Source: Actinomycetes bacterium (GTDB lineage Bacteria > Actinomycetota > Coriobacteriia > Anaerosomatales > Anaerosomataceae). From it: a stretch of DNA of 43,537 nucleotides. The notes under the pieces were generated by a model that was not told the DNA's origin, ran no database searches, and was given only the letters and a program-made list of their open reading frames with translations. Positions within the stretch are counted from its first letter, which is position 1, and each line of letters starts with the position of its first letter. The stretch is taken from NCBI GenBank assembly GCA_021373175.1, contig JAJFTE010000018.1, positions 1 through 43,537 on the forward strand. The letters run 5' to 3'. Below are positions 1-43,537 of the stretch, in pieces. Both the position numbers and the translations under genes were made by a program.

Positions 1-43
1 CACGGCCGTTCTTCGTAGAACCGAGACCTTTCTTATGAGCCAT
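1..43 (-). CDS. rpmA: 50S ribosomal protein L27, N-terminal fragment
   Basis: Only the first 14 codons are inside the window; the gene runs off the left edge. They read MAHKKGLGSTKNGR, the typical bacterial L27 N-terminus (L27 reaches the peptidyl transferase centre of the 50S subunit). The start lies 6 bases beyond the rplU stop codon, and the end of rplU supplies the ribosome binding site (GAAGGAG). The two genes are therefore cotranscribed and probably translationally coupled, as in most bacteria. Confidence 0.93.
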   Translation of the reverse strand, partial: MAHKKGLGSTKNGR

Positions 44-49
44 GGTCGA

Positions 50-592
50 CTACTCCTTCGGTGCTTCGGCCTCGTCGGCCTTCTTGGCGGCGGGCTTGCG
101 AGCCGCGGGCTTCTTGGCAACAGGCTTGTCTTCGGCGGCAGCCGCAGCCTTGGGGGCCGCAGGCTTCTTGGCGGCCGGCTTGGCGGCCGGCTTCTTGGCG
201 GCAGCGGGCTTCTCAGCAGCTGCGACCTCGGTCGCGGGAGCCTCTACGGCCTTCTCGGCCTTCTTGGGAGCGGCCTTCTTGGCGCCGGTGAGCGACACCT
301 CGGTGATCAGCAGCGCGGTCTGCGGCTGACGATGACCCTTGAGGCGCTTGTAACCCTTGCGCTTCTTGAACTTGAAGACGATCTGCTTCTCGCCCAGGAA
401 GTGTTCCACGACCATTGCGGTCACAAGTGCCGTGGAGGCAGCATCGCCGTACACGACCGTGTCACCGTCGGCAACGAAGATCGCGGGCAGCGTGACGGAC
501 TCACCAACGGGCGCGTCGATCTTCTCGACAACGACCACGGCGTCCTTCTCAACGAGAAGCTGCTTGCCGCCGGTTTTCACGATTGCGTACAT
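50..592 (-). CDS. rplU: 50S ribosomal protein L21 with a long Ala/Lys/Pro-rich C-terminal tail
   Basis: Residues 1-103 are a complete L21 (starting MYAIVKTGGKQ, ending near LLITEVSLTG), which binds 23S rRNA in the large subunit. The chosen ATG matches the family N-terminus; the open frame continues 17 codons upstream, but those residues are not L21-like. CTGGAG lies about 10 bases before the start. Residues 104-180 are a low-complexity tail of Ala, Lys and Pro with repeated KKPAA/AKKPA units, resembling histone-H1-like or mycobacterial HupB tails. Usual L21 length is about 103 residues, so the tail nearly doubles the protein. Its job is unknown; extra RNA contacts are a guess. The gene is followed at once by rpmA and has its own promoter upstream. 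Confidence 0.96.
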   Translation of the reverse strand: MYAIVKTGGKQLLVEKDAVVVVEKIDAPVGESVTLPAIFVADGDTVVYGDAASTALVTAMVVEHFLGEKQIVFKFKKRKGYKRLKGHRQPQTALLITEVSLTGAKKAAPKKAEKAVEAPATEVAAAEKPAAAKKPAAKPAAKKPAAPKAAAAAEDKPVAKKPAARKPAAKKADEAEAPKE

Positions 593-633
593 GGATGTGT
601 ACTCCAGTCTTAGGGATACAGACGCGAGGAAAC

Positions 634-662
634 ATGTTAACAAACGCCCTGGTTAAGGTCAA
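634..662 (-). promoter_or_regulatory. Sigma-70-type promoter of rplU-rpmA
   Basis: On the minus strand a TTGACC -35 hexamer (657-662) and a TAACAT -10 hexamer (634-639) are separated by exactly 17 bases. This is close to the housekeeping consensus. Transcription would begin near 627, giving a leader of about 35 bases before rplU. The promoter lies just inside the ribosomal side of the accessory block and would let L21/L27 be expressed independently of rng. Assigned by pattern only. Confidence 0.7.
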
Positions 663-775
663 ACCCAAATAGCGGGAGACCGCACCGTGTGGGCGAGGAG
701 GCGGGGTGGCTCCGGGCAGAGCAATCCGCGCTCCCCTACCGGGTCCATAGACTGCTGACCGGATGAGCGATCTGC

Positions 776-818
776 CTTGGTAAGATTCTTACCATCACGT
801 GGTGAGAATCTTACCAAG
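776..818. repeat. Twin palindromes forming a 19-bp inverted repeat
   Basis: Two arms of 19 bases (776-794 and 800-818, one mismatch) are separated by TCACG. Each arm contains a palindrome of its own: TGGTAAGATTCTTACCA at 778-794 and TGGTGAGAATCTTACCA at 800-816. The centres are 22 bp apart, about two helical turns. That geometry suits two regulator dimers bound on one DNA face, so an operator is more likely than a terminator; no T-run follows on either strand. No intact gene nearby clearly uses it. It may be left over from a lost gene, or be a small mobile repeat. Confidence 0.6.
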
Positions 819-827
819 TGATGCCGC

Positions 828-895
828 TCGTGACCGCGGAGATGCGGTCGTTCACATCGTATGCGCGAGACGAGAGCGTCATGGTCTCCGAGATG
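828..895 (-). pseudogene. Remnant of an RHS/YD-repeat gene
   Basis: These 68 bases closely match about 6001-6069 inside the large RHS gene of this window, in the same orientation. Translated on the minus strand they give ISETMTLSSRAYDVNDRIS; the intact gene has ISETMALSSRTHDVNDRLS at the equivalent place. The similarity stops abruptly at 895/896, one base from the stop codon of the next gene, and fades towards the twin palindromes. There is no start and no downstream tip. It looks like what is left of a second, displaced RHS cassette after deletion, or of a recombination product of the main gene. Confidence 0.75.
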
Positions 896-896
896 C

Positions 897-1208
897 CTAT
901 TCCGCCGCTTCGCCTTCATCCAATCTACTCAGCGCATACTCCATATTGTGCATGCTATCCCAGTGATGCCCGCGCCGCGCAGCCTCGATTGCCCGAATCA
1001 ATGGCTCACGCGCAGCTGGCTCACCCCGCAAAGCCAGCTCGCTCGCGACTGACTCGGAGAGGCCGTCCACCTCGAGTAGCCTCAGCATCGACTCAGTCGT
1101 GCTCTCGTTCTCCACCATCGCTAGGACGCCGACAAGCTCCCCTCGCGTGCCCTCAGATCCCGTCCTGCACGCGGTCTCCACACGCATGACAACAGTTGGA
1201 TCGTCCAT
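897..1208 (-). CDS. Small helical (HEAT-like) protein of unknown function
   Basis: This 103-residue protein starts MDDPTVVMRVE and ends LSRLDEGEAAE. It is acidic and Leu/Ala/Glu-rich, and its spacing suggests two or three antiparallel helix pairs, as in HEAT-repeat proteins (for example the segment around ELALRGEPAAREPLIRAIE). No signal peptide or membrane segment is seen. The frame continues upstream, but that part is a shadow of the transposase on another frame; the ATG was chosen because family-like composition begins there, with GAGG-type purines upstream. It lies between an IS remnant and an RHS remnant. Small helical-repeat proteins often act as immunity proteins in RHS loci, so an orphan immunity gene is a reasonable guess. 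No family was recognised with certainty. Confidence 0.6.
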   Translation of the reverse strand: MDDPTVVMRVETACRTGSEGTRGELVGVLAMVENESTTESMLRLLEVDGLSESVASELALRGEPAAREPLIRAIEAARRGHHWDSMHNMEYALSRLDEGEAAE

Positions 1209-1432
1209 CCTCGCGGCTAACCTCGATCTTTCACGAACCCGTTCCGGTCGGTCTCGGAATCCTGGAACCGGCCTCCTGCCACGATATCGCATCCGTCTGA
1301 GCGTCGCGGTGGTCGCCGTGCGGACCTCGCGAGCCCGGACGGGTCTTTCCGGGCCGTTTCCGCTCGTTCTGGGGCGCGATCCGGCGACCTTGCGGTGATC
1401 CGTATGCTCGGTGCTTGAGTGCAGGGGCTCTC

Positions 1433-2808
1433 TCAGCCCGGGGGCAACGCCCTGAGCCGCTGGAACGCGGTGAGAAGCACCTCGGCCCAGGGCCAGGAGC
1501 GCGGCAGGCGCAGCCGGACGCCCCGGGCGTGGGTCACGATCCTGCCAGCGACATGGAAGAGGCGGTACCTCAGACGCTTTGGCTCGGCGGTGGAAAGCGG
1601 GGTGCCTGAGAACAGCAGCATCCTCGCCCACGCCACCAGATCGACACCCGTGAGCACGAGCTCGAGCCACGCCGCGTTCATCGCGAAGAGGCGGAACGGC
1701 AGGTTGCGAAGCCGGACGCCTTGGCGCATCTGATCGAGTCCTCGATCGCCGCGCGGGAGCGGTGCACAGCCTCGAGCCGCGCGATACGGGTACCCATCTG
1801 GTTCGTGAGCATGACCTGGAAGCGGTGCCCGTCGATGTCTGTGAAGGAGAGCTGCGCTCCGGGGTGCGGGCGCTCACGACGGCAGATCGCACGTGTGCCG
1901 GCAGGCCAGGTCGACAGATCGATATCGAGTTCGGCCACCCATGCGCCGTCTCGCGAGTCACCCTCGCTGTCGAGCGCGGGCGTCCAGGCGTCCTCGGGCA
2001 GCTTGAGGATCGCGTCGCGCACCCGCCCGGACAGGTCACATCCCACCGAGAAGGAGAGTCCGCGATCGACGACCGCGGAAAGGAAGGCGTGTGTGGCCCC
2101 GGCCGAGTCGCATCTCACGAGCGTGCCTGGATCGACGGCGGACTCCGGCAGCTGAGCGAGCGCGCGGTCGAGCACCTCGATGTGGTCGGCGGCCGTGTTG
2201 GCTCCGGCGTTTCCCGGGCGCAGGATGCCGGCGAGCGCCTCTCCCGTCGTGGCCTCGAAGCACAGCAGCGGATGGAAGCCGAAGCCCCGCTTGTAGGTGC
2301 CGGCCGCGCCCTCCTTCTCGGAGTGCGCGGTCAGAAGCGTGGCGTCGATGTCGAGTATCACGCGGGAGGAGGGCGTGTCGGCGAGTTCCCACACACGGGC
2401 ACGGGCGGAGGCGCGAGCCGTGCGAAGGCGCGAGAGCATCTCCGCGTCGAGACGCTCGATGCACCGGTAGGCGGTAGCGTCGGAGGCGACCGCTCCGAAC
2501 AGCGCTCCCTGATCCCGGAGCGCTCCGGGATCGGTGAGGCAGTCCCCGCCGTCGGCGAGCATGACCGAGAGGTCCCGGACGATGCGGCCCGGCTCGTGAC
2601 GGACGGCCCGGGAGTGGACGCAGAGCGCACCGGCGAGACCGGCGGTCAGGCCGATCGCGTCGGACAGCCCGGTGAGCAGGACGGTGCCGGCACGAGACGT
2701 CAGACCGTCCATGTCGCAGGTGACTTCAAAGCGGGAGGCTGGCGTGGTAGCGTTCACCAAGAACGGTGATCCTTTCTCGCGGGACTTCGGGCGTATCGCG
2801 ACTCCCAT
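1433..2808 (-). pseudogene. IS1380-family transposase, broken by a frameshift
   Basis: The 5' part (1678-2808) encodes 376 residues with IS1380-type landmarks: ILDIDATLL near 151-159, HPLLCF, RPGNAGANTAADHI, VRCDSAGATH (Asp 234) and a C-terminal EAVHRSRAAIEDSIR block carrying the likely catalytic Glu. Just after IEDSIRCAK the frame changes. The rest of the protein (starting about LRNLPFRLFAMN, then WLELVLTGVDLVAW) continues in another frame to the stop at 1433. Restoring one base near 1709-1712, so that GGCTTCGC reads GGCCTTCGC, would rejoin the halves. The total would then be about 458 codons, the usual family length. As it stands the enzyme is probably dead, unless a programmed frameshift is used. 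Confidence 0.85.
1433..2808 (-). mobile_element. IS1380-type insertion sequence (coding part; ends not resolved)
   Basis: The transposase pseudogene marks an insertion sequence of the IS1380 family. I compared 1300-1432 with the reverse complement of 2809-2870 and found no convincing terminal inverted repeat or target duplication, so only the coding part is delimited. The flanks hold a small membrane-protein gene (ending 2841) and a HEAT-like gene (beginning 1208). The non-coding stretch 1209-1432 shows only a short GC-rich hairpin and no gene. The element lies within the accessory block between rng and rplU. Confidence 0.6.
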
Positions 2809-2840
2809 TATCCCAGCTCAGAGGTTCACCGTCGCCTGTT

Positions 2841-3077
2841 TCAGGCGTGAATCTCAGTCGCTTCGTGAAATATCGAGGCTAAGTACGACCGGGAGGGATT
2901 CTGCCGCGCAAACGGCAAGTCATCACGCAGGAGTGTCTCGATCGCTTCGGAGACCGAGTGCGGTCCAGTCGCGATCCATGCCCCACGGGCCACGAGGGCT
3001 ACCAGGATGAGCGCCACTACCAGCACGAAGGTCGTCCAAGGCTGAAGCCTGCGGTTGTGTGTCGCAATGGTCTTCAT
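2841..3077 (-). CDS. Small single-pass membrane protein
   Basis: A 78-residue protein starting MKTIATHNRRLQPW, with one strongly hydrophobic segment (about residues 17-33, FVLVVALILVALVARG) and a soluble, mixed-charge C-terminal part of about 45 residues. The positive N-terminus predicts the soluble part outside the cytoplasm. The frame is open further upstream, but that sequence is Arg/Trp/Cys-rich and looks non-coding. It is the last of four small membrane-protein genes following the RHS gene and lies next to the IS, so its C-terminus could be altered by the insertion. Function unknown. Confidence 0.5.
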   Translation of the reverse strand: MKTIATHNRRLQPWTTFVLVVALILVALVARGAWIATGPHSVSEAIETLLRDDLPFARQNPSRSYLASIFHEATEIHA

Positions 3078-3150
3078 CTCAGATCCAGATCTTCCCACCC
3101 TTACCCGCGCGCTCACTCGAGCCACATGCGACTGGTGCGATTGATGGGAA

Positions 3151-3435
3151 TCACGGTGCCATCTTGCCAGGAATCCGACCGCTTGCCATGCGTGCTGCGG
3201 CGCCCGCCAGCGCAGTGGCAACCACCCCCGCAACCAGTGTCGGCACAATGGCCCTGCTCCCATACACAAGTGCTCCCCAACCCACGCAAGCCAGCGCCTG
3301 CACCGCAACAGCGCCAGTCCATACGCGCAATGTCCGAACTGCGGCCCGACTCAGTGCCGCGTACGCAACGACAGACACGAACGTTCCCGTCCAGGCCAGC
3401 GCGAAGGCTACAAAGGCGCCCTCAAGTCCTGTCAC
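3151..3435 (-). CDS. Small integral membrane protein (about three TM segments)
   Basis: A 94-residue, highly hydrophobic protein with predicted membrane segments at about 4-28, 36-60 and 62-83 and a short basic C-terminus (ASGRIPGKMAP). Its ATG overlaps the TGA of the preceding 115-residue membrane protein (ATGA), so the two are translationally coupled and probably act together. No family was recognised. Its position three genes behind the RHS tip fits a membrane immunity or accessory protein. That is inference only. Confidence 0.62.
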   Translation of the reverse strand: MTGLEGAFVAFALAWTGTFVSVVAYAALSRAAVRTLRVWTGAVAVQALACVGWGALVYGSRAIVPTLVAGVVATALAGAAARMASGRIPGKMAP

Positions 3436-3779
3436 GCCTGCACCTGCTTCCGCTCCCAGGCAGAACGGGTCAATGCCGCCTGCATGGGTCCTGCCGCACT
3501 TGTCAGCACCACTATCCCGATGAGAACCGGAAGGCCGTGAAGCACCCCCCGGCCATTACCACTCACCAAGAGCAGAGTCAGAAACGGAAGCGTGGCGGCC
3601 GGACCCATCAGCAGGAGAGCACCCTTCGGCACTCCGAGCAACAACGGACGCGCCCGCCGATCGCCGGCTTTCTCCGAGAGCGACAGCGCGCCGCCAATCC
3701 CACCCACGATGAGCGGCCACAACGATATGCCGAACAACATCCCAAGACTCTCTGGATCAAGCCCGAAGGCCAACGTCAT
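3432..3779 (-). CDS. Integral membrane protein of unknown function
   Basis: A 115-residue protein starting MTLAFGLDPESLGMLF. The ATG is preferred over a GTG three codons upstream because GAGGTGG sits 5-6 bases before it. Three hydrophobic segments are predicted (about 14-33, 50-71, 80-100), with a charged loop KAGDRRARP between the first two and a basic tail (SAWERKQVQA). It is coupled by ATGA to the 94-residue membrane protein downstream. The upstream gap 3780-3971 ends in a short hydrophobic frame whose TGA touches this gene's ribosome binding site, possibly the tail of an eroded gene. Function unknown. Confidence 0.62.
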   Translation of the reverse strand: MTLAFGLDPESLGMLFGISLWPLIVGGIGGALSLSEKAGDRRARPLLLGVPKGALLLMGPAATLPFLTLLLVSGNGRGVLHGLPVLIGIVVLTSAAGPMQAALTRSAWERKQVQA

Positions 3780-3971
3780 TTGAACCACCTCACTCAGAGC
3801 ACGAACTGAAGACCGAGCATGGAGTCCCCACGGTCATCCCGGCGATCACGGTTGCGATTACTCCGCAGACCACCGCTTGTTCATCGCTCGCGAGATTGCC
3901 GCCTCCAAATCACCCTGACTAGCCCCTCCCGCTCAATCCTTACGCCCCAGTATCGCGCTCGTTCGCTGCCT

Positions 3972-4472
3972 TTAGGGACGATCTCCGCCGACCGCGGCAC
4001 GTGCACCCCTGATACAGGACACCAGCACCCCCGACATGACCAGCCCCAGGGTGCCTGTCACGAGCGCTATAAGGACGCCAGGAAACAACGGTAGCACGCG
4101 CGCGACACCCCCAAGAGTCATCGTTGACCAAGAAGGCGATATCGCCACGAATGTTGAGGACAGGACCCCGAGCAGGGTCATCACAACCCAGATGAGCAGA
4201 CTCATCATGGCGCCCACTGCAGTCATGCGGCTCACGCGCAGGCGGAGCACCAGCATGAAGGTGATCGCCAGTGCCGCATGGAGCACGAGAGCGCCATCGG
4301 GTCCCACACCGTGCGACAGCCCGAACGGCAGCGCCACCCACACGAAGAGCGGTATCCATTCTGGAAGCCCCCGTGCGTTGCCGGTGAGCTGCAGGGCCCA
4401 CGTGATGCCCAGGGCGTTGAGCGCAAGCCACGGTACGAGTAGCGCAATCACGTAGTCTTTACGCTGAGGCAT
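3972..4472 (-). CDS. Integral membrane protein directly behind the RHS toxin tip (candidate immunity protein)
   Basis: A 166-residue protein with four or five hydrophobic segments (about 7-29, 38-54, 61-79, 85-110 and 122-155) and a short basic C-terminus. The start is well supported: AGGAG lies about 7 bases before the ATG, and the gene begins 8 bases after the RHS stop codon, so the ribosome binding site is laid over the end of the RHS gene. In polymorphic-toxin loci the gene in exactly this place usually encodes the immunity protein for the C-terminal toxin. A membrane immunity protein would fit a toxin acting on the membrane. No family was recognised, and the immunity role is inferred from position. 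Confidence 0.68.
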   Translation of the reverse strand: MPQRKDYVIALLVPWLALNALGITWALQLTGNARGLPEWIPLFVWVALPFGLSHGVGPDGALVLHAALAITFMLVLRLRVSRMTAVGAMMSLLIWVVMTLLGVLSSTFVAISPSWSTMTLGGVARVLPLFPGVLIALVTGTLGLVMSGVLVSCIRGARAAVGGDRP

Positions 4473-4480
4473 TGTGTCTC

Positions 4481-7400
4481 CTAGAAGTCCTGCAGCGGTC
4501 TCAACACCTGCGGAAGAGCATGGTACCAGAAGTGGTAGTCGGACGCCTGCGCCCAGCTCGTTACCTGTACGTTGGTGTATCGTCCACTCACGTAACCCTC
4601 CCTGAGCGTCCCAGGGCTCTCCGGTAGCGGGTCCACCGTCAGCTGATCCACGTACGACTCATTGCAGATGACCTGGGCGATCTCATCATCTCCGCCGTAG
4701 AGGGCAGCGTATATCATGGACTGGGCGAAATCCCCACGCCTATGCGCCTCGTAGACTTCACGCTCCTCAAGCGACAGCTTCGCGACCTTGCCCCATCCAA
4801 TCGCCTCACTTGCGCTCCCTGCGATCGGCGCTGCAGCCCCGCGCACAACCCCGTCCACCGTAACGACGGTTAGAGCCGTATCCTTCCCCCAAGGCCACAG
4901 GCTCTTGGCTGTTTGCCACGCTCGTCTCCAAAACCCTGGCCAGCGTACCGCCTGGATGCCGCGCAGGTGTCTGTTCCACTCCGCGGCTTCCTTCGTGCCC
5001 GGCTTGTGGATGCCCTTGCCAGGAGGATCGGCACCCGACGGATCATCGAGTCCCACCGGGTCCCCCAGGCAGTACACGAACGCGTTCAGACTCAGCGGGT
5101 CTCCGGCACTCGGCGGTGCGGGGTCCGGCGACAAGAAACGGTACGTAGCCGGATCGTAGTATCTCGCAGGCAAGTAGAAGAGTCCTGTCTCGGCATCAGC
5201 GTAGTACGCCCGGTAGCGAAGCGGGTTGCGGGTGGCGATCTCCTCACCTGTCGCGGCAGTGCAGCGTCCGTACGGGTCGTACTCGTAGGTCGCTGCCGCG
5301 ATGCTGCCGTCCTCATCCGTCATCGCAACCACGCTGCCGAGCGCGTCCGTGTGGTACGCGAACGTCTCGGAGGGCTGTCCGGACCGTGTGCGGGTGACCG
5401 AGAGCGGTGTGCGGTCAGGACCCCACAGGTACGTGTAGCGGGTGCCGTCGGAGTCGTACTCGGCGGCGAGCAGGTCGCCTGTGTAGACCGACTTGGTCCA
5501 CACCGTAGGCACGCCGGGGCGCTCGATCGTCTTGAGTTCCCGCATCCCCGACATACCGTACGCGTAGGTGATGGTTGCATCCTCAGAGACGACCTGCGTG
5601 AGGTGGCCGGTCGGGTCCCACGTGTAGGTGGTCACACCCGAAGGCGTCACACGCGATGTCCTGCGCCCGTAGAAGTCGTTCGTGTACGTGGCGGCCACCG
5701 AGCCGGTCGAGCCCGTGAGGCGGTTCTCGGCGTCATAGGCGAAGCGTGTCGAGGCACCTGCGACCGTCGCGGTCGTGACGTTGCCCGCCGAGTCGAACGC
5801 GTACGTGGCACTCGATGCAGAGCCGCCCGTGCGGGTCCACACCGTCAGCCGGTCGAGGTCGTCGTAGGAAAACGTTTCGGCGAAGTCGACGACACCCGTC
5901 GAGTCCATCGAGTCGATACGGTCGCGGGTATCGTAGCCGAGCGTCGTGGTCAGCAGGTGCGAGAACATCCCCGGGTACGCGATGCCCGACGGTAGGCCGT
6001 TCGTGACCGAGGAGAGGCGGTCATTCACATCGTGCGTGCGCGAGGAGAGCGCCATGGTCTCCGAGATGCTCGACAGCGCACCACCCTGACCGAACGCGAT
6101 CTTCCACGCGCGTCCGCCGGAGGCGATCTTCGCGAGTTCGCCGGTCTTGGCGTACGTGTAGTCGGTGACATCGGTGGCTTCAGGCGTCTGGGGTGTGACC
6201 TTGAGCGGAAGGTCGGTGACATCGTATGTCACGTTCGTCTTGGTGCTCCCCGCGGGTCCCGTGGCGCGTCGCTCAAGGATCCGCCCGAGCGCGTCGTACG
6301 TCACTCCGGTGCTCCCGGTGATCGAGCCGGTGAGTGTCGTCGTCGCACGCGAGGCGATGTCGTAATCCGTCGTTGCCGTCGCGTACGGCATCCCCGCAGC
6401 GTCGTTGTACGTAAGGGTGCGCACCCGCGAGAGCGAGTCGTACGTCTGTGATTGCGCGACCACCGACGGCGTCGTGTCTTGCGCGGGAGCCATCACCTGC
6501 GAGGTCCGGCCGAGAGCATCGTACACGATGGCTGTACGAATCCCGGACGGCGACGTTGTGCCGCTTAGGCGCCCACGCGCGTCGTACGTGAGCACCGTCG
6601 TACGGTTGCCGGGAGCCTTTACCGATGACAACTTGCCAGCCGAGGTGTAGCTGAAGTCGGCTGTGATTCCGAGGCCGGACCCGGGCAGGCTCTCAACACG
6701 CGTGAGGCGGTCGAGTCCGTCGTACTGGCGCGCAGTCACCTGGATCGCGGACCCACCGCTGGGCGTCACCGACGCCGATATGAGACGCCCGCGGCCGTCG
6801 GAGACATTCGCTGACGACACGCCGGTCGATGATACTGCCGTTGTCTGGAAGGTGTGGGACGCCGAGTCGTAGGCGAAAGTGCCGGTGCCCCCCGCGGGCT
6901 CAAGTGCGACGGCGTCGAAGTAGCTCTTGCCACCGCCGGGCATCTGGTAGAGCCAGACGCGAACATATCGTGCGCTCGCCGGGATGGTCGCCTCAGCAGA
7001 GTAGCGCGTCCAGTCATGTGTGCCGCGCACGAGTGTCGGCGTGATACTCGTCTCCGCCGTCAGCTGCGTGCTCGAGTCTGCCGCGGTGTAGTAGCGCATG
7101 AGCACCTTCGCTCCGCCCACCGATCCCGCGGTCTTGATCGACACCCCGGCGCGATACCGCTCGCCGGGAGCAACGGCGGCAAATCCCGAGCAGAAGTAGC
7201 CATCGTCGCCGTCCGCAGTGTCATGTCTGATGAGGGCAGAGTACGCACCAGACACAGCCTCGTCACTCGAGAGTGTCTGTGAGGCATCAAAGGAGGTGGC
7301 CCTCAGGGTCCATGCCTCAGGTAGCTCGCCCGTCGTGAGCCTTTCGAAGGAGCCATTCTCGATGAACGAAAACGGTTGGGCCGAGTTCGCTAGCTCCAGG

Positions 7401-8416
7401 CGCACATTATCAAATGAAGCACCGCCCGTGTCGTTCGTGAAGCACTGCACTCGCACCTTCGCGGTATCAGTCGAAGGCCGGTAGCCAACCGCCATCCGCG
7501 CCAAATCCCCCGCCGCATCACTCACGGAAAGATACGGCACGGTGCGCGCGTAGGTCCCGTTCGCCTTGTACTCGAGGACACGGATGCTGCCGTTGCCACG
7601 GGCCCACGCCGACAGGCTGTAGACCTGACCGACCGTAACCGTCGTCAGATCCGATGTTGCGAATGCGTAGGAGAGTGACGCCGGCTTCCACAGCCGTAGC
7701 GTCCTCCCTCCGAGATACGGCTGCGTGGTGGTTGTCCACACGAGTCCGTCTGTGCTCTTGTCTCCATCCCAGCCATTGCCTGCCACAAGCGGACTCAGAT
7801 CGAAACAACCATTCTCCAGGATGCTGTAGGCGGTACTCCCGTCTCCGGCAGCACGAGCGGTGTTCCCCCATTCGTCGTAAGCGCCCTGGGAGACGGCGCC
7901 CCCCTCGGCCAGTGAGTCGGTCACAGCCACGGTGGAGTTCACGGGACGCCAGGCAGCGTCGTAGCGCACTGTCTGCACGTTGCCTGTCGCATCCACCGAT
8001 GACTCCACGTGGTCGTTGACGTACGAGGCGCTGGTCGTGCGGAGCACGCTTCCGCCCGCGGCTTGCTCGACGGTCACCAAGGCGTTGCCGCGACCGTCAC
8101 GCTCGGTCCGCACGATGCGGCCGAGCGCATCTGTCGTCTTCCACACCTGCCCATACTCGTCGTACGCGACGCTCGTGAGAGGACCTTGCCCGGACGCATC
8201 TTGCACCTTGACGCTGGTGGTCTGGTATCCGATCGCGGGATCGTACGTGATCACCCGTGTCGGCGCCGCAAGACCTCCTGCGGATGTTGTGACTGTGACC
8301 TTGTTGGTCTGGTAGGTGTAGACAGAGACCGTGGGAGTAGAATCGCCCACTTCGGTCACCGTGGAGACCCGGCCATAGGCGTCGTACGCGATGTTGAAAC
8401 CGATCCCCCCCCGCAT
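4481..8416 (-). CDS. RHS/YD-repeat protein, C-terminal part, with RHS core and variable tip
   Basis: This frame holds the C-terminal ~1,310 residues of the giant RHS protein. Many YD repeats are visible (YDAYGRVSTV, YDALGRTSQV, YDTRDRIDSM, YDAENRLTGS and others). They are interrupted near residues 200-530 by two lectin-like modules introduced by ENGCFDL and ENGSFERL. The RHS core end is classical: HTDALGSVVAMTD, then YYDPATYRFLSPDP and LNAFVYCLGDPVGLDDPSG. Behind it a 183-residue tip (about 4481-5032) has no recognised domain; it is rich in Trp, Tyr and His at the end. The RHS barrel is known to encapsulate such tips. An ATG at 8416 could begin this frame, but it sits exactly at the G8 tract that breaks the gene. 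Seven Gs would join it to the upstream frame and give one 2,431-residue protein. Confidence 0.88.
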   Translation of the reverse strand: MRGGIGFNIAYDAYGRVSTVTEVGDSTPTVSVYTYQTNKVTVTTSAGGLAAPTRVITYDPAIGYQTTSVKVQDASGQGPLTSVAYDEYGQVWKTTDALGRIVRTERDGRGNALVTVEQAAGGSVLRTTSASYVNDHVESSVDATGNVQTVRYDAAWRPVNSTVAVTDSLAEGGAVSQGAYDEWGNTARAAGDGSTAYSILENGCFDLSPLVAGNGWDGDKSTDGLVWTTTTQPYLGGRTLRLWKPASLSYAFATSDLTTVTVGQVYSLSAWARGNGSIRVLEYKANGTYARTVPYLSVSDAAGDLARMAVGYRPSTDTAKVRVQCFTNDTGGASFDNVRLELANSAQPFSFIENGSFERLTTGELPEAWTLRATSFDASQTLSSDEAVSGAYSALIRHDTADGDDGYFCSGFAAVAPGERYRAGVSIKTAGSVGGAKVLMRYYTAADSSTQLTAETSITPTLVRGTHDWTRYSAEATIPASARYVRVWLYQMPGGGKSYFDAVALEPAGGTGTFAYDSASHTFQTTAVSSTGVSSANVSDGRGRLISASVTPSGGSAIQVTARQYDGLDRLTRVESLPGSGLGITADFSYTSAGKLSSVKAPGNRTTVLTYDARGRLSGTTSPSGIRTAIVYDALGRTSQVMAPAQDTTPSVVAQSQTYDSLSRVRTLTYNDAAGMPYATATTDYDIASRATTTLTGSITGSTGVTYDALGRILERRATGPAGSTKTNVTYDVTDLPLKVTPQTPEATDVTDYTYAKTGELAKIASGGRAWKIAFGQGGALSSISETMALSSRTHDVNDRLSSVTNGLPSGIAYPGMFSHLLTTTLGYDTRDRIDSMDSTGVVDFAETFSYDDLDRLTVWTRTGGSASSATYAFDSAGNVTTATVAGASTRFAYDAENRLTGSTGSVAATYTNDFYGRRTSRVTPSGVTTYTWDPTGHLTQVVSEDATITYAYGMSGMRELKTIERPGVPTVWTKSVYTGDLLAAEYDSDGTRYTYLWGPDRTPLSVTRTRSGQPSETFAYHTDALGSVVAMTDEDGSIAAATYEYDPYGRCTAATGEEIATRNPLRYRAYYADAETGLFYLPARYYDPATYRFLSPDPAPPSAGDPLSLNAFVYCLGDPVGLDDPSGADPPGKGIHKPGTKEAAEWNRHLRGIQAVRWPGFWRRAWQTAKSLWPWGKDTALTVVTVDGVVRGAAAPIAGSASEAIGWGKVAKLSLEEREVYEAHRRGDFAQSMIYAALYGGDDEIAQVICNESYVDQLTVDPLPESPGTLREGYVSGRYTNVQVTSWAQASDYHFWYHALPQVLRPLQDF

Positions 8417-11400
8417 CTCGCGTTCCCGAGATGCGCCCGTTCCCGTCGTAGGTGTACGTAAGTACCGTGGTGTCGCTCGTTCCGTTCGACCGGATGAACC
8501 TCAGGTCGCTGCCGACACGAGCGACATCGACCACACCCACCGAGTAGGTCGATACTCCGCTCGATGACATTCCGCGCCAGTTGAGGTACTCGAGCTGCCC
8601 CGACGTGTTGCGAACCAGATCGACGCCACGTGTTGCCGTGTTCGACGCGCGGCCGGTGTTATCGGACACACCGGTGAGGCGCTGGGAAGCATCGCGCGTG
8701 ACGAAGACGGGGTTCCCGGACGGGTCGGCCGTAGCAGTGATTGCGCCGGTCGTCGTGTATGCGACTGCCCCGTCACCGAGCTTGAGCACCGGTGCCTCGA
8801 TCTCGCAAACGTGGAACCCATCGTTGCCAACGAGCGAGTTGCCAATAGCGACGATTCGCACGAAGCGTACGCGCCGTGGTGTGAACGTGTGCTTCATCCA
8901 CGATGCACCCGTAGTTGTATCAACCGCCGTGGCCCACGGCCCTGTCGCACCCTCGCTCGTCTGAACCCTGTACGTGTACTGTCTGGGCGTTACCCCGCTG
9001 GACTCCGCGTAGTCCCACAGGTGCAGATCGATCTCCGAGAGCAGCTCGGCCTTGTCCAACTCGTAGGTAAGCGTACTCGTGCCGTCGGCCTTCCAGTTGG
9101 TCTCGTCGTAGTTGTACTTGTCGCCTCCGAGCACCCCGTCGGTGCCCTCCCATACTTCGCCGAGCTTGGTCGAGATACCGTCCGCACCCTTGAGGGCATT
9201 CACCCGCGTGAAGCGTATGCCTGGCTCAAGGGGGTCTCTCGTGTAGAGTCCATCCCCCACCTGACGGAACGTACGCCCCGTCCCATCGGCATCGGTGAAC
9301 TGAAATCCGTGGGTCAGGAGTGATACGTCATCCCAGTAGGTGTATCCCTTGATGTTCTTCGCTTCTAGATGGACGGTCGCGTACGCCGCCTTAGCGGGTG
9401 CCACCGCCTCGAGTCCCAGCCGCCACCAGACTGCTGTGCTCGTCGGACGGAATCCTGGCGTCGTCGCGGACCCGCCTAGCAGCGTGCCCGCCGCGTCGTA
9501 GAAGTGAATCTTCATGAGCGCGCCGTACTCGGCCTGGGTCGTGTTCGGCGTCAGCAGATACGTCTTGACCCACGCCGAGAGACTCAGACGCTGCCCGGGA
9601 TACACCGGGGTGCCGGAGTATCCGCCGCTGTTGTTGCGCACGTATGCGCTGAAGTACCCGTTCGCGGGGTTCTGGCCCATCATCAGGTACTTCGAGCCGC
9701 CGTGGGGCGTCGTGCTTGTGACGACGGCGGTCACTAGATCGTTGTTCATCAGCCAGTCGATCGGGTTGTTCGAGCTGTTCGAGCTGTTCGCGCTCTCGAA
9801 ACCCGCGTTTGGTAGGATCTGTGCGGACGGGCTGACTGTCGGTGCGCCGAGTGTCCATCCCCGCCCGTAACCCTGTGAGTCAGCGGTGCCGGCAGAGTCG
9901 TATCGCAAGGTATAGCCAAGCGACCCACCAAGGCCTGTCCTCGCGAAGTCCGAGCGTGCACCGATGAGCCTGCCCGATGGGAGATCGACCGCAAGCCCTG
10001 CTCCGACCGCATCACTCGCTCGGATCGGTGAGTATCCCTGTCCATCGCTGGAACTGAGGAGCGACTTCCTGTCGAAGGGCTGCCAGTCCGTCCAGTTCGA
10101 CGCGGCATCCAAACCGTTCGCTTCGCACCATACCCGCATGCGTATCCAGTAGCGGTCTTGGGTCCATCCGCCAGCAGGCGCCGGGATGTCCATTACGGTG
10201 GCGGTAGTATCGATGTCAAGGGAGTCGAAGGCTAGCGTGTAGTTGGGGACTGAACTCGCCAGCTGCACGCGAGCCTTGCTCTGCTTGTTGCCGAGACGGT
10301 CGTCGTAGCGCCAGTGCGCGTGGATGGTTGTGGCCGCTGTCGAAACGGGTACCTCTGGCGACGGCGCGACGATCTCAACCTTCGGCTCGAGTGTGAACAC
10401 GACCTTGAGAACCGGGGCCGACGGCTCGCCCGCATACTGGTATGAACGGAACTTCGACCAATACGTGTTATCCACGGTCTCGTTCGCCGCGTAGATCCGG
10501 AACCCATAGTTTGGGTGCTCCCCAAGTGCGAACTGCCGCGTCGTACCCGTGACGTCCCACTCGGCCCAGGCTCCGTCCGAGACCGGAGCACTCGAAATAT
10601 CGGGCGTTATCCCAGGCTGGTTGTTGTACGTGATTCCGGTCTCGCTCCAGTCGCTCTCGACGCGACCCACCTTGAGCGTCGGTGTCGTGGCTGGATAGAA
10701 CAGGTGATAGCAGTACAGCCGAAGCTTCGCTGAGAGGATCGTGTAGCCGTTGTCCCAGAAGTTGCCGATAGCGGGCTTGATGTAGGTCCGGTTTAGACCC
10801 GCGTTCACCCCACCATAGTTGTAGCGACCGACTTTGAGCTCCGTGGAGAGACCGTAGTTCGTCGTCGGATATGCGCTCGTGACGAACGAGTCGTAGTTGT
10901 AGATGCTCTGTGACCAGAACGTGGTCGGGTCGATCCGCACCGGATAGACGCGCTCCGGATCAGAGAGCCACGCGTCATCGGCGACAACGTCGAGCCGCCA
11001 GTTCACACCGAGGCTGCGAAGCTCGTAGTGCACTGCATCCGAGTACGCGTGGTCACCGGCGGCGTTCTTTGAGGAATCCTCCATGAATGGCGGCACCATC
11101 GCGAAGCGGACTTCCCCGGTAGCAATCGAGGTGAAGGCGATCGAACCGGATGCCTCCAACGAGGGCGTGAAACCAGGGCAGTCCAGATCGAACGAGAATG
11201 TGCTCTTTCCCGTGTCGGAGCGAAGGACGATAGTCTCTTTGAGTCCCTGGGCGACAGACTCGTACACAAGATCCGTGCCGCCGAACGCGTGCTCATAACT
11301 CCTGGAGTTGCCCGTCATCGGCGTGGGGACCGATGTCTCCTCGTACGCCTCGTGCACCGGCGCCTCACCGAGACGTCCTTTGGGACGCAGCCGGATGGAG

Positions 11401-11777
11401 CCAAGGTCGTCCGAGATTGATACCGTCTGCTCTGCGACGGTCTCGGGGAGGAAGACCGCGAACCCGTTGCGTCTGTTCTTGTAGCCTCTGCCCTCGGAGG
11501 TCACCGTCTCCTCGAGCGAAGAGTCAATCTCATCGAAGATACCGGTCTCATTGTTGGCAAAGTGAATCGGCTCCAGATAGCTCTCGTATGTGAACGTGCC
11601 GTCGCGGTTGTCGTACGTCTTGGAGAATTGCGTCCGCTTGTCCACAAGCTCCCGGCGGGCGGGCGGCATCGGGGACGGCGATGCATACGCCGGAGCGACC
11701 TGGATCGTACTGAGCGTCAGCGCGAAGGACAGAACCAGTGAGAGAGCGCGAACAAAGATCCCCCGGGAGAAGCGCAT
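8097..11777 (-). CDS. RHS/YD-repeat protein, N-terminal part, with signal peptide and carbohydrate-binding-like modules
   Basis: The ATG at 11777 begins a clear signal peptide (MRFSRGIFVRALSLVLSFAL..., likely cut after AYA at residue 32), so the protein is exported. Visible modules are an N-terminal beta-rich domain (about 40-285); a DNRLRE-type domain (about 290-462, containing AYPTTNYGLSTELKVGRY); an Ig-like segment (465-590); an RHS-like start (LGGSLGYTLRYDS, about 617); a CBM-like lectin module (655-825, PNAGFES to WDDVSLL); a discoidin/F5-8C-like module (860-995); and the first YD repeats. True coding ends near 8405, at residue 1124. The last ~103 codons are out of frame and Arg-rich. 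The homology continues in the frame of 4481-8416. Large secreted RHS proteins with such modules are cell-surface or toxin-delivery proteins. Confidence 0.88.
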   Translation of the reverse strand: MRFSRGIFVRALSLVLSFALTLSTIQVAPAYASPSPMPPARRELVDKRTQFSKTYDNRDGTFTYESYLEPIHFANNETGIFDEIDSSLEETVTSEGRGYKNRRNGFAVFLPETVAEQTVSISDDLGSIRLRPKGRLGEAPVHEAYEETSVPTPMTGNSRSYEHAFGGTDLVYESVAQGLKETIVLRSDTGKSTFSFDLDCPGFTPSLEASGSIAFTSIATGEVRFAMVPPFMEDSSKNAAGDHAYSDAVHYELRSLGVNWRLDVVADDAWLSDPERVYPVRIDPTTFWSQSIYNYDSFVTSAYPTTNYGLSTELKVGRYNYGGVNAGLNRTYIKPAIGNFWDNGYTILSAKLRLYCYHLFYPATTPTLKVGRVESDWSETGITYNNQPGITPDISSAPVSDGAWAEWDVTGTTRQFALGEHPNYGFRIYAANETVDNTYWSKFRSYQYAGEPSAPVLKVVFTLEPKVEIVAPSPEVPVSTAATTIHAHWRYDDRLGNKQSKARVQLASSVPNYTLAFDSLDIDTTATVMDIPAPAGGWTQDRYWIRMRVWCEANGLDAASNWTDWQPFDRKSLLSSSDGQGYSPIRASDAVGAGLAVDLPSGRLIGARSDFARTGLGGSLGYTLRYDSAGTADSQGYGRGWTLGAPTVSPSAQILPNAGFESANSSNSSNNPIDWLMNNDLVTAVVTSTTPHGGSKYLMMGQNPANGYFSAYVRNNSGGYSGTPVYPGQRLSLSAWVKTYLLTPNTTQAEYGALMKIHFYDAAGTLLGGSATTPGFRPTSTAVWWRLGLEAVAPAKAAYATVHLEAKNIKGYTYWDDVSLLTHGFQFTDADGTGRTFRQVGDGLYTRDPLEPGIRFTRVNALKGADGISTKLGEVWEGTDGVLGGDKYNYDETNWKADGTSTLTYELDKAELLSEIDLHLWDYAESSGVTPRQYTYRVQTSEGATGPWATAVDTTTGASWMKHTFTPRRVRFVRIVAIGNSLVGNDGFHVCEIEAPVLKLGDGAVAYTTTGAITATADPSGNPVFVTRDASQRLTGVSDNTGRASNTATRGVDLVRNTSGQLEYLNWRGMSSSGVSTYSVGVVDVARVGSDLRFIRSNGTSDTTVLTYTYDGNGRISGTRDAGGDRFQHRVRRLWPGLHGDRSGRFYSHGLCLHLPDQQGHSHNIRRRSCGADTGDHVRSRDRIPDHQRQGARCVRARSSHERRVRRVWAGVEDDRCARPHRADRA
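8405..8412 (-). repeat. G8 homopolymer at the RHS frameshift
   Basis: Eight consecutive C on the plus strand, so G8 in the coding strand. With G8 the upstream frame reads RDAGGDRFQHRV, which is meaningless. With G7 it would read RDAGGIGFNIAYDAYGRV and join both halves of the RHS protein exactly. The break is therefore one extra G in a slippage-prone tract: phase variation, a fixed mutation or a sequencing error. Confidence 0.85.
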
Positions 11778-11778
11778 G

Positions 11779-11819
11779 CGAAGACCCCCCTCTTCGGCGG
11801 ACGCCCCCCGGGTGTCCGC
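11779..11819 (-). promoter_or_regulatory. Two hairpins in the RHS leader, one holding the ribosome binding site in its loop
   Basis: On the coding strand the last 42 bases before the RHS start form two adjacent stem-loops. The first has arms GCGGAC (11814-11819) and GTCCGC (11797-11802) around a G-rich loop. The second has arms CGAAGA (11791-11796) and TCTTCG (11779-11784) around a loop of six Gs. That G6 loop is the only Shine-Dalgarno-like sequence and sits 7 bases from the ATG. The fold could expose or mask the ribosome binding site. A regulatory role is inferred. Confidence 0.5.
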
Positions 11820-11932
11820 ACAGCAACAGCTACTCAACGCAGCAGAACAGAAATGGAGCGCCTCGCGCAAGGGATTATGGAAAGTTCGGAGCAACCTTAT
11901 GGACGCGCTGAAGGCTCGCTGGACCGCGGCTC

Positions 11933-13411
11933 CTACGTCCCCGCCACTCCCCCGCGTCCCTCGATGATCACCTTCACCTCAGTGGCCGCGCAGTCGGGGT
12001 CCGCCATCAGCGTTATCTGCTTGCCGGTCTCGGCCTTGAGGATGGGCACCGCGTTGTTGCCCGGAGCCGTGACGAGTGCATACGTCTCCGGATGCAAACC
12101 CAGCAGATACGCGGCGGAACGGCCGCTCAGCAGAATCTCGCGGATGCGTCGCTCGGCGGCGATCCGCCTCGTCGCGTCGGACAGCACGCGTCCTTCTCCG
12201 TGGCAGACGGGACAGGGCTCTGTGAGCACGCCGTAGAGCCCGTCGGTGACGTTCTTGCGGGTCATCTCCACCAGTCCGAGGCGCGAGATCTCCGAGGCGC
12301 GCGTCTTGGTCCGGTCGCGTTCGAGCGCCGAGGAGAGCCGCTTAGACACCTCGGTCCGGTGATTCGGGTTCTCCATGTCGATGAAGTCGATCACGATGAT
12401 CCCGCCGATGTCACGAAGCCGCAACTGCCGCACGGCCTCCTCGGCCGCTTCGAGATTGGTGCGCAAGATCGTGTCTTCGAGGTTCTTGCGCCCCACGTAC
12501 GATCCGGTGTTCACGTCCACAGCAGTGAGTGCCTCGGCCTTGTCGATCGTGAGGTGTCCGCCAGAAGGCAGCGGCACCTTGCGCAGGATCGCGGTCTCGA
12601 TCTGGGGCCGTAGCGAGAACGCCTCGAACAGTGGCGTGCGGTCCTTGTGCAACACCACGCGTTTCACCAGCTCCGGCGACGTCTTCTTCAGGAAGGAAAC
12701 GACTTTCTCGTGCAACCGTTTGTCATCGACGATGAGCCGCTTGTACGCTTCGCTGAACGCGTCGCGCACCATCCGGAGCGCGAGATCCATCTCGGTGTAG
12801 ACGACCTCCGGCGCGAGGGCCTCGTGCGCCTGATGCTGCACGCGACGCCATAGGCGCAGCAGGAACTCGAGGTCGTTCTCGAGGTCGCGCCGGCTCGCCC
12901 CGGCGGCGGCTGTCCGCACGATCACCCCGAGACGCTCGTCCACGAGCGGCGCGACGATGTCGTGCAGCCGGTCGCGCTCGTCGTCAGGAAGCTTCCGGGA
13001 TATGCCAACGAATGCCGAGAACGGCATGAGCACCAGGAACCGCCCGGGAAGCGTGATCTCGGTCGTGACCCGGGCGCCCTTGGTGCCCATTGCGTCCTTG
13101 AGGACCTGCACCATGATCTGCTGCCCCGGCTTAAGCAGCGATTGAATGTCGCGTCGCGGAACGTCGCTCACGCCCTCCGGCGCCACGATCTCGTCCACGT
13201 ACAGGAACCCGTTCTTGTCCAGTCCGATGTCCACGAACGCTGCCTGCATGCCCGGCAGCACATCGCGTACTTTGCCGAGGTAGACGTTGCCAACCACGCT
13301 CCGCTTCGGCCGTTCGATGTACAGCTCTACAAGCCGGCGATCCTCCAGGATCGCGACCCTCGTTTCATGCGCGTCGTGCGAGATCAGCATCTCGCGAACG
13401 ATGTCAGTCAC
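11933..13411 (-). CDS. rng: Ribonuclease E/G family endoribonuclease
   Basis: A 492-residue single-strand-specific endoribonuclease used in rRNA maturation and mRNA decay. Domains: an S1 RNA-binding segment (about 38-120, with GNVYLGKVRDVLPGMQAAFVDIG), the 5' sensor/RNase H-like region, and the DNase I-like catalytic part with DVNTG (Asp 299) and IDFIDM (Asp 342/345) placed as the Mg-binding aspartates of RNase E. The Zn-link is CPVCHG (Cys 400 and 403). There is no long degradosome tail, so it is RNase G-like in length. The start is GTG; an in-frame ATG seven codons on (MLISHDAHETRVAILED) is an alternative. It lies 16 bases behind the DUF2344 gene. The usual downstream partners rplU-rpmA are displaced by the accessory block. 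Confidence 0.95.
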   Translation of the reverse strand: MTDIVREMLISHDAHETRVAILEDRRLVELYIERPKRSVVGNVYLGKVRDVLPGMQAAFVDIGLDKNGFLYVDEIVAPEGVSDVPRRDIQSLLKPGQQIMVQVLKDAMGTKGARVTTEITLPGRFLVLMPFSAFVGISRKLPDDERDRLHDIVAPLVDERLGVIVRTAAAGASRRDLENDLEFLLRLWRRVQHQAHEALAPEVVYTEMDLALRMVRDAFSEAYKRLIVDDKRLHEKVVSFLKKTSPELVKRVVLHKDRTPLFEAFSLRPQIETAILRKVPLPSGGHLTIDKAEALTAVDVNTGSYVGRKNLEDTILRTNLEAAEEAVRQLRLRDIGGIIVIDFIDMENPNHRTEVSKRLSSALERDRTKTRASEISRLGLVEMTRKNVTDGLYGVLTEPCPVCHGEGRVLSDATRRIAAERRIREILLSGRSAAYLLGLHPETYALVTAPGNNAVPILKAETGKQITLMADPDCAATEVKVIIEGRGGVAGT

Positions 13412-13427
13412 AACACAACCCCCGATG

Positions 13428-14120
13428 TCACAGCGGGTCGCACCAGGAACCGTCGTCTGCTTCCACGAGCAGTCCCGTGCGCGTCACAGACACGACACGT
13501 CCATCCTCGGCCGCGTGCGCCAATGCCGCCGTAACGAGGGCTTCGGGGCGGAGCGAGCCATGCTCGCCGATCCTGACCGCCATCTCGACGACCGCCCGAC
13601 CTTCGATCGTGCTGACGACCGGCTCCTTCGGGAGCGCTGACGCCAGCTCGAAAACCTTCCGTTTGCCCTTGTGCTCGACGGCCAGAACGCCTCCGGCGAT
13701 GATAGCCGACAAGGAGCCGGTCAGCCCCTTCTCAAGTCCCACTCCCCCTTCTACAACGACTTCGTACGTGGCTATCGTCAGTGCCGCGCCGAGCGATGCC
13801 TCTCGCTCGGGCACGTACCACGCACGCACTGGGGCCAGCGACGCGGGTGACGCTCCACTCAGCCGGGCCAGGGCCTCCTCCGATGGCACGTACGAGCGCA
13901 GCCATACGTCGAGATACTCGCCGAGACCCGCCGTTCCAACCGGCAACGCCGGACCGAACGCCACCCTCATATGCGGGCTGAACCCCTGTGTCACAGCATA
14001 CGGCAATCCGGCGCGACGCGCAGCGCGCTCGCAGGCCCGGACGACCTCGAGATGGGAAAGGTACCGCAGCCGACCGCATTTGCGATACCGCACGCGTAAG
14101 CGGAATGTCGTTTCAGGCAC
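13428..14120 (-). CDS. DUF2344 (TIGR03936-type) protein, partner of the radical SAM enzyme
   Basis: A 230-residue protein beginning with the family signature FRLRVRYRKCGRLRYLSHLEVVRACERAARRAGLPYAVTQGFSPHM (given here only to mark residues about 6-50). The GTG at 14120 is preferred over the frame's earlier codon because GGTGAG precedes it and GTGCCTGA overlaps the stop of the radical SAM gene. The family occurs either alone or fused to the C-terminus of a B12-binding radical SAM protein; here the two are separate but overlap by 8 bases, which points to a joint function. The substrate is unknown; a role in RNA or ribosome modification is suggested only by the linkage with rng and ribosomal genes. 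Confidence 0.85.
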   Translation of the reverse strand: MPETTFRLRVRYRKCGRLRYLSHLEVVRACERAARRAGLPYAVTQGFSPHMRVAFGPALPVGTAGLGEYLDVWLRSYVPSEEALARLSGASPASLAPVRAWYVPEREASLGAALTIATYEVVVEGGVGLEKGLTGSLSAIIAGGVLAVEHKGKRKVFELASALPKEPVVSTIEGRAVVEMAVRIGEHGSLRPEALVTAALAHAAEDGRVVSVTRTGLLVEADDGSWCDPL

Positions 14121-15966
14121 GGCGCTCACCGGCCAGCACGTTGCGCACGACCGGCGCTCCACACACGCCGCAGCCGGTGCATCCGTCGAAGGTGCAATCC
14201 GGCGTCCTCCTCGCCGCCAGCGCGTTGCTTCGTTCGATGCGCAGGTACGCCCGGCTCACGCCAGCCGAGATGTGGTCCCACGGGAGCGCCTCGTCGACTC
14301 GACGCGCCCGGTTGGCGATCGCCACGGGGTCGACGCCGGTCGCCTCGAAGGCGAGCGTCCAACGCGCGGGCTGGAACTCCTCGGTCCACGCATCGAACCG
14401 CGCACCGCCGCGCCATGCGGCTTCGATGACGTCAGCGACCTCCCGGCCGCCGCGTGCGAGCACGCCCTCAAGGAACGACACCTCGGCATCGTGATACGAG
14501 AGGTCGACCCCTTTCTTCGGCATCGCGTCGCGCAGCACCCGCTGACGCCGCCGCACTTCTTCGATGGGAATCTGCGCTTCCCACTGGAACGGCGTGTGCG
14601 CCTTTGGCACGAACGTCGACACCGACACGGCCACACGCATGCCTCCCCGCTCGGCCGGTGGCGTCACCTCGCGGGCGGCCTCGAGCACTCGCGCGACGAG
14701 TTCGCCGATGCGAGCGACATCCTCGTCGGTCTCGGTGGGAAGCCCGATCATGAAGTACAGCTTCACGCGGCGCCATCCTGCCGAGAACGCCTGCGTCACC
14801 GTTGTCAGCAGGTCTTCCTCGGTCACGTTCTTGTTTATGACGTCGCGCAGACGCTGCGTCCCCGCTTCGGGCGCGAACGTCAGTCCGGTCTTCTTGCCGC
14901 CGCCGAGCAAACGCGCGAGCTGCACGCTGAACGCGTCAACGCGCAACGATGGCAGCGAGACGCTGACGCCCGTGCCCTCGAGCCTGCGGGCAAGGCGTCG
15001 CAGCACCTCTTCGATCTGCGAGTGATCGGCTGTCGAGAGCGACGTCAGCGACACCTCCTCGTATCCGGTGCATGTGAGAGCCGCGGTCGCATCCCGCACG
15101 ATGCTGTCGGCGCTCCGCTCGCGTACGGGGCGATAGACCATGCCGGCCTGACAGAAGCGGCAGCCGCGGGCGCAGCCACGTAGCACCTCTATACCGACGC
15201 GGTCATGCACGACGTCCATGAATGGAACGACCGGGCAGATAGGCGATCGGTACGCGTCCAGGTCCGGCAGAACGCGCTTCCTGACGGTGTCTGGCGCTCC
15301 TTCAAGCGCGGCCATGCCGGCGAAGGCACCGCCACTGAGCCGCACCTCGTACAGCGAGGGCACGTACACCCCCGGGATCCGCGCGAGTGCCCGAAGCGTC
15401 TGCGCCCTTGAGCTGCCGGCCGCCTTCGAAGCCCGGTGCGACGCCACGATGTCCGCGACGGCTTCCTCGCCATCGCCGATGAGGATCGCGTCGAAGAACG
15501 GCGCCACCGGCTCCGGATTGAACGCGCACGGCCCGCCACCGATGACGATCGCGTCGCCCTCCAGACGGTCCGAGGCCCGCAGGGCGATGCCGGAGAGATC
15601 GAGCACCTCGAGGATGTTCTGGTACGTGAGCTCGTAGGGCAGCGTGATGCCCACCAGATCGCACGCCGAGACCGGCGTGCACGACTCAAGCGTGAACAGC
15701 GTCACGGACGCCGTCCGCATCGCGTCCGCCATGTCCTTCCACGGCACAAAGACTCGCTCGGCAAGGACATCTTCGAGCGCGCCGAAGCGCTCGTAGAGGA
15801 TCTGCAGGGCCTGGTTCGCCATACCGATCTCGTACACGTCGGGATACACGAGCGCCACGCGATACCCGCTGTCAGCGTGCGATGCTCCCCATTCGGAATC
15901 GATGTAGCGCGTAGGCCGTTCGACGCCGGCAAGCAGCGGGTCGATCCGGCTCCACAGTTCACTCAC
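14113..15966 (-). CDS. TIGR03960-family B12-binding-like radical SAM protein
   Basis: A 617-residue protein. The N-terminal part (about 30-180) resembles a cobalamin-binding fold (VALVYPDVYEIGMANQALQILY, then GGGPCAFNPEP). The radical SAM core follows with CARGCRFC (Cys 265, 269, 272), which binds the [4Fe-4S] cluster that cleaves S-adenosylmethionine. The C-terminus carries a second Cys group (CTFDGCTGCGVC), probably another Fe-S site. The GTG at 15966 gives the family-like start SELWSRIDPLL and overlaps the preceding stop (GTGAGTGA); a second GTG at 15987 is possible. The reaction is not established for this family. It sits between a DUF697-like gene and its usual DUF2344 partner. Confidence 0.88.
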   Translation of the reverse strand: MSELWSRIDPLLAGVERPTRYIDSEWGASHADSGYRVALVYPDVYEIGMANQALQILYERFGALEDVLAERVFVPWKDMADAMRTASVTLFTLESCTPVSACDLVGITLPYELTYQNILEVLDLSGIALRASDRLEGDAIVIGGGPCAFNPEPVAPFFDAILIGDGEEAVADIVASHRASKAAGSSRAQTLRALARIPGVYVPSLYEVRLSGGAFAGMAALEGAPDTVRKRVLPDLDAYRSPICPVVPFMDVVHDRVGIEVLRGCARGCRFCQAGMVYRPVRERSADSIVRDATAALTCTGYEEVSLTSLSTADHSQIEEVLRRLARRLEGTGVSVSLPSLRVDAFSVQLARLLGGGKKTGLTFAPEAGTQRLRDVINKNVTEEDLLTTVTQAFSAGWRRVKLYFMIGLPTETDEDVARIGELVARVLEAAREVTPPAERGGMRVAVSVSTFVPKAHTPFQWEAQIPIEEVRRRQRVLRDAMPKKGVDLSYHDAEVSFLEGVLARGGREVADVIEAAWRGGARFDAWTEEFQPARWTLAFEATGVDPVAIANRARRVDEALPWDHISAGVSRAYLRIERSNALAARRTPDCTFDGCTGCGVCGAPVVRNVLAGERRA

Positions 15967-16954
15967 GGGCGGCCCCGGCTTCCGCACCGGTGCCGTCCGC
16001 GAGCCCGGGCAGCTGCGGCTGCGACGGCTGCGGCTCGGGTGTCGGCAGAGCGGTCATCCGGTGTCTCCGGCGTGGCAGCTTCTCGGCAAGGGTTCCTGCG
16101 CTCTGTCGCAGCTTGTGCACCACGTCCGTCAGATCGGCGCCGTCCTCGAAGTACTCGATGGCGGCCATACCCATCGCCATGGTCCCGCCGTAGCCGATAC
16201 CGCCCTTCACGGCCCAGCCGAGAACGGGCACAAGGCCGGCGACCTGACGGGCCGCTGTCCGTAACGCGAAGGCGCCGCCGACGACAGCGGCCAGCTCCCG
16301 AAGCCGCTCGGGACCAAGCTTCTCTCCGTACGCCGCCGCGATCTGAAGAAGCATCTTGGCCTGATTCGCGGTCATGATCGGCATGTCGGCGCCTGGCACG
16401 AACACCGCGGCACCAACGAGCGCATTCTGCAGAGCGGTGGCCCGAACAGACTCGGTGGCCACAGCGCGCCGCATGAACGGGAAGTTGTGTGCCAGCGCCA
16501 GACGCTTCGAGCCGACCTCATCGGCAAGCCAGGAAGCAAGCTTAACGTCGACGATCTCCTCGGCGCTCCCTCCGACCAGCAGGTCCGCGAGCGGCTGAGA
16601 AAGGCTGTCGACCAGGCGCGTCCGCGAGGCCTCATCACCCACGGCAACGACGGCCACGGGCGCGCGGGAAGACCGCGCCGCCGCAAGCGCCTGCGCAAGC
16701 GCAGCGCCGCCGCTCCCGGCCACGCCGATGACGGCGTCGGCCGGCTTAAGCGTCACCGCCGTGGTCTCGATTGCGACTTCCACCTGTACTGTGGCACCAG
16801 CGGTGAACGGCCTCAGGGCCTCCCGAAGCGTGTCGATGAGTGTGTCATCGGCGTCCACCTCGATAACGATCGCGATCGCCACCGGCTGCCGCCGATCCTC
16901 CTGCATTTTCGATCCCGACTTCACAAGATCGCGTACGTCCATTGAAAGTGCCAT
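15959..16954 (-). CDS. DUF697-like membrane-associated protein
   Basis: A 331-residue protein starting MALSMDVRDLVKSG; AAGGAGGA lies at a good distance before the ATG. The first half (about 20-150) is an alpha/beta region resembling a degenerate nucleotide-binding fold (AVIGVAGSGGAALAQALAAA), without a proper P-loop. The second half (about 185-290) matches the DUF697 type, with PIMTANQAKMLLQIAAAYG and a hydrophobic stretch LVPVLGWAVKGGIGYGGTMAMGM. A Pro-rich tail follows. DUF697 domains accompany GTPases and envelope proteins. The gene lies 28 bases behind rodA and overlaps the radical SAM gene, so it belongs to the same transcription unit. Exact role unknown. Confidence 0.8.
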   Translation of the reverse strand: MALSMDVRDLVKSGSKMQEDRRQPVAIAIVIEVDADDTLIDTLREALRPFTAGATVQVEVAIETTAVTLKPADAVIGVAGSGGAALAQALAAARSSRAPVAVVAVGDEASRTRLVDSLSQPLADLLVGGSAEEIVDVKLASWLADEVGSKRLALAHNFPFMRRAVATESVRATALQNALVGAAVFVPGADMPIMTANQAKMLLQIAAAYGEKLGPERLRELAAVVGGAFALRTAARQVAGLVPVLGWAVKGGIGYGGTMAMGMAAIEYFEDGADLTDVVHKLRQSAGTLAEKLPRRRHRMTALPTPEPQPSQPQLPGLADGTGAEAGAARE

Positions 16955-16982
16955 CCGGTCGTCCTCCTTCTCATAACAGACG

Positions 16983-18107
16983 CTAGGTGCCGTATCGCCT
17001 GGACCAGACCGACAGCAACAGTCCGACACCGCCAAGGTTCGTCACCATAGCCGAGCTACCGAAACTCATGAACGGCAGCGGGATCCCCGTGATAGGCATC
17101 ATACCCAGCGACATGCCGATGTTCTCCAGAATCTGGAACGTCCACATCCCGATAACGCCGGCAACGATGAGCGCGCCATACAGATCGCGCGATGATGCCG
17201 CGATGGCCAGTGCAGCGACGAGCAGCGCTAGATACAGTCCGAGGAGCAGGATCGCCCCGGTGAAGCCCAGCTCCTCACCGAGCACCGCGAAGATGAAGTC
17301 TGTGTGCCGCTCGGGCAAGAAATGCAGGTTGCTCTGCGTGCCCGATCCAAGGCCGGTTCCCGAGATGCCACCCGACCCGATCGCGATCTTCGCCTGCGCG
17401 AGGTTATAGCCGGCTCCTTTCGGGTCCCGAGTGGGATCGACGAAGACGAGCAGCCGGTCCTCCTGATAGCCCTTCAACAGATGCAGTCCGAGAACAGCAC
17501 CGACGCCGATCACGCCCACAAGCGCAAGGACTGCGAAGTAGCGGCCCTTCATGCCACCGATGAGCAGCATGGCCACCGTGATCGCGATGAAGACCAGACC
17601 AGTCCCGAGGTCCGGTTGAAGCATGATCAGCACGAGCGCCGTCGCAAGATACGCAAGAACACGCAGCGCGTCTTTGGGCTTGTCGATGCGTCCGCTGTAC
17701 TCGGCAACCAGCGCCGCCATGATCACGATGAGGACGAGCTTCGCCGGCTCGGATGGCTGGAACAGGCGCACGCCGGCGATCTTCAACCACGATGTGGCAC
17801 CTCTTGCGGTATCTCCAAGGCCGGGGATCCGGGGACTGATGAGCAGAAAAGCCATGAGCACCAGCAGCGGGCCGGTCCAGTGTTTGAGCTTCTTGTAGTC
17901 GAGCGCCCACGCTGCGACCATCGGCACTAGACCGACCACAACGCCCACGAGGTGCCGCTTGAACAGCCCGGCTCCGCCGGTCATCCCGGAGGTTGCCGAG
18001 AAGACCATGACCGATCCGTAGACCACCAGGCCGATCGTGATGACCAGCAGCGGAACGTTGACGACGTCACGCAGCCGCTGACCGGCTGTCTTCTCCACGC
18101 GTCTCAT
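16983..18107 (-). CDS. rodA: Peptidoglycan glycosyltransferase RodA (SEDS family)
   Basis: A 374-residue polytopic membrane protein of the SEDS family, which polymerises lipid II into glycan strands during cell elongation with a class B PBP. About ten hydrophobic segments are visible. Family marks are QPSE (117-120), QPDLGTG (164-170), GSGGISGTGLGSGTQS and LPERHTDFIF (264-273), the extracellular loop with the conserved acidic residue. Near the C-terminus is GIPLPFMSFGSSAM. The ATG overlaps the mrdA stop (ATGA), so RodA and its cognate transpeptidase are translationally coupled. RodA rather than FtsW is indicated by the mre-mrdA context. Confidence 0.96.
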   Translation of the reverse strand: MRRVEKTAGQRLRDVVNVPLLVITIGLVVYGSVMVFSATSGMTGGAGLFKRHLVGVVVGLVPMVAAWALDYKKLKHWTGPLLVLMAFLLISPRIPGLGDTARGATSWLKIAGVRLFQPSEPAKLVLIVIMAALVAEYSGRIDKPKDALRVLAYLATALVLIMLQPDLGTGLVFIAITVAMLLIGGMKGRYFAVLALVGVIGVGAVLGLHLLKGYQEDRLLVFVDPTRDPKGAGYNLAQAKIAIGSGGISGTGLGSGTQSNLHFLPERHTDFIFAVLGEELGFTGAILLLGLYLALLVAALAIAASSRDLYGALIVAGVIGMWTFQILENIGMSLGMMPITGIPLPFMSFGSSAMVTNLGGVGLLLSVWSRRYGT

Positions 18108-20026
18108 CGAGAAACGTCCGTCGCATGCACGTGCTGGACCTTCTGCCCCAGGAGCTTCGCCAAGATGTTCCGCCCAGCCGGAGCGGCCACAGAGCCGCCG
18201 TGGCCGCCCTGCTCGATCACCACCGCAACCGCGTACCGCGGGCTCTCAGCCGGCGCGAAGCCGCAGAACCAGGCGTAGTCGTCCTTCCCGTACACCTGCG
18301 CGGTACCGGTCTTCCCCGCGACGCTCACGCCAAAGCCGCTGAAAGCGCCCTTGCCGGTGCCCTGTGTCGTCACGCGCACGAGCGCGTTTCGCATGATCGC
18401 CAGGTTCTGCGACGAAATGCCGGGGTTCGCCAGCACCTCAGGCTGGTAGCTCTTGGCGATCTTACCATCGGAGCCCAGCACGTCTTTAAGCACATGTGGC
18501 TTCATGACGACACCACCATTCGCGATGCCGGCGTACGTGGTCGCCATCTGCAGGGGCGTGACGAGCAGGTCGCCCTGGCCGATGGCCATGTTCACGGTGT
18601 CGCCGGGAAGCCACGTCTGGTACTCGGGGTAGTTCTCATTGAACGCCTTCTTCCAGGCAGCGTCTGGTATGCGGCCGCTGACCTCGCCGGGAAGGTCGAT
18701 GCCCGTCTTTGAACCCAGACCCATCGAGCGTGAGAAGGACTGCAACTCCTCCTTCTTGCGTTTGTAAAACTCGTAGCCGATCTCATAAAAGACGGTGTCG
18801 CACGATTCTTCGACGCCGCCGTCGAAGGTGATCACGCCGTGTCCGGAGTGCTTCCAGCACCACTTCGGCCACTGCTTTCCCATCGCCGTCCACTTGCCGG
18901 TGCAGTTGTACGTCTTACCGCTGTAGGTGACCTTGGTCTGCAGACCAGCCAGCCCAGTCACCGCTTTGAAGGTCGATGCCGGCGGGTACGCAGCCATGAC
19001 TGCCCGGTTGTTCAGCGGGTATTCGCTTGACTTTTCAGTGAGCGCCTTCCACTCGTCTTGACTGATTCCGGCTAGGAACTTCGCCGGGGCGAACGTCGGC
19101 GCGCTCGCCATCGCCAGCACCTCGCCGGTCTTCACGTCGATCACGACAGCGGCTCCGGCCTTCGCCTTCCCGAAGTTCTGCCGGTGCGCCTCGGCGATGG
19201 CGTCGGCCAGCGCCTGCTCGGCCACCTTCTGGACGTCGATGTCGATCGTGAGCCTGATGTCGCGGCCCGGCACGGGCGCCCGTTCGTCGACGACCCGCTG
19301 CGGCTTGCCGGATGCATTGACCTCGATGAGCCGCTGGCCTTTGTCGCCCTGCAGCACGTTCTCGTATTGAGCCTCAGCACCGGCTTTGCCAACGATGTCA
19401 CCGAGCTCGTATCCTGCTGCCGGGTCAGCGGCGGCCATCTGACTCTCAGAGATCTCACCGGTGTAGCCGATCACGTGGGCAGCGAGTCCTCCTTGCGGAT
19501 ACTCACGCACGGCGATCTCATCGATGCGCACCCCGGGAAACTCCTGCTGACGCTCGGAGAGCTGAGAGACGACATCGAGGGGCACATCGACCGCTACGAG
19601 CCGTGGCCGAAGCGCCTCGACGCGAGAGTCGGAGACCTTTGCGAACACTTGCTGGGGAGTCATGCGCAGCAGACCGGCAACCCCGCCGAATACACGTTCC
19701 AGATCGGCTCGAGTCGGATCATCGCCCTTGCTCGCACTCTGGGACTCGATGATCAGCTTTCGGACCTGGTCGTTCGCGGGATCGATCGACACGGCCAGCG
19801 TAGCACGGTTTGTGACGAGTGCCTTGCCGTTGCGGTCGAGGATGCGGCCTCGCGGCGCATCGAGCGAGATCGTGCGGATGCGGTTGTTCTTCGCCTGCGC
19901 AGCATACGATTCGCCCGAAAGCACCTGCATCGACCACAATCTGAGCAGGAGCGAACCCAGCACCAGGATCACGATCAATCCGAGTGCCGCAAAACGAGAC
20001 TTCAACTGCTCCTGGAATGTTGTCAT
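18104..20026 (-). CDS. mrdA: Penicillin-binding protein 2 (elongation transpeptidase)
   Basis: A 640-residue class B PBP. One membrane anchor lies near the N-terminus (about 13-34). The dimerisation domain with DAPRGRILDRNG follows, then the transpeptidase domain with the active-site STFK (Ser 351, Lys 354), an SCD triad in place of the usual SxN, and KTGTAQ near 585. It crosslinks peptidoglycan in the elongasome with RodA. The ATG at 20026 (MTTFQEQ) is preferred to a TTG two codons upstream; GGGGAG precedes it. The insertion GKWTAMGKQWPKWCWKHSGHG before the SCD motif is normal for PBP2. Gene order mreBCD-mrdA-rodA is canonical. Confidence 0.96.
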   Translation of the reverse strand: MTTFQEQLKSRFAALGLIVILVLGSLLLRLWSMQVLSGESYAAQAKNNRIRTISLDAPRGRILDRNGKALVTNRATLAVSIDPANDQVRKLIIESQSASKGDDPTRADLERVFGGVAGLLRMTPQQVFAKVSDSRVEALRPRLVAVDVPLDVVSQLSERQQEFPGVRIDEIAVREYPQGGLAAHVIGYTGEISESQMAAADPAAGYELGDIVGKAGAEAQYENVLQGDKGQRLIEVNASGKPQRVVDERAPVPGRDIRLTIDIDVQKVAEQALADAIAEAHRQNFGKAKAGAAVVIDVKTGEVLAMASAPTFAPAKFLAGISQDEWKALTEKSSEYPLNNRAVMAAYPPASTFKAVTGLAGLQTKVTYSGKTYNCTGKWTAMGKQWPKWCWKHSGHGVITFDGGVEESCDTVFYEIGYEFYKRKKEELQSFSRSMGLGSKTGIDLPGEVSGRIPDAAWKKAFNENYPEYQTWLPGDTVNMAIGQGDLLVTPLQMATTYAGIANGGVVMKPHVLKDVLGSDGKIAKSYQPEVLANPGISSQNLAIMRNALVRVTTQGTGKGAFSGFGVSVAGKTGTAQVYGKDDYAWFCGFAPAESPRYAVAVVIEQGGHGGSVAAPAGRNILAKLLGQKVQHVHATDVSR

Positions 20027-20077
20027 GAACAAGCGACTCCCCGAGAGCGCTCGGCTCTCGCGACCGGCCCTCGCATG

Positions 20078-20590
20078 CTACGCGAGCCGCCGGAAGGACT
20101 TCACTGAGCGGTCAGTGCGCAAGAAGCGCGCCAACCACGGATAGAGCAACAGGGCCAACACACTATTGTACACACCGCACGGAATCGCGACCCCGGCCAC
20201 GGCCTTCCAGAAGGAAACACCGACGCCGAGCACGGCAAGCACCACCAGATACGAGAACTCCGCCGCTACCCCTGCGATGAATGCCACCGTGACCGGCAGC
20301 AACCAACCCTCGGCGAACAGGTTCGCTTCGAGCATGCCGGCGAGGTAACCGACGACTGTCAGCACAAGCGCCCAGGCGCCCACAGGTCCACTGCCGAGAA
20401 GATCGACCGCTAGCCCGGCGGCGAAACCGGCAGAAGCCCCGGGACCCGGACCCTGGACGAACGCCAACGTGATGACGACAAGCAAAGGAAAACTCGGCAC
20501 CACGCCAAACGGCGCGATGTGCGGGGCGACCACGACCTGCAAGACGATCGATGCCGCGATCGCGCCTGCTGCTGTCCAGAAGCGGTTCAC
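20078..20590 (-). CDS. mreD: Rod-shape-determining protein MreD
   Basis: A 170-residue hydrophobic protein with about five membrane segments, including GPGPGASAGFAAGLAVDLLGSGPVG (residues about 46-70), the typical MreD loop. MreD is an inner-membrane part of the elongasome and works with MreC. The start is GTG and overlaps the mreC stop by four bases (GTGA). About 50 bases separate it from mrdA. Sequence conservation of MreD is always weak; the assignment rests on hydrophobic profile, length and position between mreC and mrdA. Confidence 0.92.
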   Translation of the reverse strand: MNRFWTAAGAIAASIVLQVVVAPHIAPFGVVPSFPLLVVITLAFVQGPGPGASAGFAAGLAVDLLGSGPVGAWALVLTVVGYLAGMLEANLFAEGWLLPVTVAFIAGVAAEFSYLVVLAVLGVGVSFWKAVAGVAIPCGVYNSVLALLLYPWLARFLRTDRSVKSFRRLA

Positions 20591-21444
20591 TCCACGACCC
20601 CCGCTCCGGTGCCGGTGACAGGCCCGAGTAACACGAGCACTTCCTCGATGCGGTCGATGGGGACCCGGGAAAGCACGGTGATCCGCGGATACAGGTCGGC
20701 CCGCAGCGCGTCAACGGCGACGACGTCGCCCACGACGAGCCCTTTCGGATAGATGCCGCCGAGCCCTGACGTGATGATGACATCGCCGACCTTCGGCACG
20801 CTCTTCTTGTCCACGAAGTCCATCCGCAGCGTCCGATCGATGCTGCCGCGGACGACGCCAACGGCCCGGCTGCTTTGGACCATCGCCGCGACACCGCTCT
20901 CGGGGTCGGTGATCAGGCGAACGCGCGAGGAGTTCGGCGAGACCTCTTCGATCTGGCCCACCAGACCCTGCAGAGCGAGGACCGGCATACCGCGCACGAC
21001 GCCATCCGCGGACCCCCGGTCGATGACGATGACACCTTCCCACGAACTCGTCGGACGTCCAATCACTCGCGCGCCCAGCTTTGTCAGCTTGCGCTCCTCG
21101 GCGAACTGCACTAAGGCGCGCAGGCGGTCGTTCTCTTGCCGCGCCTCCTCAAGGTCCGCAAGTCGCGCTCGCAGCTGGTCGTTTTGCGCACGCACGGCGT
21201 CAATGTCCGTGCGGGAAACGCCCAGCCCCGAGAGCCAGTTGCCCGCAGCGGCGAACGGGCTGGCGATGGCGTCTCCGGCGTCTGAGAGCGGCGCCGTGAC
21301 CGCGAGCATGACCTTTCGAGCACCGTGCAGGACACCGGAGTCGTTCTCCCGAAAGTACATGGTGACGAGCACGAGCGACACGACGATCAACGCAACGAGC
21401 AGTGTGACGTTGCCCCGTTTCGGTTCAGAGTCCGCGATTCGCAT
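20587..21444 (-). CDS. mreC: Rod-shape-determining protein MreC
   Basis: A 285-residue protein: short cytoplasmic start, one membrane segment (about 13-30, VTLLVALIVVSLVLVTMYF), a coiled coil (about 75-110, with RAQNDQLRARLADLEEARQENDRLRAL marking it), then the beta-barrel periplasmic/extracellular domain (ARVIGRPTSSWEGVIVIDRGSADGV...). MreC scaffolds PBP2 and RodA to MreB filaments. The gene follows mreB by 15 bases and overlaps mreD. Length and domain order are ordinary. Confidence 0.96.
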   Translation of the reverse strand: MRIADSEPKRGNVTLLVALIVVSLVLVTMYFRENDSGVLHGARKVMLAVTAPLSDAGDAIASPFAAAGNWLSGLGVSRTDIDAVRAQNDQLRARLADLEEARQENDRLRALVQFAEERKLTKLGARVIGRPTSSWEGVIVIDRGSADGVVRGMPVLALQGLVGQIEEVSPNSSRVRLITDPESGVAAMVQSSRAVGVVRGSIDRTLRMDFVDKKSVPKVGDVIITSGLGGIYPKGLVVGDVVAVDALRADLYPRITVLSRVPIDRIEEVLVLLGPVTGTGAGVVE

Positions 21445-21459
21445 GGGCGCGTCCCCGGA

Positions 21460-22500
21460 TTACCGGGTCACCGAGAGGACCTTCTTGAGTACGTCGATCT
21501 CCTCAAGGGCCATCGCCGATCCGAGGACGACGTTGATGAGTGCGTTCTCTGAGACATGGACCGGCATCGCGGTTTCATAGCGGATACGATCGTCAAGCGC
21601 TTTGAGCAGCGCGCCACCGCCGGTGAGCACGATGCCGTATTCCATGATGTCGCCCGCCAGCTCCGGCGGCGTCTTCTCAAGGGTACCTTTGATCGCCGAG
21701 ACGATCGCCTGCGTGGGCTCGTCAACGGCGACTCTGATCTCTTCGGATGAAAGCTGGACGGTACGTGGCAAGCCGCTGAGAAGATCGCGACCACGAACCT
21801 CGACATCGAGTTCCTCAGCAAGTGGATATGCCGAGCCGATCTCGAACTTGATCTCCTCGGCAGTGCGCTCACCGATCAGTATGTTGTACTCCTTCTTGAT
21901 GTGGGCGATGATCGCCTCGTCGAACTCGTCGCCGCCGATGCGGATCGACTGGGACACGACGATGCCCCCGAGCGAGATCACCGCGACTTCGGTCGTGCCA
22001 CCACCAATATCAACGACCATGTTGCCGGTCGGCTCCTGGATGGGCAGACCCGCGCCGATCGCCGCCGCCATCGGCTCTTCGATAAGGTACGCCTGGCGGG
22101 CACCCGCCTGCATGGTCGCCTCGAAGACCGCGCGCTTCTCCACTTCTGTCACACCGGATGGGACGCACACGACCACGCGAGGCTTCGGCTGCCACGGAAA
22201 CCGCTTGACGCGCGTCTTATTGATGAAGTAGCGCAGCATCGCTTCTGTGACCTCGAAGTCAGCGATGACGCCGTCTTTGAGCGGACGGATGGCGACGATG
22301 CTTCCGGGGGTGCGGCCCAGCATACGCTTCGCCTCGATACCCACGGCCAGCACGCGCTTCGTGTCCCGTTCAACCGCTACGACCGAGGGCTCGATCAGCA
22401 CGATGCCGCGCCCACGGACGGACACGAGCGTGTTCGCCGTCCCCAGGTCGACAGCCATGTCGCTGGCCCACGAATTGAAGAACATATCGACAAGCGACAA
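21460..22500 (-). CDS. mreB: Cell-shape-determining actin MreB
   Basis: A 346-residue actin-fold ATPase that forms membrane-bound filaments guiding lateral wall synthesis. Phosphate-1 motif DLGTANTL lies near residue 15, phosphate-2 [13 protein letters not shown] in the middle, and the adenosine motif [11 protein letters not shown] near 285. I chose the TTG at 22500 ([20 protein letters not shown]) because AAAGGAG lies 6-7 bases before it; a TTG six codons upstream and an ATG five codons downstream are alternatives. It heads the mreBCD-mrdA-rodA cluster. The 200-base gap upstream (22501-22703) should contain the promoter, but I could not identify paired hexamers there with confidence. Confidence 0.96.
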
Positions 22501-22703
22501 AGCGCTCTCCTTTCGCAATCACGCTTCCCCTGACAACCGGAGAGGCGGAAGCGCACGCAAAGCGCGCGATTGGCACACCGCTATCGCGCGCGAAGACGCA
22601 TACCACACCTGAGTCTAGCATAGACTGACCGGCCGAGACGCGGCGCGGCAAGAAGCAGTATAGCAACACCGCAGGTCGGCGGTGGTATTTGAACCGGAGT
22701 TCC

Positions 22704-23366
22704 TCACATGAGCCCGAGCTCGCGCATGCTCGCGTGCGCGCCGTTGTCACCGATGACCACGTGGTCCAGGACCTCGATTCCCAGCACGTCCCCTGCCCGA
22801 ACGAGACGCCGCGTGAGCTGCGTGTCGGCACCAGAGGGCGTTGGATCGCCGCTGGGATGGTTGTGGACGACAACGACCGAGGCCGCGGAGAGATGCACGG
22901 CCTCCTTGAATAGTTCACGCGGATGCACGATCGATGCGTTCAAGCTGCCGATCGATACCTCGACGGTCTTGATGAGCTGGTTTTTGGTGTTGAGCGCCAG
23001 CGCCCAGAAGTACTCGCGATCCATCCCGGCCAGCTGCGGACCGCACAGACGTACGACGTCCTCGGGCGTGGAGATCGTCGGACGCGCTTCTCCGCTCCAG
23101 CATGCCGCTCGTCTGCCCAACTCAAGGCACGCGAGCAACGACGCCGCGCGCGCCGGGCCGACTCCACCGTGCGCACACAGATCCTCGGCACGGATGCGCC
23201 ACAGCCCATGCGGTATTGGGTGTTCCTGAAGGACGCTGCGCCCAAGTTGCTCGTCGGTCTCCCCCAGCACAAGAGCCACCAACGCCGCATCGGACACGGC
23301 ATCCGGACGTCCATCCAGCAAGAGCTCACGCGCTAGGAACTCTCGACCCACTAGGCGCGGCGCCAT
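22704..23366 (-). CDS. radC: RadC-family JAB/MPN metal-dependent protein
   Basis: A 220-residue RadC. The N-terminal helix-hairpin-helix-like part (about 20-85, with HGGVGPARAASLLA) precedes the JAMM domain. Its metal site is complete: HNHPSGDPTPSGAD with His 168, His 170, Ser 178 and Asp 181. The classical role in recombination repair has been questioned, and the substrate is not known. The gene follows the Gx-type membrane protein by 18 bases and precedes mreB, an arrangement (radC-mreBCD) frequent in bacteria. Confidence 0.93.
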   Translation of the reverse strand: MAPRLVGREFLARELLLDGRPDAVSDAALVALVLGETDEQLGRSVLQEHPIPHGLWRIRAEDLCAHGGVGPARAASLLACLELGRRAACWSGEARPTISTPEDVVRLCGPQLAGMDREYFWALALNTKNQLIKTVEVSIGSLNASIVHPRELFKEAVHLSAASVVVVHNHPSGDPTPSGADTQLTRRLVRAGDVLGIEVLDHVVIGDNGAHASMRELGLM

Positions 23367-23384
23367 CGACCCGACCCCCTCTCG

Positions 23385-23939
23385 TCATCTCCCCGTACGT
23401 GCACTGCCTTCCAGCCGGGAGATGACGAGCCGGGCTGCGAAACCCGTTGCGATGCCGAAGGGGAGGCTCGCGAGCAGTGCCGGAGGAGCAATGAGAACCA
23501 CTCCCGCCGCGCCGGTCATGAGGGCCGCGGCGGCGAACTGAGCAGCTACGTGCGCCGTCGCGCCCGCGATTGACACACCCACCAGCGAGAAGCCAACCCG
23601 ACTTCTGAGAGCGACGGACATGGCGGCCCACGATGCCAACGCTCCGCTGATCGCCAGCAGCGACGTTGGCCCCAGCAGACTGCCGGTGGCAAGGCCGACC
23701 ACACCCACGCGCAAGAGACTCACGGTAAGTGCGGGACCTTCCCCGAGCGACACCAGCGCAACCATAACGGCGATGTTTGCGAGGCCGAAGCGGACTCCCG
23801 GGATCGGCGACGCGATGGCGGCCTCGAGAAGACCCAAGACGCTCGCGCCCGCAAGGAGCACGCCGGCCTTTACAAGACGCCTCGTGCCGGCAGGCGCCCT
23901 GAGCGCGAGCGCTCTATCGCGCGACAGCGTCGAGTCCAT
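23385..23939 (-). CDS. Gx-type membrane protein (heptaprenyl diphosphate synthase component I-like)
   Basis: A 184-residue integral membrane protein starting MDSTLSRDRALALR; the ATG overlaps the end of the NusG-domain gene by 26 bases. Five or six hydrophobic segments are seen, with the family stretch SPIPGVRFGLANIAVMVAL and GPTSLLAISGALASW. The family (Gx transporter, Pfam Hpre_diP_synt_I) is named after a heptaprenyl diphosphate synthase subunit but looks like a small-molecule transporter. It commonly sits beside NusG-domain-II proteins, ApbE and Rnf genes, as here. The substrate is unknown. Confidence 0.85.
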   Translation of the reverse strand: MDSTLSRDRALALRAPAGTRRLVKAGVLLAGASVLGLLEAAIASPIPGVRFGLANIAVMVALVSLGEGPALTVSLLRVGVVGLATGSLLGPTSLLAISGALASWAAMSVALRSRVGFSLVGVSIAGATAHVAAQFAAAALMTGAAGVVLIAPPALLASLPFGIATGFAARLVISRLEGSARTGR

Positions 23940-24279
23940 CGCTGGGTTCACCCCCCACGCGCACCGTAACACCGTTCGGCACGCAGACAATCGCCTCGCC
24001 CGAACGCGAGATCGCCCCGGTGTGAACACAGACGTGGTCGGGACACGACGATTCGAGCACGGCTACGGAGCCCTGATGAACCGTCACCACGACCGGACCG
24101 CCGTTGCCTGCAATCATAAGCGTTCGCTCCGCGCCGAGGGGTACCGTCGTTGTCCCTGCCGGGCACGAGATGGTGACGGTCGACGCAGGCATGAGCCCGC
24201 TCGCCGCCCGAACCGCCGGACCAAGCGCCAGCGCAAGAAGCATCACGACGACGGTGAGAATGATATCGGCCCGGTTCAC
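23914..24279 (-). CDS. NusG domain II-containing exported protein
   Basis: A 121-residue protein with an N-terminal membrane/signal segment (about 5-26) and one beta-rich domain. The domain carries the typical CPDHVCVHTG and IVCVPN motifs with three Cys (about residues 79-99), which could form a disulfide or hold a cofactor. The domain occurs in Thermotoga NusG as an insert and otherwise in small exported proteins near rnf, apbE and Gx genes. It overlaps rnfB by four bases and the Gx gene by 26, so it is made with the Rnf complex. A role in flavin or electron transfer at the membrane is inferred from this linkage. Confidence 0.88.
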   Translation of the reverse strand: MNRADIILTVVVMLLALALGPAVRAASGLMPASTVTISCPAGTTTVPLGAERTLMIAGNGGPVVVTVHQGSVAVLESSCPDHVCVHTGAISRSGEAIVCVPNGVTVRVGGEPSDGLDAVAR

Positions 24280-25169
24280 GTGCTACTCCCTGAGGCGGCT
24301 CCGACCGCATCCGGCGCAGACACGGCAGCAGGGCCCTTCCCGTCATAGTCCATACTGCGCACTGGTCCGGCGTACAGATCGATGCATTTCTGCGGACAGA
24401 CCTTAACGCAGGTTCCGCACCCGGTGCACTTCGTATAGTCGATGACTGCCTGCAGATCCACGACGTGTACGGCGTCGGACGGACACTCCTTCTCGCACTT
24501 CTTGCATGCGATACAGCACGCCGAGCACGCCTTCTTCCGGTCCTTGGGCTTATCGTGAGCGTTGCACCGCACGACGACCGGCGCGGCTTCCGGCACGAGT
24601 TCCAGCAATGAGATCTGGCCTCTCGGGCACTCACGCACGCAAATCCCGCAACCGGTGCATGCGGCGGTGTCGATCACCGGCAGACCGCGCTCGTCGAGCG
24701 ACATCGCATCGAAGGGGCACGCGCGCACGCAGTCTCCATAACCAAAGCACCCCGAGGAGCACGCCAGCGGACCGCCGGCCAACCGCACAACGGCGTTACA
24801 GCTCTGCACACCACCGTACTCGTACGTGCGAAGCACGCTGGCGCCGCCGCCGCAATGGCGGGCGGCAACCACGGCCACGACTTCGCAAGCGCCGGACCCC
24901 ATGAGACCAGCGATCGCTTCGGCGACGCTTTGCCCGCCGGCCACACATGACGTGACAGGCAGCGCTCCAGCAACGATGGCCTCGGCCACGGCGAAGCACG
25001 AAGGGTTCCCGCACGCACCGCAGTTCGCGCCAGGCAGCGCCGCCGCTACCGCCTCCACGCGCGAATCGACCTCGACGTGGAACTGCTGAGAAGCGATAGA
25101 AAGCATAGAGGCCGCCAGCACGCCAAGCCCTGCGAGCGCCGCGACGGCCTTGATGATCGTCAGTAGCAT
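24276..25169 (-). CDS. rnfB: Rnf complex subunit RnfB, polyferredoxin
   Basis: A 297-residue subunit that passes electrons from reduced ferredoxin into the Rnf complex. An N-terminal membrane anchor (about 5-26) is followed by the Fe-S domain with GANCGACGNPSC (Cys 50, 53, 58) and Cys 75, then four ferredoxin-type motifs: CFGYGDCVRACP, CTGCGICVRECP, CSACCIACKKCEKECP and CTGCGTCVKVCP. More clusters than in short RnfB forms, as in acetogen/anaerobe versions. It is the last rnf gene and overlaps the NusG-domain gene. Confidence 0.96.
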   Translation of the reverse strand: MLLTIIKAVAALAGLGVLAASMLSIASQQFHVEVDSRVEAVAAALPGANCGACGNPSCFAVAEAIVAGALPVTSCVAGGQSVAEAIAGLMGSGACEVVAVVAARHCGGGASVLRTYEYGGVQSCNAVVRLAGGPLACSSGCFGYGDCVRACPFDAMSLDERGLPVIDTAACTGCGICVRECPRGQISLLELVPEAAPVVVRCNAHDKPKDRKKACSACCIACKKCEKECPSDAVHVVDLQAVIDYTKCTGCGTCVKVCPQKCIDLYAGPVRSMDYDGKGPAAVSAPDAVGAASGSST

Positions 25170-25181
25170 CCTCGGTTCCCC

Positions 25182-25802
25182 CTACAGCCCAAACCAGCCG
25201 GCGAAACCGACGTACGCGAGTGAGAGCAGCCCCGCGGAGATGAACGAGATGGGGGTGCCCTTGAGTACCTTGGGCACGGGAGCGATATCGAGCCGCTCCC
25301 GCAGCGCCGTGAATGCGATAAGGGCGAAGCCATACCCAACGGCGACGCCAAGCGTGTAGATCAGCGCTTCGCCCAGGGTGTAGTTATAGGTCATCGCCAT
25401 CTTGAAGAAGCCCGGCTTCGCCACCTCGGTCGCGGCAGCGAGCACGGCGCAGTTGGTCGTTATCAATGGAAGGTAGATACCCATGGCGCGATAGAGCACC
25501 GGGCTGTACTTGCGGAGATACATCTCAACGAACTGCACGAGCGCGGCAATGACCAGGATGAACGCGGGAATGTACAGAAACTCCCCCACGTTAAGGGGCA
25601 CCAAGAGGAACTTCCAGACCAACCACGTTGTTGTGCTGGCCATCATCATGACAAACACGACAGCGGCGCTCATGCCGATCGCCGTGTTCATATTGTTCGA
25701 GATGCCGAAGAACGAGCACAGCGCGATGAACCGCGTCAGCAGGATGTTATTGATCAGCGCGGCGCCGATGAACAGCAACATGTAGTGGCTGAGGACTGAC
25801 AC
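25182..25802 (-). CDS. rnfA: Rnf complex membrane subunit RnfA
   Basis: A 206-residue polytopic protein homologous to RnfE/NqrE-type subunits, with about six membrane segments. The motif NNILLTRFIALCSFFGIS (residues about 18-35) contains one of the Cys proposed to hold the Fe-S cluster shared by RnfA and RnfE inside the membrane; TTNCAVLAA (near 112) holds the other. It forms part of the ion channel. One base separates it from the rnfE stop, so it is translationally coupled. Confidence 0.96.
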   Translation of the reverse strand: MSVLSHYMLLFIGAALINNILLTRFIALCSFFGISNNMNTAIGMSAAVVFVMMMASTTTWLVWKFLLVPLNVGEFLYIPAFILVIAALVQFVEMYLRKYSPVLYRAMGIYLPLITTNCAVLAAATEVAKPGFFKMAMTYNYTLGEALIYTLGVAVGYGFALIAFTALRERLDIAPVPKVLKGTPISFISAGLLSLAYVGFAGWFGL

Positions 25803-25803
25803 G

Positions 25804-26427
25804 CTATGCCCCCTTCCTGGTAGCCGATCGTTGGTTGAGCCAACGCGTGAAGGCGATGATGAAGCCGAAGATGATGAACGCCCCGGGGAACAACATCAGG
25901 ATGGTTGGCGGTTCGTAAGCACCGGGCATGCGAAGGATCGTCGCCCCGAAGAGGTCGACCTTCCCGCTGCCAAAGAGCTCGCGAATGAACGCCAGACCAA
26001 CAAGAACGGTCGTGTAGCCGAGGCCCATGCCAAGACCGTCAGCGACCGATAGCCAGACCGTGTTGTGGTACGCGAATCCCTCTGCCCTGCCGAGGATGAT
26101 GCAGTTCACGACGATGAGCGGAATCCATATCCCCAGCACCGCGTAGATAGGCGGGAAGAACGCCTTCATGAACAGGTCGACAACCGTCACGAACGACGCG
26201 ATGATCACGATGAAGATGGGGATGCGCACCTCGTTGGGGATGAGCTTGCGGAACATCGCGATCAAAGCGTTGCTCATCACGAGGACGAAGATCACAGCGA
26301 TGCCCATGAAGACCGACCCCTGCACCTGTGTGGAGACGGCGAGCGTCGCGCAGAGTCCGATCATCAAGACCGTCAGCGGGTTCTCGATCGACAGGCCGTC
26401 CTTAAACACCTTGAGCCATGCCTTCAT
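25804..26427 (-). CDS. rnfE: Rnf complex membrane subunit RnfE
   Basis: A 207-residue polytopic protein, pseudo-symmetric partner of RnfA. Family stretches are FKDGLSIENPLTVLMIGLCATLAVST near the N-terminus (Cys at about 26) and IPLIVVNCIILGRAEGFA (Cys at about 109), the two cluster-binding Cys loops. GAFIIFGFIIAFTRW lies near the C-terminus. It overlaps the rnfG stop by one base. Part of the ion-translocating membrane core. Confidence 0.96.
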   Translation of the reverse strand: MKAWLKVFKDGLSIENPLTVLMIGLCATLAVSTQVQGSVFMGIAVIFVLVMSNALIAMFRKLIPNEVRIPIFIVIIASFVTVVDLFMKAFFPPIYAVLGIWIPLIVVNCIILGRAEGFAYHNTVWLSVADGLGMGLGYTTVLVGLAFIRELFGSGKVDLFGATILRMPGAYEPPTILMLFPGAFIIFGFIIAFTRWLNQRSATRKGA

Positions 26428-27014
26428 CAGCGTATCTCCCCCGCCTGTTTAAGCACCTTCTCGTAGATGAGGCCGGCCGCTATCACGCTGTTTCGCACTC
26501 CTCGCGATGACTTGGTCGCACCGCTGATCGTGTCGAGGCTTTTGACGTCCTTCTCCGTGTAGCCGGGCTTGAGCTTCAGGAACTGTCCGAGGAACCACGG
26601 TTCTGACTTCACGCGCGACCCCAGCCCGGGCGTCTCGTTCATGCTGAGTATCGTAAGCCCCGTCACTTTCCCATCGCTGTCCAAACCCAAAACCATGTTT
26701 ATATAGCCGCCATATCCGCGAGAGGCTACCTTGATTCCCCAGCCGATCGGGACGGAGGACCCGTCCAGTGCACGGTAGACCGCATCCACCTTTTCGTCAC
26801 TGACCACAGCCTCAGCGTCCTTGAGCGTGGCGGCGTCGACCGGCTCGAAGCTCACCGCCTCAGGAAGCACCGTCTTGAGCGCGTCCACCTCGGCTGCCTT
26901 GTCCTGCGCCGCTATCAGCGGCGCCGTGACACTGTACGTGGCCGCGAGCGAGGCGGCCGCGATCACGCAGGTCACGAGCACCGACACGATCAGCCGTAAC
27001 GGACTACTCTTCAT
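26427..27014 (-). CDS. rnfG: Rnf complex subunit RnfG, covalent FMN carrier
   Basis: A 195-residue protein with one N-terminal membrane segment (about 8-28) and an extracytoplasmic FMN-binding domain. The flavinylation site is SGATKSS with Thr 167, where FMN is attached by a phosphodiester bond; DETPG-like loop MNETPGLGSRV is present near 126-136. An ApbE flavin transferase is needed for this and is not in the window. The start overlaps the rnfD end by 11 bases. Confidence 0.95.
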   Translation of the reverse strand: MKSSPLRLIVSVLVTCVIAAASLAATYSVTAPLIAAQDKAAEVDALKTVLPEAVSFEPVDAATLKDAEAVVSDEKVDAVYRALDGSSVPIGWGIKVASRGYGGYINMVLGLDSDGKVTGLTILSMNETPGLGSRVKSEPWFLGQFLKLKPGYTEKDVKSLDTISGATKSSRGVRNSVIAAGLIYEKVLKQAGEIR

Positions 27015-28014
27015 GACGCTTCACCCACCCGAACGTCCTCGGCACGAACAGCTTGTCGAGGAGCGGCGCAAGCCCGTTCATGAACAGGATCGCGAAGGTC
27101 GTGGATTCCGGTGCAGGACCGTAGAAGCGACCGACCGCATTGAACACGCCGCACCCGATGCCATAGAGGAGCTTGCCGTTCTTTGTCATCGGCGACGATA
27201 CGTAGTCGGTCGCCATGAAGAAGGCTCCCAGCAAGACGCCACCGGCGAGCACGTTGAAGATGGGGTCGGAACCGAACGCCCATGAGAGCAGACCCATGGC
27301 GCCGATGTAGCCCGCCGGTATACGCCAGTCGATGATGCCCTTTGCAAGCAACACCAGCCCGCCAAGAATGAGCAGCGCAGCCGACACCTCGCCGAGCGAA
27401 CCCTCCAGGTTGCGCCACAACAACGGCTGGTACTGTGCTGAGAGAACGAATCCGTACCCGCCGGAGGCGGCGCGATCCGTAGCCGCGACCGCAAGCCGTG
27501 TGGCTCCGCTGATGGCGTCCAGGCCACCTGCCGCCGGGATATCGAGCGTCCTGAACCAGCCCTTGTCTGGCAGCTTCGAAAGCACGCCGGCCCATGACAT
27601 CAAGACGAACGCTCTTCCGACAAGCGCGGGGTTGAAGAGATTCCAACCCAGCCCGCCGAAGACCATCTTGCCAAGCGCGATGGCGATGAATCCCGATACG
27701 ACAGCCATCCACCACGGCAGCATCGGCGGCATGCACATGGCCAGCAGAATGCCGGTCACAAGCGCGCTCCCGTCGAGGAGCGTCTGAGGTTTCTTGGCAA
27801 TCGCATTCCAGGCGGCTTCGGTGCCGAGTGCGGAGCCGATGCACAAACCGAAGACCCGTATCGCGGGCCATCCCATGCTCACCATTGCCCAGATCATCGC
27901 GGGAGCAAGCGCCGCGACGACCCAGAGCATGATATGAGTGCACGTCACGGGCGTCGTGATGTGTGGCGACGAAGCCACTGAAAGCGAGGCGGCAGCTTCG
28001 TTCGGTTCGCTCAC
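27004..28014 (-). CDS. rnfD: Rnf complex subunit RnfD, covalent FMN carrier
   Basis: A 336-residue membrane subunit with about nine hydrophobic segments. The flavinylation motif LDAISGATRLA has Thr 172. The start is the GTG at 28014 (MSEPNEAAAS), which overlaps the rnfC stop as GTGA and has AAGGGAG about seven bases upstream; longer in-frame sequence upstream is a shadow of rnfC. Family stretches include NLFNPALVGRAFVLMSW and YIGAMGLLSWAFGSDPIFNVLAGG. It carries electrons across the membrane towards RnfC. Confidence 0.95.
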   Translation of the reverse strand: MSEPNEAAASLSVASSPHITTPVTCTHIMLWVVAALAPAMIWAMVSMGWPAIRVFGLCIGSALGTEAAWNAIAKKPQTLLDGSALVTGILLAMCMPPMLPWWMAVVSGFIAIALGKMVFGGLGWNLFNPALVGRAFVLMSWAGVLSKLPDKGWFRTLDIPAAGGLDAISGATRLAVAATDRAASGGYGFVLSAQYQPLLWRNLEGSLGEVSAALLILGGLVLLAKGIIDWRIPAGYIGAMGLLSWAFGSDPIFNVLAGGVLLGAFFMATDYVSSPMTKNGKLLYGIGCGVFNAVGRFYGPAPESTTFAILFMNGLAPLLDKLFVPRTFGWVKRHEE

Positions 28015-29309
28015 AGCGCCGCTCCCTTCGCCATGACCGCGGACTTCGCGAGCCGGATGAGCTGAAGCAACGGTCGACGGGTCGGGCACGAGTAAGCGCA
28101 GACACCGCACTCGATGCAGTCGATCGGGTGGAGTGTCTCGGCAGTGATCCAATCCCGCCTGTTGGCGTGAGTCGCGATCGCGAACGGCTGCAGGGACATC
28201 GGACAACCGGCCACACACCGCCCGCATCGTATGCAGGGCTGGTCGCCCTGGACGAGCGGCGCGATCTCATCTGGGCCAAACACAACGATCCCGGACGTCC
28301 CCTTGCTGATCGGTACGTCAAGATCCGCGAGCGCCAAACCAGTCATGGGCCCACCAGCCACCACGCGACCCACGTCGCCGCTGAAACCTCCGGCGAACTC
28401 GATAAGATCGCTCACCAACGTCCCCAGCAGCACGCGATAGTTACCCGGCCGAGCGACCCGTCCCGTGACGGTCACCACGCGCTCCATGAGCGGCTTGCGT
28501 AGCTCTACTGCGTCAGCTATGGCAGCAGCGGTGGCCACATTGTGAACCAGCGCCCCTATCGCAGCCGGAAGCTTCCCGTGCGGAACCTCAGTCCTTAGAA
28601 ACGCCCAGATAAGCTGCTTTTCCGCGCCCTGCGGATAGCGCGTCACGAGCGATCGCACTTCCACTCCATCGCCGGCAAGGCTGTCCAACGCCGCGATCGC
28701 GTCAGGCTTGTTCTCCTCAACTCCGATGACAACGCGTTTCGCCCCGACCGTCTCGGCGATGATTCGTGCGCCGGCGAGGACGCGCCCGGGCGACTCGACC
28801 ATCAGGCGGTGGTCGCACGTCAGATACGGCTCGCATTCGCAACCGTTCAGGATCACCGTGTGGACCACGACGCCCTTCGGCGGGCTCAGCTTGACCGCCG
28901 AAGGGAACGCCGCACCGCCCAACCCGACGATGCCGGCTGATCCCACTCTGGCCCGCACATCGCCCTCCGGAACCGGCACAAACGCGTCGAAGTCTTGCTC
29001 GGCGAGAGGCGTTATGACCACGCAGGTGGCATGGCCCCCTCCGGTTGTGAGGCTCGATGCGATGGCGGTGACCTCGCCGTCGACCGGGCTGTGCACCGGC
29101 GCACTCACCGCGGCATCCACCGAGCCGACGATCTCGCCGCGCCGTACGCTGTCGCCGACAGCCACTTGTGGGATACATGCAGCACCCAGATGCTGGCTCA
29201 TCGGAACGACCAGTCTGCCGGGTACCGGCCCCCTTTCGATCGGGCTAGAGGCGGTAGCCTCTTTGTGTTCGGGAGGATGCACCCCACCCTTGAACGCCGC
29301 CTTACTCAA
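28011..29309 (-). CDS. rnfC: Rnf complex subunit RnfC, NADH-oxidising/NAD-reducing
   Basis: A 432-residue peripheral subunit that exchanges electrons with NAD(H) through FMN and two [4Fe-4S] clusters. The N-terminus FKGGVHPPEHKEAT is typical. A Rossmann-like region contains GIVGLGGAAFPSAVKLSPPKG and NGCECEPYLTCDHRLM. Two ferredoxin motifs, CIRCGRCVAGCP and CIECGVCAYSCP, lie near the C-terminus. The start codon is TTG at 29309, with GAGGGTGG upstream, supported by the family N-terminus. It heads the operon rnfCDGEAB. The stretch 29310-29500 upstream holds no gene; I saw no clear promoter in it. Confidence 0.96.
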   Translation of the reverse strand: MSKAAFKGGVHPPEHKEATASSPIERGPVPGRLVVPMSQHLGAACIPQVAVGDSVRRGEIVGSVDAAVSAPVHSPVDGEVTAIASSLTTGGGHATCVVITPLAEQDFDAFVPVPEGDVRARVGSAGIVGLGGAAFPSAVKLSPPKGVVVHTVILNGCECEPYLTCDHRLMVESPGRVLAGARIIAETVGAKRVVIGVEENKPDAIAALDSLAGDGVEVRSLVTRYPQGAEKQLIWAFLRTEVPHGKLPAAIGALVHNVATAAAIADAVELRKPLMERVVTVTGRVARPGNYRVLLGTLVSDLIEFAGGFSGDVGRVVAGGPMTGLALADLDVPISKGTSGIVVFGPDEIAPLVQGDQPCIRCGRCVAGCPMSLQPFAIATHANRRDWITAETLHPIDCIECGVCAYSCPTRRPLLQLIRLAKSAVMAKGAAL

Positions 29310-29500
29310 GCACCCACCCTCTATCTTCGCCGTTCATCACTTGAAGGTACGAGCTTCGCTTCGTCGGCAACAGCCTCCTGCCAGACAGCGTCCGCCCGCC
29401 CCGAACGGCATCTCTATTCCCGCGAACGGCTGACCCACAGGCCAGAACACGCATGGAGTCCTCCACGCACCTCCAACGACGGCCTTCGGTGCGCCAACGC

Positions 29501-29908
29501 TCACCCGAAGAAGATCGAAAGCTCGCGCTCGGCGCTCTCGGGAGAATCGGAACCATGGATGATGTTCGCATCGAGCGATAGTCCGAAGTCGCCGCGAATA
29601 GTACCGGGCGCGGCATCGGCGGGATTCGTGGCGCCCATGAGTTTGCGCATGACGGGCACAGCTGCCTCGCCGGAGATCTGCAGTTTCACGACAGGACCCG
29701 ACGTGATATACGACACGAGCCCATCGTAGAACGGTTTACCGACGTGCTCGGCATAGTTCGCGGTGGCCTGCTTAGGGGTCACCACGCCCAGCTCCATTCG
29801 ATCGATCTTCAGGCCAACCGCCTCGATCCGGCCGAGTATGCGGCCGACCAGGCCCCGAGCGACAGCATCGGGTTTGATCATCACGTACGTCTTTTGAATC
29901 ACATGCAC
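29501..29908 (-). CDS. ndk: Nucleoside diphosphate kinase
   Basis: A 135-residue enzyme that moves the gamma phosphate between nucleoside triphosphates and diphosphates. Motifs: TYVMIKPDAVARGLVG at the start, and NIIHGSDSPESAEREL with the phosphorylated His 118. Length is normal. AAGGAAG lies about seven bases before the ATG. It stands between the TPR gene and the rnf operon, with about 190 bases to rnfC; no functional link with either is evident. Confidence 0.96.
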   Translation of the reverse strand: MHVIQKTYVMIKPDAVARGLVGRILGRIEAVGLKIDRMELGVVTPKQATANYAEHVGKPFYDGLVSYITSGPVVKLQISGEAAVPVMRKLMGATNPADAAPGTIRGDFGLSLDANIIHGSDSPESAERELSIFFG

Positions 29909-29986
29909 CGCTTCCTTGTAATGGCGGACACTGTCACATCACTCGAAACAGGTTCGTCGCTCGCAACCGATTTCCTGCATTCACTC

Positions 29987-31243
29987 CTACGAACCGGAAC
30001 CCGTGGATCGCCAGTCGTTCGTCACGCCGTTGACCTTCCAGCCCACGCCCTCGCGAACGAGCGATACACGGTACGTGAGCGGCGCACCCTTGTCCAAAAC
30101 GACGGTCACATCGACCGTTGAGGTCTTCGCGCTGCGCTCGATGTCCTGTACGCTGTACGACGCGAATTTCGGAGGAAGATTGCTCATCTCCTTTTCAACG
30201 TCGGCCGAGGGAACAGCGACCCAATACGACTCGACCGCCTTGCCGCCACGATGCGCGTCGAGTAACCCTTTGACCGTCATGGTCTGGGTGGGATAGCCGA
30301 CTCCGCTCAGCCACGCAAAAGCGATCGCTCCCACCACGATGAGCGCGCCTGAGACCCAGACCACAACACCGACCCACTCCCTCTTCCCGGCTTTGTGCTG
30401 CCTGCGCTCCGTCTTTCGCGCCTCGCGGTCAACGACACGCATCTCTTCGTCGGTCCGGGTGAAGAACGTCGAGGCAGCATCGGGTTTGGGGCCGCCCTCG
30501 ACGACGGGAGACATCTCACCGGTGCTCCAACCTTCGACAACCTGCGGCGATTCAAGTGCAGCGCGCGATGCATCGGCGGCAGCCGCTGAAGCGCCGCTCA
30601 GCGGGTATCCGAATTCCTCGCTCGCACGATCGAACGCCTTCACGGCGTCCTGGTGCCGCCCGAGCGCCGCGTAGGCGAGACCCATGTTCGCGGCCGCCCG
30701 ACCTCGGCCGGTGTATCCTTCGAGTTCGACCGCCGCACGATACGCCTCTACGGCATCCGCTGGTCGCCCGAGAGCCATGAAGCACAGGCCAAGGTTGTTG
30801 AGCGCCGTACCGGGATTGGGATTCGCATCGTCAAGCGCCGCTCGACGGTACGAATCGCCGGCATCCTCGATAAGACCGACCTCGAATTGAGCCCCGGCGA
30901 GTCCCTGAAGCGCCTTGTACCTTGATGTGTACGACGGGTCGTCCAGCGCGCGCTGATACGCGGCAAGCGCACGCTGATGCATACCGGCGTTGCACAGCGC
31001 CCTGCCAAGATTGGCGTTTAGCGGACCGGTCTTGGTGTACTCGTGATCCTGGAGCGCCCGCTCGTACACGTTCGCGGCATCATCGAACCGCTTCAGCCGC
31101 ATGAGTGCGTTTCCCGCGAGATGGAATGCCTCACCGCTCCCGGGGCCTCCGTCGCCAGCCGCCGCCAGGTACTCCCTGGCGGCAGTACGCCAGTCTTCGG
31201 CCGCGTACGCTGCCGCAGCCTCTGCCAGATGCGTTTTGTCCAC
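29987..31243 (-). CDS. TPR-repeat membrane protein
   Basis: A 418-residue protein. The N-terminal half (about 1-215) consists of tetratricopeptide repeats, with units such as GSGEAFHLAGNALMRLKRFDDA and GTALNNLGLCFMALGRPADA marking two of them. A charged linker is followed by one membrane segment (about 290-312, WVGVVVWVSGALIVVGAIAFAW) and an extracytoplasmic beta-type domain of about 100 residues. The topology places the repeats in the cytoplasm. The start is GTG with GGGAGG upstream. It lies 15 bases behind the cyclophilin gene. Likely a protein-interaction scaffold; partner unknown. Confidence 0.82.
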   Translation of the reverse strand: MDKTHLAEAAAAYAAEDWRTAAREYLAAAGDGGPGSGEAFHLAGNALMRLKRFDDAANVYERALQDHEYTKTGPLNANLGRALCNAGMHQRALAAYQRALDDPSYTSRYKALQGLAGAQFEVGLIEDAGDSYRRAALDDANPNPGTALNNLGLCFMALGRPADAVEAYRAAVELEGYTGRGRAAANMGLAYAALGRHQDAVKAFDRASEEFGYPLSGASAAAADASRAALESPQVVEGWSTGEMSPVVEGGPKPDAASTFFTRTDEEMRVVDREARKTERRQHKAGKREWVGVVVWVSGALIVVGAIAFAWLSGVGYPTQTMTVKGLLDAHRGGKAVESYWVAVPSADVEKEMSNLPPKFASYSVQDIERSAKTSTVDVTVVLDKGAPLTYRVSLVREGVGWKVNGVTNDWRSTGSGS

Positions 31244-31258
31244 GATCGCCTCCCGGCG

Positions 31259-31738
31259 CTACTTACCTTCCTCGATGCGGACCGACTCCATGATGTCGCC
31301 CACCTGTGTGGCTTGGACCACGTCCATCCCCTCGATGACCTGCCCGAAAACCGTGTACTTGCCGTCCAGGAACGGCGCAGGCGCGAGGCAGATGTAGAAC
31401 TGCGACCCAGCCGAGTCAGGACTCTGAGAGCGTGCCATGGCGACGGCGCCTTGAACATGGGGCTGCTTGCTGAACTCGGCCTTGAGGTTGTATCCAGGAC
31501 CACCCGCGCCAACCGGGCCAGCGCCTGTCTTTGAGTACGGATCGCCGCCCTGAATCACGAACCCGGGCTCGACGCGGTGGAAGGTCGTGCCATCGTAGAA
31601 GCCCGCGCGCGCGAGTTCGATGAACGAGGCCACGTGGTTCGGCGCGTCCTTGGGGTAGAACTTGAATTTGATGACACCGCGCTTGGTCGTTATGATCGCG
31701 ACCTCGTTTCCGTTCACGTTCACGTCGGACACGTGCAT
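31259..31738 (-). CDS. Cyclophilin-type peptidyl-prolyl cis-trans isomerase
   Basis: A 159-residue cyclophilin that catalyses proline isomerisation during protein folding. Visible active-site blocks are FYDGTTFHRVEPGFVIQGGDP, then GAVAMARSQSPDSAGSQFYI and FLDGKYTVFGQV. The ATG at 31738 has a very strong GGAGGAGGG just upstream; an ATG 48 codons further out overlaps the predicted -10 box at 31881-31886, so it is unlikely to be used. No signal peptide is seen, so it should be cytoplasmic. It begins the leftward unit including the TPR gene. Confidence 0.93.
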   Translation of the reverse strand: MHVSDVNVNGNEVAIITTKRGVIKFKFYPKDAPNHVASFIELARAGFYDGTTFHRVEPGFVIQGGDPYSKTGAGPVGAGGPGYNLKAEFSKQPHVQGAVAMARSQSPDSAGSQFYICLAPAPFLDGKYTVFGQVIEGMDVVQATQVGDIMESVRIEEGK

Positions 31739-31880
31739 GTTGCCCTCCTCCGGTGTCGATGTCGACTCAGCCGTTTGCCGCTCGGCCTGTGTTGACGCTG
31801 GTTTCATCGCTCCGGTGGTCGTGCTCACATCGCCATCCGGGCGTCCTGTCGTGCCTGTACCGTGCCGTTCAAACCGCTCC

Positions 31881-31889
31881 ATTCTAGCA
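31881..31889 (-). promoter_or_regulatory. Extended -10 promoter of the cyclophilin gene
   Basis: On the minus strand TGC-TAGAAT forms an extended -10 element. No good -35 hexamer lies 17 bases upstream, which is common for extended -10 promoters. Transcription would start near 31874 and give a leader of about 135 bases. Pattern-based and tentative. Confidence 0.45.
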
Positions 31890-31936
31890 GTCCCCCGGTC
31901 TGGCGCGCAGGACGGCCGAGCGACGCGGTGCTGGCT

Positions 31937-31962
31937 GATAACACACGTACACGTGTGTTATC
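31937..31962. promoter_or_regulatory. Perfect 26-bp palindrome between the cyclophilin and EF-G-like genes
   Basis: Arms GATAACACACGT (31937-31948) and ACGTGTGTTATC (31951-31962) match perfectly around a central AC. It lies in the 346-base divergent gap (31739-32084), about 120 bases before the EF-G-like start and upstream of the cyclophilin promoter. The length and symmetry suit an operator for a dimeric regulator (TetR- or GntR-like). No T-run follows, so a terminator is unlikely. I do not recognise it as a known box. Nothing else was seen in the gap apart from the extended -10. Confidence 0.6.
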
Positions 31963-32084
31963 GTCTGTGATTGCCGGGTGTTGTCCGGCGTTTGGCGATC
32001 GGTAGCTCTTCGCCCGGATTCCGCAGGCGTGGGACCCGGGTGCGCGATCTTCTGCGATCATCCGTCCTAAAGGAGGCGATGCTC

Positions 32085-34148
32085 ATGGGAGCGTCCAGCA
32101 CCGAGAAGGTTCGCAACGTCGTCCTGGTGGGCCATGGAGGCGCGGGGAAGACATCCCTTGCCGAGGCAATGCTCTTCATGGCGGGACAGACGAAACGCCT
32201 CGGCAGCGTCGATGAGGGCCATTCCACGCTCGACTATGATGCCGAAGAGATCAAGCGCAAGATGACGATCAATCTCGCTCTTGCTCCTGTCGAGCATAAC
32301 GGCGTCAAGGTCAATATCATCGACACCCCCGGCTACGCGGACTTCATCGGCGATGCCATCGCTGGCATGGAAGCGGCCGAGATGGCGCTCTTCGTCGTCG
32401 ACGCCGTTTCGGGACCCCAGGTCCAGACGGTCCGGCTTTGGAAACACGCTTCGGAGATGCGCATCGCTCGAGCGGTGTTCATCAACCGCATGGACAAGGA
32501 ACACGCGGACTTCGACGCTGCGATGTCAGCGCTTGAGCGCGCATTCGGTCACCGCGTAGGCGCCGTTCAGCTGCCCATCGGCTCCGAGCACACGTTCAGG
32601 GGTGTCGTCGACATCATCCGCATGACCGCCTACCACCACGAGGCCGACGCCGAAGAGACGCTCGAGATCCCTCCCGACATGGCCGCAGCCGCCGAGGCCG
32701 CCCGCGAGAAACTCACCGAACTCGTCGCGGAAGCGGACGACGAACTCATGGAGAAGTACCTCGAGGGTGAACGTCTCAGCCAAGAAGAGCTGGAGAGACT
32801 TCTCGATAAGGCTATCGCCCAGGGATTGTTCATCCCAGTCTTCGTTGGCTCGGCCACCACGCTCCAGGGCGTCGAAGACCTCATGGACGACATCGTCACG
32901 TTCTTCCCGCAGCCGACCGCGCACGGCCCACTCGTCACCGTCGACGGCGCGGAGGTCCCGTTCAGCGTCGATGGAGACGTCGCGGCACACGTCTTCAAGA
33001 CGCTTTCCGATCCTTACGTCGGGCGGCTGAGCTTCGTGAAGGTCGTTTCGGGCACGCTCAGGCCCAACGCCGAGCTCATCAACTCGCGCACTGGCAAGAA
33101 GGAGCGGGTCGGACACATTCTGAAGCTGGTCGGCAAAGACTCCGTCGACATCGACGCGGTTCCGGCAGGAGACATAGCCGTCTTGCCGAAACTCACGGAA
33201 ACGCTCACGAATGACACGCTTTCCGCTCGAGGCGACATCGCGTTCTCAGCACTGCCCACTCCCGAGCCGCTCTTCCCGGTTTCCATCGTCGCCAAGACCA
33301 AGGCCGACGAGGACAAGTTGGGAACTGCGCTCAAGTCTATCGTCGATGAGGAACCGTCGCTGAAGCTTCGCCGTGACGAAGAAACGCACCAAACAGTTCT
33401 TTCGGCACTTGGCGACACAGCGGTCGATGTCGTGCTGAGCCGGCTGCGCGAACGGTTCCATGTTGAGGCGGAGCTGCAGGAATTGCGCATTCCGTATCGG
33501 GAGACGATTCGCAAGACCGCGCAGGCGCAGGGGCGTCACAAGAAACAGACCGGCGGCAGCGGTCAGTTCGGCGACTGCTGGCTACGCCTCGAGCCCAACC
33601 CCGGCAGTGGCTACGAGTTCGTCGACGAGATCGTGGGTGGGCGAATCCCACGTCAATACATCCCGGCCATCGACAAGGGCGTGCAGGACACCATGGTGCA
33701 TGGGGTCCTCGCGGGGTACCCGATGAGCGATGTCAAGGTCGCTGTCTACGACGGTTCGTACCACGCTGTCGACTCTTCGGAAATCGCTTTCCGCACCGCG
33801 GCTCGCATCGGCTTCAAAGCGGCTGCCGAGAAGGCCGACATGGTGCTGCTTGAACCCATCGCGAGCCTCGTGATCGAGGTTCCCGACGCATACGCCGGCG
33901 CGGTCATGGGAGATATGTCCTCGCGTCGCGGCCGGATCCTTGGCATGGAGCCGACAGCGTCGGGCGGCCAGAAGATCCGCGCTCAGGTGCCTTACGCAGA
34001 AGTGGTGCACTACTCGCCACTGCTCCGATCGCTGTCGAGCGGCACCGGGTCATACACCATTTCCATCGATTCGTACGAGGACGTCCCACGCGAAATGGCC
34101 GCAAAGATCATCGAGCAGCACGAAAAGCACAAGACCGAGGAACACTAG
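32085..34148 (+). CDS. Elongation factor G-like GTPase (EF-G paralogue)
   Basis: A 687-residue translational GTPase with all EF-G domains. G1 is GHGGAGKTS (residues 16-24) in place of the AHIDAGKTT of canonical EF-G; G3 is DTPGYADF and G4 is NRMDKEH. The C-terminal half has the domain IV-V pattern, with QTGGSGQFGDCWLRLEP, GVLAGYPMSDVKVAVYDGSYH and MSSRRGRILGMEP. The GHGG P-loop and divergent switch mark the EF-G-like subgroup that accompanies fusA in many bacteria, rather than the main factor. The usual str operon genes (rpsL, rpsG, tuf) are absent. The second ATG is chosen because AAAGGAGG is eight bases away; the first ATG is only two bases from it. Confidence 0.9.
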   Translation: MGASSTEKVRNVVLVGHGGAGKTSLAEAMLFMAGQTKRLGSVDEGHSTLDYDAEEIKRKMTINLALAPVEHNGVKVNIIDTPGYADFIGDAIAGMEAAEMALFVVDAVSGPQVQTVRLWKHASEMRIARAVFINRMDKEHADFDAAMSALERAFGHRVGAVQLPIGSEHTFRGVVDIIRMTAYHHEADAEETLEIPPDMAAAAEAAREKLTELVAEADDELMEKYLEGERLSQEELERLLDKAIAQGLFIPVFVGSATTLQGVEDLMDDIVTFFPQPTAHGPLVTVDGAEVPFSVDGDVAAHVFKTLSDPYVGRLSFVKVVSGTLRPNAELINSRTGKKERVGHILKLVGKDSVDIDAVPAGDIAVLPKLTETLTNDTLSARGDIAFSALPTPEPLFPVSIVAKTKADEDKLGTALKSIVDEEPSLKLRRDEETHQTVLSALGDTAVDVVLSRLRERFHVEAELQELRIPYRETIRKTAQAQGRHKKQTGGSGQFGDCWLRLEPNPGSGYEFVDEIVGGRIPRQYIPAIDKGVQDTMVHGVLAGYPMSDVKVAVYDGSYHAVDSSEIAFRTAARIGFKAAAEKADMVLLEPIASLVIEVPDAYAGAVMGDMSSRRGRILGMEPTASGGQKIRAQVPYAEVVHYSPLLRSLSSGTGSYTISIDSYEDVPREMAAKIIEQHEKHKTEEH

Positions 34149-34166
34149 TTTATCCTAGTAGCGCAG

Positions 34167-34197
34167 CGAAGGCCCGACCTCGATGGCCGGGCCTTCG
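34167..34197 (+). terminator. Rho-independent terminator of the EF-G-like gene
   Basis: A GC-rich hairpin with 10-bp perfect arms CGAAGGCCCG (34167-34176) and CGGGCCTTCG (34188-34197) around an 11-base loop, followed by TCATTT. It begins 18 bases behind the stop codon. It also lies 12 bases beyond the 3' end of the oppositely oriented tRNA-Arg, so it may serve both. Confidence 0.8.
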
Positions 34198-34209
34198 TCA
34201 TTTCCGGGT

Positions 34210-34285
34210 TGGTGCCCCCTGCAGGATTCGAACCTGTGACCTTCTGCTCCGGAGGCAGACGCTCTATCCCCTGAGCTAAGGAGGC
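34210..34285 (-). tRNA. tRNA-Arg (anticodon CCG)
   Basis: A 76-base tRNA with encoded CCA. The acceptor stem is GCCTCCT/AGGGGGC with one G-U pair, followed by the D arm with TTAGCTCAGGGGATAGAGC. The anticodon stem is TCTGC/GCAGA with loop CTCCGGA, giving anticodon CCG that reads the arginine codon CGG. The T arm has GGTTCGAATCC. CGG is frequent in high-GC genomes. No other tRNA was seen in the window. Confidence 0.93.
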
Positions 34286-34312
34286 GCGCGGACTCCGGCG
34301 AGCCGCCTGAGA

Positions 34313-34342
34313 ACAGTAGCACAGAAATGAACCCGTTTCCAA
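34313..34342 (-). promoter_or_regulatory. Probable promoter of the tRNA-Arg gene
   Basis: On the minus strand TTGGAA (34337-34342) and TACTGT (34313-34318) are 18 bases apart, placing the start of transcription about 20 bases before the tRNA. Both hexamers are fair rather than ideal matches. Confidence 0.45.
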
Positions 34343-34429
34343 CCTGCGTGGCACCCGCTATCCTGAAGCACAGCGAACGCGCCTCCGCGCTTATGCAGAA
34401 GTCATGGCCCATTAAACCGAGGAGAGCGG

Positions 34430-35335
34430 ATGTCTCTTGGCCGCACGCTCGTCATCATCAATCCAGAGGCACGCCACGGGCAGACCGCCGCACTGATTCC
34501 CGTCGTCGAGCAGCTACTGTCGAGCATGCCCCATAAGTCCGCGACGACCAAGCACACCGGTCACGCCGGGGATCTCGCGGCGGCTGCGAGTGACTACGAT
34601 GTGGTCGTCGCTGTGGGCGGCGACGGAACGGCGCATGAGGTCCTGAACGGTCTCATGACGCTTCCTGCCGAAACAAGACCGGCACTCGGTCTGCTCCCCA
34701 CCGGCTCGGGCAACGACACACGCCGCACACTCGGTATCCCCTCCGATCTTGCCGAGGCGGCGCTTGTGCTCGGCACCGGCGTTCGTAAGCGTTTCGACAT
34801 CGGGTGTTGCAACGGCGTCTACTTCAACAACAGCTTCGCCGCCGGGCTTGACGCGAAGGTCACCGCAAAGGCGGTGGAGTACAAGGTCGCCACAAAGCGA
34901 TCGGGACTGTGGTTGTACTTGACAGCGCTTTTGCATGTGCTCTTCAACGACCTCGGTAGCCTGCACGTGAAGATCTCGTTCGACGGGCTTGAACCCGTCG
35001 AACGTGACACGCTCATCATCGCTGTGACCCAGGGGCCCACGTACGGCGGCGGCTTCTTCATCACTCCTGACGCCGTGCCAGACGACGGCCTCTTCGACGT
35101 CTGCATGATAGATCCACTCTCGCTCCCGCAGGCACTGATGCGCCTCCCCTTCGTCATTGCGGGCAAGCACACCAAGATGCGCCCCGTCCACATGTCCCGC
35201 CATACCACGCTCAGCATCCAGGGCGACCGGCCGATTCCCGCGCAGATCGACGGCGAGGTCCTGTACGAACCCCGCTATGAGATCGCAATGGCATCTGCCG
35301 CCATCGAATGCATCGTCCCGAGGGCAGCGCGATGA
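34430..35335 (+). CDS. Diacylglycerol kinase-family lipid kinase
   Basis: A 301-residue soluble lipid kinase. The DAGK catalytic domain has IINPEARHG near 9-17 and the nucleotide-binding VAVGGDGTAHEVLNG (GGDGT at 63-67), then LLPTGSGNDTRRTLGIP. The C-terminal beta-domain contains FNNSFAAGLDA and QIDGEVL. It probably phosphorylates diacylglycerol or a related lipid (DgkB/YegS type), returning it to phosphatidic acid. GAGGAGAG is placed well before the ATG. The gene overlaps plsY as ATGA, which fits a joint place in phospholipid synthesis. Confidence 0.93.
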   Translation: MSLGRTLVIINPEARHGQTAALIPVVEQLLSSMPHKSATTKHTGHAGDLAAAASDYDVVVAVGGDGTAHEVLNGLMTLPAETRPALGLLPTGSGNDTRRTLGIPSDLAEAALVLGTGVRKRFDIGCCNGVYFNNSFAAGLDAKVTAKAVEYKVATKRSGLWLYLTALLHVLFNDLGSLHVKISFDGLEPVERDTLIIAVTQGPTYGGGFFITPDAVPDDGLFDVCMIDPLSLPQALMRLPFVIAGKHTKMRPVHMSRHTTLSIQGDRPIPAQIDGEVLYEPRYEIAMASAAIECIVPRAAR

Positions 35336-35991
35336 GCGCGCTTCCGAGCGTGCTCGCGGTCGCGTTGGCAGCCTACCTGATTGGCTCGATACCGTTCGCC
35401 TACATGATCGCACGGGCTGTCACAGGACAAGACATCACGACGCATGGCACGGGCAACGTCGGCGCCATGAACGTTCGACGGACGACAGGCTCGTGGGGCT
35501 GGTTCGCCATTGCCATGTTCTTGGACCTCCTCAAGGGCTTCGTTCCTGTTCTTGTGATGCCCGCACTTATCCGATCGCTCGGGGGCGCCGAGACGCTCGC
35601 GGCCGGAGCGCGGCAGGTGGCCTTCGCCGGAGCCGTCATCGGTCACAACTACTCGGCGTGGATGGCGATCAAGAAGCGCGCCTTCACGCGCACCGGCAAG
35701 GGTCTGGCCGCAGGCGCGGGCGCGCTGTTCGCATACGATTGGCGCTACGCTGTCGCAGTCATCGTCATCGGCTTGCTGGTCATCGCCCTCACCAGATATA
35801 TGATGGCAGGCCAGGTTGCCGGCGCGCTCGCGCTCCCCACGGTCGCCTTGCTGCTGCATTCAACCGACTGGCCGTTCGCGCTTGCCATGGGACTCCTGGT
35901 GTACTCCGCGCATCACAAACGGTTCGTTGGAATGCTCCGTGGGGAGGAACCCAAGCTCTACATCGCCGATCGGATGGGGCCCAGAGGCTGA
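35332..35991 (+). CDS. plsY: Glycerol-3-phosphate acyltransferase PlsY
   Basis: A 219-residue membrane enzyme that acylates glycerol-3-phosphate from acyl phosphate, the first step of phosphatidic acid synthesis. PlsY motifs are present in a slightly divergent form: LIGSIPFAYMIAR (GS-P motif), GTGNVGAMN (usually GSGNIGATN), IGHNYSAW and RTGKGLAAGAG (usually GGKGVAT). About six hydrophobic segments are seen. The ATG overlaps the lipid-kinase stop, so the start is certain by coupling. The stop codon is the first base-paired triplet of a long terminator hairpin. Confidence 0.9.
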   Translation: MSALPSVLAVALAAYLIGSIPFAYMIARAVTGQDITTHGTGNVGAMNVRRTTGSWGWFAIAMFLDLLKGFVPVLVMPALIRSLGGAETLAAGARQVAFAGAVIGHNYSAWMAIKKRAFTRTGKGLAAGAGALFAYDWRYAVAVIVIGLLVIALTRYMMAGQVAGALALPTVALLLHSTDWPFALAMGLLVYSAHHKRFVGMLRGEEPKLYIADRMGPRG

Positions 35992-36048
35992 ACCGCTCAC
36001 AGAAAGAAGGCCGGGCGAGCGCCCGGCCTTCTTTCTGTGAGCGGTTCA
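35989..36048. terminator. 29-bp perfect-stem bidirectional terminator
   Basis: Arms 35989-36017 and 36020-36048 are perfect reverse complements around a two-base centre. The core is AAGAAGGCCGGGCG/CGCCCGGCCTTCTT. The A-rich and T-rich flanks of the core make it work in both directions, between the convergent plsY and ferredoxin genes. The plsY stop codon TGA forms the outermost three pairs of the stem. Confidence 0.9.
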
Positions 36049-36057
36049 CGATGCCTG

Positions 36058-36234
36058 CTAGGAGAGCTTGATCGCCTCGTTCGGGCACACGTCTTCGCAC
36101 GTACCGCACTCGGTGCAGTCCTCAGGCCGGGCAAGGACCGCGACATCATCAAGATCGAGAGCACTCGTGGGGCACTCATCGACGCAGATACCACAGGCAG
36201 TACACAGATCAGGGTCGACAACCGGTTTGCCCAT
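36058..36234 (-). CDS. 2[4Fe-4S] ferredoxin
   Basis: A 58-residue clostridial-type ferredoxin starting MGKPVVDPDLCTACG. Both cluster motifs are complete: CTACGICVDECP and CTECGTCEDVCP. It is a soluble one-electron carrier in anaerobic metabolism, and a possible donor to the Rnf complex elsewhere in the window. GGAAGGAT stands at ribosome binding distance. About 90 bases separate it from the upstream BshC-like gene, so it may share its transcript or have its own promoter. The terminator hairpin follows directly. Confidence 0.93.
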   Translation of the reverse strand: MGKPVVDPDLCTACGICVDECPTSALDLDDVAVLARPEDCTECGTCEDVCPNEAIKLS

Positions 36235-36324
36235 GCTTACTATCCTTCCACTCGGCACACGGCAGATCACCGTGTCAGATTCGGCTTTATGATACACCGC
36301 TTGGCAGCACAAGCCATGCCGGAT

Positions 36325-37893
36325 TCATCGAACCTTGTCTGCGACCTCCAGCGGATCCCACAGACAGAACGGGTAGGTGCGGTCGGTCAGCACTTCACTC
36401 GCATCTCTGAGCGTATTCAGCTCATCGAGTTCCGCTTTGATCTCGCGGACGAACGGCTCCATCAGGGTGGCCATCTCGGCGTTCACCTCGCGTATACGGG
36501 CACCGATCGTCTTCTTGTCAGCGTCGGGCTCGGCGATAGCGAGGACAAGGTCGCACTTCTCGGCAGCAAGCGCGGTCACGCGCTCTCGTTCCGCGATGCT
36601 CTCGAACTCCATCTCTCCCAGGAACTGATCGGGATTATGTGCCAGACGGTTCAGCTGCTGCTCGACCTCGGCCACCTCAGCGTCGGTCACCTCGTGCGCT
36701 CCGAGTGGCAGATAGAGCGTCATCGAGGCCACAGCGAACCGTGGAGGCTCGAAGCCGAAGAATCGCGCGATGACCCCGTCGGTGACCTGGTCGTAACGGC
36801 CACCGCCCACGCCGTGGATGAACATGTCCGCGACGAACAGGCGCTCGAAGAGCGTGAGCGCAAGCGCCTTCGGAGCGATCGTGAGTTCGGCCGCGGAAAG
36901 CCGCGCAAGCGCCACGTCCGGCTCGGCACCCAATGCCACGATCACCTCGCCGTCGGCGAGCAGCGCGGGCGCGTCGCCCGTGCGGGCCCAGACGGTGCGG
37001 CGCCTACCGTCGGCGGCGAGCCACAGCGGCAACTCCACGAGTTCGGAAGAGACGTCAAGATCGGGAAACGGCTGCGCCTGAGATCGGGTCCCTGTTCGCT
37101 CGCGGAACGCGGCCAGCTCGCTGTTGTACGCCTGCGCGAACCGAGCGGCATCAAGCGTTAGATGCGTCACGAACCGTCGGAACGACGATGTCCGCGCCTG
37201 TCGCGTGAGCGGCAGCTCAAGATACGTGGTGCCCGCACGCGCTTCGTACCGTCGGCGCGCCACGGTTATCGCCGAGGCAAGGTCCTCGTTCTCGGCACAG
37301 GCGGATGCCAGACCGTCACAGAAGCATCCGAAATGCCGCAGCAGCGCCGGAGCCGGCAGCGTCTCAAGAGCCTCGCATCCGGCCTCGCGGAACGCGGCGA
37401 CCTCGCGCTCGCTCGGCGACGGGGTGCACGCGTAACAGCCGTCCGGCCCGGACTCGGCGAGCACGGCCGCGCACCTGCCCACGCCCGTGCTGAAGCACGG
37501 CGTCCTGAGCTCGACCCGATCGAATCCGTCCGAGTCAACGACAACGTCGATCCCTGTCGCTCCGATCTCATCGGCCAGCCGCTGTAGCAAGAAGTCTTTC
37601 ACCCACACGCCCGGATGATACAGCTCCGGCTGATGGCCGGTCATGACGATCAGCCCGCTGGCGTCGCCAGGATGCGCCACCGGAACGCCGAGCGATGCCG
37701 AGAACGAATCGGCAAGCGCAAGCGCCTCGGTGCGCGCAAGCGTCCGGAAGGCCCCGATCGGCATGCCAGCGATCGACCCCTCCCACGTTGCCGCTTGGGC
37801 CGCGTTCGAGGCTGCGATCCCGGCCCATTCCTCGTACACAGGCTCCGTGAGGACCTCGCCGTGCCCCACCGGTGTATGCCGCCTGACCCGCAT
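36325..37893 (-). CDS. Distant BshC-like protein (candidate cysteine-adding enzyme)
   Basis: A 522-residue soluble protein. The block LIVMTGHQPELYHPGVWVKDFL (residues about 80-101) followed by GIDVVVDSDGFDRVELRTP resembles in layout the BshC block GGQQAGLLTGPLYTIHK with a following beta strand. BshC adds cysteine to glucosaminyl-malate in bacillithiol synthesis. Further marks are LELPLWLAADGRRRTVWART-like (near 300) and LFERLFVADMFIHGVGGGRYDQVTDG (about 360-385). A coiled-coil-like C-terminus follows, as in BshC. The ATG at 37893 starts four bases behind the stop of the BshB1-like gene. The similarity is weak and the exact function not proven; the coupling with a BshB1-like deacetylase supports it. 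Confidence 0.6.
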   Translation of the reverse strand: MRVRRHTPVGHGEVLTEPVYEEWAGIAASNAAQAATWEGSIAGMPIGAFRTLARTEALALADSFSASLGVPVAHPGDASGLIVMTGHQPELYHPGVWVKDFLLQRLADEIGATGIDVVVDSDGFDRVELRTPCFSTGVGRCAAVLAESGPDGCYACTPSPSEREVAAFREAGCEALETLPAPALLRHFGCFCDGLASACAENEDLASAITVARRRYEARAGTTYLELPLTRQARTSSFRRFVTHLTLDAARFAQAYNSELAAFRERTGTRSQAQPFPDLDVSSELVELPLWLAADGRRRTVWARTGDAPALLADGEVIVALGAEPDVALARLSAAELTIAPKALALTLFERLFVADMFIHGVGGGRYDQVTDGVIARFFGFEPPRFAVASMTLYLPLGAHEVTDAEVAEVEQQLNRLAHNPDQFLGEMEFESIAERERVTALAAEKCDLVLAIAEPDADKKTIGARIREVNAEMATLMEPFVREIKAELDELNTLRDASEVLTDRTYPFCLWDPLEVADKVR

Positions 37894-37897
37894 GGCG

Positions 37898-38581
37898 CTA
37901 CACCAGGTCCCGGATAGCGCGAACGCCGATCTCCTCGGCCGCGAAGAACGGCTCCCCCGCCACCGCACCGACAAGACCGCCCCAGTAGCTGGCGCGAGTC
38001 TCGATCATGCCGATAACGGAGGCATTCGCCGGGTTCGCTTCGAATTGCGAACGGTACGCGCGAACCGCATCCAATTTGGCGGCCAGGTCCGCCTCGCCAG
38101 CGGCGACGATGAACGAAGGCTTCACGTGCAGCGCCAGATGGACCGCGATGTAGTGATACAGGCGGGCAGGATAGTGCGGCTCGCCGCTCATGCCGGTCTT
38201 TGTGAACTTCGCGTAGAACCGAGCCCCGACGACGATGGCTGAGGCCGCGATGTGGTCTGGATGCGCATCTGCCGGATAAGGAGCGAACACCACACGCGGT
38301 CGCAATTCTCGAAATATCTCCGCAAGCTCCGTTCGAGCCTCCACCGAATCGAACAGATACCGATTCGGCATACCAAGCGTTCGCCTCTGAACGCCAAGGG
38401 CCGCCGCGGCGGCGGCGCTCTCGGCGGCACGGCTCTCGGGCGTCCCGTATGGGGTCGGCTCACCGTTCGTCAAGTCGATGATAGCCACGCTCATCCCGTC
38501 TCGGAGCATGTTCGCGACAGTCGCGCCCATGCCGATCTCGACGTCATCGGGATGCGCACCAACGCATACGACATCAACCAT
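37898..38581 (-). CDS. PIG-L/LmbE deacetylase, BshB1-like
   Basis: A 227-residue zinc-dependent N-acetylglucosamine deacetylase of the LmbE fold. Zinc site: CVGAHPDDVEIGMG (His 10, Asp 12-13, Glu 15) and ADAHPDHIAAS (about 110-120). Other stretches match BshB1 order, such as IDLTNGEPTPYGT, LDAVRAYRSQF and EPFFAAEEIG. BshB1 removes acetyl from GlcNAc-malate in bacillithiol synthesis; mycothiol MshB is the actinobacterial relative, but the IGMG and SQF stretches favour BshB1. The ATG overlaps the GT2 stop by eight bases. A role in another sugar pathway is possible. Confidence 0.8.
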   Translation of the reverse strand: MVDVVCVGAHPDDVEIGMGATVANMLRDGMSVAIIDLTNGEPTPYGTPESRAAESAAAAAALGVQRRTLGMPNRYLFDSVEARTELAEIFRELRPRVVFAPYPADAHPDHIAASAIVVGARFYAKFTKTGMSGEPHYPARLYHYIAVHLALHVKPSFIVAAGEADLAAKLDAVRAYRSQFEANPANASVIGMIETRASYWGGLVGAVAGEPFFAAEEIGVRAIRDLV

Positions 38582-39305
38582 CACGCCCCTCCTCCAACGT
38601 CTGGGTCCATACACGCAGGTAATACGCGAGGCGGCGCTCGGGGTCATCAAGATCCTCCCCGAACGAGCGGTCGCCATCGAAGTATATTCGTTCGACAGGC
38701 AACTCCCGCACGCGCAACCCGGCCTGCCAGGCGCGCGCCCATAACTCGAGTGGCATCGCATAGCCGGGCACTTCCAGATGCACGCGTGACAGCGCGTCAC
38801 CTGTGTACGCCTTGAAGCCGCAGAAGGCGTCCGTGATGCCCCAACCGGTGACCGCGTTGATCTCGGCGGTCACCCGCTCGTTCACGGCCTGCCGGCTCTT
38901 CGGAGCGCGACCGATGCGCTCGCTGTCGGCCAGATAGCGGCTGCCGGAAACGATATCGGCTTCGCACAATGCTTCGAGGAACGCCGGGATGTGCGCCGGC
39001 TCGTGCTGACCGTCGCAGTCCATCGTGACTACACGTTCGGCACCGATGGCGCGCGCCATGTCGAAGCCGTCCGAGAGTGAACGCCCGTACCCCTGGTTCT
39101 CCGGGTGGCACACGCTCACGATATCCCGGCGCGATCCGAGAATCTCGGTCGTGCCGTCTGCGGATCCGTCGTCGATCACGATCACGACACCGTCAAAGAC
39201 GTCCCGAACCGCCTCAAGAACCGCGCCGACCGTGGCTGCCTCATTGTAGACGGGCAAGACCACCGCGTCTCTTTCGGCCAGTACGGCGATCTGGTGTTCA
39301 GACAT
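38574..39305 (-). CDS. GT2-family glycosyltransferase (dolichol-P-mannose synthase-like)
   Basis: A 243-residue GT-A fold transferase. Landmarks are VVLPVYNEAATVGAVLEAV near 15-33, VIDDGSADGT (about 42-52), NQGYGRSLSDGFDMA and the metal/nucleotide DCDGQHEP motif (about 95-102). No membrane segment is present, unlike many polyprenyl-phosphate GT2 enzymes. It is embedded between OsmC and the BshB1-like gene with 8-base overlaps on both sides, which suggests that it supplies a sugar for the same product. It is not a BshA (GT4) homologue. Donor and acceptor unknown. Confidence 0.88.
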   Translation of the reverse strand: MSEHQIAVLAERDAVVLPVYNEAATVGAVLEAVRDVFDGVVIVIDDGSADGTTEILGSRRDIVSVCHPENQGYGRSLSDGFDMARAIGAERVVTMDCDGQHEPAHIPAFLEALCEADIVSGSRYLADSERIGRAPKSRQAVNERVTAEINAVTGWGITDAFCGFKAYTGDALSRVHLEVPGYAMPLELWARAWQAGLRVRELPVERIYFDGDRSFGEDLDDPERRLAYYLRVWTQTLEEGRDG

Positions 39306-39732
39306 CGTTTTCAGTTGTGATGACCTCGTACGACGTTGTTACGACCACTTGTGGGCCGAACATCCCCTTGACCGAGCAGTATTTCTCCTCGGAGAGCTCG
39401 ATCGCCCGCTTCACGGCCGCCTCAGTGACATCGGCGCCCTTCACGATGTAGTGGACGTCGATTCGCTCGTAGTAGTGCGGATAGTCGTCTTCGCGCTGTT
39501 CCCCTTGGATGACAAGCTCGACACCGCGGGGATGCTGACGCTTCTTCTCCAACACCGACACCACATCCATCGCGGTGCAACCGCCGAGTGCGTATAGAAC
39601 GAGTTCGACGGGACGGGTTCCGGTACCTTCACCTTTGAACGCGGCAGGAGCGTCCATCACGACGCTGTGACCCGCCTCATCCCAACCGATAAGCTGCCGT
39701 CCCGAAGACCAACGAACGCGAACTGAATCCAT
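39298..39732 (-). CDS. OsmC/Ohr-family peroxiredoxin-like protein
   Basis: A 144-residue OsmC-fold protein. The two redox cysteines are present: Cys 52 in LGGCTAMD and Cys 119 in EEKYCSVKG. Such proteins reduce organic hydroperoxides using dithiols. GAAAGGGG precedes the ATG. It heads the cluster OsmC-GT2-BshB1-like-BshC-like and overlaps the GT2 gene by eight bases (ATGTCTGA). Link with a thiol-synthesis pair fits a role in thiol-dependent detoxification, which is inference. Confidence 0.88.
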   Translation of the reverse strand: MDSVRVRWSSGRQLIGWDEAGHSVVMDAPAAFKGEGTGTRPVELVLYALGGCTAMDVVSVLEKKRQHPRGVELVIQGEQREDDYPHYYERIDVHYIVKGADVTEAAVKRAIELSEEKYCSVKGMFGPQVVVTTSYEVITTENDV

Positions 39733-39789
39733 GTGCTGCCCCTTTCATGCGCCTCGGGCCTCTCTGTGACCTGAGAGTGTGTACCCGGC

Positions 39790-41424
39790 TTACAGCTTCC
39801 GGCCGAGCATCTGCGCGAGCTCGCGAGGCTCTTGCGCCTTACTCACGGCCTCTTCAAAGGTGATGCGACCGGCCTGGCACAGCGCCTTGAGATGCTGATC
39901 GAGCGTCTGCATCCCCATCGCGGCACCGCCCTGGATGATATTCGCCATCTGGTGCGTCTTGCCCTCACGTATCAGATTGCTGATAGCGGGAATGCCGAGC
40001 ATGATCTCGAGCGCTAGCACGCGGCTCTTGCCGTCGGTGGAACGCAACAGAACCTGCGAGAGAACTCCCTCGAGCGAGCCCGAGAGCTGCATGCGCACCT
40101 GTTGCTGCTGGTGCGGCGGGAACACGTCGACGATGCGGTCGATCGTGGCGGGTCCGCCAGTCGTGTGCAGCGTCGCCAGCACGAGGTGCCCGGTCTCGGC
40201 CGCTGTGATCGCCGCCGAGATGGTCTCAAGGTCGCGCATCTCGCCAACCAGGATCACGTCCGGGTCCTGGCGCAAGACGCGCTTAAGCGCCGAGGCGAAC
40301 GAGTGCGTGTCTTCGCCGACCTCGCGCTGGTTGACGTACGCCTTCTTGTTCCTGTGCATGAACTCGATCGGGTCTTCCATCGTCATGATGTGGACCGAGC
40401 GGCTCTCGTTGATGTGGTCGATCATCGCGGCAAGCGTCGTCGACTTACCCGAGCCCGTCGGCCCTGTCACAAGAACCAGACCACGTGGGCGCTCTGCAAG
40501 GAACCGGCAGACCTTCGGGAGACCAAGCTCGTCGATCGTCGGGATCTTGAGCGGAATGACGCGGAAGACGGCGCCCATCGAGTTGCGCTGCTGGAAGACG
40601 TTTGCGCGGAACCGGGAAAGCCCCGGTATGCTGTACGCGAAGTCAAGTTCGAGCTCGGTCTCGAAGCGCTGACGTTGCACCTCCGAGAGGAGCCCCAAGA
40701 TCATGGCCTGCGTGTCCCTTGGCGTCAGGATCTTGGCGCCTTCGATCGGCAGCAGCTCACCGCGCTGACGGATACCGGGAGGGCTCCCCACGGCGATATG
40801 CAGGTCGGAGGCACCGCGGTCGATCATCAGGCGCAGCAAATCGTCGATATGCGGCGCGTCGCTCTTGTCCGGGTTCGGCGGTGCTTGCGTCTCGACCCTG
40901 GACGCCGATTGCTGCGGCGCGGGTAGAGACGAAGCTGCGGCTGTGGGTGCGCCGTACGCCTCGGGCGGCGGCTGCGGAGCGCCGTACCCGTCGCTATCCG
41001 AGACCCGGGCCACAACCGCTGGCGCGGGCTCGGGCACCGGACCACGCTGGACGGCAGCAAGCGATGCGAGCTTCTGGACAAGCGTCTCGATCTCGATCGC
41101 CATCGGCAGATGTGCGGCTGCACCCGCCTGACGCGCCTTGAGCGCGCTCGCCTCCGTAGGAGCCGACGCGACGATGACCACCGGGATGTCCGAAAGGTCA
41201 GGATCCGACTTCAGCTCGGCGGTGAACGCATAGCCGTCCATGCCGACGAGGTCGCCGTCAGCGATGATCACCGCAGGCTTGCGCTGCTTCGCGATGCCAA
41301 GGGCGCGCGGCCCCGATATCGAGTTGTAGACCTCCGCACCGGGAATCGCTGCCCGGCACGCGTTACTGACGCGCTCGAAGTACGCGGCGTCGTCGTGCAC
41401 GACGAGAATCCCAATCTCTGCCAC
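39790..41424 (-). CDS. PilT-type ATPase with an N-terminal receiver-like domain
   Basis: A 544-residue fusion. Residues about 1-115 are a response-regulator receiver fold: IGILVVHDDAAYF, then VIIADGDLVGMDGYAF with the phospho-acceptor Asp kept. The conserved Lys is replaced by Leu (HLPMAIE), so signalling may be altered. A Pro/Ala-rich linker (about 125-195) leads to a complete PilT: GASDLHIAVGSPPGIRQRG, Walker A GPTGSGKST, Asp box MEDPIEF, Walker B DPDVILVGEMRD and the His box. PilT retracts type IV pili. No pilus gene is near. The GTG at 41424 begins the receiver; AGGAGGT lies 11 bases upstream. Residues upstream of it look non-coding. Confidence 0.92.
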   Translation of the reverse strand: MAEIGILVVHDDAAYFERVSNACRAAIPGAEVYNSISGPRALGIAKQRKPAVIIADGDLVGMDGYAFTAELKSDPDLSDIPVVIVASAPTEASALKARQAGAAAHLPMAIEIETLVQKLASLAAVQRGPVPEPAPAVVARVSDSDGYGAPQPPPEAYGAPTAAASSLPAPQQSASRVETQAPPNPDKSDAPHIDDLLRLMIDRGASDLHIAVGSPPGIRQRGELLPIEGAKILTPRDTQAMILGLLSEVQRQRFETELELDFAYSIPGLSRFRANVFQQRNSMGAVFRVIPLKIPTIDELGLPKVCRFLAERPRGLVLVTGPTGSGKSTTLAAMIDHINESRSVHIMTMEDPIEFMHRNKKAYVNQREVGEDTHSFASALKRVLRQDPDVILVGEMRDLETISAAITAAETGHLVLATLHTTGGPATIDRIVDVFPPHQQQQVRMQLSGSLEGVLSQVLLRSTDGKSRVLALEIMLGIPAISNLIREGKTHQMANIIQGGAAMGMQTLDQHLKALCQAGRITFEEAVSKAQEPRELAQMLGRKL

Positions 41425-41589
41425 GATTCCGGACGACCTCCTGATCCAAAGGGCTGCTACCCTGCCCCGAGTACAGTAGATGCCCGCAATCGGGCACCCA
41501 TACTCTATCGGCAGCGAGCGATGGGGACTGAAACGCCCGGGGCGAACAACTGCCGCTATCATGGAGAGCACACAACACAAGGAGCACTC

Positions 41590-42888
41590 ATGCGAGTCGT
41601 CATAGATAGCCTAGCATACGGCGGAGCGGGAGTCGCGCGTGCCAAGGACGGGAGAATCGTCTTCGTCGAAGACGCATGCCCGGGTGACACGCTTGAAGTC
41701 GTTGTGACCGAGGAACATCCGCGCTTCATGAGAGCGCGAATCGCCCAGATACTCGAGCCGTCTGCCGAGCGGGTGCCGCCTCCGTGTCCATACTTCGGTG
41801 ACTGCGGCGGTTGCCAGTGGCAACACGTCGCCTATGCGGCCCAGGTCGAGAGCAAGAAGGTCGCCATTGAAGACGCGCTGACGCGCATCGGCAAGCAGGC
41901 CGGCGCCAGAATCGGCCACATCGACCCCTCGCCGGAAACCTACGGATATCGGAACAAGATCGAGCTTTCCATGACCGAGACCCCGAAGGGGCCAGCGCTC
42001 GGGTTCGCACGCCATGCGAGCAACGACGTCATCCAGATCGACGCATGCCTGTTGCTGCCACACTCGGCGCGAAAGGCCCCCCGAGCGCTCTCGGGAGCGC
42101 TACGCTATCTCAGCTCCCGCATGCAAACGCCTGTCGAGCGTGTGTCGCTCAGGATCTCCCGCCTTGCTGAGCTTGAGGTCGATCTGTGGACCGCACCCGG
42201 CGCTTTCTCGCGACAGCTCGCTGCAAAAGTCATCGGCGATGCGGTGGGAGCGCGTACGGTGACGCGCGTCATCACGAAAGGTGAACCCGAAGCACGCAAG
42301 GTCACCCGCGTCGAGGTCCTCGCCGGTCCGGGTGCGTGGAGGGAGAAGCTGGGCGCATACACCTATCTCGTCTCGGCACCGTCGTTCTTCCAGGTGAACA
42401 CCCGGGCAGCGGAGTTACTGCAACGAGCCGTCATCTCCAGCGTTGCCGCCGATGATACGTCGCTTGTCGCCGACCTGTACGCCGGCGTTGGAACGTTCAC
42501 CCTCCCGCTTGCCGCCGCGTCGTGCGAGGTCGTTGCGGCGGAGTCGTCCTCTCACGCACTCTCGGACCTGCGCCGTAACCTGGACGCCGCGGGACTCAAC
42601 GCCGACATCATCGGGGGCGACGCCGGTCGTATCGCCGAGGAACTCGGCAACGTCGATACCATCGTTGTGGACCCCCCACGCGCGGGTCTTTCGGAACACG
42701 CGGCGCGGGCCCTGATCCAGGCCCGCGCCAACAAGATCGTCTACGTCTCCTGCGACCCGACGACGCTCGCTCGTGATGCACGGGCCCTCGCGGACGCCGG
42801 ATATCGCCTCTCGGCGCTGGATGCGGTGGACCTCTTCCCGCAGACGTACCACGTGGAAACGGTCGCCACGCTCATCCGAGAGGACTAA
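41590..42888 (+). CDS. TrmA/RlmD-type uracil-5-methyltransferase
   Basis: A 432-residue RNA m5U methyltransferase. A TRAM-like start (VIDSLAYGGAGVARAKDGRIVFVEDACPGD marks residues about 4-33) is followed by the Fe-S site CPYFGDCGGC (Cys 66, 72, 75, with a further Cys near 154). The Rossmann part has DLYAGVGTFTLPLA (S-adenosylmethionine), DPPRAGL and YVSCDPTTLARD with the catalytic Cys. It modifies a uracil of 23S rRNA (RlmD/RlmCD type) or tRNA; sequence alone does not tell which. AAGGAG is well spaced before the ATG. It diverges from the PilT gene; the gap 41425-41589 has no gene. Confidence 0.93.
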   Translation: MRVVIDSLAYGGAGVARAKDGRIVFVEDACPGDTLEVVVTEEHPRFMRARIAQILEPSAERVPPPCPYFGDCGGCQWQHVAYAAQVESKKVAIEDALTRIGKQAGARIGHIDPSPETYGYRNKIELSMTETPKGPALGFARHASNDVIQIDACLLLPHSARKAPRALSGALRYLSSRMQTPVERVSLRISRLAELEVDLWTAPGAFSRQLAAKVIGDAVGARTVTRVITKGEPEARKVTRVEVLAGPGAWREKLGAYTYLVSAPSFFQVNTRAAELLQRAVISSVAADDTSLVADLYAGVGTFTLPLAAASCEVVAAESSSHALSDLRRNLDAAGLNADIIGGDAGRIAEELGNVDTIVVDPPRAGLSEHAARALIQARANKIVYVSCDPTTLARDARALADAGYRLSALDAVDLFPQTYHVETVATLIRED

Positions 42889-43112
42889 ACGAGCTTTCCG
42901 ACCTCGGGAAAATCGAGCACGTGCTCATCATGGGGAGCGTCGTCGTGCGCCACTGTGAGATCGACGCCGGCAGCGTGCATGCCCTCGTGATCGCCGTCGA
43001 TCCACATGGAACTCTCAGTGAGGTCGTAGACCATGCCTTTGTACGCTACGTACGCCCGGCGGCCTTCCCGGCCATCGAACTGCTTCAGGTCCTCAAGCGT
43101 GAACTCCTTCAT
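42885..43112 (-). CDS. Small cytochrome b5-like haem/steroid-binding domain protein
   Basis: A 75-residue single-domain protein. The beginning FTLEDLKQFDGREGRRAYVAYKGMVYDLTESSMW (residues about 4-37) has the cytochrome b5 fold pattern, and DGDHEGMHAAGVDLT follows with His 42 and His 46; further His are at 56, 61 and 64. Small stand-alone proteins of this type occur widely in anaerobes and may bind haem or another hydrophobic ligand. AGGAGGG lies six bases before the ATG. The 3' end overlaps the methyltransferase stop on the other strand by four bases, with no room for a terminator. Confidence 0.85.
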   Translation of the reverse strand: MKEFTLEDLKQFDGREGRRAYVAYKGMVYDLTESSMWIDGDHEGMHAAGVDLTVAHDDAPHDEHVLDFPEVGKLV

Positions 43113-43243
43113 CGCGACCCTCCTGGTCATCTCGAGAATGCGTGCCGAGGATTGTATTCCCAACATGCGAGCGTAAGCTCATCGCACAAGCCGAAGTAGC
43201 AGGCCGGCGCCCCTGAAGATTCGCGCGACGGTCGCCGTTGATT

Positions 43244-43537
43244 TCAGGTGCGTTCGACCCGATCGCGAAGTGCGAAGAGGTCGACGACCACTCGACGGCC
43301 CTTCGTGCCGACGACCCCCTCCTTCGCAAGCTGCGAGATCACGCGGCTGGCAGTCTCGCGAGAGGTGCCCGCCAACGTAGCGACCTCATAGTGGGTCAGC
43401 CCCTCGATGACGGGAATTCCTCTTGACTCGTATGACGCCGTCGCGACATTGAGCAGCACCCGCATCACACGGTGTGTCGCGTCATGAAACGCCATGTCCT
43501 CAAGGCGTCCGATGAGACTTCTTACGCGTCGAGAAAG
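43244..43537 (-). CDS. Crp/Fnr-family regulator, C-terminal part
   Basis: The frame is open to the right edge, so the N-terminal cyclic-nucleotide/sensor domain lies outside. The visible 97 residues begin in the long dimerisation helix (LSRRVRSLIGRLEDMAFHDATHRVMRVLL) and include the winged helix-turn-helix, with the recognition stretch LTHYEVATLAGTSRETASRVIS near residues 47-68. No Fe-S cysteines are in the visible part. It may regulate the cytochrome b5-like gene behind it (about 130 bases away), but no palindromic site was recognised in that gap. Confidence 0.88.
   Translation of the reverse strand, partial: LSRRVRSLIGRLEDMAFHDATHRVMRVLLNVATASYESRGIPVIEGLTHYEVATLAGTSRETASRVISQLAKEGVVGTKGRRVVVDLFALRDRVERT

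Follow-up and report, generated by a model that had tools for sequence, protein, structure and literature searches.

The locus examined here raises the question of what a row of small genes for membrane proteins is doing directly behind the toxin-like end of an RHS gene. The row lies in a stretch of 43,537 nucleotides (positions 1 to 43,537 of contig JAJFTE010000018.1, hereafter the window) from an Actinomycetes bacterium of the family Anaerosomataceae. The first-pass annotation had read these genes as a succession of immunity genes and as the mark of a history of tip exchange. The features identified in the window are given in Table 1, together with one related cassette from another genome.

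Table 1. Features of the RHS locus, ordered along the window, and the RHS cassette found before rplU in genome G030.
Feature	Coordinates	Strand	Basis or remark
rplU (ribosomal protein L21)	50..643	-	downstream border of insertion; PF00829 3.5e-29
RHS core remnant	823..896	-	86.5% identical over 74 nt to 6069-5996; blastn E 1e-21
Probable 3' part of fourth gene, ~105 residues	897..1216	-	position right behind insertion sequence
IS1380-family insertion sequence	1221..2878	-	NF033539 4.2e-70; imperfect terminal inverted repeats
Fourth gene, 5' part, 65 codons, one hydrophobic segment	2883..3077	-	cut by insertion sequence
94-aa membrane protein, GTG start	3151..3435	-	overlaps preceding stop by GTGA
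118-aa (GTG 3788) or 115-aa (ATG 3779) membrane protein	3432..3788	-	first of coupled pair
166-aa multi-pass membrane protein, putative cognate immunity protein	3972..4472	-	position, hydrophobicity, ribosome binding site AGGAGA
RHS tip, 183 residues after core, putative toxin	4481..5032	-	position after TIGR03696
RHS C-terminal part: YD repeats and RHS-associated core	4481..8416	-	TIGR03696 2.2e-19, YD repeats 1.7e-18
Run of 8 C on plus strand (8 G on coding strand); RHS frame change	8405..8412	.	three-frame translation
RHS N-terminal part: DNRLRE/CBM96 domain, first YD repeats	8097..11894	-	ORF; CBM96 and DNRLRE_dom matches
rng (ribonuclease G)	11933..13411	-	upstream border of insertion; PF10150 5.3e-98
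G030 RHS core, tip and 246-aa membrane ORF	L074 4035-6266 (G030:C26)		before rplU

The RHS gene and the genes behind it occupy approximately 11 kb of the minus strand, bounded by rng and rplU. rplU was located in 29 other genomes, and in 28 of them, including all four of the same genus, rng lies no more than 1.5 kb upstream of it, so that the RHS cassette of the window is an insertion. The sole exception is genome G030, a member of another family, where an RHS core, a tip and a membrane ORF stand before rplU on a contig that stops short of rng. Between that cassette and rplU is a short fragment which, from the look of its sequence, we take to be IS3-like. The rng-rplU junction has probably received RHS cassettes at least twice. 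In two further genomes, G006 (L136) and G016 (L139), the gap between rng and rplU measured approximately 600-670 nt, which is more than in most other relatives.

The RHS gene has the features of an RHS polymorphic toxin, with YD/RHS repeats that end in an RHS-associated core (TIGR03696, 69.7 bits against a cut-off of 32.5, ending at approximately 5033) and a unique tip behind it. The likely start is the ATG at 11777, and a Sec-type signal peptide was judged by eye from the translation. The reading frame is split at the run of eight G, leaving no single intact frame from signal peptide to tip, so that the toxin may be inactive, or the split may be an error of the assembly. The run itself is a candidate for phase variation or for assembly error.

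The tip matched no toxin family in Pfam, NCBIfam, PHROGs or PADLOC, and one of its fragments weakly matched the end of the RHS core. No relatives were found in public genome contigs, plasmids and phages, the genome-contig scan requiring exact stretches of eight residues and therefore seeing close relatives only. Barring a weak match in genome G066 (E 0.008), where the stretch read placed it outside any RHS gene, the tip matched only itself and, with its first 45 residues, a tip in G002, a genome of the same genus. The linker of these two tips is 71% identical over 28 residues while the remainder differs, giving the same handle with a different head, and this lends support to the proposed history of tip exchange. 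No segment of the tip rose above the hydrophobicity threshold (peak 1.39), and a single-sequence fold was unusable, with a mean pLDDT of 32.3.

The ORF of the 166-aa protein begins with an ATG 8 bases past the RHS stop at 4481 on the same strand, and AGGAGA is found just upstream of it, in agreement with the spacing and the ideal ribosome binding site that had been described. Four hydrophobic segments were detected by the Kyte-Doolittle method, and the protein is predicted to be integral to the membrane. The single-sequence AlphaFold2 model was all-helical with approximately five long helices, at low confidence (mean pLDDT 60.7). There was no match above cut-off in Pfam, NCBIfam, PHROGs or PADLOC, and no relative in public viral contigs, genome contigs or plasmids, where the viral and genome-contig scans again depend on exact stretches of eight residues and only close relatives are visible. 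A search of 386 genomes of the class returned four, including the genome itself; the other three gave E values of 0.005-0.009 and two of them contained internal stops. The 166-aa protein is most likely the cognate immunity protein of the present tip.

The next two ORFs form a coupled pair. The first may be read from either of two start codons, and the ATG, which has GAGGTGG upstream, gives the 115 residues quoted in the first-pass annotation. It contains three hydrophobic segments and the 94-aa ORF contains two. The description of both as membrane proteins with overlapping ends was borne out, with the correction that the junction at 3435-3432 reads GTGA rather than ATGA. The chain behind the RHS gene is real, but the 192-bp gap between the 166-aa ORF and the 115-aa ORF means that it is not contiguous. 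Codon usage is atypical in both ORFs of the pair (scores of -0.057 and -0.089 per codon), and gene calling by codon usage called none of the chain genes. Codon usage was dropped as a gene test, as every membrane follower of other tips scores 0 or below. All 46 membrane ORFs found directly behind RHS tips were atypical (median -0.065; each no higher than 0), including one that is kept at 70% identity between two genomes, so that this measure does not discriminate here. The summed content of R, P, S and H was 0.19 and 0.14 in the frames of the pair, compared to 0.23-0.46 in eight non-chain ORFs of at least 60 aa between 2883 and 4480.

Neither the 118-aa nor the 94-aa protein had a match above cut-off in Pfam, NCBIfam, PHROGs or PADLOC, the few family matches listed being weak, such as that of the 118-aa protein to NCBIfam MhpT (E 0.048). 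Across the class, the 118-aa protein was matched in 10 of the 386 genomes, its own included, with all others at E 6e-4 or weaker. This search was made at a per-genome limit of 0.01, at which a few chance matches are expected over 386 genomes, and the weak matches of the 166- and 118-aa proteins were therefore not counted as homologues. Within the order, none of the three proteins had a confident homologue among the 61 or 69 genomes searched (61 for the 94-aa protein). The 115- and 94-aa proteins matched no first-position immunity-type gene elsewhere, an alignment of two-ORF chains from nine loci revealed no common family, and a PDB sequence search gave chance matches only. Homologues that are widespread without RHS genes and have a clear other function, which would speak against an immunity role, were thus not among the matches, as no confident homologue was found. 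The pair may be the leftover of an earlier tip, a more tentative assignment than that of the 166-aa protein to the present one.

A fourth gene starts at 3077, 73 bp past the 94-aa ORF. As first read, as an ORF of 78 aa, it had no match above cut-off in Pfam, NCBIfam, PHROGs or PADLOC. An IS1380-family element interrupts it; the transposase frame of this element is broken, TTAG stands on either side of it (2879-2882 and 1217-1220), and no second copy of it was found in the genome. The piece on the far side of the element is weakly HEAT-like (HEAT_2, E 0.059, under the curated cut-off), and from their positions the 5' and 3' pieces probably form one gene. Directly past its stop at 897, and just before rplU, lies the remnant of RHS core. 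RHS sequence is accordingly present on both sides of the chain, as displacement of a C-terminal module would be expected to leave it. Most simply, an earlier module would have occupied this site and lost its tip, with the genes next to it remaining behind. The remnant is the second observation that favours the suggested history of tip exchange. Between the 166-aa gene and the coupled pair no RHS remnant was present, so that the pair could instead supply extra parts of the same module as the 166-aa gene.

The genes behind RHS tips were examined across the order. RHS cores were found in 39 of 61 genomes, the present one included, with 113 matches in total. DNA was available behind 110 of these, and 93 tips passed the filters (tip of at least 90 residues, closed, with at least 400 bases behind it); for chains, the set comprised 90 tips with at least 1,200 bases behind. 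The follower was taken as the longest ORF starting near the stop of the tip, and was counted as small and multi-pass if it had 60-260 aa and at least two hydrophobic segments, with 241 long genes in 400 kb as controls. Such a follower was present behind 46 of the 93 RHS tips compared to 8 of the 241 control genes (Fisher p 2e-22, a value that overstates the strength because related genomes are not independent, although the contrast remains large). With identical tips removed the figure was 45 of 91. Chains of two or more small membrane ORFs stood behind 12 of the 90 tips against 1 of 229 control genes, and a further 34 of the 90 had one such ORF. Spurious nested ORFs of at least 80 aa had two or more hydrophobic segments in 19 of 826 cases, in 341 kb of long control genes.

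The followers were then compared between pairs of tips. A common downstream gene was detected in 14 of 35 pairs alike in their last 100 residues, in none of 44 pairs alike only in the first 60 residues, which form the linker, and in 5 of 4,199 otherwise unrelated pairs (all pairs of the 93 tips being considered). The 21 toxin-end pairs with no detectable common gene were mostly of weak similarity, with three strong ones (E 2e-20 or better), and four of the five dissimilar-tip pairs belonged to one group of related followers. As a class, downstream genes thus co-segregate with the tip's toxin end rather than with its linker. The immunity position proposed for the membrane ORFs is supported at the level of the class by this co-segregation and by the excess of membrane followers over controls; the immunity role of the individual ORFs in the window stays putative. 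An example is found on contig C78 of the same genome, where tip and follower are 62% and 70% identical, respectively, to a tip and follower of G002, the tip in question being the one whose linker resembles that of the present tip. A multi-pass follower stood behind 21 of the 30 tips that have a hydrophobic segment, compared to 24 of the 61 that have none (p 0.008).

Chains elsewhere in the order resemble the present one in layout. In G002, four small membrane ORFs follow the last tip of an array, the last two overlapping, and the fourth of these weakly matched the first ORF behind a tip of G013 (phmmer E 9e-7 in a small set; blastp E 0.001). Two ORFs with a 4-nt overlap come immediately after a tip on contig C70 of the genome that holds the window (G000), and likewise on C172 of G035, which indicates that a coupled pair can by itself make up a whole unit in first position; these pairs have no detectable sequence in common with the pair of the window, and the likeness is one of layout only. 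A large orphan-module array was observed in G006 (G006:C1:766000-785500, L050), with 11 RHS core matches in approximately 16 kb, each with a tip of its own and one or more ORFs downstream. In G043 (C67, L091) the two membrane ORFs behind a tip are alike (phmmer E 3e-4), as if one had been duplicated.

The locus is best explained, with reasonable but not high confidence, as a secreted RHS (WapA-like) polymorphic-toxin locus in which the 166-aa protein provides immunity to the tip and the remaining small genes are leftovers of displaced tips. An unlikely alternative is that the three membrane proteins, perhaps with the fourth gene, act as a single complex that serves the present tip in immunity or in an accessory role, and do not record tips now lost. 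All lie on the same strand, with neither an RHS remnant nor a terminator-like site on the minus strand between the chain genes, and the coupled pairs directly behind tips in G035 and G000 suggest that multi-gene membrane immunity may exist. Against such a complex stand the gap of 192 bp behind the 166-aa gene, the remnant of another RHS core past the last chain gene, and the predominance of single followers in the order (34 of 90 tips, compared to 12 with two or more).

It is less likely still that only the 166-aa gene confers immunity and that the membrane ORFs downstream are unrelated insertion cargo or decayed sequence. The lack of family matches, the atypical codon usage and the IS1380 copy within the fourth gene would be in keeping with cargo or decay, but chance hydrophobic ORFs of this size are rare among the nested ORFs of control genes, the R, P, S and H content of the pair falls below that of the non-chain ORFs, and the chain pattern recurs behind other tips. 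The membrane proteins could also be helpers in export, anchoring or processing of the RHS protein, an idea to which the SecF-like protein linked to WapA export in Streptococcus suis (as described in the accessible part of PMC12704120) gives a precedent. Helpers of this kind should follow the RHS shell, whereas in this order the downstream gene varies with the tip's toxin end and is never shared by tips alike in the linker alone, which makes this role very improbable.

Under the preferred reading of a secreted toxin locus with displaced leftovers, inserted between rng and rplU, the 166-aa protein would sit in the producer's own membrane and block an antibacterial tip there. A block at this site would be in keeping with action of the tip in, or through, the cytoplasmic membrane. 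Tip modules would have been displaced through recombination within the RHS core, leaving the 115/94-aa pair and the IS-cut fourth gene as putative immunity genes of earlier modules and the core remnant behind the chain as a scar. Membrane action is suggested by the multi-pass nature of the followers and by their greater frequency, in the order as a whole, behind tips that have a hydrophobic segment; as the present tip has no such segment and its fold failed, membrane action here is a guess. A broader possibility, less likely than not, is that the order has a large arsenal of membrane-acting RHS tips, each with its own unrelated multi-pass guard and some with coupled units of approximately 110 and 95 aa, and that the pair in the window is one such unit which has outlived its tip.

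When compared with known systems, the locus belongs to the RHS-CT/immunity modules with displaced leftovers, and is close to the immunity arrays of Vibrio and to polyimmunity loci. As in the Rhs-CT/RhsI systems covered by the available text of Poole et al. (2011; PMC3150448), a polymorphic tip stands behind a conserved RHS core with a small gene directly downstream, and further modules or remnants follow, with repeated core sequence at the border and insertion sequences. Displaced tips in those orphan-module arrays can retain a piece of the upstream gene before them. The window likewise contains extra immunity-type genes together with a remnant of a displaced RHS module; it differs from the arrays in that text in that the far module has no tip and has lost nearly all of its core, leaving small genes and 74 nt of core, and in being known from sequence alone.

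In Vibrio cholerae, according to the part of Kirchberger et al. (2017; PMC5361080) at hand, effectors have been replaced while old immunity genes were retained, which gives a similar row of immunity-type genes behind one effector. The orphans described there match immunity genes of effector pairs in other strains, whereas no such match was found here, and where that account has a T6SS cluster gene as effector, the window has an RHS protein that probably carries a signal peptide. The tandem, structurally unrelated small immunity-type genes also recall the heterogeneous polyimmunity loci of Zhang et al. (2012; PMC3482391), a survey whose accessible sections list HEAT repeats as an immunity domain. 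The membrane types Imm-CdiI and Imm17 have two helices in those sections, while all three intact genes of the window encode multi-pass proteins.

Parallels for action at the membrane come from CDI ionophore toxins, which in the available portion of PMC11630599 have hydrophobic, membrane-localised CdiI proteins, immunity proteins being very variable in sequence, and from Tse5, presented in the corresponding portion of PMC10684867 as an RHS pore-former acting on the membrane. The parallel is that of a membrane-acting tip, as these sources describe it; no clear bundle of hydrophobic helices is present in the tip of the window.

A bias towards multi-pass membrane followers in this order was not reported in the literature searched, most subscription papers lying outside it, and the same searched literature contained no study of RHS tip replacement in the lineage. 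The weight of multi-pass membrane followers in the order may therefore be new. RHS tip replacement in the lineage is illustrated concretely by this locus, and further cases may be sought at the rng-rplU junction, which carries an RHS cassette in two of the order's families. With half of the tips of the order followed by a small multi-pass membrane protein, the bias is lineage-wide, and if these followers are immunity proteins they would represent largely unstudied families of membrane immunity, each marking a likely membrane-acting tip.
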